Part shown: positions 1 to 64,000 of the stretch, piece by piece
Layout of the letters: each line of letters begins with the position of its first letter
Position numbering within the stretch: position 1 is the stretch's first letter
Assembly: GCF_000006405.1 (NCBI RefSeq)
Contig: NW_003216498.1
Span: 953,794 to 1,017,793, forward strand
Direction of reading: 5' to 3'
Length of the DNA stretch: 64,000 nucleotides
From: Perkinsus marinus ATCC 50983
Taxonomy: Eukaryota > Perkinsozoa > Perkinsida > Perkinsidae
Position numbers and translations under genes: made by a program
Notes under the pieces: model-generated
Seen by the model: only the letters and a program-made list of their open reading frames with translations
Told to the model about the DNA's origin: nothing
Databases searched by the model: none

Positions 1-1
1 G

Positions 2-169
2 GTCTTCTCACCGGAGTGGGCATGTGTAGGGCTGTGCTACGTCCGAGAGGATCAGGAGGACCGCCTTTATGAGCGCGGGGTGGACTTTAGGTTGGCAGCC
101 TCTCTCGTTGCATTATGCCTTATATGTGCGGCCTCAGGCACATTCGTCCTAGCCTATACGCTGAGGTGA
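2..169 (+). CDS. C-terminal exon of a membrane protein, 5' end outside window
   Basis: An open frame enters from the left edge and ends at a TGA at 167-169. The roughly 55 residues begin with an acidic and Arg-rich stretch (EDQEDRLYERGVDFR) and finish with one strongly hydrophobic segment (LAASLVALCLICAASGTF) that reads like a transmembrane helix close to the C-terminus. The next strong exon on this strand begins beyond 540, so this looks like the end of a separate gene. No family is recognised. The frame is open with plausible codon use, but it is short, so the call is tentative. Confidence 0.4.
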   Translation, partial: VFSPEWACVGLCYVREDQEDRLYERGVDFRLAASLVALCLICAASGTFVLAYTLR

Positions 170-542
170 CAGCGGGTCTTCCTGCGAGGAATGGTCCCCA
201 CAAGGTACCATCACTTGGCCGGTTGGCATCGTATTATTCGATCGTATGCCGCTTCAGCCTATCCATCTGCAGTGTCACCAGCTGGTGGCACGGGATCATG
301 CACTGCACCCTGCGGCTCACTCGCCGCTCATCTACGATCAGCTCGCCTTAGCACAGGGTAGAGCTGACCAAAACGGACAGTCCAATCAGGATAGTGAGAG
401 TTCCTCCAAGCCGTACTTGACAGTTGATCGATGACTTTTCAGTGGAAGCTGTTGCCTTAGCAGCTGCAGCTTCGGCGTCCCCGCAAATAGAGGTTACTCT
501 AGTCACCGAGGGCCAGCTGACGAATGTAAGCTGAGGAGGAGC

Positions 543-3500
543 TTGGGTAGTAGTCGGCTTAGGGTTGGAGGTCAGGTCGATGGTTACTACCTTAACGGTA
601 TGTTCCCGCATAAGGGGAGGAAGTTCTTGGTGAGGAAGGACATCCCTGTGGAGAGATTGATGAAAGCGGTAGCAGACGCCACGCTAGGGGGGGCTCTTAT
701 CAGTTGTAGCAGGTGGAAGAGCACTTCAAGATTCCAAAGCATATGCAGAGGCTCTTTGCCTTGCGTTACTATTCTGATACGCATCAGGAGAGGTTTGAGC
801 TGATGACCCCGTCCAGGATGGTAGGGCTGTATGGAGACCAACTATGAAGAGTCGTACACTGACTCCTTGCAGATCGCGTGGTATATGCCTTCGACGGTGC
901 AGGCAGCGGCACATCAAGCGGCATTGGCAAGTCGACAACAACAGCAACAACAGCATCATCATCAGGGAGCGGCAGCTAAGAAGCCGCCACAGCAGCAGCC
1001 CCAGGTGGCGGCAGCACCGGTACAGCAGAAGCAGGTGTCGACCAGACGCGAGAGGCTGGGGCAGCAGGCCAACTCTAACATAATAGGCCATGTTGTGGTA
1101 CGTGCTGGGCCATGCCTTCATACAAGAGGCATCTCACTTTAAGGTACTCTGCATGATGAACCGCCCGGCGTCTCCAAAGCAGCAGTTGTCGAAGCAGCAG
1201 CAGCCGGGGCAGCAAAGTCCACCCATGGTGACAGAAGAAGCGACAGTTTGGGTGAAATTTGTACACCCTAAAGTGAGCAGTTATGGAGTAGGACTATAGC
1301 TGAGTGTATCCTTCGCAGACGCTGCGGCTAATATCGATAGGGTTGATGACCCTGGATACGCGCTGTCGGCTTCGGGATTACTTCCCCGCGGTAAGGGCTA
1401 AGATAAGCAGTCACACTCCAGATGGAGCTACTATAGCCGAGGCACCACCAGCAACAGCTGAGGATGACTCGGATGCTGTAGAGGTACGAGGGTCCATCAA
1501 GGGCTAGGCGTCCCCTCTACTACTGTTATGTTAGGTGTGGGAGGAAGTGAATGTACGTGAGGCTGTGAAGCGAGATGTGGATCGTACAGTGAAGGAGGAG
1601 AAGATCATCGATGGGGATATCCTCATCTTCATGTCGCCAGGTACATGGGACTTGCTCTGCCTCGACTGACATTGAGTGCTGGCAGGCACTATCCAGCAAG
1701 ACAGTGTTCATGCAGAGACTCCCGCTCCCCCACCTGATGCTGCCTTGCCTGACGTCCTCCCCGCTGTGACTGCTGTGAAGAGAAAGGTGACTTACTGTTC
1801 AACAAGACGATAGGTCCGTAGGTGAACCTCAGATATTGGTCCCAAGGACGAGTTCACTCCTAGCCGCTACTACACCGGGCGGCACGCTCTCGGCGACTCA
1901 GGTGAAGAGAAAGATGTGTAGTGGGTCATCGTGCTAGAGTGGATTCTCAGTTGGCGGCCACCCTTGGTGCTGCTACTCCTGGGGAGCTGAGAGTAGCGGA
2001 GAGGTACATTGCCGAGGCAGCGGCTAAGTTGGATGATGCTATGGAGGGTCTGTGCAATGAGCACCAGCGGCAGATGGCTCCGACTAGGCCTCAGGTATGT
2101 CGATGATGACTCTACCTGGTGTAGTTGAATTTCCTAGGCTAAGGCGCCGAGGAAGCAGAGTGTGGGCGAAAAGCCCCCAGTAGTGGAAGCAGCAGCATCA
2201 TCTAATGCAGACAAGGTTGGATCGTTGGCCAGCTGTTGGGAAGGAGTGGCATCTGTTTCTTCTCCTAAGGTTGACGCAGAGTCTTCCGCGGTGAAGGGGA
2301 AGGTTATCGACTCTGGCTGGCATGTTACTCACACTACCGGCAGTAGTGTTCTCACTGGAACCATAGGCAGACAGCTGACCCCAGAGCAGCTAATCGATTC
2401 GGCATCAGTGGAGACTATCCAAGAGCACGTCCGTAGGGTGGTCCAAGGCCCTAGATGCTTCAAGTGTGACATGCCGCTTGGCACGGCTCTGCATCCTGCT
2501 AGGGTTCGCTGCAGCGAGGGCTGTCACCCCGAACGCGCTTTTCACGACATGTGCATCCAAAACCTCGTCCGGGACCGTCACAGTGAGGACTGCGTATACA
2601 CCTCGGGGTGCTCAGGCAAGCTCATCTGCACGCCTAGACACGTTATCAGCGGCCTTATCAAGAAGGATGCGAGGCTCTCGATGAACGTGCTCAAGCAGAA
2701 GTTCGCCACTGTGTTGCCGACGCCGCAGGTTATGGCGGCCTCGAGTAGTGTCTCCAACGCGCCACCACTACCATCACAGATCGAGCAGGCTTGGACTGGT
2801 AGCCTTGCTGGTGCATCTAGGAGGGGCGGTAGGAGGAAGGGTTCCAAGAAGAAGAGTAGTTCATCTTCCCATAACAACGAGGTTACTACAGCCAGTATAC
2901 CCAAGGACCAGTTATGGTGGCACGCTTGTATCCAGGCATGGGGGTCGGTCGACGAGTTGAACAAGTGGATGGCCGTCTATTGTGCCTCCTCCGAGCCTGA
3001 CACTAAGGCATGGCAGCAGAACACTGTGAGCAGGGCCAAGTCGATCTATGCTCAGTGGTTGTTGGTCCTCGAGACCCGTATATCAGAGAGGGATCGTAAG
3101 CGAGCATTGGAGTTGGCGAATACGGCCAATGCGGGAGGTAAACACCAGACGGTGCAGCAGCCGCAGGCTCGGAAGCAGCAGACCAGGAAGAAGAAGAAGG
3201 CTCCTAGTGCGCCGACGGCCACTGAAGTGACGGACGATAATGATGATTCCTCTATGGGCACCAGTGGGAAGGCCGAGGCCTCATCTGTGACGGGGAGCGA
3301 CTTGGACGAGAGCGGTGACGAAGATGGCGATCTTAAGCTTATCGTGCATAGCGGTAAGTATAAGCATTCTGCGACGGAGAGAGCGGCCTCGTCGCTCCAG
3401 CCGCCTCCCGTGGTAGAACCACCGGCAGCGGCCATCAACCCAACAGAGGCAGTGCAGCGATCGGCTGACATGATGTGGTGTTCGGTACAGAGTAAGAAGA

Positions 3501-5164
3501 AGCGCCATCAGCAGTTACTGGCCGAGCAGAAGGCGAGAGAGGCAGAGCAGCAACAACAGCAACAACAGCAACAACAGAAGAAGAAAAATGAGGCGACGGC
3601 GGCGGCCTCACAACAGAAGGTGTCGAAGGAAGAGCCACCCAAGCCGACACCGCAGGTGGCTACTCCCGTTGTCTCTACCCCAGGGCGGCGGTCTAAGAAG
3701 ATTCCACCACCGATTGAGACCAAGTCCCCTTCGCCGCCTGCCCGTAGGGTAGCTGATGATTCCCCAGGGAAAAGGAAAGATCAGAGCAAGTCTGAGAAGA
3801 CGGCCAAGGTGGATAACTTGATACCGTCATCGCGGTCGCCGGCAACGCCTAAAGCGAAGAGTCCGGCGACATCTCCTCCTCCAGTGTCACCGCCTCCTCC
3901 TCCTCCTCCACCGCCTCCGCCGCCACCACAGGAACCACCTGTTGGGGAGACTACTCCACCCAGACAGGCCAACGACACGCCTGCGCCCCCGAAACTGGCC
4001 GGGCTGCCTCTCCCTGCAACTCCAGCGGTCAAGGCGCATCATCATCATGGTCCTGCATCGGCTCCAGCAGTGATTCGCCCGACGTCGGCAACCTCCGCTG
4101 ACATGACGTCCGATACGTCACCGTCTCGCAGCGTTTGGGAGCCCATACCCAACGCTGAGTGCCCCTCTTTCGCCCCCTTCCCAAATCCGGATGCATCGGC
4201 CTGGCTCCGTGGCCCTGCTTCCACTATACCGGAGCCTCTATGGGGTCCACCCTCGATAAGGGAAGATCCCTGGAGAGGACCTCTCTTTGGTCAGCAGCAG
4301 CCGGGTTTTCGCAATGTCCACCCCTTCATGAACAATGCTTTCCCGTCGGCAGCTCCCTTCCCTGCCTTCGGGTCTATGGGGATCAATGGGCGCTCGATGG
4401 CTGACGGCTATGGTATGTCCTTCAACGAGGCCAACATTGGTGTTCCACCTGACTCCTCTTCGGCTGCCTCGACAACTACGATGTTCCAAATTCGAGTGAA
4501 AAATTTGATGCCCGAAATACGACGCTTCGCTCTGCCGGCCGATAAACTTTTCGTCTCGGGTGATGAGGTAAGTCTCCCTGGTCTACCGCGTGTTGGCTCT
4601 TCCAGATGGTCCACCCCTTCAGGACACTGTTGGAGAAAGCGCCTGTGTTATGGTGAGATGTCCCCTTGATGGCGACTGTGAATGGCAGAGGCAAACGCTG
4701 GTCAATCTAACTGATGGTCGAGTCTCCGAGGTAAAGACCGACTCAGCAGATCGATGATTTTGTCTCTACTTCTTTTCTTAGATATATGTAACACCAGTGA
4801 CCAGTGGCTCTGGTGGCGGCGGCCCCTCGAGTGTCACTGCCCTGCAATGGTTCCTTCAACTGGGTTCGAATAAGGAAGCCCAGCGCGTGAGGAGGTGGAT
4901 CGTCGCCTCCCATGCGGCATGGCAAGCGACTATAGGCCAGATGACTGATTGTTCAGTGTAAGTCCAAGTGCTGCCCTCTACTTCGCCACTGCTCCCACCC
5001 CAATTCTGTTCTAGATACGGCTTCAACCCGAATGCTTGCCCGATCTCTGATCCCGACTCGCCGACTATGAGATCCACCAACTACTGGGTCTTCGGTGATG
5101 ACCTTAACGATGATTTCACACCATTCAGTGAAGAGCCGGATGCTCTGTGTAGGTTGGCCCATTG
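543..5164 (+). CDS. USP7-like ubiquitin-like modules joined to a Cys-rich, Gln/Pro-rich protein
   Basis: Many exons can be chained in frame by GT-AG introns up to the TGA at 5162-5164. Early exons (about 543-1840) give an ubiquitin-like stretch (RLFALRYYSDTHQERFEL), a Gln-rich spacer, a strand motif (ATVWVKFVHPK) and an exon with the pattern WEEV..EEKIIDGDILIF, which resembles the C-terminal ubiquitin-like repeats of USP7/UBP12. The long exon at about 2160-4566 carries a Cys/His cluster (CFKCDMPLG, CSEGC, FHDMC, then two more Cys; loosely like a headcase or RING-type zinc site), Lys-rich stretches, poly-Gln near 3550 and poly-Pro near 3890-3930. Three more exons encode conserved-looking sequence to the stop. 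No USP catalytic domain is visible. The first residue of the large open frame is GTG, so it is an internal exon. The start at 543 is uncertain, and two genes cannot be excluded. Confidence 0.6.
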
Positions 5165-5417
5165 AGGAGCCGCTTCAGCTCCCTCAAATGGCTGCTGGTC
5201 TCTTCAGGATCCACACCTAGGGCCAGAGGGAACATAATTACCCCGGCAAGGATCGTCGTTTTCTGTCTATCATTCGCGGTCTCGGCGTGGGTCTCTTTTC
5301 CTCCTATAAGGTTTCACCGACTGTGGACAATTGAAACGTATTTGTTTTCGATTAATAACAAAGAGCTTCTCTACTGCGTTGTCAATCGGATATATTCTCG
5401 GTCCGACTTAGCCTTCA

Positions 5418-8248
5418 ATGCCGGCAATTCGTAGCGACGACCCACGAGACTGGAGTACCCTGGCTCGATACATACCGCGGGCATTGGGCCGAAGGGCGCC
5501 GCCCCTGTGCTCTCTCATGCTGCGTCTCATGGAGGTGGTCGAGCGCCTAGCATGGCACCAACTGAACCATATTCAAGTTCTTGACAAGAAGACTGCGGTA
5601 AGGCGGCTCCGTGGACTGGCTCGAGCAGCGTCGGGTGTCTCTCAGGCCCAGTGGGAAATCTTTCCCTGTGTACTCAAGTGTATCGTAGATGAGGTGGTCA
5701 TAATATGCCAGCATCGTAAAGCTGATAAAGGCAGCAGCAAGTCCAGTGCCACGGTGGCTCGTGGAGTCCAGACTGATATTCGTAAGGTTGGCGAGAGAGA
5801 AAAATTCGAACCCAAGGTCATTGTAAGCTGTAGTGGCAGTGACTCGACTGATAGCCTTGAGCTCCGCTTTGAAGGGGATGTTCAGCATCATTCATCTACT
5901 ATTGCTGAGGATACACCTCGGGAGGCTCTTCCTCGAGTAACTCGTGGAACCAACACTGTTAGATCTGCTAGGCAGAGCCTCCCGGCAGGGTCTCAGGCAG
6001 ATCTTCCATGTCGACGGTGTCATCGCCGATTCAGTCAGACGAGGAAGCCTTGTCGTAGCGTAGGGGTTTCCTCGATACTGCCCACCCGCAGCGTGGGTGT
6101 TGCTGCGTTCGCTCCCGTCGTAGATAGAGGCATACACCCAATCCATGGTGGGGAGTCATTCGATAGTAGCACTCAGACGAGTGATGTGTCAATCGAACCC
6201 ATCGTGGAGGGAAACACGAGTCAGATGCCGCGTGGGGGGTCGGCTGCTCTCACTCAAGAAGGCGAGTCGGGGCATTTCACTCTACACTACAGTGTCAGCA
6301 GAGCGATGCAGCGGGTACCTTCCGAAGAGGCCGACTTGACTGGTGAACGGCAAACCCCAGAGAACTCGGTTGATATCGCAAACAATGACGAGATACTGCT
6401 GGGCATGGTGAGTGGACGCGCGCCACTTCCTTCGCACAGGCAGGAGGGAGAGCTGAGCGTTGCCCTCCCTCGAGCGGAGGGAGGGAGCTCGTCGTATGAT
6501 AGGGTAGATCCCTGTCAACGTGCAACAACTGCAGAATTAATACCGACGAGCGAGCCCCTCACTAGTTCTGAGACGGAACGTTCTCATTGGCTTCCTATGC
6601 AGGAAGGAGAACTCGACGAGGTGGGCATCCCTCGAGAGAAGAGTGATAGCCCAATCGTCTCTAATGGCTCGGGACGGCGACGCTCCTCGTCCCGGGGAGG
6701 CCATAGTCCGCGGTTGATCGCAGCGAGCTCCCCTTCTCCTGAGGTCCCCATAGAAGGAAGCCAGTCGGAAGGGTCAAACGAGCAGACTGTGGACAAATAC
6801 ACGAAAATGGTCACCACGTGGGTCTCTGGGCTGTGGACCGACGCGCCTGCAAAGCCGATGAGGAAGTCATTCGAGGAAAGTGGCAGCCTAACGTTTAAGG
6901 CAGGAACCGACGCAACGGGCGTGACGCAGATCACATCAGCCGTATCTCGGTACATTTCGACTACACGGGAAGGAGACGAGGAGGAGCCGACAGGGTCAGG
7001 TGAGTGGTGACGTGCGCTTGGATGCTTAGCAGTGTCCTACCCTTAGTTCCCCGCATAGAAGAAGCTATAGTCCTCCCGAACTCCATCTCGGCCTTCCACA
7101 GAAAGCGAGAGAAAAGCCAGGAGCGCAGCTCATTGAACCCTCCTTGATGATTGCCAGGCTTTATAGCCTTCTTATTCGTACTCTGCCTATACCATCCTTT
7201 GCCAACATCAGATTGCCGCGTTCCTAGACTCCTGGTCACTCCACTTCAGCTGTTAAATTTCTGGATGCCCTCAACCGTACACATGAAGTGTCTCAGCCAG
7301 AGGAGAGGTCTGAGACTGGTAACATACCCGGGTGTTCTATCGCCCATCTCGTCACCACTCTGCGTCGTCATGCTTCGTGCCCATCTCGCCGCATCAATAA
7401 GAAGGGATGTAACATGGCGGTAACTCATGCCGACTTTCGATCGTCAACGGTATGTTGAAGGCGGCCAGAAGTATCATATAACGACAGGGGTACAAGCCAT
7501 AGCGACATCGGCTCCCTTCTAGAAGACTCCCTTGGTTCAAAGTCTTATGACGTGGGCCTCACACCTCCTGTATCAGCGAGCGATGACGGCACATGAACAA
7601 GCATGAGGGAGACGAACGTGTGGCGTTGGAAGGTGTATGCAGCCTCGACTGTGGGGGGATGTATGACGCGGCACTCTCTGCGCCCGAGTCCTCCTCACCG
7701 AAGGTGAAAGTCAACGCTACTCCACCTTTGGTACGTAACTCTGATGGCGAAGAAGATATTTCAGACTCTCATGTAAAATAATGTTAGCGAGGTCGCATAC
7801 CGCGCTTAGCTCCATTGAGCGCCGAAATCTGAGCTACATAGAGCCAGCTGAAGCAAGGGCCCGATGGTGGAATCAAGACTGCCCTACAACGTTGGTAAGA
7901 GATGCCAATGTTGTTCTCCCTACTCGCAACAATTTGCTTGTTGATTGCTTTGTTTTCGCGGTTGTGTATAACGCAAGAGACATCTTCAGGCTATCGAAAC
8001 CTCACAGTCTTTCGTTCATGCAGTAATAAGTCGCCGCCCTGGTGGGCAATATCATAATTTACTACTTGTGCTCAAGAGGCGGCCTCGTCCTCGAAGGTGA
8101 CCCAGCCTTCTCAGAAAAGGGTTTTGCGTTCACCAGTGTGGGGTTAGCGTCGGGTTGCAAGACGTGTGGTAGAGCTTATACTGGGAGCAGAATCTACGAT
8201 CCCCAGTGGGGATTCCCCACCCAGGGAGATCTCGATCGATCGGTCTAG
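5418..8248 (+). CDS. Unrecognised multi-exon protein with VQTD/TQTS motifs
   Basis: The first ATG (5418) opens a 530-residue exon. It has a helical, Arg-rich N-terminal region (about residues 1-120; EVVERLAWHQLNHIQVLDKK), then a long Ser/Glu-rich low-complexity part with repeated short motifs (VQTD, RSVGV twice, STQTS). A GT-AG intron near 6999-7044 leads to an exon ending in RKREKSQERSSLNPP at a TGA (7145-7147), but protein-like exons continue downstream (LAALNRTHEV-type exon near 7240-7440, SYIEPAEARARWWNQD near 7800-7895, and an exon ending at 8248). The gene may therefore end at 7147 or run to about 8248 by alternative joining. It converges on the minus-strand gene ending at 8305. TQT-type motifs occur in cytoskeletal and centrosomal proteins, but I do not recognise the family. 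Confidence 0.42.
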
Positions 8249-8304
8249 ACATAACAGGGCGATCTTGAGCTGAGCGTTGTCCTTGGCCTTCACCATCACA
8301 TTCG

Positions 8305-9755
8305 TTAAAAGACAACATCCACGGGGACCTGCTTTCGAACGACCTCCCTAGAACAATAGAGGCGAAGGGCTACGCGTTTCCTGATGGTCTTATCGGTTGC
8401 TTTCATATCCTCCCGACCCTGCTCTATAGAGACCGGTATGAACACCGTTTCAAGTTCCTTTGTCTGCTTGCCGTCTCGGGTCTGTGGTGGTAGGACCCTG
8501 AAACAGTTGAGAATAGCCCTACTGCGCTGTTGTTGCACCTGTAGTCATATACAGGCGTTCACATAGAACTCAGCTACCGGCGGTCCCTTCTCATCGCGCG
8601 CTTGCAGGTCTCTTCAGTTGATGCACTTCTCCAATATGGTCTTAACCACGAATCATAAGGTACCCAAGCAGCCTCTTCCAACCTTATACACATCAGAACA
8701 AATTTTGGAGTCCCCTTGGGGCCGCCCCCTTGTCTTGTCTCAACGTAATCCTCCATCTCCCTATCCTTCCCTTCACCAGTGCAAACTGAACTCAAGGCGG
8801 AAGTGTACCGCTAATGTGACAGGGCTGATGATATCATACATGACAATCATGCACGAGCTGAGTCAGCTCGAAACATTATCCTGGAGGAGCTCAGCCGATG
8901 CTTCCTCAATCTTCATTTTGATTATTCGATCTGCATCATGGAGGGCGCCACCACGGACGTATGTTCGCCACCGTTGCACCAACGCTTGAATCTGGGTTTC
9001 GTACTCCTGGATGCGCTGCTGCAAAGCCGTCACGTCCCGAGGAGACGGCTGAAACGATCAACCTTTCAAGCGGAGAAATGCCTATTGAGGCAAGGCGAAC
9101 ACGAACCACAAGACTGGGGAGGCGGGTGATTACCACGCTGGCATTGGCAACAAGTTCGTCTTCCTCACTTTCACTTATCGCCCTCCGGACCGAGGATACC
9201 GAAGACAAGGCGCTCGATGAGGCGGAGGAGGAATCAGAAAACTGAAGGGGAATCTTTTCGGGCTATCACGACATCATAGCAACTCTACCGATTCGGTATC
9301 CCCTAAGTATACTACACGCTGTCGCTCATGTCCTCTTGGTGACACCTTGGACTGGAAGCTCAGCGATTCACGGGCTCCTCCAGTCGGGATTCGTTTCACT
9401 TCGAAGAAACCACCTACGCATAGACGAAACCTCACAAAGAAGCGATTCGCCATCGACTACTGGAGGTTTTCGATCTCTTGAACGACATCGAGGTGAGGGG
9501 AGGATCATCCGCCCATGGCACCGGCACGGCAACGGAGAGCCTCCGACCTCCCCCGCCTCCAACGGTGGTCTCGTCTGTCTGAGTTGCCGTGGTTACGCTG
9601 GCTCTTCTCTTTTTTGAAAAGCATTCCTCATCACGGTCAAACGCGACTTCGTGTTTTATTGGGGTAACTTTGGGGCTTCGGGACCGTCCGCCGAGGAGCA
9701 ACCCCAGCAGACAGGCCAAGCATCGCGGCCGTCGCCGGGCGCCTACCGGGGACAT
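8305..9755 (-). CDS. Unrecognised coiled-coil protein with TQTD motif
   Basis: Five or six exons on the minus strand chain well. The ATG at 9755 starts a basic exon containing ATQTDET. It is followed by an exon (about 9410-9300; RIPTGGARESLSFQSK), a Ser/Glu-rich exon from 9244, and a clear coiled-coil exon at about 9046-8900 (DVTALQQRIQEYETQIQALV). A penultimate exon ends in KRAMRRDRR, and a last exon (about 8535-8305; DKTIRKRVALRLYCSREVV) ends at the stop at 8305-8307. Introns have good pyrimidine-AG acceptors. The protein has about 380 residues. It shares the short TQTD motif with the convergent neighbour at 5418-8248, which hints at a related cytoskeletal setting. No enzyme signature is seen. 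Confidence 0.5.
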
Positions 9756-9928
9756 CCCTCAGGGGGCCGCCAAAGAGGGCTGATGAATTCCACTCTTCCG
9801 AATGCTGCAACTAAACTCTCGAATTGTCCTCAGGGTACACCATATGCACATCATGAATGATCATGCGAGTAGAGCAATATGAGGCAGACTCGATTTAGGA
9901 GTCATCGAAGCCTGGCCGAAGACACAGT

Positions 9929-12900
9929 TCATGCAAACTGTACGTCAGAATAATGAGCATGCAAGATCGCCGCTCTAACGGACTCCAGCCGCACCACAAC
10001 TTCATCCGTGGTATCATCTGTAGCCCCACAGTCTTTGAGGGACTTCTGGACACACTGGAGGAAACAGTCCAGATGGAAATCGGTCATGGCCAGAGTCTGG
10101 TGTATCTCCTCGAGACTCCGGCCGTTGTATTCCGACGATCCTGAACGGAATCAGTGTGACGAAGATCGGCTGAGGACACGGACCTCCTAGAAGCATGCTG
10201 ATGTAAGCTGCCTGGGCCTTCTTGATGAGCTCCAACTTGGACCCCTCAAAAAACATGTTGATCCTGTTGTCTCTTTCGACAAACTCATACCTACCGATTC
10301 GATTGCATACAAGATCAACGGTCTCGCTTACAAGTGGCTGATGAAGTGAGAGATTCCTTCGTGTCCTCCCAACTTCATGAACAGCTGATCCAAACCGTCG
10401 GTTTCGTTCTTCTTTTTCGCTGCCTCCATTCTGACTGTGCAACCAATGGTCACGTCCGATCGTATACCATTCACGACCTGACTATTTCTTCTCGAGGACT
10501 TGAACTTCTATAAGGAAACCTCAACCCACCTGCGTCATATCGTCTATAGTATCAACATCTATTTTCATTTCCCTGGCTGCGTTGGTGAGGACCTCCAATA
10601 CGGCGTCGAAGTGATAGTTGGTGATGTTCATATTATAATGGGCGGGCTTCAGGTTAGCTGGATCATATTGTATCGGGCCTCCAAATGCTCCGCTTAAATA
10701 CTGGTACCTACAAGCCGTGCTCCCATCACTGTCAAGAGTTCGATCTACGGCTACATTCGCATACGAATCCTTCTCTGAGTTGCCTTGTCTCTATTGAAGA
10801 AGAATTGGACCCGCGAGTCCACTACGGCACGGTCGTACCTGCACGTATCGCCTTCTACCAGAGATCTTCTCAAGGGAACTACATATTCTCAACGAGAGAC
10901 TCCAAGTTCATATCGCCACCTAACCTCATCAACAGGGACTTGCCGTTCTTCATTACACCAGCAACTAAATATGGTTCCCTCTGAAAGTCTCCCACGATTC
11001 TTCCGCTTACCTTCGACAGTCTTTCGTCCCATCACTTGTGGTCGTACTTGCTCGATGGTAATCATTACCTCATCCATGACTACCTCGTCAATGCCAGTGC
11101 CCAGCATTGCTCGTTGGAAGTCACCGATGAAAGCATCAAAGTGGAAGTCGTTGATGCCGAGCGTTTCGTGGATTGCATAGAGCTCACGGGTGGTGGATTT
11201 CTTTGGACCTCCAAACATTTCAATGAAGTACTTCGTTTGACCTTCTTTTATCTTCTTGATTTTCTTATCGTCGAAGAACTCTTTGATTCGCGTATCGGTA
11301 GTGACGATTTGATACAGAATATTCAGAGTCTCTCGAATGCCCTTCTCGCCTCCTAGCCTGAGTTGAATCAACATATTCGAGACCACTCACTGTATTTCAA
11401 CAACTAGGTTTGCATAATCTCAACATTCCGATTGAAATCTACTCGACAATGAACTTTCTATAGCTGCATGCTCATCGTCACTGAATCCAGCCGATTCAAC
11501 GATTAGCTTACTTCCTATACAACTGGTCTTTGCCCAGCGATAGATTCTTCAACGCTATCTCCCTCCTCACGCCGTAGCCCGTAGTGACCATTGGCCGCAC
11601 CGGCTGAAGTAGTTTCATGAGTTCACGAGAATCACCTGCACCACCGAGAGCCCAGTACACCCGGTCCTATACTGCTAGGCAACAACCCACTCCGTTTCAA
11701 GTCCAACTCTCGTAGCGAGGTCTCCTTGATCAGTTGCAACATCGCACCAAAATGGTAATCCGTGATGTTCATGTTGTAGTGCGCTGGCCGCATGTCGTTC
11801 GCATCATAACTCGATGGGCCGCCTGCCATGCATAAGACTCGTCCTAGCGGTAACGCTAGATGAAGTCACCAGTTATTCCACAGAGGAACTGAATCATTTT
11901 CTTCTTAATAGAAGACACCTTGGCTTTGTTCTTCTCAAAGAAGCTACGTAGACATGTATCAACTATGGCCTTATCGTAAACTATATCGATGAGCTTGGTG
12001 ATAGCAAGCTCCCCGCCAATCCGTTCATATCTAAAAACACCCAATCATCGTCGAAATGATTACATTAGTGCTACGAGTTATGCAGCGAACGCATGACTAG
12101 ACTTACATGGGTTTCACATTTGCTAACTGTTGCGCCCGCTTGGTATCATGCTTTCGGAGATCAGGATGCACTACGGACGACCGAGCCGTTTCAAGGAGGA
12201 CTGTACCTTAGCCGGAGACTCGTTTCTAGAGGTTGCGAATACAAGATAGCGAGATAAACTAGCTCACAAGACTTCTTTCTCACAAGATTTGGCCATGAAA
12301 GGGTCAACGCATTCAGTCCAAACCAGATTGACAAATAAGCCGGATGGCGGGATTGAACCGCCGACCTCCAGTTTACAAGACTGGCGCTCTACCACTAAGC
12401 TAAACCGGCTTAAAAACCCTCAACGACCATGAGATCATCTACCATTATCTATGATATGGAGCAGATTCACTAGCCTAACTGAACCGCCGACATGTGACTT
12501 TCACGACTGATGGTCTGCCATTAAGCTAACCCAATTTGGAGAACCCCAAACAACCACAGACTGTCGACCGCCATACATGGTAATAGTATTATCGCCATGA
12601 TGATATGGCTGAATGTTCAAACGCCCGACGCCCTGCTGAGCGGTAGGAATTAGATTCAAGTGTGACCGTGAAGGAACTGTTCAACCGTCATTACTCGCAT
12701 TTACAATAACGACTACCCTCGTTACATTCGTCAACAGCGTCTGAGTCCAGTCCACATGCTGCTAGGTTCTTCCTGCACTGCTCGATGAAACAGTCGAAGT
12801 GGAAATCCGCAATCCTTATCATCGCATGGATTCGGGGAAGTTCCCTTCCCATGTACTCGCGTGAAGAGCCAAAGAGCTGTGCAACATACTCCGCTGAAAG

Positions 12901-14357
12901 GACCAGCACAACGTCGCGCATGGTTCACCAAAACAAATGATTCCATAAATGCATCTCACAGTGGTCATCGGATTAGTACCACTATTGATTAATGACAAGT
13001 AGACGATCACCTCCTTTACCTTGGCTTTGCTTCACTGAGTCCAACTTTGCGCCCGAGAAGAAATGCTGAATTCGATCGTCTTGGAGAACCGACTCGTACA
13101 GTTTGTCCATGAACTTCATAATTCCTTCATCCTCGCCGAGTACACAGAACAGACCATCCGTACCTGAGACGCGAGTCGATCGCACAGAACCCCAATAATT
13201 TCCGTTGATGAAGAACCACGGCAAGAGAAATGCTACTCTGCCTCAAACTAGCCACTACCAGCGCTCTCTGTCTTCTTCCGAGCAATTTCAAGGCGTACCG
13301 TGCACCCAGCCGTGATGTCAGGCCGCACAGATGCTGCTACTTCCGCAATGTCCCGTGTGAGCTCCGGGGTGAGCTCCATCATTTCACATGCCACCTAGGA
13401 AAGTGTTAGACGTGTTACTACGGCATGACTCACTCGTAGATTCTCCAGCAACGTGTCGAAATGATAGTCTGTGATGTTCATGTTATAATGTATCGGTCGC
13501 AGACGCTTCAGATCGTAGACCGACGGCCCACCGCTCAACCCGATTATAACTTGTGCCTTTTACAAAGAACTTTCTAAAGGCTGACGTACCAGGAGCAGCC
13601 ATACCATCTTAGCCTTGAGGTTCGTCATTTTAGCCGGCTCTAACGCGAAGTAATATTTCACCCTAGGGTCCACTAGGCATCCCGAATACCTGAATACCAC
13701 CGAACTCCAATGCACTCTTCCAAGACAGATAAATCAGATGGTCTCACATCGTCTCAATGAGCGATTCCATATTCATTTCTCCACCAAGACGCTCCAGGAC
13801 CGTCTTCCCATCCACCATCTTATGTGCAGCATTAATCCCACGCTTCCGATTCAGTACGTCCGCCCGGAGGTTTTCCATCACAACAAGCACCTGCCACACC
13901 TCCCCACCGAAATGGCACAGCGCTGTCCCTACCTCGTCTATAGTGTCGTCACCAAGGCCAAGGCCCGACAGGACCCTCTCAGCATTCATAACAAGACAGT
14001 CGAAGTGATAATCATCTACGTTCATGCCCTTATGTACCTCCGGCAGTGATCGGCCTGTACGTTCACACTCGAGCAAGAAGCCAAACATAGACACATTCCC
14101 CACCGTTATACTGCTCATCACCACCAAGGACTTCCGTAAAGAACACAGTCTGCCTTTTCTTGATTCTAATTGAAGCACACGAATCAACGCGGCCGAAACT
14201 CTCCCCGCTCACTTAGTAACGTCTTTGCCATGGAAGAACTTCTTGATACGCGCATCAATGCAAATGAGATCATACAGTCTGTCCATAAACTTGGCGATCC
14301 CCGTCGACTCTAAACCAGCGCATTTCAACTCGCGCCCTTTAGGTCCTCCTCCTACTG

Positions 14358-14409
<52 letters not shown>

Positions 14410-15528
14410 CCCCAACCTTCCTATACAAAAGGTCTTTCCCTTTTTCCATATTCCTTCTTGCGATCTCCATACGTACAGTGCACCCCGTAGTGATCTCCCG
14501 ACGAACCTGACCAACCATGTCTCCCTCCCTCTATAGACACCTATCAATACTGTCCTGAATGCCATCACAGCATCGATCACCGCATTAGGGTGGACGCCAA
14601 GCTCCTCAAAGGCAGCCTGGAAGTGCTCAACTACCTGTACGCGGCGTCCGACCAAATCCATCACCATACCGACTCACAGCATCAAAATGGTAGTCAGTGA
14701 TGTTCATATGATAATGAGCAGGTTTTATATTCTCCTCGTCATACAGCACCGGACCTCCCATTAACCCCGAAAGGAACTGTGCGAAGTGTGGTACGATTGA
14801 TAGACACATACGCGAACACTACCTGGTGCATTTTCTGTCGAATTGACACCATCTTCCTCTGGTTTTTTTCAAAGTGTGCTCTGAAGAGTAACAGTCTCAG
14901 GACGCACTAGTGAGGGAAATTATTCACGTGATCAACTACATGTGTTGATGAAGGTATGGAAATTCTGATGAAATTATGGGACTATTTTTGAATTCTGATT
15001 GAATGATTTTCTGATGAATTCTGATTATTATGAAATTTTCGTTTGTTTCCAAGTATATACTTCGCTTCGAATTCATAGCTAAGTGATGAAACTCTGCTGA
15101 GCTCAGCTGAGGGAAGCAAGCATATATCTCTCACTACCTCGTCCTGGGATCCTGAAGGGCCCTGCCGTACGCCATCTCAACAGCCGTTTCCAACGTCAAG
15201 TCACCACCAACCCTCTCGTATCTGTCACCCCAACACTGTCACCAACCCAAACTACTCCTATTACAATGTCTTCGTCTTGTCGTCATGCGCCATACGCTTC
15301 TTGAGAGCTCCAAACCCTACAGTGTTCTGTTCCTCTGCCGCCGCTGCCTCTGCCGCATCCTTGATCATATCTTTGAACCTAATGCCCCCCAGCCTCCCAC
15401 CGACCCCCAAGAAGCGACCTGGTCTACTGTCTGATTCCATCCCTCGCCTTAGCAATCTCTCCCCTCAGCTTGCTAGTACCAACATCCTTCATAGCAGCAG
15501 ACGGCCCCGATGATGTTGCCACCGCCAT
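9929..15528 (-). CDS. Eight-domain tandem truncated haemoglobin (polyglobin)
   Basis: About 30 exons joined by short GT-AG introns encode an N-terminal region of about 80 residues, then eight truncated (2/2) globin domains, ending at a TGA at 9929-9931. Approximate domain spans in protein order: D1 15221-14551, D2 14328-13800, D3 13795-13290, D4 13170-12150, D5 12029-11520, D6 11360-11000, D7 10975-10440, D8 10415-9929. All eight keep a B-helix Tyr before the D-x-R turn, a Phe at the CD corner (FF or YF) and the proximal His (PAHYNMNITDYHFD in odd domains; EVHKGMNVDDYHFD-type in even domains). Odd and even domains form two subtypes, so the gene looks like four copies of a two-globin unit. Linkers such as GCTVRMEIAR recur. 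Haem binding and a role in oxygen or NO chemistry are inferred from the family. The N-terminal exon joins are not fully resolved. The introns contain a tRNA-Thr gene, a trinucleotide repeat and one dispersed repeat copy. Confidence 0.85.
12338..12409 (-). tRNA. tRNA-Thr (UGU)
   Basis: The minus strand folds as a full cloverleaf: acceptor GCCGGTT/ATCCGGC (one T-T mismatch), D arm GCTTAGTGGTAGAGC, anticodon stem CCAGT/ACTGG with loop CTTGTAA (anticodon TGT), variable AGGTC, and T arm GGCGG TTCAATC CCGCC. There is no intron. It lies inside the 519-nt intron (12207-12725) between globin domains 4 and 5, on the same strand as that gene. Confidence 0.93.
12471..12537 (-). pseudogene. Degenerate tRNA relic next to tRNA-Thr
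   Basis: The minus strand reads GGGTTAGCTTAATGGCAGA followed by GTCGGCGGTTCAGTTAGGC, which matches the D arm and the start of the T arm of the tRNA-Thr about 60 nt downstream. The anticodon stem is disrupted and the 3' acceptor does not pair. It looks like a decayed tandem copy of that tRNA. Confidence 0.55.
14352..14409 (+). repeat. (CTA)n trinucleotide repeat in globin intron
   Basis: About 18 CTA units (TAG on the coding strand) with one interruption lie in the intron between globin domains 1 and 2, just upstream of the acceptor as read on the minus strand. Confidence 0.95.
14930..15128 (-). repeat. Dispersed inverted-end repeat, copy 1 (globin intron)
   Basis: This copy fills most of the intron inside globin domain 1. 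Family landmarks are visible in reverse orientation: GTTGATCACGTG at one end and TCAGCTGAGC with CATATAT at the other. The internal AT-rich part is longer and more diverged than in other copies. Confidence 0.6.
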
Positions 15529-15628
15529 CCTTACTTGATTCAATTTACCTACTCACACCAACTCCTTCAGCACTAATAGAATCTAACACCATTGATAAAA
15601 GACAGTACATATTTGAGATGATCTGCTA

Positions 15629-15736
15629 TTTCAATGGAGTTTCATCCGTTTTACTTGAAGTGGCGCAATACCCCGTGAGAAACTCGATATTCGCGCTATA
15701 TATGTTTTTCAAATCACGGGCGAAACTCCAATGAAA
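15629..15736. repeat. Short inverted-repeat element
   Basis: The left end TTTCAATGGAGTTTCATCCG and the reverse complement of the right end, TTTCATTGGAGTTTCGCCCG, match over about 28 bp with a few mismatches around a roughly 50-bp centre. It lies between the globin gene and the small gene at 15934-16326. It is unrelated in sequence to the dispersed repeat family. Confidence 0.6.
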
Positions 15737-15933
15737 TTTCAGGAAATTCATCGAAACCCACCGGAAAAAATTGAAAAATGGCGTTTTTTTTCGAAAAAAA
15801 ATAGTAAATCGTTGGATTTCCGCGCCAAACATCGACTTGATCTGGGAATGCCGTACTCTACAGAGCTCCGGACTGCCAATGAGGACTCTCTGCAGGCGAT
15901 AGACCTAGAGTCGCCCAACTCGAACAAATGCTC

Positions 15934-16326
15934 CTACAACTGCGATTCAGTACAGATGTTCTCCCCTATACTACCAGCAACATTCGCTATCCGTAACTTC
16001 ACACTCTGTACTTCCGACTGCGATCGCTCGATCGCTTCCAGTAGTGCTGTAACGTCAGCCATGTGACCAACAGCTGCCCCTATCTCCACATTGACAACAA
16101 CAACAAGGACAATGACCAAATGTTACTCCCACTCCTGCGTGAACTTCATTCAAACTACACAAAGGCCATCTATGAGCTATTCATCACCAATACCACTACC
16201 CGCCCGCTTGCCCAAGTTGACCATCTTATCCTGGTTGGACTGAACGGGTGGTGCTGCAGTAGAGGAGTAGAACTGCAGCGTAGAGGCAAAGTTGGGACTA
16301 TTGTTCTGAGCTGTTGAAGTTGACAT
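15934..16326 (-). CDS. Small coiled-coil protein, divergent from RPS14
   Basis: The ATG at 16326 starts an exon of about 42 residues (MSTSTAQNNSPNFASTLQFY...DKMVNLGKRA). Short introns lead to a helical exon (HMADVTALLEAIERSQSEV...VKLRIANVA) with heptad-like spacing. One frame stops at 15934. An alternative splice could extend the end to about 15750. The start lies about 200 bp from RPS14 on the opposite strand, so the two probably share a promoter region. The family is not recognised; the size and coiled coil would fit a small adaptor or complex subunit. Confidence 0.4.
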
Positions 16327-16529
16327 GAAGTCACTAATCCCGTATCAACGATCACACCACGTGAAGCTGGAACTTCCCTTTACTATTCCACGTTTATGCC
16401 AAACGTGTCCAAACAACTTGCGCACTTGACAAATTTTGCAATTTCTCAATGAATAATTCTTATCGATCGCGCTAAACCAGTCTTGGCGAGCGCAGTGGTT
16501 CCCCATACTAGTACCAGCCACTGATCCCA

Positions 16530-17032
16530 ATGGCCCCTAAGAAAGCCCCTAAGACTGAGGAGCCCCTCCAGCTCGGTCCCCAGGTCCGTGAGGGTGAGCT
16601 CGTGTTCGGTGTTGCCCACATCTACGCTTCCTTCAACGATACCTTCATCCACGTCACTGATGTGTCCGGTCGTGAGACCTTGGTCCGCGTCACTGGTGGT
16701 ATGAAGGTGAAGGCCGATCGTGATGAGTCCTCTCCCTACGCTGCCATGCTTGCCGCCCAGGACGTCGCTGTCAGATGCAAGGTAAAAAATTATAATCATT
16801 CCTACTATCGCTTCGCTCAACTTTCTATTTTCAGGAGCTCGGTGTCAACGCCCTTCACATCAAACTGCGTGCCACTGGTGGTACCAAGACCAAGACCCCC
16901 GGCCCTGGTGCCCAGGCTGCCCTCCGTGCCCTCGCCCGTGCTGGTATGAAGATCGGCCGTATTGAGGATGTTACTCCCATCCCCACCGATTCCACCAGGA
17001 AGAAGTGCGGTCGCCGTGGTCGCAGGTTGTAA
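16530..17032 (+). CDS. RPS14: 40S ribosomal protein S14 (uS11)
   Basis: There are two exons, 16530-16781 and 16835-17032, separated by a 53-nt GT-AG intron. The 149-residue product has the normal length and order for uS11: [21 protein letters not shown], the ET-rich RNA-binding segment, [48 protein letters not shown], and the basic C-terminal tail ending [10 protein letters not shown]. It is a small-subunit protein at the platform near the mRNA exit. Codon use is biased to C-ending codons, as expected for a highly expressed gene. Confidence 0.98.
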
Positions 17033-18124
17033 GCTATTATTGCTTACTCCTTGCTACCTCTCGTGGTGGTTCTGTTTCTATGGTTGCCGTTGTAACGACT
17101 CTGGCCCGTTAGTTCTCACTGTGCAAGTGCTGTACTAGTCGCACGGGACGATTCGTTCATCACGGCTGGCTTCTTATCGGGAACCAGTAAACTGAGGTAT
17201 CAGCAAGCACATCTGCTTTGAGTTGTTCATGACGGACTAAAAAGTGGAAGGTTCGATAAAACCAAGATGAGGCCTTATTCTTGTAGACTAATGAGCTCTC
17301 CTCAGCTCTCTGGGTTGCGATCGACCTGCATCGAACCAGCTTAGAGCGAGCATGTACATAAGTTTGCTCCCTGAGTTATCAAGCAGTATCGAGGTAATAT
17401 TATAACGGTTTAAACGAGACAGATCGGTACGGGATGAAGGTCTTAACATGAGAACGAACGCCTCTGCATAATCTACATTAGCACTTGATGAAAATTTAAA
17501 AAGTAGATGTGGTGTAGTCACCAAACGAGTAAAGTATTAACTCCTATTCCATTAGTGATGTAAACTCTTATTACTCAAATTGATTCAATTCCACGCTTTC
17601 CAGAGCATTGATTTCCTCCAACTAGTAGTAGTTTTCCATCTTTATTTGATGGAGACTCTGCAATGTTCCTCATCAATGCGCGGCCACAGTATATCTAGTA
17701 CTGTGTTTTTTCCGCACTGTCGCCGACAGTTGCTTCCTTTTCGCTGCGACATGCGTCCTTCCTTTCTCCCTCATACAACTAGCGCAAGTCCCCAGAGGCA
17801 AGTGTTGAAACGTGACCGAGAAATTTCGCAACAATGGCATTAGGGTGAAGTAGTGACACAGGTAAGGGATTACGTATAAATTTGCTTGAGCTAGAGAGCA
17901 GCATACATCCTTTAGAAGGAATACAACTCCTCCTTCTTAAAGGGCCATGAGGTGGAAAGTTTCCACTGGAAACCATACTCGTATACCGCATGCTACTACC
18001 GGCTTGCCTTGCTCGATCTCTCTGGTCTCAGTGAACGTGACAGTTTCCCTCGAAGTCGCCAAGCGCTTGAAGCCCTACACAACTATATACAAGCCACTGA
18101 GAGGTAAGATGAACCTACCTCTTC
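17033..18124. other. No gene seen between RPS14 and the next minus-strand gene
   Basis: Only short, unconvincing open frames are present. One possible plus-strand exon (about 18019-18102, SRQALEALHNYIQATER before a GT) could belong to an undetected gene, but no neighbouring exons were found. Confidence 0.4.
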
Positions 18125-18541
18125 CTAGTCTTCACGGGCCAATGATCTGCGCATCTCAGCCCGGAACTCCTTGAGATCCTTGACCATAGACCTAGATAAA
18201 GCAACTACAATCCCTACCACTCCCACTGCAACTTCCACCTGAAGTCGTTCTGAATAGCCTTCCTGTCCGCAACCGCAGCCGCACGTTGTTGACTCGCAAA
18301 GTCGCGATCGCCAGCTTCGTATTGCGCTATATACTGCTTGTAGTCCTTCCTGATACTCTCAAGCTCCTTCTCAGACAACAACTGTTTTGGGTGAGGTCTC
18401 CAGTCCGAAAACCACAAACTTTCTTCCGGGCACTTATACCTACGACTCAAACCCATCAGAATCAGCGAAGACCACGTGGTGCCTCTCACATAAGGCGGCC
18501 CTGGAAGCTCCAGATACAGAAACCACTCTCTTGGGCGTTCC
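18125..18541 (-). CDS. Small single-pass membrane protein, partial 5'
   Basis: An exon from about 18541 reads ERPREWFLYLELPGPP, WSSLILMGLSRRYKCPEE, WFSDWRPHPKQLLSEKELES and a Gln/Arg-rich helix. A 38-nt GT-AG intron leads to a final exon with one transmembrane helix (VEVAVGVVGIVVALSR) and a charged tail (KDLKEFRAEMRRSLARED), with the stop at 18125-18127. The layout (basic, Trp-rich N-terminal part, one membrane span, short charged tail) suggests a small organellar membrane subunit. I cannot name it. Upstream exons probably exist beyond a dispersed repeat copy at about 18600. Confidence 0.45.
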
Positions 18542-18601
18542 TATACCCTCGTCCCGCTGCACTCTCGAAGATATTCTGGGTAACGGCAGTCAGGAGATAT
18601 C

Positions 18602-18780
18602 TAATGCAGTGTTGGAGTATATATGTTCGCTCTCCTCAGCTAAGCTCGAAAAATTTCCTAACTAATTATAAAACTTAGCATACGAGCTCCCGAGGGAAAA
18701 CATACGAAAATCAACAAAAAATTCCCCAAATTTCCTCAGAATCTCCTCATTTCCCCAATCCCTGTAGTTGACCACGTCTA
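18602..18780 (+). repeat. Dispersed inverted-end repeat, copy 2
   Basis: The 5' end GCAGTGTTGGAGTATATATG is followed by TTCGCTCTCCTCAGCTAAGC, and the 3' part contains GTAGTTGACCACGTC. The middle is diverged. It lies upstream of, or in a 5' intron of, the minus-strand gene ending at 18125. Confidence 0.7.
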
Positions 18781-19374
18781 TACGACAGGGACGGACTGGA
18801 TGACCAACATGAGCCGGTTGTTCAACTGGGAATACCGTGATGTACTACCCTGTATAACTAGGAGCCCCTACATCTTGTTGAGGAGCCCACCAGCCCCGAG
18901 CCAGGTTGCGGTTGATCTCGGTGTCGAAGCTTTGTCGGGCCCCTTATTTCAGGCGTAGGAGACCTTGAGAGAAATCGCGATTCTTCGAATGCTTGGTTTG
19001 AAGTTCAAACTTTAAACAACAACATCAGGTGGGTCCAGCCAGTCAAACTCAAACACGTGAGTTTGTGACGGGCAATCCTCTTCAGGTTGTTGGTCAGGCA
19101 AGAGGGCCCGTGCCCTGCCCCGATAACGACAGTTCCCCCGAACTTACCGCCACGTTTCGAGCTCGTCCAACATGAAGGCCAGTGGCCTTAGGCCACGCCT
19201 CTTGCCACCATTGTCTCCATGGAGTCCTGTAGACGAGGCTCGACCACTGGGGTAGGCGAAGTGAGTTTTTTTCAAGGATTCTGCTGTGGGACCGGTGGTA
19301 GGCTCAGATCTGATGATTCCTTCAAGATCCTCATGGGCTGCAAGTAGTTCTCCTTGGTGAGCAAGATAGTCAAC

Positions 19375-19848
19375 TCATGTTTGGACCGAGTCGTCCTTAT
19401 TCTCATCAACATTCACGAGGCGATACCCAAGATCATGAAGAGTTTTCTGGCCGATGAGGAGATCGAAGCTGACCGGTAGGAGGTGCGCATCAACGATGTA
19501 GAAGTTGGCCTTAATCACGTTTCCTTGTGCCAGGAGTCGAATTTCTGCCATGCGCTTCAAGGATACTTGGCCGCCGACGGAGTCAACAGAGAAGCCATCG
19601 TGAAGGTCGATTAGCTTGAAGCGGAAATTCGGTAGGACAGAGAATGACACCAGATTGATACTAGAGCATGTATCGAGGCCCGCTTTCAGGGTTTTGCTCT
19701 CTGAACTAGAGCTCTCCCCGAGGAGTACTTTCACATCACCACAAGTCAGACCATTACCATCACCCAATATGTAAGTTTGTCCATTACGGGTTCGCTTAGC
19801 GTCATCAACTTTGCTCTCAGATATCGGAGAATCGGTCTTGACCTCCAC
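19375..19848 (-). CDS. Retropepsin-like protease domain
   Basis: The frame opens with GTG, so it is probably reached by frameshift or separated from Gag by an indel. It contains the aspartic protease landmarks LDTCSSINLVSFSVL (active-site motif D-T/S-G, here DTC) and DLLIGQKTLHDLGY (the second conserved hydrophobic-G motif). The change of the motif Gly to Cys may mean reduced or lost activity. Retropepsins work as dimers and cut Gag/Pol polyproteins. Confidence 0.65.
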   Translation of the reverse strand: MEVKTDSPISESKVDDAKRTRNGQTYILGDGNGLTCGDVKVLLGESSSSESKTLKAGLDTCSSINLVSFSVLPNFRFKLIDLHDGFSVDSVGGQVSLKRMAEIRLLAQGNVIKANFYIVDAHLLPVSFDLLIGQKTLHDLGYRLVNVDENKDDSVQT

Positions 19849-21128
19849 GGGCTTGGACAGTCCAAGTTGGACTTCAATAGTGGACAGTCTCTCTTCCAGT
19901 GCTTGAGGTCACCACAGTTATGACAGCCTTTGGACTTGGGCTTGATGGATTGGTCTTTTGCTTTGGCATCCCTGTCTCGTTTTTGGCTGGGAGTGTTCTT
20001 GTCAACAACAGGACCAGAGGTAGGCTTAGGAGTAGACGTCTCCGCACGACCCTTCAGTTTGCTCGCATTAGGTCTCCTGCTCCATAGAGCTTCCAGCGCA
20101 GCTCCCAAAACATCGTCCACAGTGAGTGGAGCATGGCACTCGGCTATGGATCTCAGTTTGTCTTGGAAGGTTTTCAACTCGCGGGAGGATCGGAGCTTGG
20201 GGAGATGTTGTTCACGAGTCGCTTCACTCTCTCTGAAGTAGGCATAACAATCGGTGAGACACTTTATCAGTTTGTCCCTCCTGACTGTCCATGCTATCGC
20301 AGGTTCAAGCTGTGAATGAAGGGCTTGCTCATGCGAGAGGAACTCACTCCACGTTTGACCAGTCTTGGGCAGTACCGTGCACCACTTGCGCAATGTCGTT
20401 GCGGGATGAATATCCCTGAATGGAACAGAGATCTCAGTCTGCACAGCTTCCAGAACCTCGGAGCAAGACTCCAACCAAGACCTGAGAGCTTTTGCAGTTC
20501 TCTCTTGATCATTTGGGGTACCTTTGTCGTCCGAGATGGGGATGTTCGTCCAGGCCGTAAGTGCTTTTCTGTTGTTCATACAATGTTCTTGAACAACCAG
20601 ACCTATGTTAGGGGGAGCAACATAAGCAAAGAGCATAAGGGTCATGGGAGCCAGCAGGTGAGCCAAGGAAGAGCAAGATCTGATCTTCAACCATTTTCCT
20701 TCAGTCCATTCGTCAGGCTTTGTCAACCGAGACAAATCCCAACGGGATATAAAACGACCAAGAGTGATTACTTGTTTGCCATCTGGGCATAGTAGAGACA
20801 GACCTTTAACCTGTGTATAGAGCGTAAATCGACCAAAGCCAAGGAGAGTGGTAACCAAAGTAGCAGGGTTAGCAAGCGTCCTCAAGGGCTTCTCATCTAG
20901 AAAGTCCGGGAGCTTAGTCTCGTTCTGAGCCACCTCTCGGAGGGTCTCCTCAAGAAAGAGGAAACGATTCTCGAATGGTTTCTCGGATGATCCCACCTGT
21001 TCGTCATCGAACTCATCGAGATCGGCGTCAGAGAGACACTCCTCCAAGTCAGTTGGTTCGCATTGGAGATCCTCCAGCCGATTCTTCTGATCATCCCTCA
21101 GCTGCTCTAGGAGTGAAGCTTCCTCCAT
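19746..21128 (-). CDS. Gag-like protein with CCHC zinc knuckle
   Basis: This is a 460-residue single-exon frame from an ATG at 21128. The N-terminal part is acidic (DLEECLSDADLDEFDD). The middle is capsid-like and helical with many Trp residues, and the C-terminal region is basic and Pro/Lys-rich with one zinc knuckle, CHNCGDLKHWKRDC, which fits C-x2-C-x4-H-x4-C. The last 103 nt overlap the protease frame in the -1 frame, the usual Gag-Pro arrangement, but no classic slippery heptamer is seen in the overlap. In neighbouring cellular genes introns occur every 100-200 nt, so this uninterrupted frame supports a retroelement origin. Confidence 0.75.
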   Translation of the reverse strand: MEEASLLEQLRDDQKNRLEDLQCEPTDLEECLSDADLDEFDDEQVGSSEKPFENRFLFLEETLREVAQNETKLPDFLDEKPLRTLANPATLVTTLLGFGRFTLYTQVKGLSLLCPDGKQVITLGRFISRWDLSRLTKPDEWTEGKWLKIRSCSSLAHLLAPMTLMLFAYVAPPNIGLVVQEHCMNNRKALTAWTNIPISDDKGTPNDQERTAKALRSWLESCSEVLEAVQTEISVPFRDIHPATTLRKWCTVLPKTGQTWSEFLSHEQALHSQLEPAIAWTVRRDKLIKCLTDCYAYFRESEATREQHLPKLRSSRELKTFQDKLRSIAECHAPLTVDDVLGAALEALWSRRPNASKLKGRAETSTPKPTSGPVVDKNTPSQKRDRDAKAKDQSIKPKSKGCHNCGDLKHWKRDCPLLKSNLDCPSPWRSRPILRYLRAKLMTLSEPVMDKLTYWVMVMV

Positions 21129-22573
21129 AACGGAGATCTACATTCAACTGTCAGGTTATCCTCATTAACGAATACCAATGATGCTAATCAGTCGGTGGAC
21201 CCGTTCTTCAACCTTGCTAGGATTGAATCAATCCGATTGATTTTCCGCTCACCATCGTGATCGATTTTGAAACGAGGTCAGCCATAGTGTCTTGAGTAGT
21301 TCTGATCCTATATTGAACTGATCTTGCTGATGGCGCTGGAACTAATGAGGACGTAAGCTCGGGAGGATTTCGTTTCTACCAAATTTTTGGTGAAAACTCG
21401 TTCAAGAATTCTACATTTCGGCTCAGGCCCGAAAATCTCATTCAGATCCGACTCGGATTACTCCGTAGTCTTCGCGGTAGGGTACTCAATTCGATGTCCA
21501 CGTTTGCTGCTGCAAATAAGTAATTTTCTTGCGCTAATACCATTCTCGAGGTTGAATCAGTTGAGAGGGTCTCCCTTGGGACCGTATGCATCAGAAAATG
21601 CGTTTTCCACTCAAAGCATTGTTACGGTATCTGCACATGGCACGAATGGTCGATGTGCATGTGATTAACGAGTTTGCGTTATTGTGTATTTCCATTCGCC
21701 CTCGGAGTTCTCTCGTTGAGTCGTACTTCTCATTCGTAGGTTGACAGCCACTTATAAATACACAGCGCATGTTTACACCGGCCTTACTGCCGGTCCTCTG
21801 ATGTCTAATCTCGGCCGCGTATCCTATCAGTGTTTCGTTCATAGTTGCAGCGTTATGAATACTTCATTCGTAGCTCTCACCAGCGAACTGGGAACGCCTC
21901 GGACAACCTCCGTAGTTGTTTCTCTTACATGCTATGTGTACTGCCCTTTTTCCACAAAGGAAGACACTGGCGAGATATGCTCTCCCTGAGACGAAACTGC
22001 CAAGCCTTTCAAGGCCCCGTTGTCTGTGAGAGCAGAACTCGAATCGTTTCACATTCTCCCCAGTTCGACTTTCCTCGAGCAAATCCCAAGAGTTGAGTAT
22101 ATCAGATTCACTTAAATGGTTCAGGCCGCCTCGCGTTTATCCCTCCTGAGCGAGAAAATCAATCATTTGGTTGCCAAGCCCGAGTCATTCGGCTCAGGGT
22201 CTGATCAGGGAATCACGAACTGCTCCAAACCCCGGAGGGACGGCGAGCTCAACTCTGGGTGAAAATGCAGTATAGATGATCTTTGTCATTCACTGCTGAC
22301 TTTCGTCCGGATGTCAATTCGAATCCAGGCATCTTTAGCGGTATGGAGTTTAGCCGTTCTTACTATGTAGAAGATAGGGGTAGGATTTATGGATTGAATG
22401 AGATATGGCAGTTTCCAAGGAGGCCTACTGAATCGGATCGATTGTCTCCGAGCCCATGCAAGGCTTTGGCATTCTGTATTGTTATTCTCCCGTTGTGTTG
22501 AGTTTTTGTGGTAGCTGCGTATGATCTACTACGCTCCTCTCAAGACTGCAGCTTAACTTTATCTCACTAACTT
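21129..22573. other. No gene seen between retroelement and Hikeshi
   Basis: Open frames are short and lack splice-supported partners. An open frame at 22283-22501 is in the 5' flank of Hikeshi and may be untranslated leader. No long terminal repeat pair with the far side of the retroelement was found by eye. Confidence 0.4.
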
Positions 22574-23340
22574 ATGAATACACCTCCTGTTAATACACCT
22601 GGTCCTCTGTTCGGCCTGGCTATCCCCGGAAGACCTCTCATTACTGAGTTTGTTCAAGACACTGAAACGAGGTAGTCTCAAGACTTCTCATGTCCTAGCT
22701 CCATGGTCGTGGTGTTTCAGCTGGCATGTAGATGTGCCCAACCCTGGTAGTATATCATCCTTCTCGGTATTCCTTCTCCGACCTATACCCTCTGATGCTG
22801 TAGGTTTGGGAGTCTACTATACTGCAACCACAGGTATGCAATGGGCCTTTCTCGAGGAAGCATCTCATGAGTTTGTTCTTTGCAGATGGTGCTGCTTTCG
22901 TTGGTGCCTTGTCAAACGCAAAGCCTACTGATATCTTCTCGCCAGGCTGGCCGCTGAACCCTGATATCGCTAGCATGCCAGCAGTCCGTATTGGTTTAGC
23001 TTTCGAGCCTTCTGAGGTGGGGGTAGTGAGACGCTAATTTATCGAGTTCCCCGGTTTTTCAGACTCTCTTGCCGAAGATGAGTACAGCGGGCGAGTCTAC
23101 TGATTTCAAGAGAGAGTTCGCCAGGAAAGTTGCTTTAAACCTCTTCCGGTGAGAAGACACTTGGTCATGCTCAGAGCTTCATCCTATTTCGTTACATGCA
23201 GGTACATTGAGTCGTTCAACACGAGCGGCGGTGGCGATGCTCGGTTTATGAGATGCCCTCAGGATTTGCTGGATAGATGGTTGCAGCGATTTGACGATAA
23301 ATATAACAAAGACCCGATGTTTGTGTTCAAGACGACTTGA
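22574..23340 (+). CDS. HIKESHI: Hikeshi (OPI10 family) nuclear import carrier for Hsp70
   Basis: Five exons (22574-22671, 22721-22833, 22886-23016, 23063-23148, 23202-23340) join in frame to about 188 residues. The N-terminus has the family signature FGLAIPGRPLITEFVQ, followed by the strand motif HVDVPNPGSISSFSVFLL, then YYTATTDGAAFVGALSNAKP (the cargo-binding face in known Hikeshi) and a C-terminal helical part (LDRWLQRFDDKYNKDP) ending in a Lys-Thr-Thr tail. Known Hikeshi carries Hsp70 through nuclear pores during heat stress. The length matches the family. Introns are 46-53 nt with canonical ends. Confidence 0.93.
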
Positions 23341-24004
23341 GTATAATATACACCTTTCACTGAGCTAAGCATTGCTTTGTGTCAATTGTGTGTATGTGGC
23401 GCTCTGTTGAGGTTGCCGGAAGAGCGAGCTTAAGCTGTGCAAGCACCTGTGCCCAATCGAGACTTGCTCATCCATCGATCTAACTTAATTCGTCGTCATT
23501 ATTCTCACACTAGGTTGTGATATTCAACTGCTTGTGGAATACGGAATACTATAGTAAATTCAGAATCACCTAAATTCGATCAATCGATGTTTCCTGGCTG
23601 CGAACGCAGTTCCGAAGACGCCAAGTGTCTACAAGAGAAATTAAATTTCTGAAATTTCGCGATACTTTCTCCATGAAACACAAGAGATTATCCAACAGTG
23701 ACCCTATGAATAGGAGGGAAGTTGAGACGAACTTTTCTGCAGAGGCATGCGGAATGGAAACTTGGCGCTACTACTAAAGCTGCGATAGCTTAGAGCTAAG
23801 CAGGTGCCCGCCAATTAAGAATACACTCGTAGCGATATCTTTCTCGGAACAAGATTCGAAAATGAGTTCCATTCACAGCCTCGAGCTTAGGGAATCTAGC
23901 GCCGAGATAAAATAGTTGCTAGTGTGATTCTCACTTGTGAACACGTGTCTCGAGTTTGTGTGGAAAGATGATTCATAGGTCTGTCTTGCAGTTCTATCCT
24001 TTCA
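23341..24004. other. Intergenic, no gene seen
   Basis: This is the 3' flank of Hikeshi and 5' flank of the first flavoprotein gene. It differs from the upstream region of the second flavoprotein copy. Confidence 0.5.
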
Positions 24005-25253
24005 ATGGTTTCGGATAAGCGCCACGCTTTAGTCATCGGAGGTGGCTTCTCCGGCATGTTCGCCGCGAACGAGCTCAGGGGTCGTTTCGATGTCACCCTT
24101 GTTGATGCCAAGGAGTACTTCGAGTATACTCCCGGTGTTCTCCGTGCTTATGTCAAGCCCGCTCATTACGACGCTCTGTCATTCACTTACCAGTCGATTC
24201 TTGAGCGCACTATGGGCATTAAGTTCCTCTGGGGTGAGGTTACTGAGCTCGACGGTGAGAAGCAGATCGCTCATGTCAAGCCTATGTTCTCTGATCATAC
24301 CGAGGAGGTCGCCTTTGACTACTGCGTCATCGCCGCCGGTTGCACTTTCGGTCTCTTCTCGAAGTGGGGTGAGTCTCTCTGGGCCCCTACTGTGAATGAG
24401 GGTGCCATTGCTGAGTCCGAGTGGAAGCATATCGATGAGCGTTTCATCGAGGGTCGCCGTCGTCATATCTTCGAGGAGCACGAGAAGCTTGCTGCCCTCA
24501 ACAAGAAGAAGGCCAACGTCCTCGTCGTCGGTGCCGGTTTCATTGGTGTCGAGTGGGTCACTGAGCTCCAGCACTACTTCCCCAACCTCAAGCTCACCAT
24601 CATGGATTTCCTCCCTAAGTGCCTTGGACCCCTCCCTCAGAACGCCGCAAGCTACTGCGACAAGTACATGAAGGAGCATGGAATCAAGTGCTACTATGGC
24701 ATGAAGTATGCTCCTAAGGAGGAGGGCTTCTGGNNNNNNNNNNNNNNNNNNNNNNNNNNNNNNNNNNNNNNNNNNNNNNNNNNNNNNNNNNNNNNNNNNN
24801 NNNNNNNNNNNNNNNNNNNNNNNNNNNNNNNNNGGTCACATCTTCGCCATTGGTGATTGCAACATGGTTCCTGAGCTTCCCCCGATCCCCAAGATCTCTT
24901 ATCCTTCTGAGGAGCAAGCTGCTCATGCTACCAAGAACATCAAGATCTTGGACCACCTCGAGCATAAGGGTAAGTCCGTTGGCGGCTGCTGCGGTCTCGG
25001 TGGTGCCAAGGACCTTGTCACCACTTGGTGGCCTTGGGGTGCTGGTATGTTTGCTACTTCTCTCGGACCTAACAAGGCCTGCTTCGTTTTGGGTGCTAAG
25101 TCTGCTCCTGGCACCGGCCATATGGTCCTCTGGGGCAAGCTCTCTGCCATTCAGAAGGGTCTCATTGAGTCCACTAAGGTTAACGAGAACAAACGCGGCA
25201 TTATCGGCAGTTGGGGTTGGCATTTCGTCCATCACACTCCTTTCATGAACTAG
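24005..25253 (+). CDS. AIF/FSP1-like NAD(P)H flavoprotein, copy 1 (with assembly gap)
   Basis: This intronless gene starts at ATG 24005 and ends at TAG 25251-25253. It has an N-terminal FAD Rossmann fold (ALVIGGGFSGMFAANEL), a second dinucleotide-binding motif for NAD(P)H (VLVVGAGFIGVEWVTEL) and the FAD-closing motif HIFAIGDCN. The C-terminal part ends WGWHFVHHTPFMN. It belongs to the AIF/AMID (FSP1)/NDH-2 group of pyridine-nucleotide oxidoreductases that pass electrons from NAD(P)H to quinone-type acceptors. The 100 N at 24734-24833 replace what is 234 nt in copy 2, so the real gene is presumably intact at 460 residues. It is almost identical to the copy starting at 26381. Confidence 0.9.
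24734..24833. other. Assembly gap (100 N) in flavoprotein copy 1
   Basis: The run is exactly 100 N. The sister gene has 234 nt (27110-27343) between the same flanking codons, so the gap size is nominal and its length mod 3 creates a false frame change. Confidence 0.97.
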
Positions 25254-26380
25254 TCTTGCTGTTACTGTATTTTTTGCTGCGGATGTTTCCGTAGATGAGT
25301 TTTTTGCTCGAGCAATCCTCCTGTCTATCGGGACCAGTGTTGAGTTGTGTGTGAAGTTTTGTGAGTAAGGATCCGGCCCCGATCATCGGGGGGGGCATTT
25401 AATCGTCATATAGTTGTGTACACAGGAGTGTGGGAAGCCTTCCCTGGGTTGAGCCTACGCTGGGTTGCGTCAGAAGCAGTTTATCCTGGCTCCGACATCC
25501 TATTTCGGGTAAGTCAAGTTAGAGGTCTTCCGAGTCTCAAAAGAACATAGCAGAGATATCGTTAGACTAATGATGTACCCATGAGCGGCTTGTTCAAGGT
25601 CGCTGGTCCTCATTTTCTCCTAAATTCTGACCTGAGATTCCTTGTCCAGCAGAGGGAAACTGACACCTGGTCGTGGAGGCAGATAGTTTGATAAGCATTA
25701 ATGGATCAGTTTGCTCATCAATTACGGGGGTTGCATGTCAATATAGAGAATCGCGACGCGTGCACGACGTTCTCTCTGTATCCTTCAAAACCGGAGCACG
25801 AATGACACCAGTCTGGACACACTCCAGTGAATAGCTCCTGTCCACAAAATTCTATGAGAGATCACTGACGAATCTAATCAGCCACGACTGCGTCGCCTCG
25901 TGGAGTCGAAAAGGCTGAATGTCTCTTTTTGTGTGCACCGTGCCCAATCCACGATGAGGAAACCTTGCTCTTTCATCTCTAAATCATATCGTTTCGAAGA
26001 GTTAGAACACCGTTCGGCATTGTAGTCTTCCCCCATAGATGGATTTACATCGAGGATTTCCATTGCCCCTCGAATACTCCTCTAAACACGAGAGGCATGG
26101 AAATTTTCTCGACCACCAAGTGCGACTACGCTCCCAGAAGAGGGACAAATTAGCTATGCAGCGCGCAGCTGTGCATGTGTGCAGACATCGCAAAGCTCTT
26201 CGGTCGCAACTGGTTGTGGATATCTTAACCGTGTTCGTTTAGGCTGAGTGGTAGGATTTTCGAATGAATTCTTCATGTCTCCGCTCGTATTCATTATGTG
26301 TAGGTGTTTTTTTCGCGAAAGAGCAGCTGCCAGGGTGATTTGAAGAGAATTTTGTGTGGTTCAGTATTTGTTTGTCGCTG
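25254..26380. other. Intergenic, no gene seen
   Basis: This spacer lies between the two flavoprotein copies. Open frames are short, and similarity between the copies stops at the stop codon and at the start codon. Confidence 0.5.
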
Positions 26381-27763
26381 ATGGTCTCTGACAAGCGCCG
26401 CGCCTTAGTCATCGGAGGTGGCTTCTCCGGCATGTTCGCCGCCAACGAGCTCAAGGGTCGTTTCGATGTCACCCTTGTTGATGCCAAGGAGTACTTCGAG
26501 TATACTCCCGGTGTTCTCCGTGCTTATGTCAAGCCCGGTCATTACGACGCTCTGTCATTCACTTACCAGTCGATTCTTGAGCGCACTATGGGCATTAAGT
26601 TCCTCTGGGGTGAGGTTACTGAGCTCGACGGTGAGAAGCAGATCGCTCATGTCAAGCCTATGTTCTCTGATCATACCGAGGAGGTCGCCTTCGACTACTG
26701 CGTCATCGCCGCCGGTTGCACTTTCGGTCTCTTCTCGAAGTGGGGTGAGTCTCTCTGGGCCCCTACTGTGAATGAGGGTGCCATTGCTGAGTCCGAGTGG
26801 AAGCATATCGATGAGCGCTTCATTGAGGGTCGCCGTCGTCATATCTTCGAGGAGCACGAGAAGCTTGCTGCCCTCAACAAGAAGAAGGCCAACGTCCTCG
26901 TCGTCGGTGCCGGTTTCATTGGTGTCGAGTGGGTCACTGAGCTTCAGCACTACTTCCCCAACCTCAAGCTCACCATCATGGATTTCCTCCCCAAGTGCCT
27001 TGGACCCCTCCCTCAGAACGCCGCTAGCTACTGCGACAAGTACATGAAGGAGCATGGAATCAAGTGCTACTACGGCATGAAGTATGCTCCTAAGGAGGAG
27101 GGCTTCTGGGAGAAGATCGGGCTCACTGGCGAGCCTGACTGCACTTTCGTGTGCATCGGCACTAAGGCTTCCAACTGGTTCATGCCCAAGGAGTGCTTGA
27201 CTGGCTACAACCCCTTAGAGGAGGACAAGAAGGAGAAGGACCCCAAGAAGCGTGGCCCCGGTGGCGGAGGATGGATCCACGTCAACAAGCACTTGCAGGT
27301 CTACAAGGTCAACGAGGATGGTTCTCAATCCCTCTGGGGTAACGGTCACATCTTCGCCATTGGTGATTGCAACATGGTTCCTGAGCTTCCCCCGATCCCC
27401 AAGATCTCTTATCCTTCTGAGGAGCAAGCTGCTCATGCTACCAAGAACATCAAGATCTTGGACCACCTCGAGCATAAGGGTAAGTCCGTTGGCGGCTGCT
27501 GCGGTCTCGGTGGTGCCAAGGACCTCGTCACCACTTGGTGGCCTTGGGGTGCTGGTATGTTTGCTACTTCTCTCGGACCTAACAAGGCCTGCTTCGTTTT
27601 GGGTGCTAAGTCTGCTCCTGGCACCGGCCATATGGTCCTCTGGGGCAAGCTCTCTGCCATCCAGAAGGGTCTCATCGAGTCCACTAAGGTTAACGAGAAC
27701 AAACGCGGCATCATCGGCAGTTGGGGTTGGCATTTCGTCCATCATACTCCTTTCATGAACTAA
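26381..27763 (+). CDS. AIF/FSP1-like NAD(P)H flavoprotein, copy 2
   Basis: The complete intronless gene has 460 residues. The start at ATG 26381 (MVSDKR) is chosen because copy 1 begins at the same residue and the sequences are unrelated upstream. Motifs: FAD fold GGGFSGMFAANEL, NAD(P)H fold VVGAGFIGVEW, a conserved Cys-Thr pair before the interdomain region, IFAIGDCN, then a Trp/Gly-rich C-terminal region (TTWWPWGAGMFATSLG) and a Gly/Trp/His-rich tail. No signal peptide or membrane helix is evident. Codon use is strongly biased, suggesting high expression. It differs from copy 1 by only scattered changes (for example Arg for His at residue 7, Lys for Arg and Gly for Ala further on). Confidence 0.92.
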   Translation: MVSDKRRALVIGGGFSGMFAANELKGRFDVTLVDAKEYFEYTPGVLRAYVKPGHYDALSFTYQSILERTMGIKFLWGEVTELDGEKQIAHVKPMFSDHTEEVAFDYCVIAAGCTFGLFSKWGESLWAPTVNEGAIAESEWKHIDERFIEGRRRHIFEEHEKLAALNKKKANVLVVGAGFIGVEWVTELQHYFPNLKLTIMDFLPKCLGPLPQNAASYCDKYMKEHGIKCYYGMKYAPKEEGFWEKIGLTGEPDCTFVCIGTKASNWFMPKECLTGYNPLEEDKKEKDPKKRGPGGGGWIHVNKHLQVYKVNEDGSQSLWGNGHIFAIGDCNMVPELPPIPKISYPSEEQAAHATKNIKILDHLEHKGKSVGGCCGLGGAKDLVTTWWPWGAGMFATSLGPNKACFVLGAKSAPGTGHMVLWGKLSAIQKGLIESTKVNENKRGIIGSWGWHFVHHTPFMN

Positions 27764-30076
27764 TTCTAGTTCCTCGGAGTCCTCTTTCGGGATATTGTCC
27801 GTATGTGACTATCCTTGCTCGCATTTGTTATAAAATAACTGTTCCTTGTTTCGTGAGCAAAAGTGATAGGTCGAGTTGCATCAAGTAGGGACTTGGTGGG
27901 TTAATTCTGTGTGTCAACTCGATACAAGTTGACATGTCACCAGTATCAAAGAGACAGATTGGGAGGGGGGTACGTGGAGTTGAAAATAATAGGGGAGGTT
28001 CTACTGTCCTGGCTCTTCAACACGGGTTGATCCCAAAGGTGATGGCATGTCGGGTCTCGAGCGGCAGTATTGGTAAATAGAACTGAGAGCTAATACACGA
28101 GTCCTAAACCACAGATCCGATGGTCTACATGGCTTGTACGGCTCATTGCGTGCTTATTCATGTATTCCTTTCGGGGGGACTATGGGCGTATCAAGATCAG
28201 GTCGAACTCCGCGAGTCTCAGAGATGATGCTCGTGGTTCACACACTATGGGATTCCCATAATGGGAAGTGCTTGTGTCGTGATGTACAGACCGGTCGTAG
28301 CAGTTAAGACTGATACTGCAAAGAGGGAAGTACCCTAACTGTGAGCGGTGTGATACAATCCGGCAATCGCAACTTTTTGCTGATATTGCGGATTTGCCAA
28401 ATGCTATAATTTCCGACAGTCTCACTTATTTGCTCCTGTCACATGAGTCCTGTGTACATGCTCTCTCAGCTACGGAGTATCAACCACAGTTACACCCTAG
28501 CAATAACTGGTATAGATATCAACAAGCGAACATTTCAAGTAGCAAATTTAGAAGTGCTTTCCTGCAAGTCGTACGTTTTTGCTACTTTTTCGTGCACCGT
28601 ATACTTTCCCGGAAAAAAAAGGAAATCACATTCGCGAAAGGATGTCAATCTCAGGCTGCTGACGATGAAGATTCACACTGTGTAAGTTATTGCACAGTGT
28701 AAACCTTCATCATAAACCTTCCCAGAATATGATTTCCGAAATCACATTCTTGTATAAAGACATTTGACTAGTAGCGAAATCAGATTGCGCTACTTGCCGA
28801 ATTGGTGGTCTCCGTCAAGCCACATCACTCGCAACACAGATTTCTGAAAGATGTAGTATGCTAAGAATCTTAGCCTAAGATATCTTTAACCTCTCGATCT
28901 ACAACCGCAGCACCCAATTCTTCAAGAAGCCGGGCTGTTTCGTTGAATCCCTTTCAGACTCGTCATCGGTTAAGCGCACCTTATAGTGCTCCTCTACTCT
29001 AGCAAACAGACTGTATATCACTATTGATATACTTCCTCAGAGTATCACCCACAATAGCTTCACTAGCTTGGTTTGTGCGACTTCTCGCATCACTCAGCTA
29101 TTGCGTTGTTCGTTCTGCTGCTTAGCTCGTTCAAACGCCATTTCTACTACGCAATGTTCAACGTAATGAGTTACCCATTATGGGCATTGGTTCGCTTACA
29201 CTACGCTTACACGTTACACCTATGGCCCCCACTTCACTCCAGTTTCCTCTCCGTAGCTTTGCTTATCTATCAAGTACCCATCAAGCGTAACACTTCATAG
29301 CTCATTTATCACCGGATTACTTCGTGACAACATGATCTATACAGCATAACATTTCGGAGGTAGCGCGAGCTATAACCAAAGTCGAATACGGAGAATTATT
29401 CAGTACATGCAATTATGTTATCATGCGGATAGTATAATTGCCACTATACGGCACCAAGCAGATGTGGAGGATCGCGGCTAAAGTGAAAGTTATCATTCCC
29501 TAATATCCTCAGGGTCGCTGAGTTAGTGAGGACCCCCCACCTGATTCGCATCATACAAATTGCGGAAAACCATGATATTCCACGTGCCGCACCAATAGAC
29601 TGCCTTTTTAGAGCAATTATTATCGACTGTGTTAGGAGTGTTGAGGACCTATACAGGCGAAAACTCAACATGGCGAAAATTCCCAAGTGTGAACTTCAGC
29701 ATCCCAGGCACGCAACATTCGCCCAGTTCGAATTACACGCGTGGTAATTTGCTCTGTCCTTCTCGGAAACTTGTAGTGGCAAAGCGGCAATTTACTCCAT
29801 TGTGGACTTGCATATTCGTAAAGCAGCAAACTGCCCCTCTGTAAAATGGCAGTTTGCTCAATGGTACAAGGAGCAGTTTACTGGCTCACCCCTTTTATGG
29901 ACAAACTTGCTCAATCTTGTTACATAGTAGCACTTCACATAGCGGCAATCTCTATATATTGTGGCAATTTTCTGGAATTCTGCAATTTTCAACCAAACCG
30001 TCATAATTACACGAAACGTTCGATCTTTGGTAGAGACAGTGAGAGACCTCCTCATCAGCGCACTGGACATTCCTGA
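27764..30076. other. Gene-poor spacer of 2.3 kb
   Basis: It holds no splice-supported coding sequence on either strand. It contains a perfect-looking hairpin at 28664-28711 and a stretch of degenerate repeats (about 29785-29995). Open frames are short and unsupported. Confidence 0.5.
28664..28711. repeat. Hairpin-forming inverted repeat
   Basis: GATGAAGATTCACACTGTG and the reverse complement of CACAGTGTAAACCTTCATC match at 17 of 19 positions around a 10-nt loop. Confidence 0.75.
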
Positions 30077-32577
30077 TTATCCTTCTTCTTCTGGTGATGA
30101 GCTTGCAGCCGCCCTGTCCGCCAGCTCAGTCTGACGCTCTGCCTCGCGACACTTGAGGGGGACGTAGTCCTTCATGTCCTCTTCCTCAACGAGGTCACCA
30201 ACATCCAACTGCAGTATATCACAACTGACAACGAACGAGTATCACATGACACTCTTTTAGTGACACCCCCTCACTGTTTCGAGCCGAGTAGATCAGCCAT
30301 GGACGGTCTGGTCCGACCGAAATCGCCATGGACGAACTCTTTGATGTACATTCCGGCACTGCATGCAAGGGACACCTGGCACGACCAAGCTAAAACTCAT
30401 GCCCACTCCTCCGCGCGAGGACCTTGAGATAATGAGGGTTCACCATCTCGCAGGTTATGCTGTGCATCATTTTCCTTCGCATGGCGTTGGCTCGTCGATG
30501 CATAACTCGAAGGGGAGTCCGCTGCTGTATTTCGACTTCCTTCATGGCGTTCACGCGAGCCACCACCTCCGCTGTGACCGGGTCTTCGCTCCACACCATG
30601 CATACGTACCTGAGGAAGAACCGGCATGCCTTTCTCAAACCATCTCTAGCCCTACAGTTTAGTGTGGCGCTCACTAGACCAGCCCAACCACTCCATCACA
30701 TGCTTGTCCGCCGGGTGGATGAACATAACCTCAAAGGCATCCGTCTTGGCCGCAAGGGCATCCCATGACACCTTGTGGTGCGGCAAGAGCAGATTCCTAT
30801 GGGCATCAGGGATCTGCAAAACAGTCCTGCTATACCCTTGACAATAGATAGCAACGACTCACCTCCACAGCAAATGGGCGACCATTACCGAGCATACGTA
30901 CATCGACATCCTCACGACCAGCACTGCAGAAACTACAGCGTGTCCAGTCCGCTCCAAGGGCCTCGCAGATCGGCTCTGATGAATAACCCGGTCAGTATTA
31001 ACTCGAAAGCGAGTTCGCTCACTCAGCGCAATCTCCGAGGCAGAGGTCTCACACCGACTACGGGGTTTGCTTCCATCATGGACCAGCCAGGGGGTCTGGG
31101 AGATCTTCCGACTGAACTTCCTATACCTCCCAAAGAGATATATGCTATCACGACTGATCACTGCCTCCAGCGTTGGTCTGAACTCAGGTGTCGTGTTGGG
31201 GTACGCAATCATGCACTGGGCGAGGTCATCAACACCTGCCATCCAGTGACCATCCCCAACCTCATCAGAGATCGCAACACCACCTAGTAGAGTCTCCAGC
31301 CTGTCGGAACTCTGCCCTTTCATCGCCTTAATGATGGTATTGGTTGATGGCAACTCTTCGGAGCTTTCAGGGGAGGACTCCTCATTAGTAGGCTGACCAT
31401 CACACTTCAGTGGTGACTTTACATCCCCACACTCACGTCGCTAGAGGACCCTCGCCTGTCCTTGTCTCTGCGCCACCTTCCCTTACCCTTCCCTCCCTTC
31501 CGAGCAAATTTCCTATCGTCCTTCCAACCTGAAACAGGAAGCTCATGAGACTCCTTGAGCGCGACAAGAGGCCTCTACGCGATGGCGGCTTGATGCGTTG
31601 TTCACTGGCCAACGCTGAGCACTCCAACTGGTCAGCAGCCGGAGAATTCACCTGAGTACTCATGAAAAAGAGGAGAAGGAGGCAGATACACTGTCACTAC
31701 CTCTAGAGTAACCCTGAAGTAAGCTTCCGCCACTGGGCCTGAGCCTGCAAGAGTTTCCTCCGTCAGGCCAGGGGTCATAGCCCGCATCTTGCGATGAAGC
31801 TCAGGCAAGAGCACCCAGCGGAGGACCTCTCGAACCTCTGGTACCTAACAACCCATCATCATGTGAGCTCAACGCAACAGAAAAGAGAATTCCACTATAC
31901 TGCATGGCATTCAATGTAGTCTGAACAGCCACTCGACATACTCTTGCTACAAAGGGTCTGCAGCCCAGACGGTACTACTCCCACACGGTCGGGTATCACT
32001 TGGGAGAGTATATACGGCATCAATGTACTACGGATGATAAGAGACGAGACCCCCCATGACTACTGACCTCATCGACTTCCCCTCGCTCGTAGAGGACCTT
32101 CTCGATGAATCCTCGGACGACCAAAGCAGGTGATAAACGAGTTGAGAGGACAAGATCGTAGGTATCCTCAAACCTAAAAACGGAATAGGTCCGTTGGCAG
32201 ACCACATGTGACGTACCCTGATGCATCGATCGCCGCAACGATCTCTTCCATCACCCGATTCTCGTGCCCAGAGACCCAGGGATCCTCTAATAGACCAAAA
32301 CAGCCTCCACACAGATATTCCGGCTCGGATCTGACAGCGCAAAGACGAGCAGATCACTCTCGTGTTTGCGATAACGATCCAATAATGACAACTCCCCATT
32401 CGATCGAGCCACTAAAATTCCCCCGCAGTACTACCGACACTCCTCCTCTGAGGGTGGTCCCACCCAGTCCGCTGCCTTGTATTGCTCTGGGTCCTTCACA
32501 CCTTTGTATCGCAGCTGGCACCGCCAGCACAAGTACTCTGCCAGCTCAGGCTTCGGGACATTGAGAGGAGCAGTCAT
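30077..32577 (-). CDS. PUS10: tRNA pseudouridine synthase Pus10
   Basis: The start ATG at 32577 gives MTAPLNVPKPELAEYLCWRC, whose CxxC fits the N-terminal zinc site of Pus10. Across several short introns the reading reaches IYLFGRYRKFSRKISQTPWL, then the catalytic loop FCSAGREDVDVRMLGNGRPF (catalytic Asp in EDVDVR), VEIQQRTPLRVMHRR, and AGMYIKEFVHGDFGRTRPS near the active-site base-binding region. The C-terminus is acidic (LVEEEDMKDYVPLKC) and ends at the stop at 30077-30079. Pus10 makes pseudouridine 54/55 in the T-loop of tRNAs. The middle exons (about 31400-32400) are less certain. Further 5' exons may lie in 32760-33580. Confidence 0.85.
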
Positions 32578-32759
32578 GACGGATGAATCCCACTAGGAAA
32601 GAGAACCCGCCCGCACCCCGAACTCGACGAGATCGCTAGAGTGGATAATAGCTGGTACTGGGATGACCCCAACGAAGGACCAGTCAGACAGTCGATGCGT
32701 AATGCAAAAAGTGGCCACAAGAAACGACAATAACACGACTAGTCGTAAGGTTGGAAACC

Positions 32760-33582
32760 ATCAACAGTGACAGCAACATACTGTTGTAGATCTGTCCTTC
32801 CAAATTGTATTTCTCGAGAAGAGCATCAGGAGCATGTCGCCTGATATTCCTCAAGAGCTCTCGTTCGCTGAGGTCAGCGTATTCAGGACCGAACTCCGCC
32901 AACACCTAAGACACTCCTATTGATTAACATGAAAGATGGCCTACCATCCCGTACCCGAATATTGTGTAGGAGGATACTGCTGATCCAAGGGTGGCGCCTC
33001 TACGCTGCTCGACTGAGCCGATGCTTCATGATTTTAATGGGATACAGTCCGGACGGCAGACGGACCTGGACTAGAGGCCGTCCCCCAGAGTGGAGGGGTG
33101 TCAGTTACCAGGGCTTTGATGTTGCACTAGTGATGATGGTAATGAGCTTGACCCAGGATAGGAGGTGGGCACAGACACAGTAGAAATGGACAGTGATATT
33201 ATCGGGTAATGAGTACAGTATAATAACCGACAATGGAGGAGCGACCCTTACTCTCAAAGTTCTGACTTCTGCTAGCCCTGACCCCCAAGGCGATCCTCGG
33301 TAACATATTAGCACCAAACTATTGCTGTTGAGCCCCATTGGTCACCTGATTTCGTGGGGCCCAGTAGAGCGAGTACTTGAAGCTGGAGGATAAGTAGGTC
33401 TAGCGAATACCGCGGCGTCATTGGTGGTCGAAGGGTAGTAATGAAAAGGGGTCCGACCGGTCGCCAACGGGGTCTCCCCAGCCTCTGTTGGGTCTACGCG
33501 TAAATTGTGGGACGGCACTACCATGACGACAGGAATTAAAGATAAAACCCTCCCACCATACCATCCATCCTCCACTTCCCAT
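32760..33582 (-). CDS. Unresolved exon cluster between PUS10 and MetAP2
   Basis: Several exon-like stretches occur on the minus strand: about 33560-33345 (PSHNLRVDPTEAGETPLATG ... ARPTYPPASSTRSTGPHEIR), about 33313-33190 (MLPRIALGVRASRSQNFESK), about 33140-33060, and about 32905-32780 (AEFGPEYADLSERELLRNIR and a helical continuation). They could be a small separate gene or an upstream part of the PUS10 transcript. Frames do not join perfectly at one junction near 32965, so the structure is not established. No family is recognised. Confidence 0.35.
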
Positions 33583-33683
33583 CGAAAAGACCTTCCTACG
33601 GCTCATTTAATTACCTATCAACACAACTCGGACGGTGATTGAAACAACAGTAGCAAGGACTCAGTATGCTTCTAGTGAGGGAG

Positions 33684-35597
<1,914 letters not shown>

Positions 35598-36214
35598 GTG
35601 TAGGTTGAATCAACTAGGAAAACCACGTCACTCCACCAACGATGTCATCGTCTACTCTGTTGACCAAAAGGGCCCTTTTTGGCAACGTAGACATGTTGAT
35701 CGAAATAAGTCGCACAATTAGTGAGTAGTCGAACGGGAGGCCGGTTCGAACCCTGGTCACGTCATTTTAACGGCATCTTATTGTCAACACATCTTGTTAA
35801 GGTTGCGCCCCTGCCGCAGACTCCTATAGAGAATCCTCGTCGGAGGCAATCTTAGCGCAGTTATCGCTGTGCAGTTTTGGTGGCCTCATTCATTCACTCA
35901 TGGGCCTCCTTCGAAGTGAAGCGATGAGTATGCTACGATAACCGCAAGGGTTATTCAGGGATGTCATTCAAGGTTACTTTCATCAACCGATATTTGCCTG
36001 GAGACAGTGGTGAGATATGACGCTCACTGTATCTCTACTTTTTCTGACTAGTTGATTAACAATGTTAGTACGCGTCAATGGAGAATTCAGGTGACAATGT
36101 TGATTTACTATTTTTCTCACCAACCCACAACTTGTTCAACCCAAGACCGCCCGAAGCCAACAGCAAATAGTTAATGACACCTCAAGAGATTATCCATGGG
36201 AACCCAACCCAGAT
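35598..36214. other. Intergenic with one tRNA-like 3' remnant
   Basis: This is the 5' flank of MetAP2 and 3' flank of the kinase gene. At 35737-35767 the plus strand reads GGGAGGCCGGTTCGAACCCTGG, a T-arm-like sequence without the rest of a tRNA. Confidence 0.45.
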
Positions 36215-37797
36215 TTACTCGATCGTATGCTCCCAGCGTAAACGCTCAATAAGCCGCATCTCAACCACGTTCGTGAAGATACCCTGTTTGGCGTACCACA
36301 CCGAGGCGAAATCCTCCGCAGTAACAGTTAATGAGCCTCTCGGAAACTTGCTGGGGAGGAACTCAGTCGCGAGCATTTGTGAGCAATCAGCTCTCAACTC
36401 CGGCTTCTGCACGAGCATACGCTCTTTCACAAGTAACAGCAGCTGTTTGCTATAAATCCAGGGGGCCGTCCCCGGCCTTCTTTTTGGTCCTTCGAGTAAG
36501 TTCACGGACTTGTTTTGATATGCTAAAAGTACTCTCGAGTTGAAGGGTCGCTCAAGGTAGCCACACTCCCACAAAACACAGCCCAGGGACCAGACATCAC
36601 AGGCTGGTGTGATATATCTACATCCATGCTGTGATCGATCACATCCCAACGACCCTACCCGTATCTTATGACTTCCGGAGCTGCTGTCCACAACGTGCCA
36701 ACAAGACGATCTGAGAGTAGTCGTTGGGCTTCGAAAGGTAACAAGAGGCTACCTGTCGATTTTAGAGCTTCCCCTAGCGCGGGGACGGTACGGCTAGAGC
36801 CGAAGTCACATAGTTTCCATGACCCGCTGGCCGAATGGTAGAGTAAATTGTCGAGTTTCACATCACAGTGAACCTGTCCATTCGTCTGAAGGAAGCCTGC
36901 AAAGGAAAGGACTCACAACCATATTGGCATGAAGATACTCCAGAGCTCTGCACGCATGCGCAAAGATACGCAACATCTCTTCGGAATGGAGTCGCACCCA
37001 CCAAGACTGGCCCTACGACGACCGACCAAGTCTAACAGACTCACCAGCGCGACCACGTACCTTCATTTTCCCATCCACTGCAGAGTTAACGCTATTGCGA
37101 AGGGACTCGTCTCTACTCAGACGATCTGAAACTGCGTTGATTACACAGATGAAATCATCGAGGCAGAAGTCGCATCTAAGGAGGAGGCTGGAATTCGGAC
37201 AAGCCTGACCCAAACATTACCTTTCCATGACTATACCCAACTCCTGCTGCGACGGTGACAGGAACCAGTCAAAGGCTCCGACCTAAGACGGTATGAAAAA
37301 ATATCAACGCCAACAACAATTTCCTACCAAATTGATAACACTAGATCCACCATCATCATTGCCATCCTCCTGTCCCTTGATCAGTCCAAAGAGCACGGCC
37401 AGCTGCCCAGCACAATTCACAGCGACGCCGAAGCCCGGGTTGGTACCTCCTGCCTTGCGTGCCGTCGTACCGCAGCCGACCGCAGTTTGACCATCTTTAT
37501 ACACAATGGCTGAGTCGTGTCAGCACGGAAAGCAGCGCTATACACCTGTGGAAAATCCTTTCCCTTTCGACGCCTCTTAATGCTGCTGCCTACATCCCCC
37601 TCTGAACCCTGAGCCACCAATTGAAGTAAGTCATAGCCACAAGATCGTGATGTGTAGATGTCGCTTCCACTGCGGTATCGACCAAACTCGGCCACCAGGG
37701 AACTCGGGTGATCGGGTGGTCGAGCTGCTGGCCCTAGCCGAGCCGCGCTATGGGTAGAGCGTAGACTACCAAGGGCCGCCCTTCGGACAGGGGACAT
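36215..37797 (-). CDS. Protein kinase, NAK (AAK1/GAK)-like
   Basis: ATG 37797 starts a basic leader, then the Gly-rich loop AQGSEGDVYSAAF (joined across an intron), the beta-3 Lys in LCIKMVKLR and a helix C with RRHARQE. Further exons give RIFAHACRALEYLH, the catalytic loop VHCDVKLDNLLYH, KLCDFGSSRT (DFG), TLWTAAPEVI (APE), ACDVWSLGCVLWECGYLERPF, and a C-terminal extension to the TAA at 36215. KLCDFGS and the general order resemble the Numb-associated kinase family, which acts in clathrin trafficking. The normal HRD is HCD, so the Arg that docks an activation-loop phosphate is missing. Catalytic Lys, Asp and Asn are kept, so activity is likely. Confidence 0.8.
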
Positions 37798-38328
37798 GCT
37801 CTGACTCTTCGACCGGCATCCTCCGTGGTAAGAAAGGGATCTGAACCACTCACCATCACGCGTCGAGAGACCAATCGAACCAGGACCTTTTCAGACCCCT
37901 TCTAATTGGTTCCTCACTCACGTTGGGATGAGGCATGGGTATTCGCCAACAATGATACCATCCTGTCGCGAATAGTGTGGCGCGTGGTAATTGACCAACA
38001 CAACATCGTCAACACACCAATGCTTCATTACTACGGTCATCGTACATGCTATCAGCTACTACCACTCAGTGGACTGGCCAAATTCGGTCCTGTCTCTACA
38101 CTAGTGATGTTGGGCGAGAGCAGTCTGCCGTAGGACTTCGGGCTCCTCCCTCTACTGCTATTCAGAGAGGACGTGAAAGGCCCTTCACGGGACATCACTG
38201 AACCTGACAGAGACCTCTTCAAGGTACTGGGCTAATGACTCGACTACTCCTCATAGCAGCAGCACAAGCCATCGATGGGTATCTGGGACAGGAACGTGAG
38301 GCCCTCAGCCATACCGTAACTTTTCCAA
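37798..38328. other. Intergenic, no gene seen
   Basis: This is the spacer between the kinase start and the stop of the coiled-coil gene. Only short open frames are present. Confidence 0.45.
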
Positions 38329-39505
38329 CTACTTCTCCATCCTCTGTCGTATGAGATGCTGTTGTTTCTCAAGTTGAGTTCTCACATTGTGATAACGCTG
38401 TAACAGACGCTCCAGCTCTGTGCGTCGTGCTGACTTCTGCTCCTAACACACCTATCATCTCCTACCGCGCGCCACGAAATTCCCGGACCTCCCTCCCGGA
38501 CTGGATCCTCTTTACCAGCCCAGCCGCCTCAAGCTGCTGCTTGTACGTATACTGGTCGAGGAGGCCTATGACCAGACTTAGAATTTACGCTCACTTTTCT
38601 CAGCTAAGCACAGATTATAGATCTCCACATGCGGATTCGGGTAGAAGTGCACAGAAACCAACAAGAATTTCCTAATTACCACCAACACGGAGTTGACCAC
38701 GTGCGTATTTTCCGACAATGCCTATGATGGTCAAGCACCATCCCGTCGCTGACCATCCTACTCCGAATTTTCTTGTCCCTTTTCGTTTTCCAAGCCTCAT
38801 GCTCCTTCAGCTCAAGCAGATCAGCCTGTTCTTTCGACCGAGCCGCGTCCGCGTATTGCTTCTGCCTCCCTAGAGTTTCCTGATGGCCCATCATAGCAGG
38901 TCCCCGATTGACGACTGACCTACTTGTACTCTCCTCAAGTTCAACAGTTGCCTGCTCCATCGTGGCGCCTTAGGCTGCACCTCCCGGTTCAACTTGTCTC
39001 TATAACTATCCATAACACGATCCTTCCAATTCCGCACTGATCAAGACAGCCTACGCCAAGTGGTCCTGCATCTGTCTTTCGGCCAATTGTTGTTGCAGCG
39101 ATTGAGAATGTTGTTCGAATTCCATCATGGTCTTATCCCAGATCTCGTTGAACTCCTAACCAGTCCTGATTCGCTCTCCAGTGCCCCTGGTCATCCCCTC
39201 ACCTGAAGCTCATTCATATGTGCCTCTTCTACGCTGAGCCGCTCAGCCAGTTGCTGAGTGCGGAGTTCCTAAGCCGGCCGTCACTACTGCGGGCTCAACA
39301 GAGCCGACCGAGTCACCTCCCTTGCCCTTCCCTTCTCAGTTTCCCTCAATTGTTCAAGTCGTTTTCGTGTTGCCTCCGCTTCGCTGTAGCGACTGGTCTT
39401 TTCACATTCAATTTGATGACGCTGTAGGACGCCTATGAGATCTTCCAAGGCGGCGGCATCTAGCTCCTCCACGGGTCCATCGGGGATGTCATGGAGGGTT
39501 GACAT
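38329..39505 (-). CDS. Conserved coiled-coil protein
   Basis: ATG 39505 opens MSTLHDIPDGPVEELD, LEDLIGVLQRHQIECE and EAEATRKRLEQLRETEKGRA. Following exons give QQLAERLSVEEAHMNELQ, EFNEIWDKTMMEFEQHSQSL, VMDSYRDKLNREVQPKAPRW, LGRQKQYADAARSKEQADLL, KTKRDKKIRSRMVSDG, KQQLEAAGLVKRIQSGREV and, at the end, RRTELERLLQRYHNVRTQL up to the stop at 38329-38331. It has about 290 residues and is nearly all charged helix. I recognise this order of motifs (EFN.IWD, sheared KQK.Y..A, ALRKRI-type, LERLLQRYHNV) as a conserved eukaryotic coiled-coil family also found in apicomplexans, but I cannot give a firm name. One intron carries a dispersed repeat with a 7-bp target-site duplication. Confidence 0.75.
38572..38720 (+). 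repeat. Dispersed inverted-end repeat, copy 3, with 7-bp TSD
   Basis: The element lies in an intron of the coiled-coil gene and is flanked by the direct repeat CCTATGA at 38565-38571 and 38721-38727. It contains CGGGTAGAAGTGCACAGAAACC and GTTGACCACGTGCGTATTTTCC. Confidence 0.85.
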
Positions 39506-39796
39506 ACCACAAGGAGGTAATCAGGAGATACTAGTGTACACTTGCCTGGCCCTGCCGAGTCGGTCTAAGCTGACGATGAGAGTATCGTATCTTACCCTCA
39601 CAGGACACAGTTGCTCTGAACGGGATCCGGTACCATCTAACGCTGCTATAAAGTTAGAATAAAAGCCCGGACGTTCAGGTGATAGCAAGCTTCACTGATT
39701 CTTGAAAATGCTTGAAATATAGCGCGCGCCCAAGTGATCGATTTGCTCCCCGATAGCTATTACCCATCATTTCCATCTCGGCTTCATACACCGACC

Positions 39797-40668
39797 ATGG
39801 GAATCAGCAGGGATAGTCGTCACAAGCACAGGTAAAATATCGATGAACACTCTCACTCGTAGCCGTTGTCGTAGTAGTATGGTCGGTTGCTATTTTGTGG
39901 AATGATCTCAGTCTACTGTGGCGCTTCTGAGTCCCAATCAATAGCCGTAGACTCGCCCAACGATTGGTCTTTGATGTTATCCTTTTCCTCTTTTGCAGAG
40001 CTACCGGAGGCGTCCGCGCCATCCACCAGAAGAAGCGCCAGTTCGAGCTCGGCCGCCCTGCTGCTATGACCAAGCTTGGCAACAGGCGTGTCCGCGTCGT
40101 CAGATGCCGCGGTGGCAACCTCAAGTTCCGGTAGGACCACCAGGTTGGTTTGATGTCTTTTATTCGTCCTTTCAGTGCCCTCCGTTTGGATACCGGTAAC
40201 TACTCTTGGGGTTCCGAGGGTGTCTCTCGTAAGACTCGTATCTTGAACACTGTCTACAACGCTTCCAACAACGAGTTGGTCCGTACTAACACTTTGGTCA
40301 AGAACACCATCGTCCAGATTGATGCCGCTCCCTTCAAGCAGTGGTACGAGCAGCACTTCGGCATCGAGCTCAGTAATACATTACTCTTCTGGTGAAGCGG
40401 TTAGTATTCGTGCTGTTCATTTTTAGGCAAGAAGGGTGCTGCGGAGGTTGAGACTACCGGTAAGTCCAACTCCGTCGTTGCCAAGCTGAAGGCTCGCCGT
40501 GCCGATCGCTACTTGGACCCCGCTGTTGAGGAGCAGTTCGCCGCTGGCCGTCTCTTGGCTTGCATCTCGAGCCGTCCTGGTCAGTCTGGCCGTGCCGACG
40601 GTTACATCCTTGAGGGAGAGGAGCTTGCTTTCTACATGAGGAAGCTCGAGAAGAAGGGCAAGAAGTAA
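39797..40668 (+). CDS. RPS8: 40S ribosomal protein S8 (eS8)
   Basis: Four exons (39797-39831, 39999-40130, 40176-40372, 40427-40668) encode about 200 residues. The N-terminus [12 protein letters not shown] is split by the first intron. Then follow [93 protein letters not shown], and the C-terminal [19 protein letters not shown] with the tail RKLEKKGKK. All parts of eS8 are present and in order. Codon use resembles RPS14. The first intron (167 nt) is the longest. Confidence 0.98.
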
Positions 40669-40849
40669 ATCTCCTCACCAGCTCGGGTGTTCCCTCACTT
40701 GACGAATATCTTCAAAGCCGTTCCGATGGATGTACAACGTTGTATTTGGTTCAGTTTTAATTAGCAGTACCACTCCAACCCGAACTCAGCATCAATTCCT
40801 CAGTGGCACCTTGGACATGCCAGTCTGTGGCATTTGGTTAGTCTTTATC

Positions 40850-41124
40850 ATGCGGTATAGAACGGAGTGGTTGACGCATCCCTGGGGCCCGAAGGCTGCT
40901 GAAGGATCAGTAAGTTCAAAGTCCGACGATTGATTCAACTACCTTTCTAACAGGGAGTGTTGCAGCATAAGGTGGTTTGGTGCCGCCTCCCGTCGCAGAT
41001 AATGGTCCGTTTTTCTTCTGGAACTGGAAAACGTCTCGAGAAGTCTACCATAGGAGCTCCATTAGCGTCTGGTGTTAGCCATCCTTCACTTTGTTGGCTC
41101 CTCGGGGGTTTCGACAGAACTTAG
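40850..41124 (+). CDS. Small ORF of 76 residues, downstream of RPS8
   Basis: Exon 40850-40909 (MRYRTEWLTHPWGPKAAEGS) joins over a 44-nt GT-AG intron to exon 40954-41124 (VLQHKVVWCRLPSQIMVRFS ... GGFDRT, TAG). The frame is kept across the intron, and the start context is acceptable. The product has several aromatic and basic residues, no membrane helix and no known motif. It could be a small mitochondrial or ribosome-linked protein, but nothing proves it. Confidence 0.4.
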
Positions 41125-42292
41125 GAATTCTCGCCTGCTGTTCACTGAAAGCTGAAAGCCTATCGATGAATTTGAAACTATTCAGGTCATATGTGGAGAT
41201 TATTTTCATTTCATAATCGCACCAATCGATTACCATCTTGACCAGTGCAACTAACTCATATAGGGCTTACGTATTCCCTATAGATTTCGTGCTGGAAGTC
41301 TTTGCCAGAGCTTCGTGCTCTTGCAGGGTATATCGTGCTCCACCGCGGGAACGTGTCCAGCATATTCCGAGGGGAGAGTAGCCTCGGACGGCCACTTCCC
41401 TAAGGTTGACCATATCGTGATAGTTGGTGCCGTACCTGCTCGGTTCACGCTGCTGATGATTCCTAAGCTACGAGATGTTTTTCGCCGTGTCTCGAGAAGT
41501 TTGATGTCGGTGTCATTGGCTGGATAGGTCCGTCGGGTCGTGGGGTCCCGTCTGGTATAGGTCGGTCTGAGGTGAGCTCGCATATGAAGGCTCTTGAAGG
41601 CTAAGATTTTCCCTACTAATCTCACCGCTAGGCCCGAAGAGCTCCGTCGGTGATGCGAGTTGAATTGAAACTCCGAATCTTTACCCGATATACCTTCACC
41701 CAACACTATGCGACTCGAATTCACGAATGACAGCGCGAGCGCTCAGCATGCTCCTGAGCAGACATGGTTTGCTGATCGATGATCGATCACCTAACTTGTA
41801 GAATAAAAGTCGGCATCAGTTCGATGATGGAACAGCTGGCAACGTCCGCTTTCTCTAGTAGTACGCAACTACATAGCAGGACTTAGAGCATGATTACTTC
41901 GAGGTAGGTATAGTTCATTTGCACGAAGGGCTGCCGGAAAGGGGCTGAACTGAAAGTCAAATCCAACCTCGCACGATTTGCACCGATGCGCAGTAGCCAG
42001 TACTGAAAAAAGTATGCAGTAGCTTTTCCTTATTTTTTCCACGTTTTTGACAAGCCTCCCACGGGCGGAAAGTTTGAGATCTTCCTTTCCCCGTTTCTAC
42101 CACCCTGCCACCTCTTGTTGCCAACAAGATACCAGATGATCGCCACATTACTTTACCGTGGAGCATCTTCATCCCGTGGATGGAGAGCTCCCGATTCTCA
42201 CGAAGATCTGAGGTTGATTTTTAGGGCATCAATATCCTTGAACGAGGACATCTCACAGCGCCTTGTAGCGAAGTAGATATGATCAAGCTGAA
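41125..42292. other. Mostly non-coding, one possible plus-strand exon
   Basis: A plus-strand stretch at about 41284-41403 (CWKSLPELRALAGYIVLHRG then FRGESSLGRPLP) sits between an AG and a GT and looks coding, but I could not join it to other exons. The opposite strand also has a long open frame here, so the coding strand is not certain. Confidence 0.35.
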
Positions 42293-42364
42293 AGGGCGCG
42301 CCCGGATTTGAACCGAGGACCTGCTGATCTGCAGTCAGCCGCTCTACCACTGAGCTACGCACCC
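42293..42364 (-). tRNA. tRNA-Cys (GCA)
   Basis: Full cloverleaf: acceptor GGGTGCG/CGCGCCC, D arm GCTCAGTGGTAGAGC, anticodon stem GCTGA/TCAGC with loop CTGCAGA (anticodon GCA), variable AGGTC, and T arm CTCGG TTCAAAT CCGGG. Confidence 0.95.
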
Positions 42365-43489
42365 TGTGGTAGATCGTTCGCTCTCTGTCGCTCGGAGACT
42401 TCGTACCAAAGCGCGAGATCACCGACTATGTTTGCGGTGATCATCCTATTGGCTCCCCCCATTTCTCCACGCGCTTGACCACTCATGCGTAAATACCGTT
42501 TCGTCTGCTGCTTTATGAGAATTTTTTCGACTGATCTTGTGGTTAATTCTCGTTTGTGTTTTCCAGGTTCTCTGTATCATCTTCAACAGTGCGAGTCCTC
42601 TCCTCTAGGACAAGTTCGAGGCTCTGGGATCGACGAGGACTTGACATGACTCTTCCCGCTCCGACTTGCATCTAGCACAGTTACTGTGCCACAGAAGACC
42701 CGTCAAGCGGCTCGGCCGAGCATACGTAGGACACAGACTCACCTTACTCCTAGTAGTTCCGCCTTCATTCCCTTCTCGGCGAGAAGTTCTCGCCCATTCT
42801 CCGAAGTATTCACAAAAGCTGCGCATCATGTATCGCCCACTCACTGTCGGCTCCCATATCTTTAGTCAACCCTTTTGCGAAACGTCTCCATACTTTAATA
42901 ACACAGCACAACGGCAATCAACAGAACCATCATGGGACTGTGAAACTGTTCATACTTCGAATCTTGATGACTGTCTGCAGAAATGATCTACGATGGTACA
43001 GGTGAGCCTATATATATCGTATCGATCTCTCTTCAAGCCGCGGCCACCAGATTCGGCAGATGACTTGAACGATGGTATTTCACGCAGTTGTCTGCAAACT
43101 TGCTTGTCTCGGTCTGGGCAGAGATGGTTGACCCACCTCGTGGATATAAGGAGGCGGAATCCGTCGACATTATCTCATCACTGATACTTGTGACTGACCT
43201 CCTCATGTCTATCGATCCCCTTCTGAAAATGATTACTATTGTCACCCTGTAACAAACCCAAGAAAAAGCGCTACTATCGTGGTTCGTCAGTAGCCTACAG
43301 GAAACGTCCTCAAATGATTGGTTCAATATTAACTTCTTGAATAATACAGCTTGAATGGTACAGTTAGAAACTTCACAAATCACTGGCTACTGTCATTCTT
43401 ATCGAAAAGCTTTGTGCTCGCAGCTGGATAGAACCATTAGGTTGGTGAATGCCTTTATCAGGACTCAAAATCGATCAAGCGATAGATGA
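42365..43489. other. Intergenic, no gene seen
   Basis: This lies between tRNA-Cys and the SRPK stop. Overlapping short frames exist on both strands, with no splice-supported structure. Confidence 0.45.
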
Positions 43490-47842
<4,353 letters not shown>

Positions 47843-47936
47843 TTTAGAAACACTCGAACAACGAGATCAGACATCATCATCATTAGAATCGCGCGGTGAG
47901 GTAAACGACATTCCCATGCCCTGGTAGTACCAAACA

Positions 47937-48099
47937 TATGTTCGTTTTCCTCAGCCGAGCCCAGGATTTTCCTCACTAGTTATATACAAATTCGGGTGGA
48001 AGCGTACAGAAACCAATGAGGATTTCCTAAATTCTCCCCAGAATTTCCACAAATGTCACGTATACATGCAGTTGACCATGTCAATATTTTCCTACACCG
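47937..48099 (+). repeat. Dispersed inverted-end repeat, copy 6, with 7-bp TSD
   Basis: Flanked by the direct repeat CCTGGTA at 47930-47936 and 48100-48106. It contains CATATGTTCGTTTTCCTCAG, AATTCGGGTGGAAGCGTACA and CAATATTTTCCTACACCG. It lies just upstream of SRPK. Confidence 0.88.
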
Positions 48100-48215
48100 C
48101 CTGGTACTAACACTACACGGTACATCATTGACAAGCACATCGATGCATATTGGCAATAAGCAATCGGACAAGGATGCTGGCTACTCAGACTCTTCAGCGA
48201 GTCCTACGCTTTATT

Positions 48216-49046
48216 ACCACCTCAACAAGGTGTGTTCCCAAATACATGCGCGACGGTAAAGGTTTACTTCATCACGCCACATAGAGGCGATACCATAGCC
48301 AAACCAATTTTCAGCCGGGATTTTCTTGTGGATCCTCAAGCGCTGACCCTGTACCAGTCGTTCCTGTACTTTATCTCGGATGCTGCTCACCCCAGGGAGC
48401 CACTTCAATGGCATCGTAACTCGGTTATCCGTCCAGCTCGTGCGAAGAGTTTACTTGTATGTACAGCACGGTGCAGTAGAGCTTAAACCACAATGGACTA
48501 ACAGCAGGGATGAGACCATTGCCCTTGTATGAATGAGGATCTCACATTTGAGGCTCGGCTCGACATCGCCTAAGATATGTCGAGGAATGTTCCAATTAAG
48601 TCCGTGAAGAAAATTAACCTCAAAAAGTGTCTGCTGCATCCACCAACTTAGCGAAGCGTTAGTATTTGGGTGCTACTTGCGAGCATTCAAAGACAGAACT
48701 GCCATTTTTACGACGAGTACCACAAATGCAACGGTAAGAATCTGATCCAACACATGTTAGCTATTCTTGATGACCATAAATTTCTGAAAATTAGATCTAC
48801 CCAGCAGTCAGGCAAGGACAGCCCAACTAGTAGAGCGATGTTCATCAGCGTTTGGAAGGTGAGTAAATGTATCATTCGATGAGCCGCTCGTAGCATCCAC
48901 GAACTCCGCTTGGAGGATGATATTCTGAATCCCCTCTTCAAACGACCATTTCTACTTGAGAAGGGAGTGGGGGCATCAAAGTGCGCCGTAACACCTCGCG
49001 AAGACTTTTCTGCGTCTGCACTAGTCGATGACTGTGCTAGATTCAT
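48216..49046 (-). pseudogene. Channel-like exon cluster, possibly decayed
   Basis: Minus-strand stretches include a hydrophobic helix (LLTFQTLMNIALLVGLSLP, near 48890-48830), a region like the linker before a cyclic-nucleotide-binding domain (LNWNIPRHILGDVEPSLKCE then a helix ending HTRAM, near 48600-48510) and a later exon (RDKVQERLVQGQRLRIHKK, then GYGIASMWRDEVNLYRRACI). The order is reminiscent of a CNG/KCNH-type channel fragment. Several frames need joins I cannot verify, and a pore is not seen, so this is either a fragment of a real gene or a relic. Confidence 0.25.
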
Positions 49047-49520
49047 CGGTGAAACCTGAGGACTGTAAGTAAACAGGAGACTGCTTCAATGCTTAAGAAC
49101 AGCTACAGCCACGAAACTTTCAAGTAGGATGGTCAGACCTCACATTCTCATTCGAGATTGATTGTTTGCAGGTCCAGTGGAATAGATCGACATCCATCGT
49201 TTCCAATACAGCGAATGCAGATGACGTGGGGGGGGGGGTGGCACCAGCAGCTGCCTGAGCGTGTTGTCACAAGGCAATGCACCCGAACGTATGAAACAAT
49301 TGTAACAAGGGGGCGGGAGGTCACTGAGCATAAACGCGTTTTGTGGCTCTCAGTTTCAGTTTTTGGTTGATTAAAAACGCAACGAGTGAGTTGGCAATAT
49401 GAGGCTGTTGATCGTGAGGAGATGCATTTCTAGTGAGTCACACGACATGGGATACATTGAACTCTAGAACAACATATGGCTTGCTCAGATTAATAGAGGA
49501 TTTGCTCGATGATGTTCATA

Positions 49521-49592
49521 AGCCACCTGCCGGGATTGAACCGACGACCTTCTGCTTACGAAGCAGACGCTCTACCACTAAGCTAAGGTGGC
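49521..49592 (-). tRNA. tRNA-Thr (CGU)
   Basis: Full cloverleaf: acceptor GCCACCT/AGGTGGC (seven pairs), D arm GCTTAGTGGTAGAGC, anticodon stem TCTGC/GCAGA with loop TTCGTAA (anticodon CGT), and T arm GTCGG TTCAATC CCGGC. No intron is seen. Confidence 0.95.
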
Positions 49593-50119
49593 TATGTCTA
49601 TCATAGTCCTCGATTAGCTAGTGTGGTTTCGATTGAACTCTTCCACGCTAATTAACCAACTCGAAAGGGAGTACATTCCTTCTCAGTTTATGGTCCATAT
49701 CTTACAAACTAGACGTGCGTTCACTTTACTGTAGCAGCACAAACACTATGAATTCTACCATCATCGCTTATAACATGCATTATGAATCGTGGCCATGGGG
49801 TTTTGGAAGAATCAAGACTCGGAATATTATCATCTACCATATACAATCATCGTCGTTACTCGTCCAGTTCTCAACTTTACTTCTGTCGGGGTGTCGAGTC
49901 GCAGCCTGACGCAAATCCACTCGACGCTATCGAGCGGTATTTGCAAGTATTGCACTACAAACGGCCTTCGCGGTGCTTGTCTTGTGTTGTCTTGACGCAT
50001 ATTTGTTCTCACCGACCTGTTCTCACCTAAACTTCCGCAGACACAGAGCATACGCCTGCTACTAGTCCCAGTATTGGTGTTTGCCCCGCAGTGTTTGGTT
50101 TGGTCTCTTCCCTGGCTCA
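49593..50119. other. Probable promoter region of BMS1, no gene seen
   Basis: This intergenic stretch lies between tRNA-Thr and the BMS1 start. No specific regulatory motif is recognised. Confidence 0.4.
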
Positions 50120-53100
50120 ATGGACGGAGGAGGATCCCAAACGGCCGCCAAGGCCCATAGGAAACCCACTTCAGGTAGTAGTTTGCTCAGCGAGGTTTGC
50201 GGTGTGCTCGTCACAGGAGCGGGGAGCGGTTGTAATTGTAGGTGGGAAGGCAAAAAAGAAGAGAGAGAAGACGAATGTTGAACGCCACAACCCGAAAGCC
50301 TTCACCTTCTCTGGTGGCATTCATAGTGTCCAGCGTCGTGTGCAGAGAGGATTGGATGTGAAAGCCAAGAGAGAGAAAATTGAGAAGATGGATAAGCGCC
50401 CCGAAGGAGTGGAGGCTCCACCGTAAAAGCCGGGAACAGGGATCCGTGTGGTATGGCAGTTGGTGGCGTCACTTCAGGTATGTTGTGGTAGTACAAGGCC
50501 CACCAGGGTGCGGTAAGACGACGCTTATTCGAAGTCTGGTGAAACACTATACTAAGACAACGCTGGGGGCAACTATCGAGGGTAGTCAGCCGAGGGTCCT
50601 TGTCACTGATAAGGATCATCCTCGCAGGCCCAATCACCGTGGTATCTGGCCGTAACCGCCGTTTGACGTTCATAGAGTGCCCGGCTAATGACATGCGAGC
50701 CATGATTGACTTAGCGAAAGTGGCTGACTTGGTAGATCGCCCCGCCCCCTCCCTTCCCATCGGGACGCTGAGTTCTCAGGTTTTACTCATGGTAGACGCC
50801 GTGAGGGGGTTCGAAATGGAGACCTTTGAATTCATCAACATCATGCAGGTAAGGCGAACTCCTCATCCTCTGTTTCTGGCGTTTTCTCGAAGGTCCATGG
50901 CTTTCCACGTATACTCGGCATCCTTACTCACTTGGATGGGTTCAAAGAATCCAAGAGTACATTTCTCCCTCTCCATCGTGGCGTGCAGCACCTTCGGTAT
51001 CAGGTATTCGCAAGATGAAGAAACGGTACAAGGCTAGGTTTTGGGCGGAGCTCTACGATGGTGCTAAGATGTTCTATTTGAGTGGTATCCAATATAGTGG
51101 GACGCGTTATAACAAGACGGAAGTCACCAACTTGGCGAGGCAGGTCTTTCATCGTCACGCTGCAGCTGAGTTCTCCTACAACCTCAGGTTCATCGCTATC
51201 CAGAAATTCGCTCCTTTATCGTGGCGTCAGAATCACTCTTATCTTGTGGCCCACCGTTGGGAGGATCAAACGCTTGTGCCTGATAGTGACACCAGGACCT
51301 TGGCACTCTATGGGTATGTGTCGGGCAGTAGACTACGTACGGAGGGCCAGGCCTTCCACATAGCTGGTGTTGGCGACTTCCCGGCCGCCTCCGCAACGGT
51401 GGCCCTCGACCCCTGCCCGCCTCCTACCAACCAGAACCCGAAGATGAAGGGCCTGGCCTTGAGGACCCTGAGTGACAAGCAGAGGAACCTTTATGCGCCC
51501 TATTGCGAGCATCAGCATATTACTGTGGACTCGGAGGCGATGTACATCAATACTCGAGAGGCTGAGGAGAGCTTCACGAGGAAGGAAGAGGAGGAGGATG
51601 GTAGCACGTGGGAATTGACGTGGGAGGGTTACGCTATTTTGCTTAGAGAGTACTGACGATGAGGAAGCCGGCGAGGGAATGTCCAGTGATGATGATGATG
51701 AGGAGGAGGAGGAAATGGACCCCAGCGAGGCTGTGAAGATGGTCCGTGAGCTCCAGGATGTTAAGCTGGACCCGAACGATAGAGATGCGCCTTTGCCGTT
51801 GGTGGCGGGCGGGGCTGCAGTTCCTCCTACTAGAAGGCTCGCTGAGGAGGAGGATGAAGAGGAAGTGATATCAGGGAAGGGTTTGGAGGGCGAAAATTCA
51901 ATTATTATAGTTTGCTCGGAATAGATGATGGTTACCAATGGTATATTTTTTGGATGCTCCTCGATGACTGAGCTCGTCTCTCCGTGATGATGGACTCTTT
52001 TGAATGGGATTTTTAATTGTGGTCGTTGTGGTTGCATAAGATCGTACGTAGGCTCGAGTACCTACGATCTTGCTTTTCCGGATGCTGGTGTAGCGCATCT
52101 TCTTTTAGGATGACGAAGACGGACCCGTTGAAGATGACGAGGAGGATGAGGAGGAGGAAGAAGGATATGTGAACCCGTTCTTGGAGGTCTCTGATAAACT
52201 AGACGCTGTGGCCCGGGGGTTCCAGTCAGTGGAGGAGGACGACGACACTGAGGGGTCCTCGGCCGCCGCCTTCACTTCGGCTCAGTGGGATGCCTACGTA
52301 TATGGAGAATCATCAGGCTTGCCTCATGAGAAGGTACTAGGCTGGTTTATAGTCTGTTAGTTTACTGTGATGGTCTCTTATACCACTAACTACCTATACT
52401 GTAGCCTGTCAATAACCTTACAGTGTCAGTGTTGGAATGATGGTCGCTTTGCTCAGCTGAGTCCAGAAGTTTCCTCACTGATTATAGAAGTTTAGATACA
52501 AATTCGGGTAGAAGTGTAGAGGAACCTCTGAGACTTCCCTCAATTTTCCTCGAAACTCCGACAAATGTCACCTACATACGTAGCTGACCATATGCATATT
52601 TTCCCACACCGCTTGCTGTTATAATAGGGATAGTTTTGGAGTCTATAGTCTCTTAGATTACTGCTATGTAAATGGGCAGTATTATGATGATGATTCCTGT
52701 TCAAGGGGAGGGGGTCATTCGTATACGCTGGCAAATGGCTCACTGTTTTCTATTCAGAAGGTGAAGGCTCCCGAAGAAGAGGGGAAGGTGCAGCTCTTCG
52801 ATGATGATGACGACGAGGAAGAGGATGAGCAATATGGTGAAGTTGATGACGATACCGACACTGCGAGACCGAAGGAGACCTTCGTTGTGGAGGAAGAGGG
52901 AGAGCTCGAATCGGAGGCTTATATTAGACAGTTGAGATGCAGACGCTTTTTCGTGGCTAAGAACATCACTAAGGAACTGGAAGGAGAGATGAAGGTAGCT
53001 TGTGTGTGGTAGTGAGAGGAGAGTATGGGATCGTTATAGGGAGGATCGACTAGTGCTGATGGTGCCATAGATGTGGAGGCTGAGCGACAAGCTAATGCTG

Positions 53101-55530
53101 AGGCTAAGGAGAAGGCAGCTATGGAAGAACATAAGGGTGATGATGATGAAGAAGAGGATGAGGTAGTAGTAGTAGTAGTAGTGTCTTGACTCTAAGTGGT
53201 TGAAGCCAGTCTAAAGGGACATTGAGGATTGTGGTGGAATGCGGAAATTGGCGTAAATTCACTATACTACTATTCGAACTGGAGACATATTACTACATGT
53301 TATCATAATAATTTTCGAAGTGCGCATGTGCCGTAGTTGGACCCAGGAGCCCAGTGAGTAGTGTCTCTATGTGTATCCGTGCTCAGGACACGGCTCGACT
53401 GAGAGGTGTTGTGGCGTCTAAGTCCGAGTTGGATGAAGTGCGCGACTTCAGCGCTGATGATGGTACTCTTGCTATCGGAACTTATGCCAAGGTAGGTCCT
53501 TTTGACCGTTTCTGATTTGGCATTTTTGTGGTTAACAGCTCGTATTCGAGAATGTACCGGCTGAGTCGGTGGAGGCTTTGAAAGATAGGAAGTGGCCGTT
53601 GATTTTGGGCTCGTTGCTACCGAGTGAAATGAAAATGGGATTCATTCAAATGAGAGTGAGAATTCGCCGTTGATGGGAAATTGGATAGGTCCTTTGATCA
53701 GGTGAAGCGTCATCGTTGGCATCCTAAGATCCTCAAGACTAGAGATGTTCTGCTGTTCTCTGTGGGGTGGAGGAGATTCCAGGGTCTTCCTATCTATGCT
53801 CTCGAGGATCGGAACCATAGTCGTGTTAGGATGCTGAAGTAGGTCTAGGAAGGGCTATACTGCTATGCATCACCTATCCTCATCGTTGTGAGCGTTAATC
53901 CTGGATATTTCGGCAGCTATAGGGAGGAGTAGATTGTAGCATCGAATGAGAGGCGCTCAGGAATGAATCACCGGTTTATATAGTTTTTCTCCCACTTATC
54001 ACACGGGTTTCCGTAAGAGTTTTCGTATTGCCGGCAATACGTGGACTCGTAGTGTCTACTGTGTGGTTGTGTTTCACTCAGCAGCATTGGTTTTAACACT
54101 ACTGATGTTGCCATTATCGTAGGTATACTCCTGAGCACATGCATTGCCTCGCTACTGTGTATGGTCCCAGCATTGCCCCTAATACAGGAGTGTTGGCTAT
54201 TCGTAATTGGAAGGCTGTGCCCAGCTATAGGGTGGCCCTTACAGGCCAGGTGAGCCGGAAGCTAAAGTTTCGAATGTGATTATGGGGAGTAAATTCAGGT
54301 GATGGAGTCCGCTGAGAAGTTCGACATCGTCAAGAAGTTGAAGATGGTCGGTGAACCCACGAAGGTGTTCAAGAACACAGCTTTCATCAAAGGTAAGTCG
54401 CCAAGGACGTTCTGTCACTTTAGTGTGTTCTCAGGCATGTTCAACTCCGATTTGGAGGTAGCCAAGTGCATCGGAGCGAAGATACAGACGGTCTCGGGTA
54501 TTCGTGGTGAAATCAAAAAGGCGCACAAGTCTGGTGGAGACTTCCGCGCGGGTTTTGAGGATAAGATCAAGATGTCCGACTTGGTCATGTTGAAGGCGTG
54601 GGTCAACGTCCCCTTGCCGAAGTTCTACAACCTCATGTTGGACGTGCCGGAGTGGCGCAGGATGAGGACCATCGCGGAGCTACGACGGGCTACTAGTATG
54701 CCTATACCAAACAAGCTGGACTCTAGTTATGGTCAGGGAAAGCAGGAGAGAGTGGATCGCAAGTAAGCGGGAGGTCCCGGGATCGAACCCTGGCGAAGTC
54801 ATTTCGTCAGGTCCACGCCGTTGAATATACCGGATTCCCTCAAAAAGCAGTTGCCCTTCAAGAGCAAGGCTAAGGTAGCTGCTGCTACATTCATCTTCAT
54901 TCTGAATCTCCCATTGGCAGGTCCAAGAAGCAAAGGAGAGGACCAAACTCGACAAGAAGGCTGCCGTTGTTCGTAGTAAAGAGGACAAGGAGGTGAGGAG
55001 GCATCTAATAACCCGTTGCTTTGCTTCAGATTAACTCTTCATAAGCCTTATGTGTTTTGTCAGGTTGCCTCTCTGCTACAGAGACTGTATACTATTCGTC
55101 AGCAGCGTACCAAGCAACGCAGAGAGGTAGGCGTCGGGAGAGTGAGCGAAGGTGTGGTAGGAAAATATGCACATGGTCAACTACACGTGTTGGTGAAACT
55201 AAGAAAATTCTGAGGAAATCTCAGGAAAATTCTCGCTGGTTCCTGTGCTCTTCTACAATTATTGAGGAAAGCGAACATATATTCCAGCACTGGAGCGATG
55301 GGTTCTGAGGTGTTGAATGTAGGCTAATGAGAGGAGGTGGGCGAAGAAGAAGGCGGCCCAGCATGAAGTCGAAGTCATTCGAGAGGACAACGCTAAGGAG
55401 AACCGCAAGAAGAGGTATACCGGAAATAATTTTGTGGCGCGTGACGGAATCGATGCCTTTCAGATATGTTAAGGAAGGCATGCGTCAGGAGCAGCAAAAG
55501 AAACGCATGCGGCTGGACCGAGCTGATTAG
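50120..55530 (+). CDS. BMS1: Ribosome biogenesis GTPase BMS1
   Basis: ATG 50120 (MDGGGSQTAAKAHRKPTSG) starts a gene of about 20 exons ending at TAG 55528-55530. It has a basic leader with NPKAFTFSGG, the P-loop VVQGPPGCGKTTLIRSLVKH, GPITVVSGRNRRLTFIECP, AMIDLAKVADLVLLMVDA, GFEMETFEFINIMQVHGFPR and ILGILTHLDGF. Then come the domain with RYKARFWAELYDGAKMFYLSG, FAPLSWRQNHSYLVAHRWED and HIAGVGDF, long acidic stretches (about 51570-53160), and the conserved C-terminal half: FSVGWRRFQGLPIYALED, FNSDLEVAKCIGAKIQTVSG, IPDSLKKQLPFKSKAK and a Lys/Arg-rich end. BMS1 acts with Rcl1 in small-subunit (SSU processome) assembly in the nucleolus. Two introns hold dispersed repeats, and one 48-nt intron consists largely of tRNA-like sequence. 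Confidence 0.95.
52427..52612 (+). repeat. Dispersed inverted-end repeat, copy 7 (BMS1 intron)
   Basis: CAGTGTTGGAATGATGGTCGC at the left, then AATTCGGGTAGAAGTG, and CATATTTTCCCACACCGC at the right. It fills much of the BMS1 intron after exon LPHEK. Confidence 0.85.
54768..54815 (+). repeat. tRNA-like T-arm sequence forming a BMS1 intron
   Basis: The intron GTAAGCGGGAGGTCCCGGG...TTTCGTCAG contains a variable-loop-like AGGTC and a T-stem/loop CCGGG ATCGAAC CCTGG. Exons on both sides keep frame (VDRK joined to STPLNIPDSL). Confidence 0.6.
55151..55293 (-). repeat. Dispersed inverted-end repeat, copy 8 (BMS1 intron)
   Basis: Left end GGTGTGGTAGGAAAATATGC; right end GCGAACATATATTCCAGCAC. Flanks AGCGAAG and AGCGATG are a near-perfect 7-bp duplication. 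Confidence 0.85.
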
Positions 55531-55689
55531 TAATCCGTTCGAGAGCGGCTTCACAACGTCTATTCTACACGTATTTACCACCGTATCGACTTGAAAGTTT
55601 CTACTAGGATGAGAAGCTGGAGTTGCATTTGAGTTTGAGTTTGCAAGGTCAAAGATGTAGATTTTGTGAAGAGAATTAGCTGATAATAA

Positions 55690-58600
55690 ATGGATGACGG
55701 ATCGTCGCTAGGAAGTGGTGAAAGTGCGGTACTGCCACCGCTGCCTTCTAAGCCTAGAGAAGAGGCAAACCAGCCTACGAAGTCCTCATCAGCAGCGCCA
55801 CTAAAAGGAGAAGGTGAACCGACGGCTCTCGTAGTTACCGTGATTCGACTACAGCAGTTCGCCATCCTATTTTGGGAATCATTTCTGCTATTCAGTCGGT
55901 GAGGCGGTGAACTCTGCTGCTGCTGAAGATGAGGTCATCTTCGTACCGTCTGAGAGCGTTCACGTCATTGACTCTGAACACGCTGATCCCGGGCTGAAAA
56001 CAGGTGAGAAATATTGCTCGTACTTTTCCTCGGTCACTATTGCTCTTTGTCCTCTTTGTGGTTCAGCGATCGCCACTGCAGTGCCCGTGAAGGAGGTATC
56101 AGAGCACGATCGCCTTTTTTACTTGGCACGGACATCCTGCTTCAGAGAGATAATGGGCATGCCTCTATGGACGGAGGATCCACATAAGTAGGCCGCTAGC
56201 ATCGCCGCAGCAACGACAGGGTTCTGTTTAGGATCCTCACGGCTCGAGATGACGAAGGCCACTCGCTGTTGCACTGGGCTGCTCTGGTGGACGACTTTGG
56301 TTTTATCGAGTGAGTTGACGAAGGAGCGGTATGGAGGAGTGCTTGGCTTATCTCAGAGCGTTTTGTAACCTACCAGACTTCGACAGTGTTATCGGTCCGG
56401 ATCCTAAGGCTAGTAACTTACAAACACCCCTCATGTGGGCGATAATAAAGGGCAACCTCAGGAGTATGGCCTCCCTCTACGGTAGAGGCGCCTCTCTGGC
56501 TGCCGTTGATTCCCTCAAGGTAGTATGATAGCTGTTTTCCCTATCCTTTCTGGTGGCCGGTTACGTCCCTTGTGCGCTTGTGTCGCTCCTAGGTTGGGAG
56601 AAATATTAAACCCGTGGTACCGAAAGTTCGGCTCGGTCAGGCTTGCCTCTTCTCACTTTGTTTTTGTCAGGCAAATGGCATCATCTTGGCGTCTCAGCAT
56701 AACCAGCTATTAGCATTACTACTCCTTCATTATTGGTGCCAACAACAGGGCGATATGAGCCCTCTTTTCGACCAGCGTGATCAGCTCGGGTGCTCAGCTG
56801 CTCACTGGGCGGCTTATAAGGTTAGTCTGTCTTCTTGCTTTCCCCTCATAGTAGTCCTCAGGGGTATGTAAATATCCTGCGCTACCTGGACTACTTTGGT
56901 TTGCTACTTGATGAACAGGATAACGAGGGGAAGACGCCTTTGCATAGAGCAGCTATCTCTCAGTGGCCTGAGGTAGGCTGCGTATAGCGCGGTTTATAAC
57001 GTAGTGATTTGAGTCGTCTTGATCAGGCATGTGATTTCCTCATAGGAAAAGGGTGCAATCCTCTTGCCCGAGACAACAATGATGAAACACCTCTAGATAT
57101 CGCGAGGAAGCATGTGAGCTTAACAAGGCCATTCAGAAGTCGAAATGGTGTGGTATTCAGAAAAATAATTTCCTGGCGAATTCTCTATTGAAATCTATCG
57201 TCAAGCATAAGAGTAAGCAGAGACGAGGATACCGACAATTAGAAGAGGCCAACGAACTAACCATCAGAGGGAGTAGCTCGAGCTCCTCTGCCCCTGTAGG
57301 TCTACTTGTATTCCTCCTAGTCATGCGCCGTGCCTCAGGAGGAGGTTGTACAGAACGGTATGGAGGAGGGCCGCCGCTCGCAGGCGCCTACTACTACTGC
57401 TATGGATAGTGAGCTCATCACTAAGGAAGTGAAAGTGCCGTGGTGGATGTCATTACTTGGTGACAAACAGGTGGAGTAGATGCTTCTCGGTGGAGGCTCT
57501 CATCCCTTTACTTTTGGTCAGTCCTTATGGGTATTCCCCGGCTTCTATCTGCTGGTTGCTCTCCTGCTCATCTCGTCCTTCTTCCTGGATATTCGTCCGA
57601 TGGGCTACGACCTGGCCCCAGTGTCGTACATCATTGTGGAGGTAAGTGACTTCGAAAGGTCTTCGTCGCAGTTGTTGGCATCAGATGCTCATACCAGTCT
57701 GCTTGACCATGTTCGCCGTACTAGTCTTCGGTGATCCAGGGAGGCGTCCCAAGCGGACAAGAGGCCATTCTGCGGTGGAGGAGCTCTGTGAAAAGGTAGG
57801 GCCTCGTATTCATTCACAGAGACATTGCACAGGGTGTTTGTATGTACAGAGAGCCCGCCCTTTGTAGTTTTCTATCGCAAAGGAGTTGGAACTCCATACT
57901 AATACCATTCGGAAGCTCTTGTGCAGTGTTGGAATATATGTTCGCTTTCCTCAGCTGAGCTCGGGAGTTTCCTCACTAACTGTGGGAGTTTATACCTATA
58001 TTAGGGTAGAAGTGTACAAAAGAATAATTTCCCAAATTTTCCTTAAATTGTCACCGACACACGTAGTTGGCCATGTGCACATCTTTTCGTACTGCTATTG
58101 TGTTGACCTCAGATCGTTGCTTACGCCTTCCGAAGGGAGAGTTACGAGAGCGTTATGAATCACGATCTGTCAGCGATATCAGGACAGCATGTCGCTAATA
58201 TGGACCCCTCCCGGGTATGCCATACGTGCTGGATCTGGAAAGGACTCCGGACCAAACACTGCCCGGTAAGCTCATGTTTTAATTCATAGACCCCGGCGCT
58301 TCGACGAGGGAGAATTGTGTGTTCTCAGATTTGTGACTGCTGTGTAGATGACTTTGATCATCACTGCACATGGCTGAACAACTGTGTTGGTGGTGGCAAT
58401 CAGCGGTTATTCATAGCCTTCTGTATCGCAGAATTCGTCATACAGTTATTCCACATCATCGTAGCATGGCAATGCCTAGGGAGAATACCCGAGGCCATGA
58501 AGACCGATTACTCAGGTGAGGCAGAAAGCAGGACGTGACGAGCCGCTGTGTGATCGTCCCCTCGGCTCAGGTTGGTGGGGATGGATAAGCTTCGTCGTGG

Positions 58601-59120
58601 GTAGACAGCCACTGTTGCTGATTGTGCTCATAGTGGAGGTTTTGACCCTGCCTTGGGAGGCCTTCATCATCTTCTTCCAGTGTCGAGTTGTTGCTATGAA
58701 TATGTATACCAACGAGATGATCAACTTCCACAGGTTGGGCGGGATTATGTGCTGTGATTCACAGTTCTTAACAACTGTGCTTTCAGATATGGTCACTTTT
58801 GGCGAATGATGGCTACTGGCGGAATGTCCAGTATAGATCCCGAAGAGGGACGCGGTAGAGTTCACAGAGAGTTCAGAAACCCATTCGATAAGGTGAGATC
58901 AATGAGCGTGTTGTGATCACGACGCTGTGCTCGATTCATTGCCAAGTTTTTTTGTGATCAGGGAATCAAGACCAACTGCTTAGACTTCTGGACCGGTCGC
59001 CGCGCGAATAGGCGTCGTGTTGTTGCCATGAGCGATAGTGAAAAGGAAAATCTGACCGAGCGCTGTGCCGCTGGGGAACGAGAGATGGATGAATTCAATG
59101 GCGACCGCCATCACCATTAA
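55690..59120 (+). CDS. Ankyrin-repeat DHHC palmitoyltransferase (HIP14-like)
   Basis: ATG 55690 (MDDGSSLGSGESAVLPP) starts an acidic N-terminal region. Exons then encode about five ankyrin repeats (GHSLLHWAALVDDFGFI, TPLMWAIIKGNLRSMASLYG, LGCSAAHWAAYKG, GKTPLHRAAISQWPE, ETPLDIARKH). Two hydrophobic segments follow (PGFYLLVALLLISSFFLDI and AVLVFGD-type), then the zinc-rich catalytic region VCHTCWIWKGLRTKHCP, CDCCVDDFDHHCTWLNNCVG with the DHHC active-site Cys, two more membrane helices (FIAFCIAEFVIQLFHIIVAW) and a cytosolic tail to TAA 59118-59120. It S-acylates cytosolic Cys residues of client proteins, with the ankyrin repeats choosing them. About 58100-58160 is an intron region. It follows BMS1 by 159 nt on the same strand. 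Confidence 0.9.
57923..58095 (+). repeat. Dispersed inverted-end repeat, copy 9 (DHHC intron)
   Basis: GTGCAGTGTTGGAATATATG and TTCGCTTTCCTCAGCTGAGC at the left; CACATCTTTTCGTACTGC at the right. Flanks TCTTGTG and TATTGTG are a likely 7-bp duplication with one change. Confidence 0.85.
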
Positions 59121-59755
59121 TCGAGTGACAATATCAATGAGATACCGCGGCATGATGGTTGCCCTCAGGGATGCTATTTCACATCTCTAATCACTGCTAC
59201 TTTGTATAAGTTTCGCGCTGTAAACTTCCAATACGGCACCTGCATTTCGCATTGAGTTCGACAAGTTGGCTATTCGATCAGTAATTTCTCTGTGCATAGA
59301 ACGTCAATGAACGAATTGTTGAAAGAACGGAATTCTCACGTTCATTCAACCTCGCATCACATGAAGACATTCATCAATTCAGCGTTCACACACACGTTTC
59401 AGCGGGCTACAATCCTACCAATCTATGGGGATAAAAAATGTATAAATTTACTCGGTAGATCGACTCGATTACAGCGTTGAACGTCATAGTAGAAGTCCAC
59501 ACCGAGTAGGCGAGAAAATATCAAGGAGGGATAGTGTGAAAACCACAATACATCGGCCGATATTCCGATCAGCCAACACCAATGCTATTGTCGATCCAGA
59601 AAGGTTCAAATAAGTCAACCTCTGTCGGTTCAACTTCGCATATTCTCCGTGAATTTGGGCGAAACCGGTCCAGGTACACTCTTACTCCCGCTTATGGTGG
59701 CGCAGTTTGTCCGTCACACTTTCACCCAGAATTTGCTCGGTGCTTTGATCGTCGA
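59121..59755. other. Convergent intergenic region, no gene seen
   Basis: An AT-rich stretch lies between the stops of the DHHC gene and the rhomboid gene, with only short open frames. Confidence 0.45.
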
Positions 59756-62518
59756 TCACGATGAGAGACCTCCCAATTTCTGGAGCATCACACATCGCAT
59801 GCCGTTTCGGTGTGGAGAATGCTTCCCTTGAAGCAACCAGGCTAACCCAAGCCCAGGTTTGGTCGAAATCGGATACTCATACATGGTTGTGAATCGATAC
59901 AATACAAAGCGAGCGACTACCACTTGTGAGGAGTCAGCAAACTGCCACAGTCGGGGACGGGCCTGAAATCTCACCCAGAATGTCTCCTCCCCTCTCCGTG
60001 CCACGCCCCACCATGTTGGCGTGTACAAGCCTATTTTGGCCCCGCACATACCGATGAGCGAAGCGAGGGCCAAACCAGATCCCACCCGGGCAGCATCATA
60101 CCACCTGAATGCGAGAGACAGGAATGAATAGTAGCTCATAATAAGTCTATCCACTCCGATAAGTTGTCGCTCACCTTGGCTTATACTGATCGGGCATGTC
60201 GCTAATCATAGTAGCAGCGAGGAACCCTGCTAAAGCACCGCCTGAAGCCACAGAGACAGTGCCAATCAACCGAGAAGCTTCACGACTGATGATAGTTTTC
60301 TTCAAGACAGAATAATATTTCCCATGCATGTTTGCTACCAACCCAAATGCTGCACTATTTCACAGATGCTGCGTCAATTCAAGCACAACACACTGAGCAT
60401 CGCTGTCGGGTCATCACAGTATAAAATGCGATTTAGGTTCGGAGCGGAAAACGGGAATGCGCTCCATTTCAATGTTGGCACTGGTTGCCGAGTTCCCATA
60501 CACAGCATGGGTCAACTGTCTTTCAGTTAAATCCTCGACATCGAGAAATTTGCGAGGGTTACGGCAGATTAAGAACGTCAGACATACTGAGGAAATTAAT
60601 ACTGTTCTCTCGTACCCAATTTTACCGAAGTGGCCGAACATATCGATATTAGGCTGCATAGTCGACATCACAATGCATCCGACGGTTACGAATGCCACCC
60701 ATACCATAGTGCGGTCACGATGAGGGCCAAGTACGTGCCAGGATAAGAACTGGAAGAGAGAATCATTGTGGCCGGAATTCACCGTGAACAACAGCTCGAC
60801 TTTAATTTAAACCACAATTTTAGCGCCCATTACAAAGGACGGGCACAGAGATCTCACACATGATCATGATGGATGACTCAGAACCTTTACCGAATTCGAA
60901 AGCAACCCCAAAGGGACTCTCACTAAGCAGCTCGTCCTCCATGCCATCTACTACTACTGCGACTTACTATTTCAGCCAACCAAACTCCTACTAAACCGAA
61001 TCCTGCTGTAGACGCACCGACTGCCAACTTGAAGGGATCAACTGCCACCGATATCAAGTTGCCCACCAGCCTGAGACAGGTCCTCCCGACATAGCTCAGG
61101 ACCGGAGATGAGTGTACTGCTACTACCCGCAAAGCATATAGAGACCCATGAATTTCTTAAAGCCAAACTGCCGTTCCATGCCGAACCCCATGCGCAGTTG
61201 AAAAAATATGTTGAACTGAAAGGCAGCGGAAACGCTCATCTTCGATCCTCCGCAAGATCGTCTCACGAAAAGGTGCAGCATGTTAGCATGCAGCCCCATT
61301 GGTGCTAGCAGTCTCCATATACCACCCCTGTCTGAAGTTACCGTAACCCACAGAGTAGCACTGTCTACTTGGCTATGCTAGGTCCCCAACTTGCTCCCAT
61401 CAAGTATAGGGTGCATGTGGCTGGAGCACCATTCTGCTGTCCAACAGCTAAGGAGGAGATGAATTCGAGCACCTTTCATGATACGCTACAGAGCAGCACA
61501 GCAGAAAAACTTCACCTGGAGGCAGGAGACCCGCCATATGAAGCTGCGGGAATCAAAGCCAGGGAATATGAGCTCAGCAAAGGTCTCGTTGTGCATCATT
61601 TGGGGAGGGGCTACATATCGCATTGGCCCTAGTCCTCCCGGTGCCATCGACAAAAACAAGACCTGAAATATCACCACACCCTAGGGACGACAAGGACGCT
61701 ATAGAGTAATCGAGCGCGTCACCAATACTTTCATGTTTAGTATGAGAGCTGTCACAGAGTCACCAGCCAACTAGTCGCTGATGCCATTCATTGGAAATCG
61801 TCAAGGCGTTGATAATTCTCACCTTGGGATTGAGCAGCACTCCCTTAGCAATGACTCCTTTCACTAGTACGCTAGCTGTAGTAGCTGCCAATGCTAGACT
61901 CGTGATGTCTGGGGAGGCGACTGCCTCAGGAGAGTGCACCTCTGCTACCTGACAGCCTGGGATCGAGATGGATCAAATCAACCTTCGCCTACTAAGTCGT
62001 AGAAAAGAGAGGCCAATATTACATCTTCTGGCTCAGGTTCCACCTCGACTGCTACCACACTTTTTCCAAATGACTCGCTCGCCTTCAGCCCACAGTCTGA
62101 AAAAGCACACGCGTCAAAAAGAGTCCAGCAGGCAATGACCATTCACCGAGAAAATCGAGACATGTATCCATTCTAGGCGTTATGGTAACTGCTGGGCTCC
62201 CATTGTACAGCGTAACCGTCCTAACACCTGTCTTTTTACACTCCGTCTGAAAGCCAAGAGGGAGCTCTATGAAAGGCAAGACGATGCTCTACTCTGTGGG
62301 CCATTCTGGTCACCCTTGACCCGATGTGAGAAACCCCGGCTCACTTTTGATTTATCCACGTGCGCGGAGAGATGCTCTTCAGTGGAGATGGTCTCTGGTC
62401 GTGATAGGAAAGTGGACAACATACATGTGATCGGGAAGGCTACTGCTGTAAGGAACGCCAAGTTTGCATAGCGCTTCGTGAGCAACCCCTCTTTGAGGGC
62501 TGCTGAACGGCTATGCAC
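59756..62518 (-). CDS. Rhomboid intramembrane serine protease
   Basis: Minus-strand exons join to a polytopic protein. A first helix (LAFLTAVAFPITCMLSTFL) is followed by soluble exons (VRTVTLYNGSPAVTITPRMD), the ROM-like FPGFDSRSFIWRVSCLQ, then the rhomboid core: GGIWRLLAPMGLHANMLHLF, FQFNIFFQLRMGFGMERQFG, KKFMGLYMLCGR, LAVGASTAGFGLVGVWLAE with the nucleophile Ser in GAS, WVAFVTVGCIVMS, NIDMFGHFGG with the catalytic His, LAGFLAATMISDMPDQYKP and a last exon (RVGSGLALASLIGMCGAKI). The stop is at 59756-59758. The frame at 62518 opens with GTG, so it is an internal exon and the true start lies upstream. Rhomboids cut membrane proteins inside the bilayer; the long N-terminal part resembles parasite ROM proteases. 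Confidence 0.85.
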
Positions 62519-64000
62519 CTGCGGACTTATTCCACTTTAATGAAAGTGATCGAAAATACCATTGATACAGTATATCATTCTGACCCGACTGATTAACCAA
62601 CTACAACATCAAAACACTGCGAGCTTCCGAAACTGGAACGGTAGTTCTAATGTCCTGAAACATATCTAGGTTGGACGAACGATTTTCTCGTGCGCCAACC
62701 TAAAGGGCACCCATAACTCGAGAAGAACGACTCCAATATGATGCTACATAGTAAAGCAAATAGGTACAGCCGCTATCAAAACAGCAGGCAGAACGCCGAT
62801 TCCAATAACTCCTTTGTTCGTCCCAAGCTCCGACTTCATAGGAACTTACTATCCAGCCGGAAGTCCCTGGTTCGATTCCTGGCCAAGGCACCTCTCCCTA
62901 ACCCTTCAACACTCCTATCCTGTGGGCCTTCATTCGTCTCCTGTCCTCGTCGAAATGGCCAATATCTTCAAATTCCTCAGTTACATTACCACCACTGATC
63001 GTGGCGATCACCTACCCCTAAGAATTCACTCAATAGCATTGAAAAAGGTCTCACCTCGGGGCCACCAGGATGGCATTCCACGAAGTCAGTAACGTCATAC
63101 ACAACCAGCACTCATCACTCCTATTGTGCGCTTCTACCTCTGCCTTAGTATATACTCTCGCCGACTTGTTCGCCGTCGTATCATGTGCGTGCTCACGTGC
63201 CGAGGCCAACGGCATGACTCGGATTGGCAGCCGCTACTTGACAAGTGACTTCACCAGATTAGTAACAACCAGCGTTAGAATATATGCTCGCCCTCCCAGC
63301 CGAGCTCCAGAGTTTCTTCGCCAATTATAGGGGTTTGTATACAAATTTGCATAGAAGTGTTCAGAAACCGACAAGAATTACCCAAAAATTTCACATATTG
63401 ACACCAACACATGCAGTTAACTATGTACATGTTTTTCCGCACTGGTAACCACAACCACAAGCGAAAATTCCCCTAGGAAGAGAGCCATCTAGAAAACGAC
63501 TTTTTTCAGCATAAGGAAACTCAACAATAACGCATATGCCTCGTAAAATGCATGCAGCAATAGCACCAATAGTAGACTCATCGCACTAACAATTAATAAC
63601 ATTCTATGATAAAAATCTGTCCATGCTCCACACCGTTTAGACAAGCACTCATTCCATGAGGATACGCCGTTGAACCATGAACACTTCTTAAAAAGTGCAT
63701 TCTAATGCTTTTAGTCACAATAGCGATTCGTGACATTCGTAGCCTCTAGTCCTTCGTCCTTCTGCAGGGCTCTTAGCTGAGCCAAATGCGTTCGCCATAA
63801 ACCGTCAGTACCTAATACATCGATCCCTGCAACGATCCGACGCAGGTTCGATCCCTGGTGATACCATTTATTCTATCTAGGAATCCCATGTTCCCGTAAT
63901 TGACGTGGGATTTCTCATGGTGGAAATCGTCAAAGTCAGGCTGATGATCGAACCACATAATCCACGGCCATCTGAGATGAACCCCGATTCCGTCACCGCG
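62519..64000. other. No gene seen; tRNA-like remnants and one dispersed repeat
   Basis: At 62826-62893 the plus strand reads CTCCGACTTCATA, an intervening 17 nt, CGGAAGTC and CCTGGTTCGATTCCTGG CCAAGGCA, like the 3' two thirds of an intron-bearing tRNA-Met with no D arm. At 63845-63873 a T-arm-like GCAGGTTCGATCCCTGG ends in ACCA. Upstream exons of the rhomboid gene may also lie in 62530-62760. Confidence 0.4.
63268..63445 (+). repeat. Dispersed inverted-end repeat, copy 10
   Basis: ACCAGCGTTAGAATATATGC at the left and GTTTTTCCGCACTGG at the right, with CCAGCCGAGCTCCAGAGTTT inside. Flanks GTAACAA and GTAACCA are a likely 7-bp duplication with one change. Confidence 0.85.

What the first reader, a model, noticed from the sequence alone, without database searches (positions are those of the whole stretch)
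9929..15528. Eight tandem truncated-globin domains encoded by one gene
Joining minus-strand exons by frame-preserving GT-AG splices gives eight successive 2/2 globin domains. Each has the B-helix Tyr, the CD-corner Phe and the proximal His. Truncated globins are normally single-domain proteins of about 120-140 residues; I know of no described eight-domain truncated haemoglobin. A string of haem domains could store or scavenge oxygen, NO or peroxide cooperatively, or act as a multi-haem enzyme. The function is inference; the domain series is read from the sequence.
Basis: partly seen in the sequence, partly recalled or inferred. Interest (0 to 1): 0.9.

Follow-up and report, generated by a model that had tools for sequence, protein, structure and literature searches.

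The report
Eight-haem truncated haemoglobin of Perkinsus
One Perkinsus gene encodes a single protein made of eight small haemoglobin units in a row, of two alternating kinds, and the same eight-unit layout is kept in the dinoflagellate Oxyrrhis, so it is an old and probably working multi-haem oxygen or nitric-oxide protein rather than a quirk of one genome.

Summary
Confirmed and extended. The product aligns without a gap to a P. olseni protein, 1050/1165 identical. Pfam finds eight Bac_globin stretches. All eight domains have TyrB10, PheCD1 and HisF8 and resemble group 1 truncated haemoglobins. Of 42 homologues listed, 20 score exactly eight domains, including proteins from transcripts of Oxyrrhis-like protists. 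Four more loci in the genome look eight-domained. New here: the domains alternate A-B four times, with MetE11 in A and GlnE11 in B, and most positions are orthologous between Perkinsus and Oxyrrhis-like proteins, so the array is ancestral. A tRNA-Thr gene inside intron 17 explains why the P. marinus model stops at four domains. Truncated haemoglobins with several domains are already known (four in Chlamydomonas THB5), so this is a new variant of a known kind. Function is inferred: an O2 buffer / NO dioxygenase with two pocket types. Ten paper searches showed no eight-domain case, but the two key reviews were not held.

The parts
9929..16062 (-). Whole coding region: 28 exons, 1165 residues, 27 GT-AG introns (39-519 nt). 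Exons: 16062-15975, 15548-15428, 15378-15265, 15221-15138, 14880-14823, 14776-14678, 14634-14551, 14506-14410, 14309-14213, 14165-14104, 14054-13933, 13890-13748, 13689-13605, 13556-13434, 13394-13259, 13163-13020, 12893-12726, 12206-12107, 12030-11870, 11822-11691, 11635-11512, 11357-11011, 10964-10883, 10838-10755, 10707-10530, 10477-10332, 10290-10184, 10140-9929
   Evidence: gap-free to P0001, 1050/1165 identical
15267..16062 (-). N-terminal region, residues 1-107, long helices predicted in homologues
   Evidence: shared N-terminus of P0014, P0006, P0001; helices at low to middling confidence
14429..15266 (-). Domain 1 (A type): Y126, F139, I149 (E7), M153 (E11), H176
   Evidence: PF01152 1.7e-15 alone
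13801..14428 (-). Domain 2 (B type): Y261, F274, I282, Q286, H309
   Evidence: best PDB match of the joined protein, 3aq5, E 1.4e-19
13153..13800 (-). Domain 3 (A type): Y391, F404, L414, M418, H441
12109..13152 (-). Domain 4 (B type): Y527, F540, V548, Q552, H575; split by intron 17
   Evidence: PF01152 9.1e-11 alone; group 1 PDB matches
12207..12725 (-). Intron 17 (519 nt) that holds the tRNA gene
12337..12410 (-). tRNA-Thr (anticodon TGT) nested in intron 17
   Evidence: ARAGORN; Rfam RF00005, 70 bits
11523..12108 (-). Domain 5 (A type): Y660, F673, I683, M687, H710
   Evidence: PF01152 2.4e-12 alone
10933..11522 (-). Domain 6 (B type): Y796, F809, I817, Q821, H844
   Evidence: exon over the Pfam cut-off in the genome scan
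10385..10932 (-). Domain 7 (A type): Y925, F938, I948, M952, H975
   Evidence: PF01152 1.8e-14 alone
9932..10384 (-). Domain 8 (B type): Y1061, F1074, I1082, Q1086, H1109

Best explanation
The gene makes one polypeptide of eight group 1 (N-type) truncated-haemoglobin domains after a helical N-terminal region (about 0.95 sure). The domains form four A-B pairs. B domains pair TyrB10 with GlnE11, which in N-type truncated haemoglobins goes with tight O2 binding and NO dioxygenation. A domains keep TyrB10 but have Met at E11, so they should hold O2 less tightly. Most likely the chain is an intracellular high-capacity O2 buffer with two affinities whose oxygenated B domains also destroy NO, with a separate cellular reductase to bring the iron back. 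Shown: domain series, single-protein architecture in relatives, key residues, alternation, conservation. Inferred: one transcript in this species, haem loading, affinities, NO chemistry, reductase, cytosolic place (no export signal seen by eye; not tested).
For: Eight Pfam stretches; key residues in 8 of 8 domains, E11 Met in D1/3/5/7 and Gln in D2/4/6/8; over 112 domains of 14 proteins HisF8 112/112, E11 Met 38/56 in A, Gln 34/56 in B; 20 of 42 listed homologues with exactly eight domain hits; eight-domain model of P0006 at pLDDT 83.9, pTM 0.69; D4, D5, D7 alone match group 1 structures best; published link of Gln at E7/E11 with high affinity and NO removal and of hydrophobic E7/E11/G8 with low affinity in N-type proteins (PMC4720485, passages).
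Against: E7 is Ile, Leu or Val here, not Gln, so B domains have only part of the high-affinity pattern. The Tyr-Phe-His triad is complete in 77 of 112 domains; P0023 has 2 of 8 and D6 3 of 14, so not every unit need bind O2 tightly. No reductase domain in the chain. No measurement, no RNA of this species. A-domain affinity is an extrapolation: Met at E11 was not found discussed in PMC4720485 (whole-word search 'met' 0 hits).
Confidence: 0.42

Rival explanations
1. Two neighbouring four-domain genes (D1-D4, D5-D8) parted by the tRNA gene.
For: The P. marinus entry P0014 has four domains and ends by reading into intron 17. The tRNA lies between the D4 G helix and D5. A 625-residue Oxyrrhis entry, P0031, has four domain hits.
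Against: D4's H-helix exon and the D4-D5 linker lie beyond the tRNA and continue in frame, 29 of 32 identical to P. olseni, whose protein spans all eight without a gap. 20 of 42 homologues have eight. P0031 is D1, D2, a D3/D7 hybrid and D8 by BLAST, so it is a shortened or mis-assembled array, not the first half.
Confidence: 0.04
2. A scaffold or haem-storage protein in which the globin folds matter more than gas chemistry.
For: B10 and CD1 vary among relatives (77 of 112 triads complete); the divergent homologues (for example P0033, six Pfam stretches) have weak units; the N-terminal region is predicted as long helices.
Against: HisF8 is kept in 112 of 112 domains and PheCD1 in 100 of 112; in the window protein all eight triads are whole.
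Confidence: 0.25
3. A multi-haem redox enzyme (peroxidase or electron relay) in which MetE11 can touch the iron of A domains.
For: Met at E11 in 38 of 56 A domains, a residue able to ligate haem iron; eight haems on one chain would suit a relay.
Against: TyrB10 stays in 49 of 56 A domains; no structure with haem was made, so no geometry supports ligation.
Confidence: 0.15
4. A decayed gene, or exons joined by hand into a false frame.
For: The model was fitted by hand with homologues in view; no RNA of this species was seen.
Against: 1165 codons open, 27 of 27 introns GT-AG, gap-free against P. olseni, 26 of 28 exons at least 80% identical at protein level (exon 9 24/31, exon 10 14/20).
Confidence: 0.02

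Closest known systems
Group 1 (N) truncated haemoglobins: Tetrahymena pyriformis (3aq5), M. tuberculosis HbN (1idr), Chlamydomonas eugametos (1dly)
   Different: Those are single-domain; here eight in one chain, with MetE11 in every second domain of the window protein
Multidomain truncated haemoglobins (Chlamydomonas THB5; title of Hade 2017)
   Same: Several 2/2 domains on one polypeptide (PMC7082302 passages)
   Different: THB5 has four domains; here eight in four A-B pairs, in alveolates. Hade 2017 was not held, so its largest array is not known to me
Tandem 3/3 haemoglobins of invertebrates (Artemia nine domains, some bivalves 14-28)
   Same: Long tandem arrays of globin domains on one chain (PMC4503718 passages)
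   Different: 3/3 fold and extracellular; here 2/2 fold and no export signal seen by eye
Symbiodinium Hb-1/Hb-2 and Guillardia theta chimeric globins
   Same: Globins of related or distant protists (passages)
   Different: Symbiodinium proteins are short with one globin domain; Guillardia's are 3/3, six domains over two proteins

Membership tests
Truncated haemoglobin (PF01152) | Profile match over the curated cut-off | tested here: met
   Joined protein 357.6 bits, 8 stretches, cut-off 21; D1, D4, D5, D7 alone 42-58 bits
Truncated haemoglobin (PF01152) | Proximal HisF8 | tested here: met
   8 of 8 in the window; 112 of 112 over 14 proteins
Truncated haemoglobin (PF01152) | 2/2 fold | tested here: met
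Group 1 (N) rather than 2/3 (O/P) | Best matches in group 1; no Trp at G8 | tested here: met
   G8 Trp 0 of 8 in the window and 1 of 112 overall; Trp G8 as mark of O/P/Q from PMC4720485
Group 1 (N) | PheB9-TyrB10 pair | tested here: not met
   TyrB10 8 of 8, but B9 is Ala, Leu, Met or Val, never Phe, in the window; the pair is called common, not universal (PMC4720485; PMC4439042)
Multidomain truncated haemoglobins | Two or more 2/2 domains in one polypeptide | tested here: met
   Eight by Pfam; same in homologues P0001, P0006, P0010, P0018, P0023
Multidomain truncated haemoglobins | One transcript over all domains | tested here: inconclusive
   Proteins from MMETSP transcripts marked complete in relatives (P0018, P0023); no RNA of this species
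NO dioxygenase (as function) | Oxy-haem turns NO into nitrate with a reductase partner | not testable with these tools
   No reductase domain in the chain; residues only suggest it

The most novel reading that the evidence does not exclude
The alternating pockets are a division of labour within one chain: low-affinity MetE11 domains store O2 and hand it to neighbouring high-affinity GlnE11 domains that consume NO (or peroxide), so the protein is a self-fuelled eight-haem dioxygenase kept since before Perkinsus and dinoflagellates parted.
Probability: 0.15. Interest if true: 0.82.

Novelty: new variant of a known kind. Interest (0 to 1): 0.58.

Why it matters
Long tandem globin arrays are known from extracellular 3/3 haemoglobins of invertebrates. 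Here 2/2 globins of single-celled alveolates reached the same design independently and kept the domain order across the Perkinsus-Oxyrrhis split. The A-B alternation offers two pockets on one chain with which to test how E11 tunes O2 and NO chemistry. The Perkinsus homologues listed carry only the name 'hypothetical protein', and the P. marinus entry is cut in half at a nested tRNA gene.

Tried and rejected
Start at 15528: rejected, because homologues begin with the exon at 16062. A 26-nt intron in the first hand model: replaced by the 44-nt one that P0014 implies. First borders of intron 17: replaced by GTAACG...GCTAAG, which removes the one gap to P. olseni. Viral origin of the intronless metagenome homologues: a viral-contig scan with P0010 gave no relative (six short peptide patterns only); their hosts stay unknown. 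Small stand-alone relatives: a search with the D2-D3 piece gave 5 proteins, four named Perkinsus and one unnamed. A profile search gave 46 proteins (7995 candidates scored, so a capped view): where an organism is named it is Perkinsus or Oxyrrhis; one weak hit (P0058) stands apart. Protoglobin (PF11563) matches lie within the truncated-globin domains and score far lower. pdb_via rows cover D2 and D4 almost alone, so they do not test A domains. Papers: ten searches listed no eight-domain truncated haemoglobin and no paper on Perkinsus globins among the rows shown; most hits of these searches were beyond the rows shown. Hade 2017 and Vinogradov 2013 were not held, so an earlier mention of such arrays there is not excluded.

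Full report
Where it is. The window is part of a 54.5-Mb assembly. The closest proteins are Perkinsus: P. marinus PMAR008889 (P0014, 603 of 609 paired residues identical plus one 5-residue insertion) and P. olseni FOL46_006286 (P0001, 1050 of 1165, no gap). The genome is thus P. marinus or a very close relative.

The gene. Minus-strand exons spliced at GT-AG sites give 28 exons and 1165 residues from 16062 to 9929; 27 introns, median 48 nt. Against P. olseni, 26 of 28 exons are at least 80% identical at protein level; exon 9 has 24/31 and exon 10 14/20.

Eight domains. Pfam Bac_globin matches eight stretches, E 2.2e-108. An exon-by-exon profile scan gives 21 ordered hits on this strand and one weak hit (E 0.03) in the rest of the 64 kb; the profile included the window's own domains. 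TyrB10, PheCD1 and HisF8 occur in 8 of 8 domains.

One protein. Of the 42 homologues listed (only 7998 candidates were scored), 20 have exactly eight domain hits, 7 have seven, 4 nine, 3 eleven, 3 six, 2 five, 2 four and 1 ten. My profile counts part-domains in the divergent ones: P0033 has nine by it but six by Pfam. Several entries are marked partial by their source, and P0001 carries a Got1-like gene in front. P0018 and P0023 are MMETSP transcript ORFs marked complete, and P0006 bears an MMETSP0469 label. That MMETSP0469 is Oxyrrhis marina is recalled; it fits the 81% identity to P0031, which is named Oxyrrhis marina, a member of Dinophyceae. The organisms of P0018 and P0023 were not shown; they group with P0006 at support 1.0. 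Against uniform eight: P0031 itself has four domains, D1, D2, a D3/D7 hybrid and D8, either a shortened gene or a mis-assembled transcript.

The tRNA. tRNA-Thr (TGT) at 12337-12410 lies in the 519-nt intron 17. P0014 reads into that intron and stops, which leaves four domains. D4's H helix is encoded beyond the tRNA (exon 18). This favours one gene.

Two alternating kinds. Within the window protein A-A pairs are 38-45% identical, B-B 34-42%, A-B 19-26%. A tree of 112 domains (window plus 13 homologues) splits 56 A from 56 B domains (printed supports 0.56 and 1.0 on the two sides of the midpoint root). Positions 1, 3, 4, 6, 7 and 8 are each monophyletic (7 at only 0.35); D6 falls inside D2, and D5 is not monophyletic in the rooted tree. 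2+6 (0.97) and 3+7 (0.91) come out together; 1+5 and 4+8 do not. A doubling of an A-B-A-B block is therefore likely but not proven; that the eight positions existed before the Perkinsus-Oxyrrhis split is well supported. E11 is Met in 38 of 56 A and Gln in 34 of 56 B domains; E7 is Ile in 67 of 112. B9 is not Phe in any window domain, unlike the usual PheB9-TyrB10 pair.

Family in this genome. The Pfam scan has 13 hits over the cut-off. Grouping exon hits by eye gives eight domains each at C289, C267, C281 and C142:406.7-412.4 kb; gene models were not built there. Single-domain loci lie on C253 and, four times, on C132.

Function. In N-type truncated haemoglobins polar Gln at E7/E11 goes with high O2 affinity and likely NO removal, hydrophobic residues at E7, E11 and G8 with lower affinity and storage or transport (PMC4720485 passages). 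On that scale B domains should bind more tightly than A. An O2 buffer that also removes NO is my best guess (0.42 for the whole statement; about 0.95 for its structural part). Against it: E7 is not Gln, triads are complete in only 77 of 112 domains (2 of 8 in P0023), and no reductase is fused.

What is known. Several 2/2 domains per chain are described, four in THB5 (PMC7082302 passages); 3/3 haemoglobins of invertebrates reach nine to 28 domains (PMC4503718 passages). Ten full-text searches listed no eight-domain truncated haemoglobin, but two reviews likely to mention one were not held. I rate it a new variant of a known kind.

Noticed in passing
window 12337-12410 and about 12470-12535 (-): A good tRNA-Thr (TGT) gene lies in an intron of the globin gene; a decayed tRNA-like copy lies beside it (seen by eye; neither ARAGORN nor Rfam lists it). 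The genome scan lists 14 matches to the tRNA, itself included.
   Followed up: partly
window 16186-16326 (-): First-exon piece of an SFT2/Got1-like gene just upstream of the globin gene; in P. olseni the two are fused in one gene model, and here two tandem sets of matches over most of the gene lie on C162.
   Followed up: partly
window 23972-24856 and 26339-27763 (+): Two neighbouring ORFs of pyridine nucleotide-disulphide oxidoreductases (PF07992), about 8-18 kb from the globin gene; whether one serves it is unknown.
   Followed up: no
window 14352-14409: Trinucleotide repeat of 19 copies inside intron 8, open in two frames as poly-Ser and poly-Val, a trap for gene finders.
   Followed up: no
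proteins P0007/P0038 and P0010/P0041: Eight-domain and divergent relatives share contig lengths of 45489 and 31603, so two such genes seem to sit side by side, without introns, in unnamed marine or other metagenome eukaryotes.
   Followed up: partly
proteins P0002, P0003, P0017: Perkinsus entries with eleven domain hits: fused neighbouring genes or true longer arrays.
   Followed up: no
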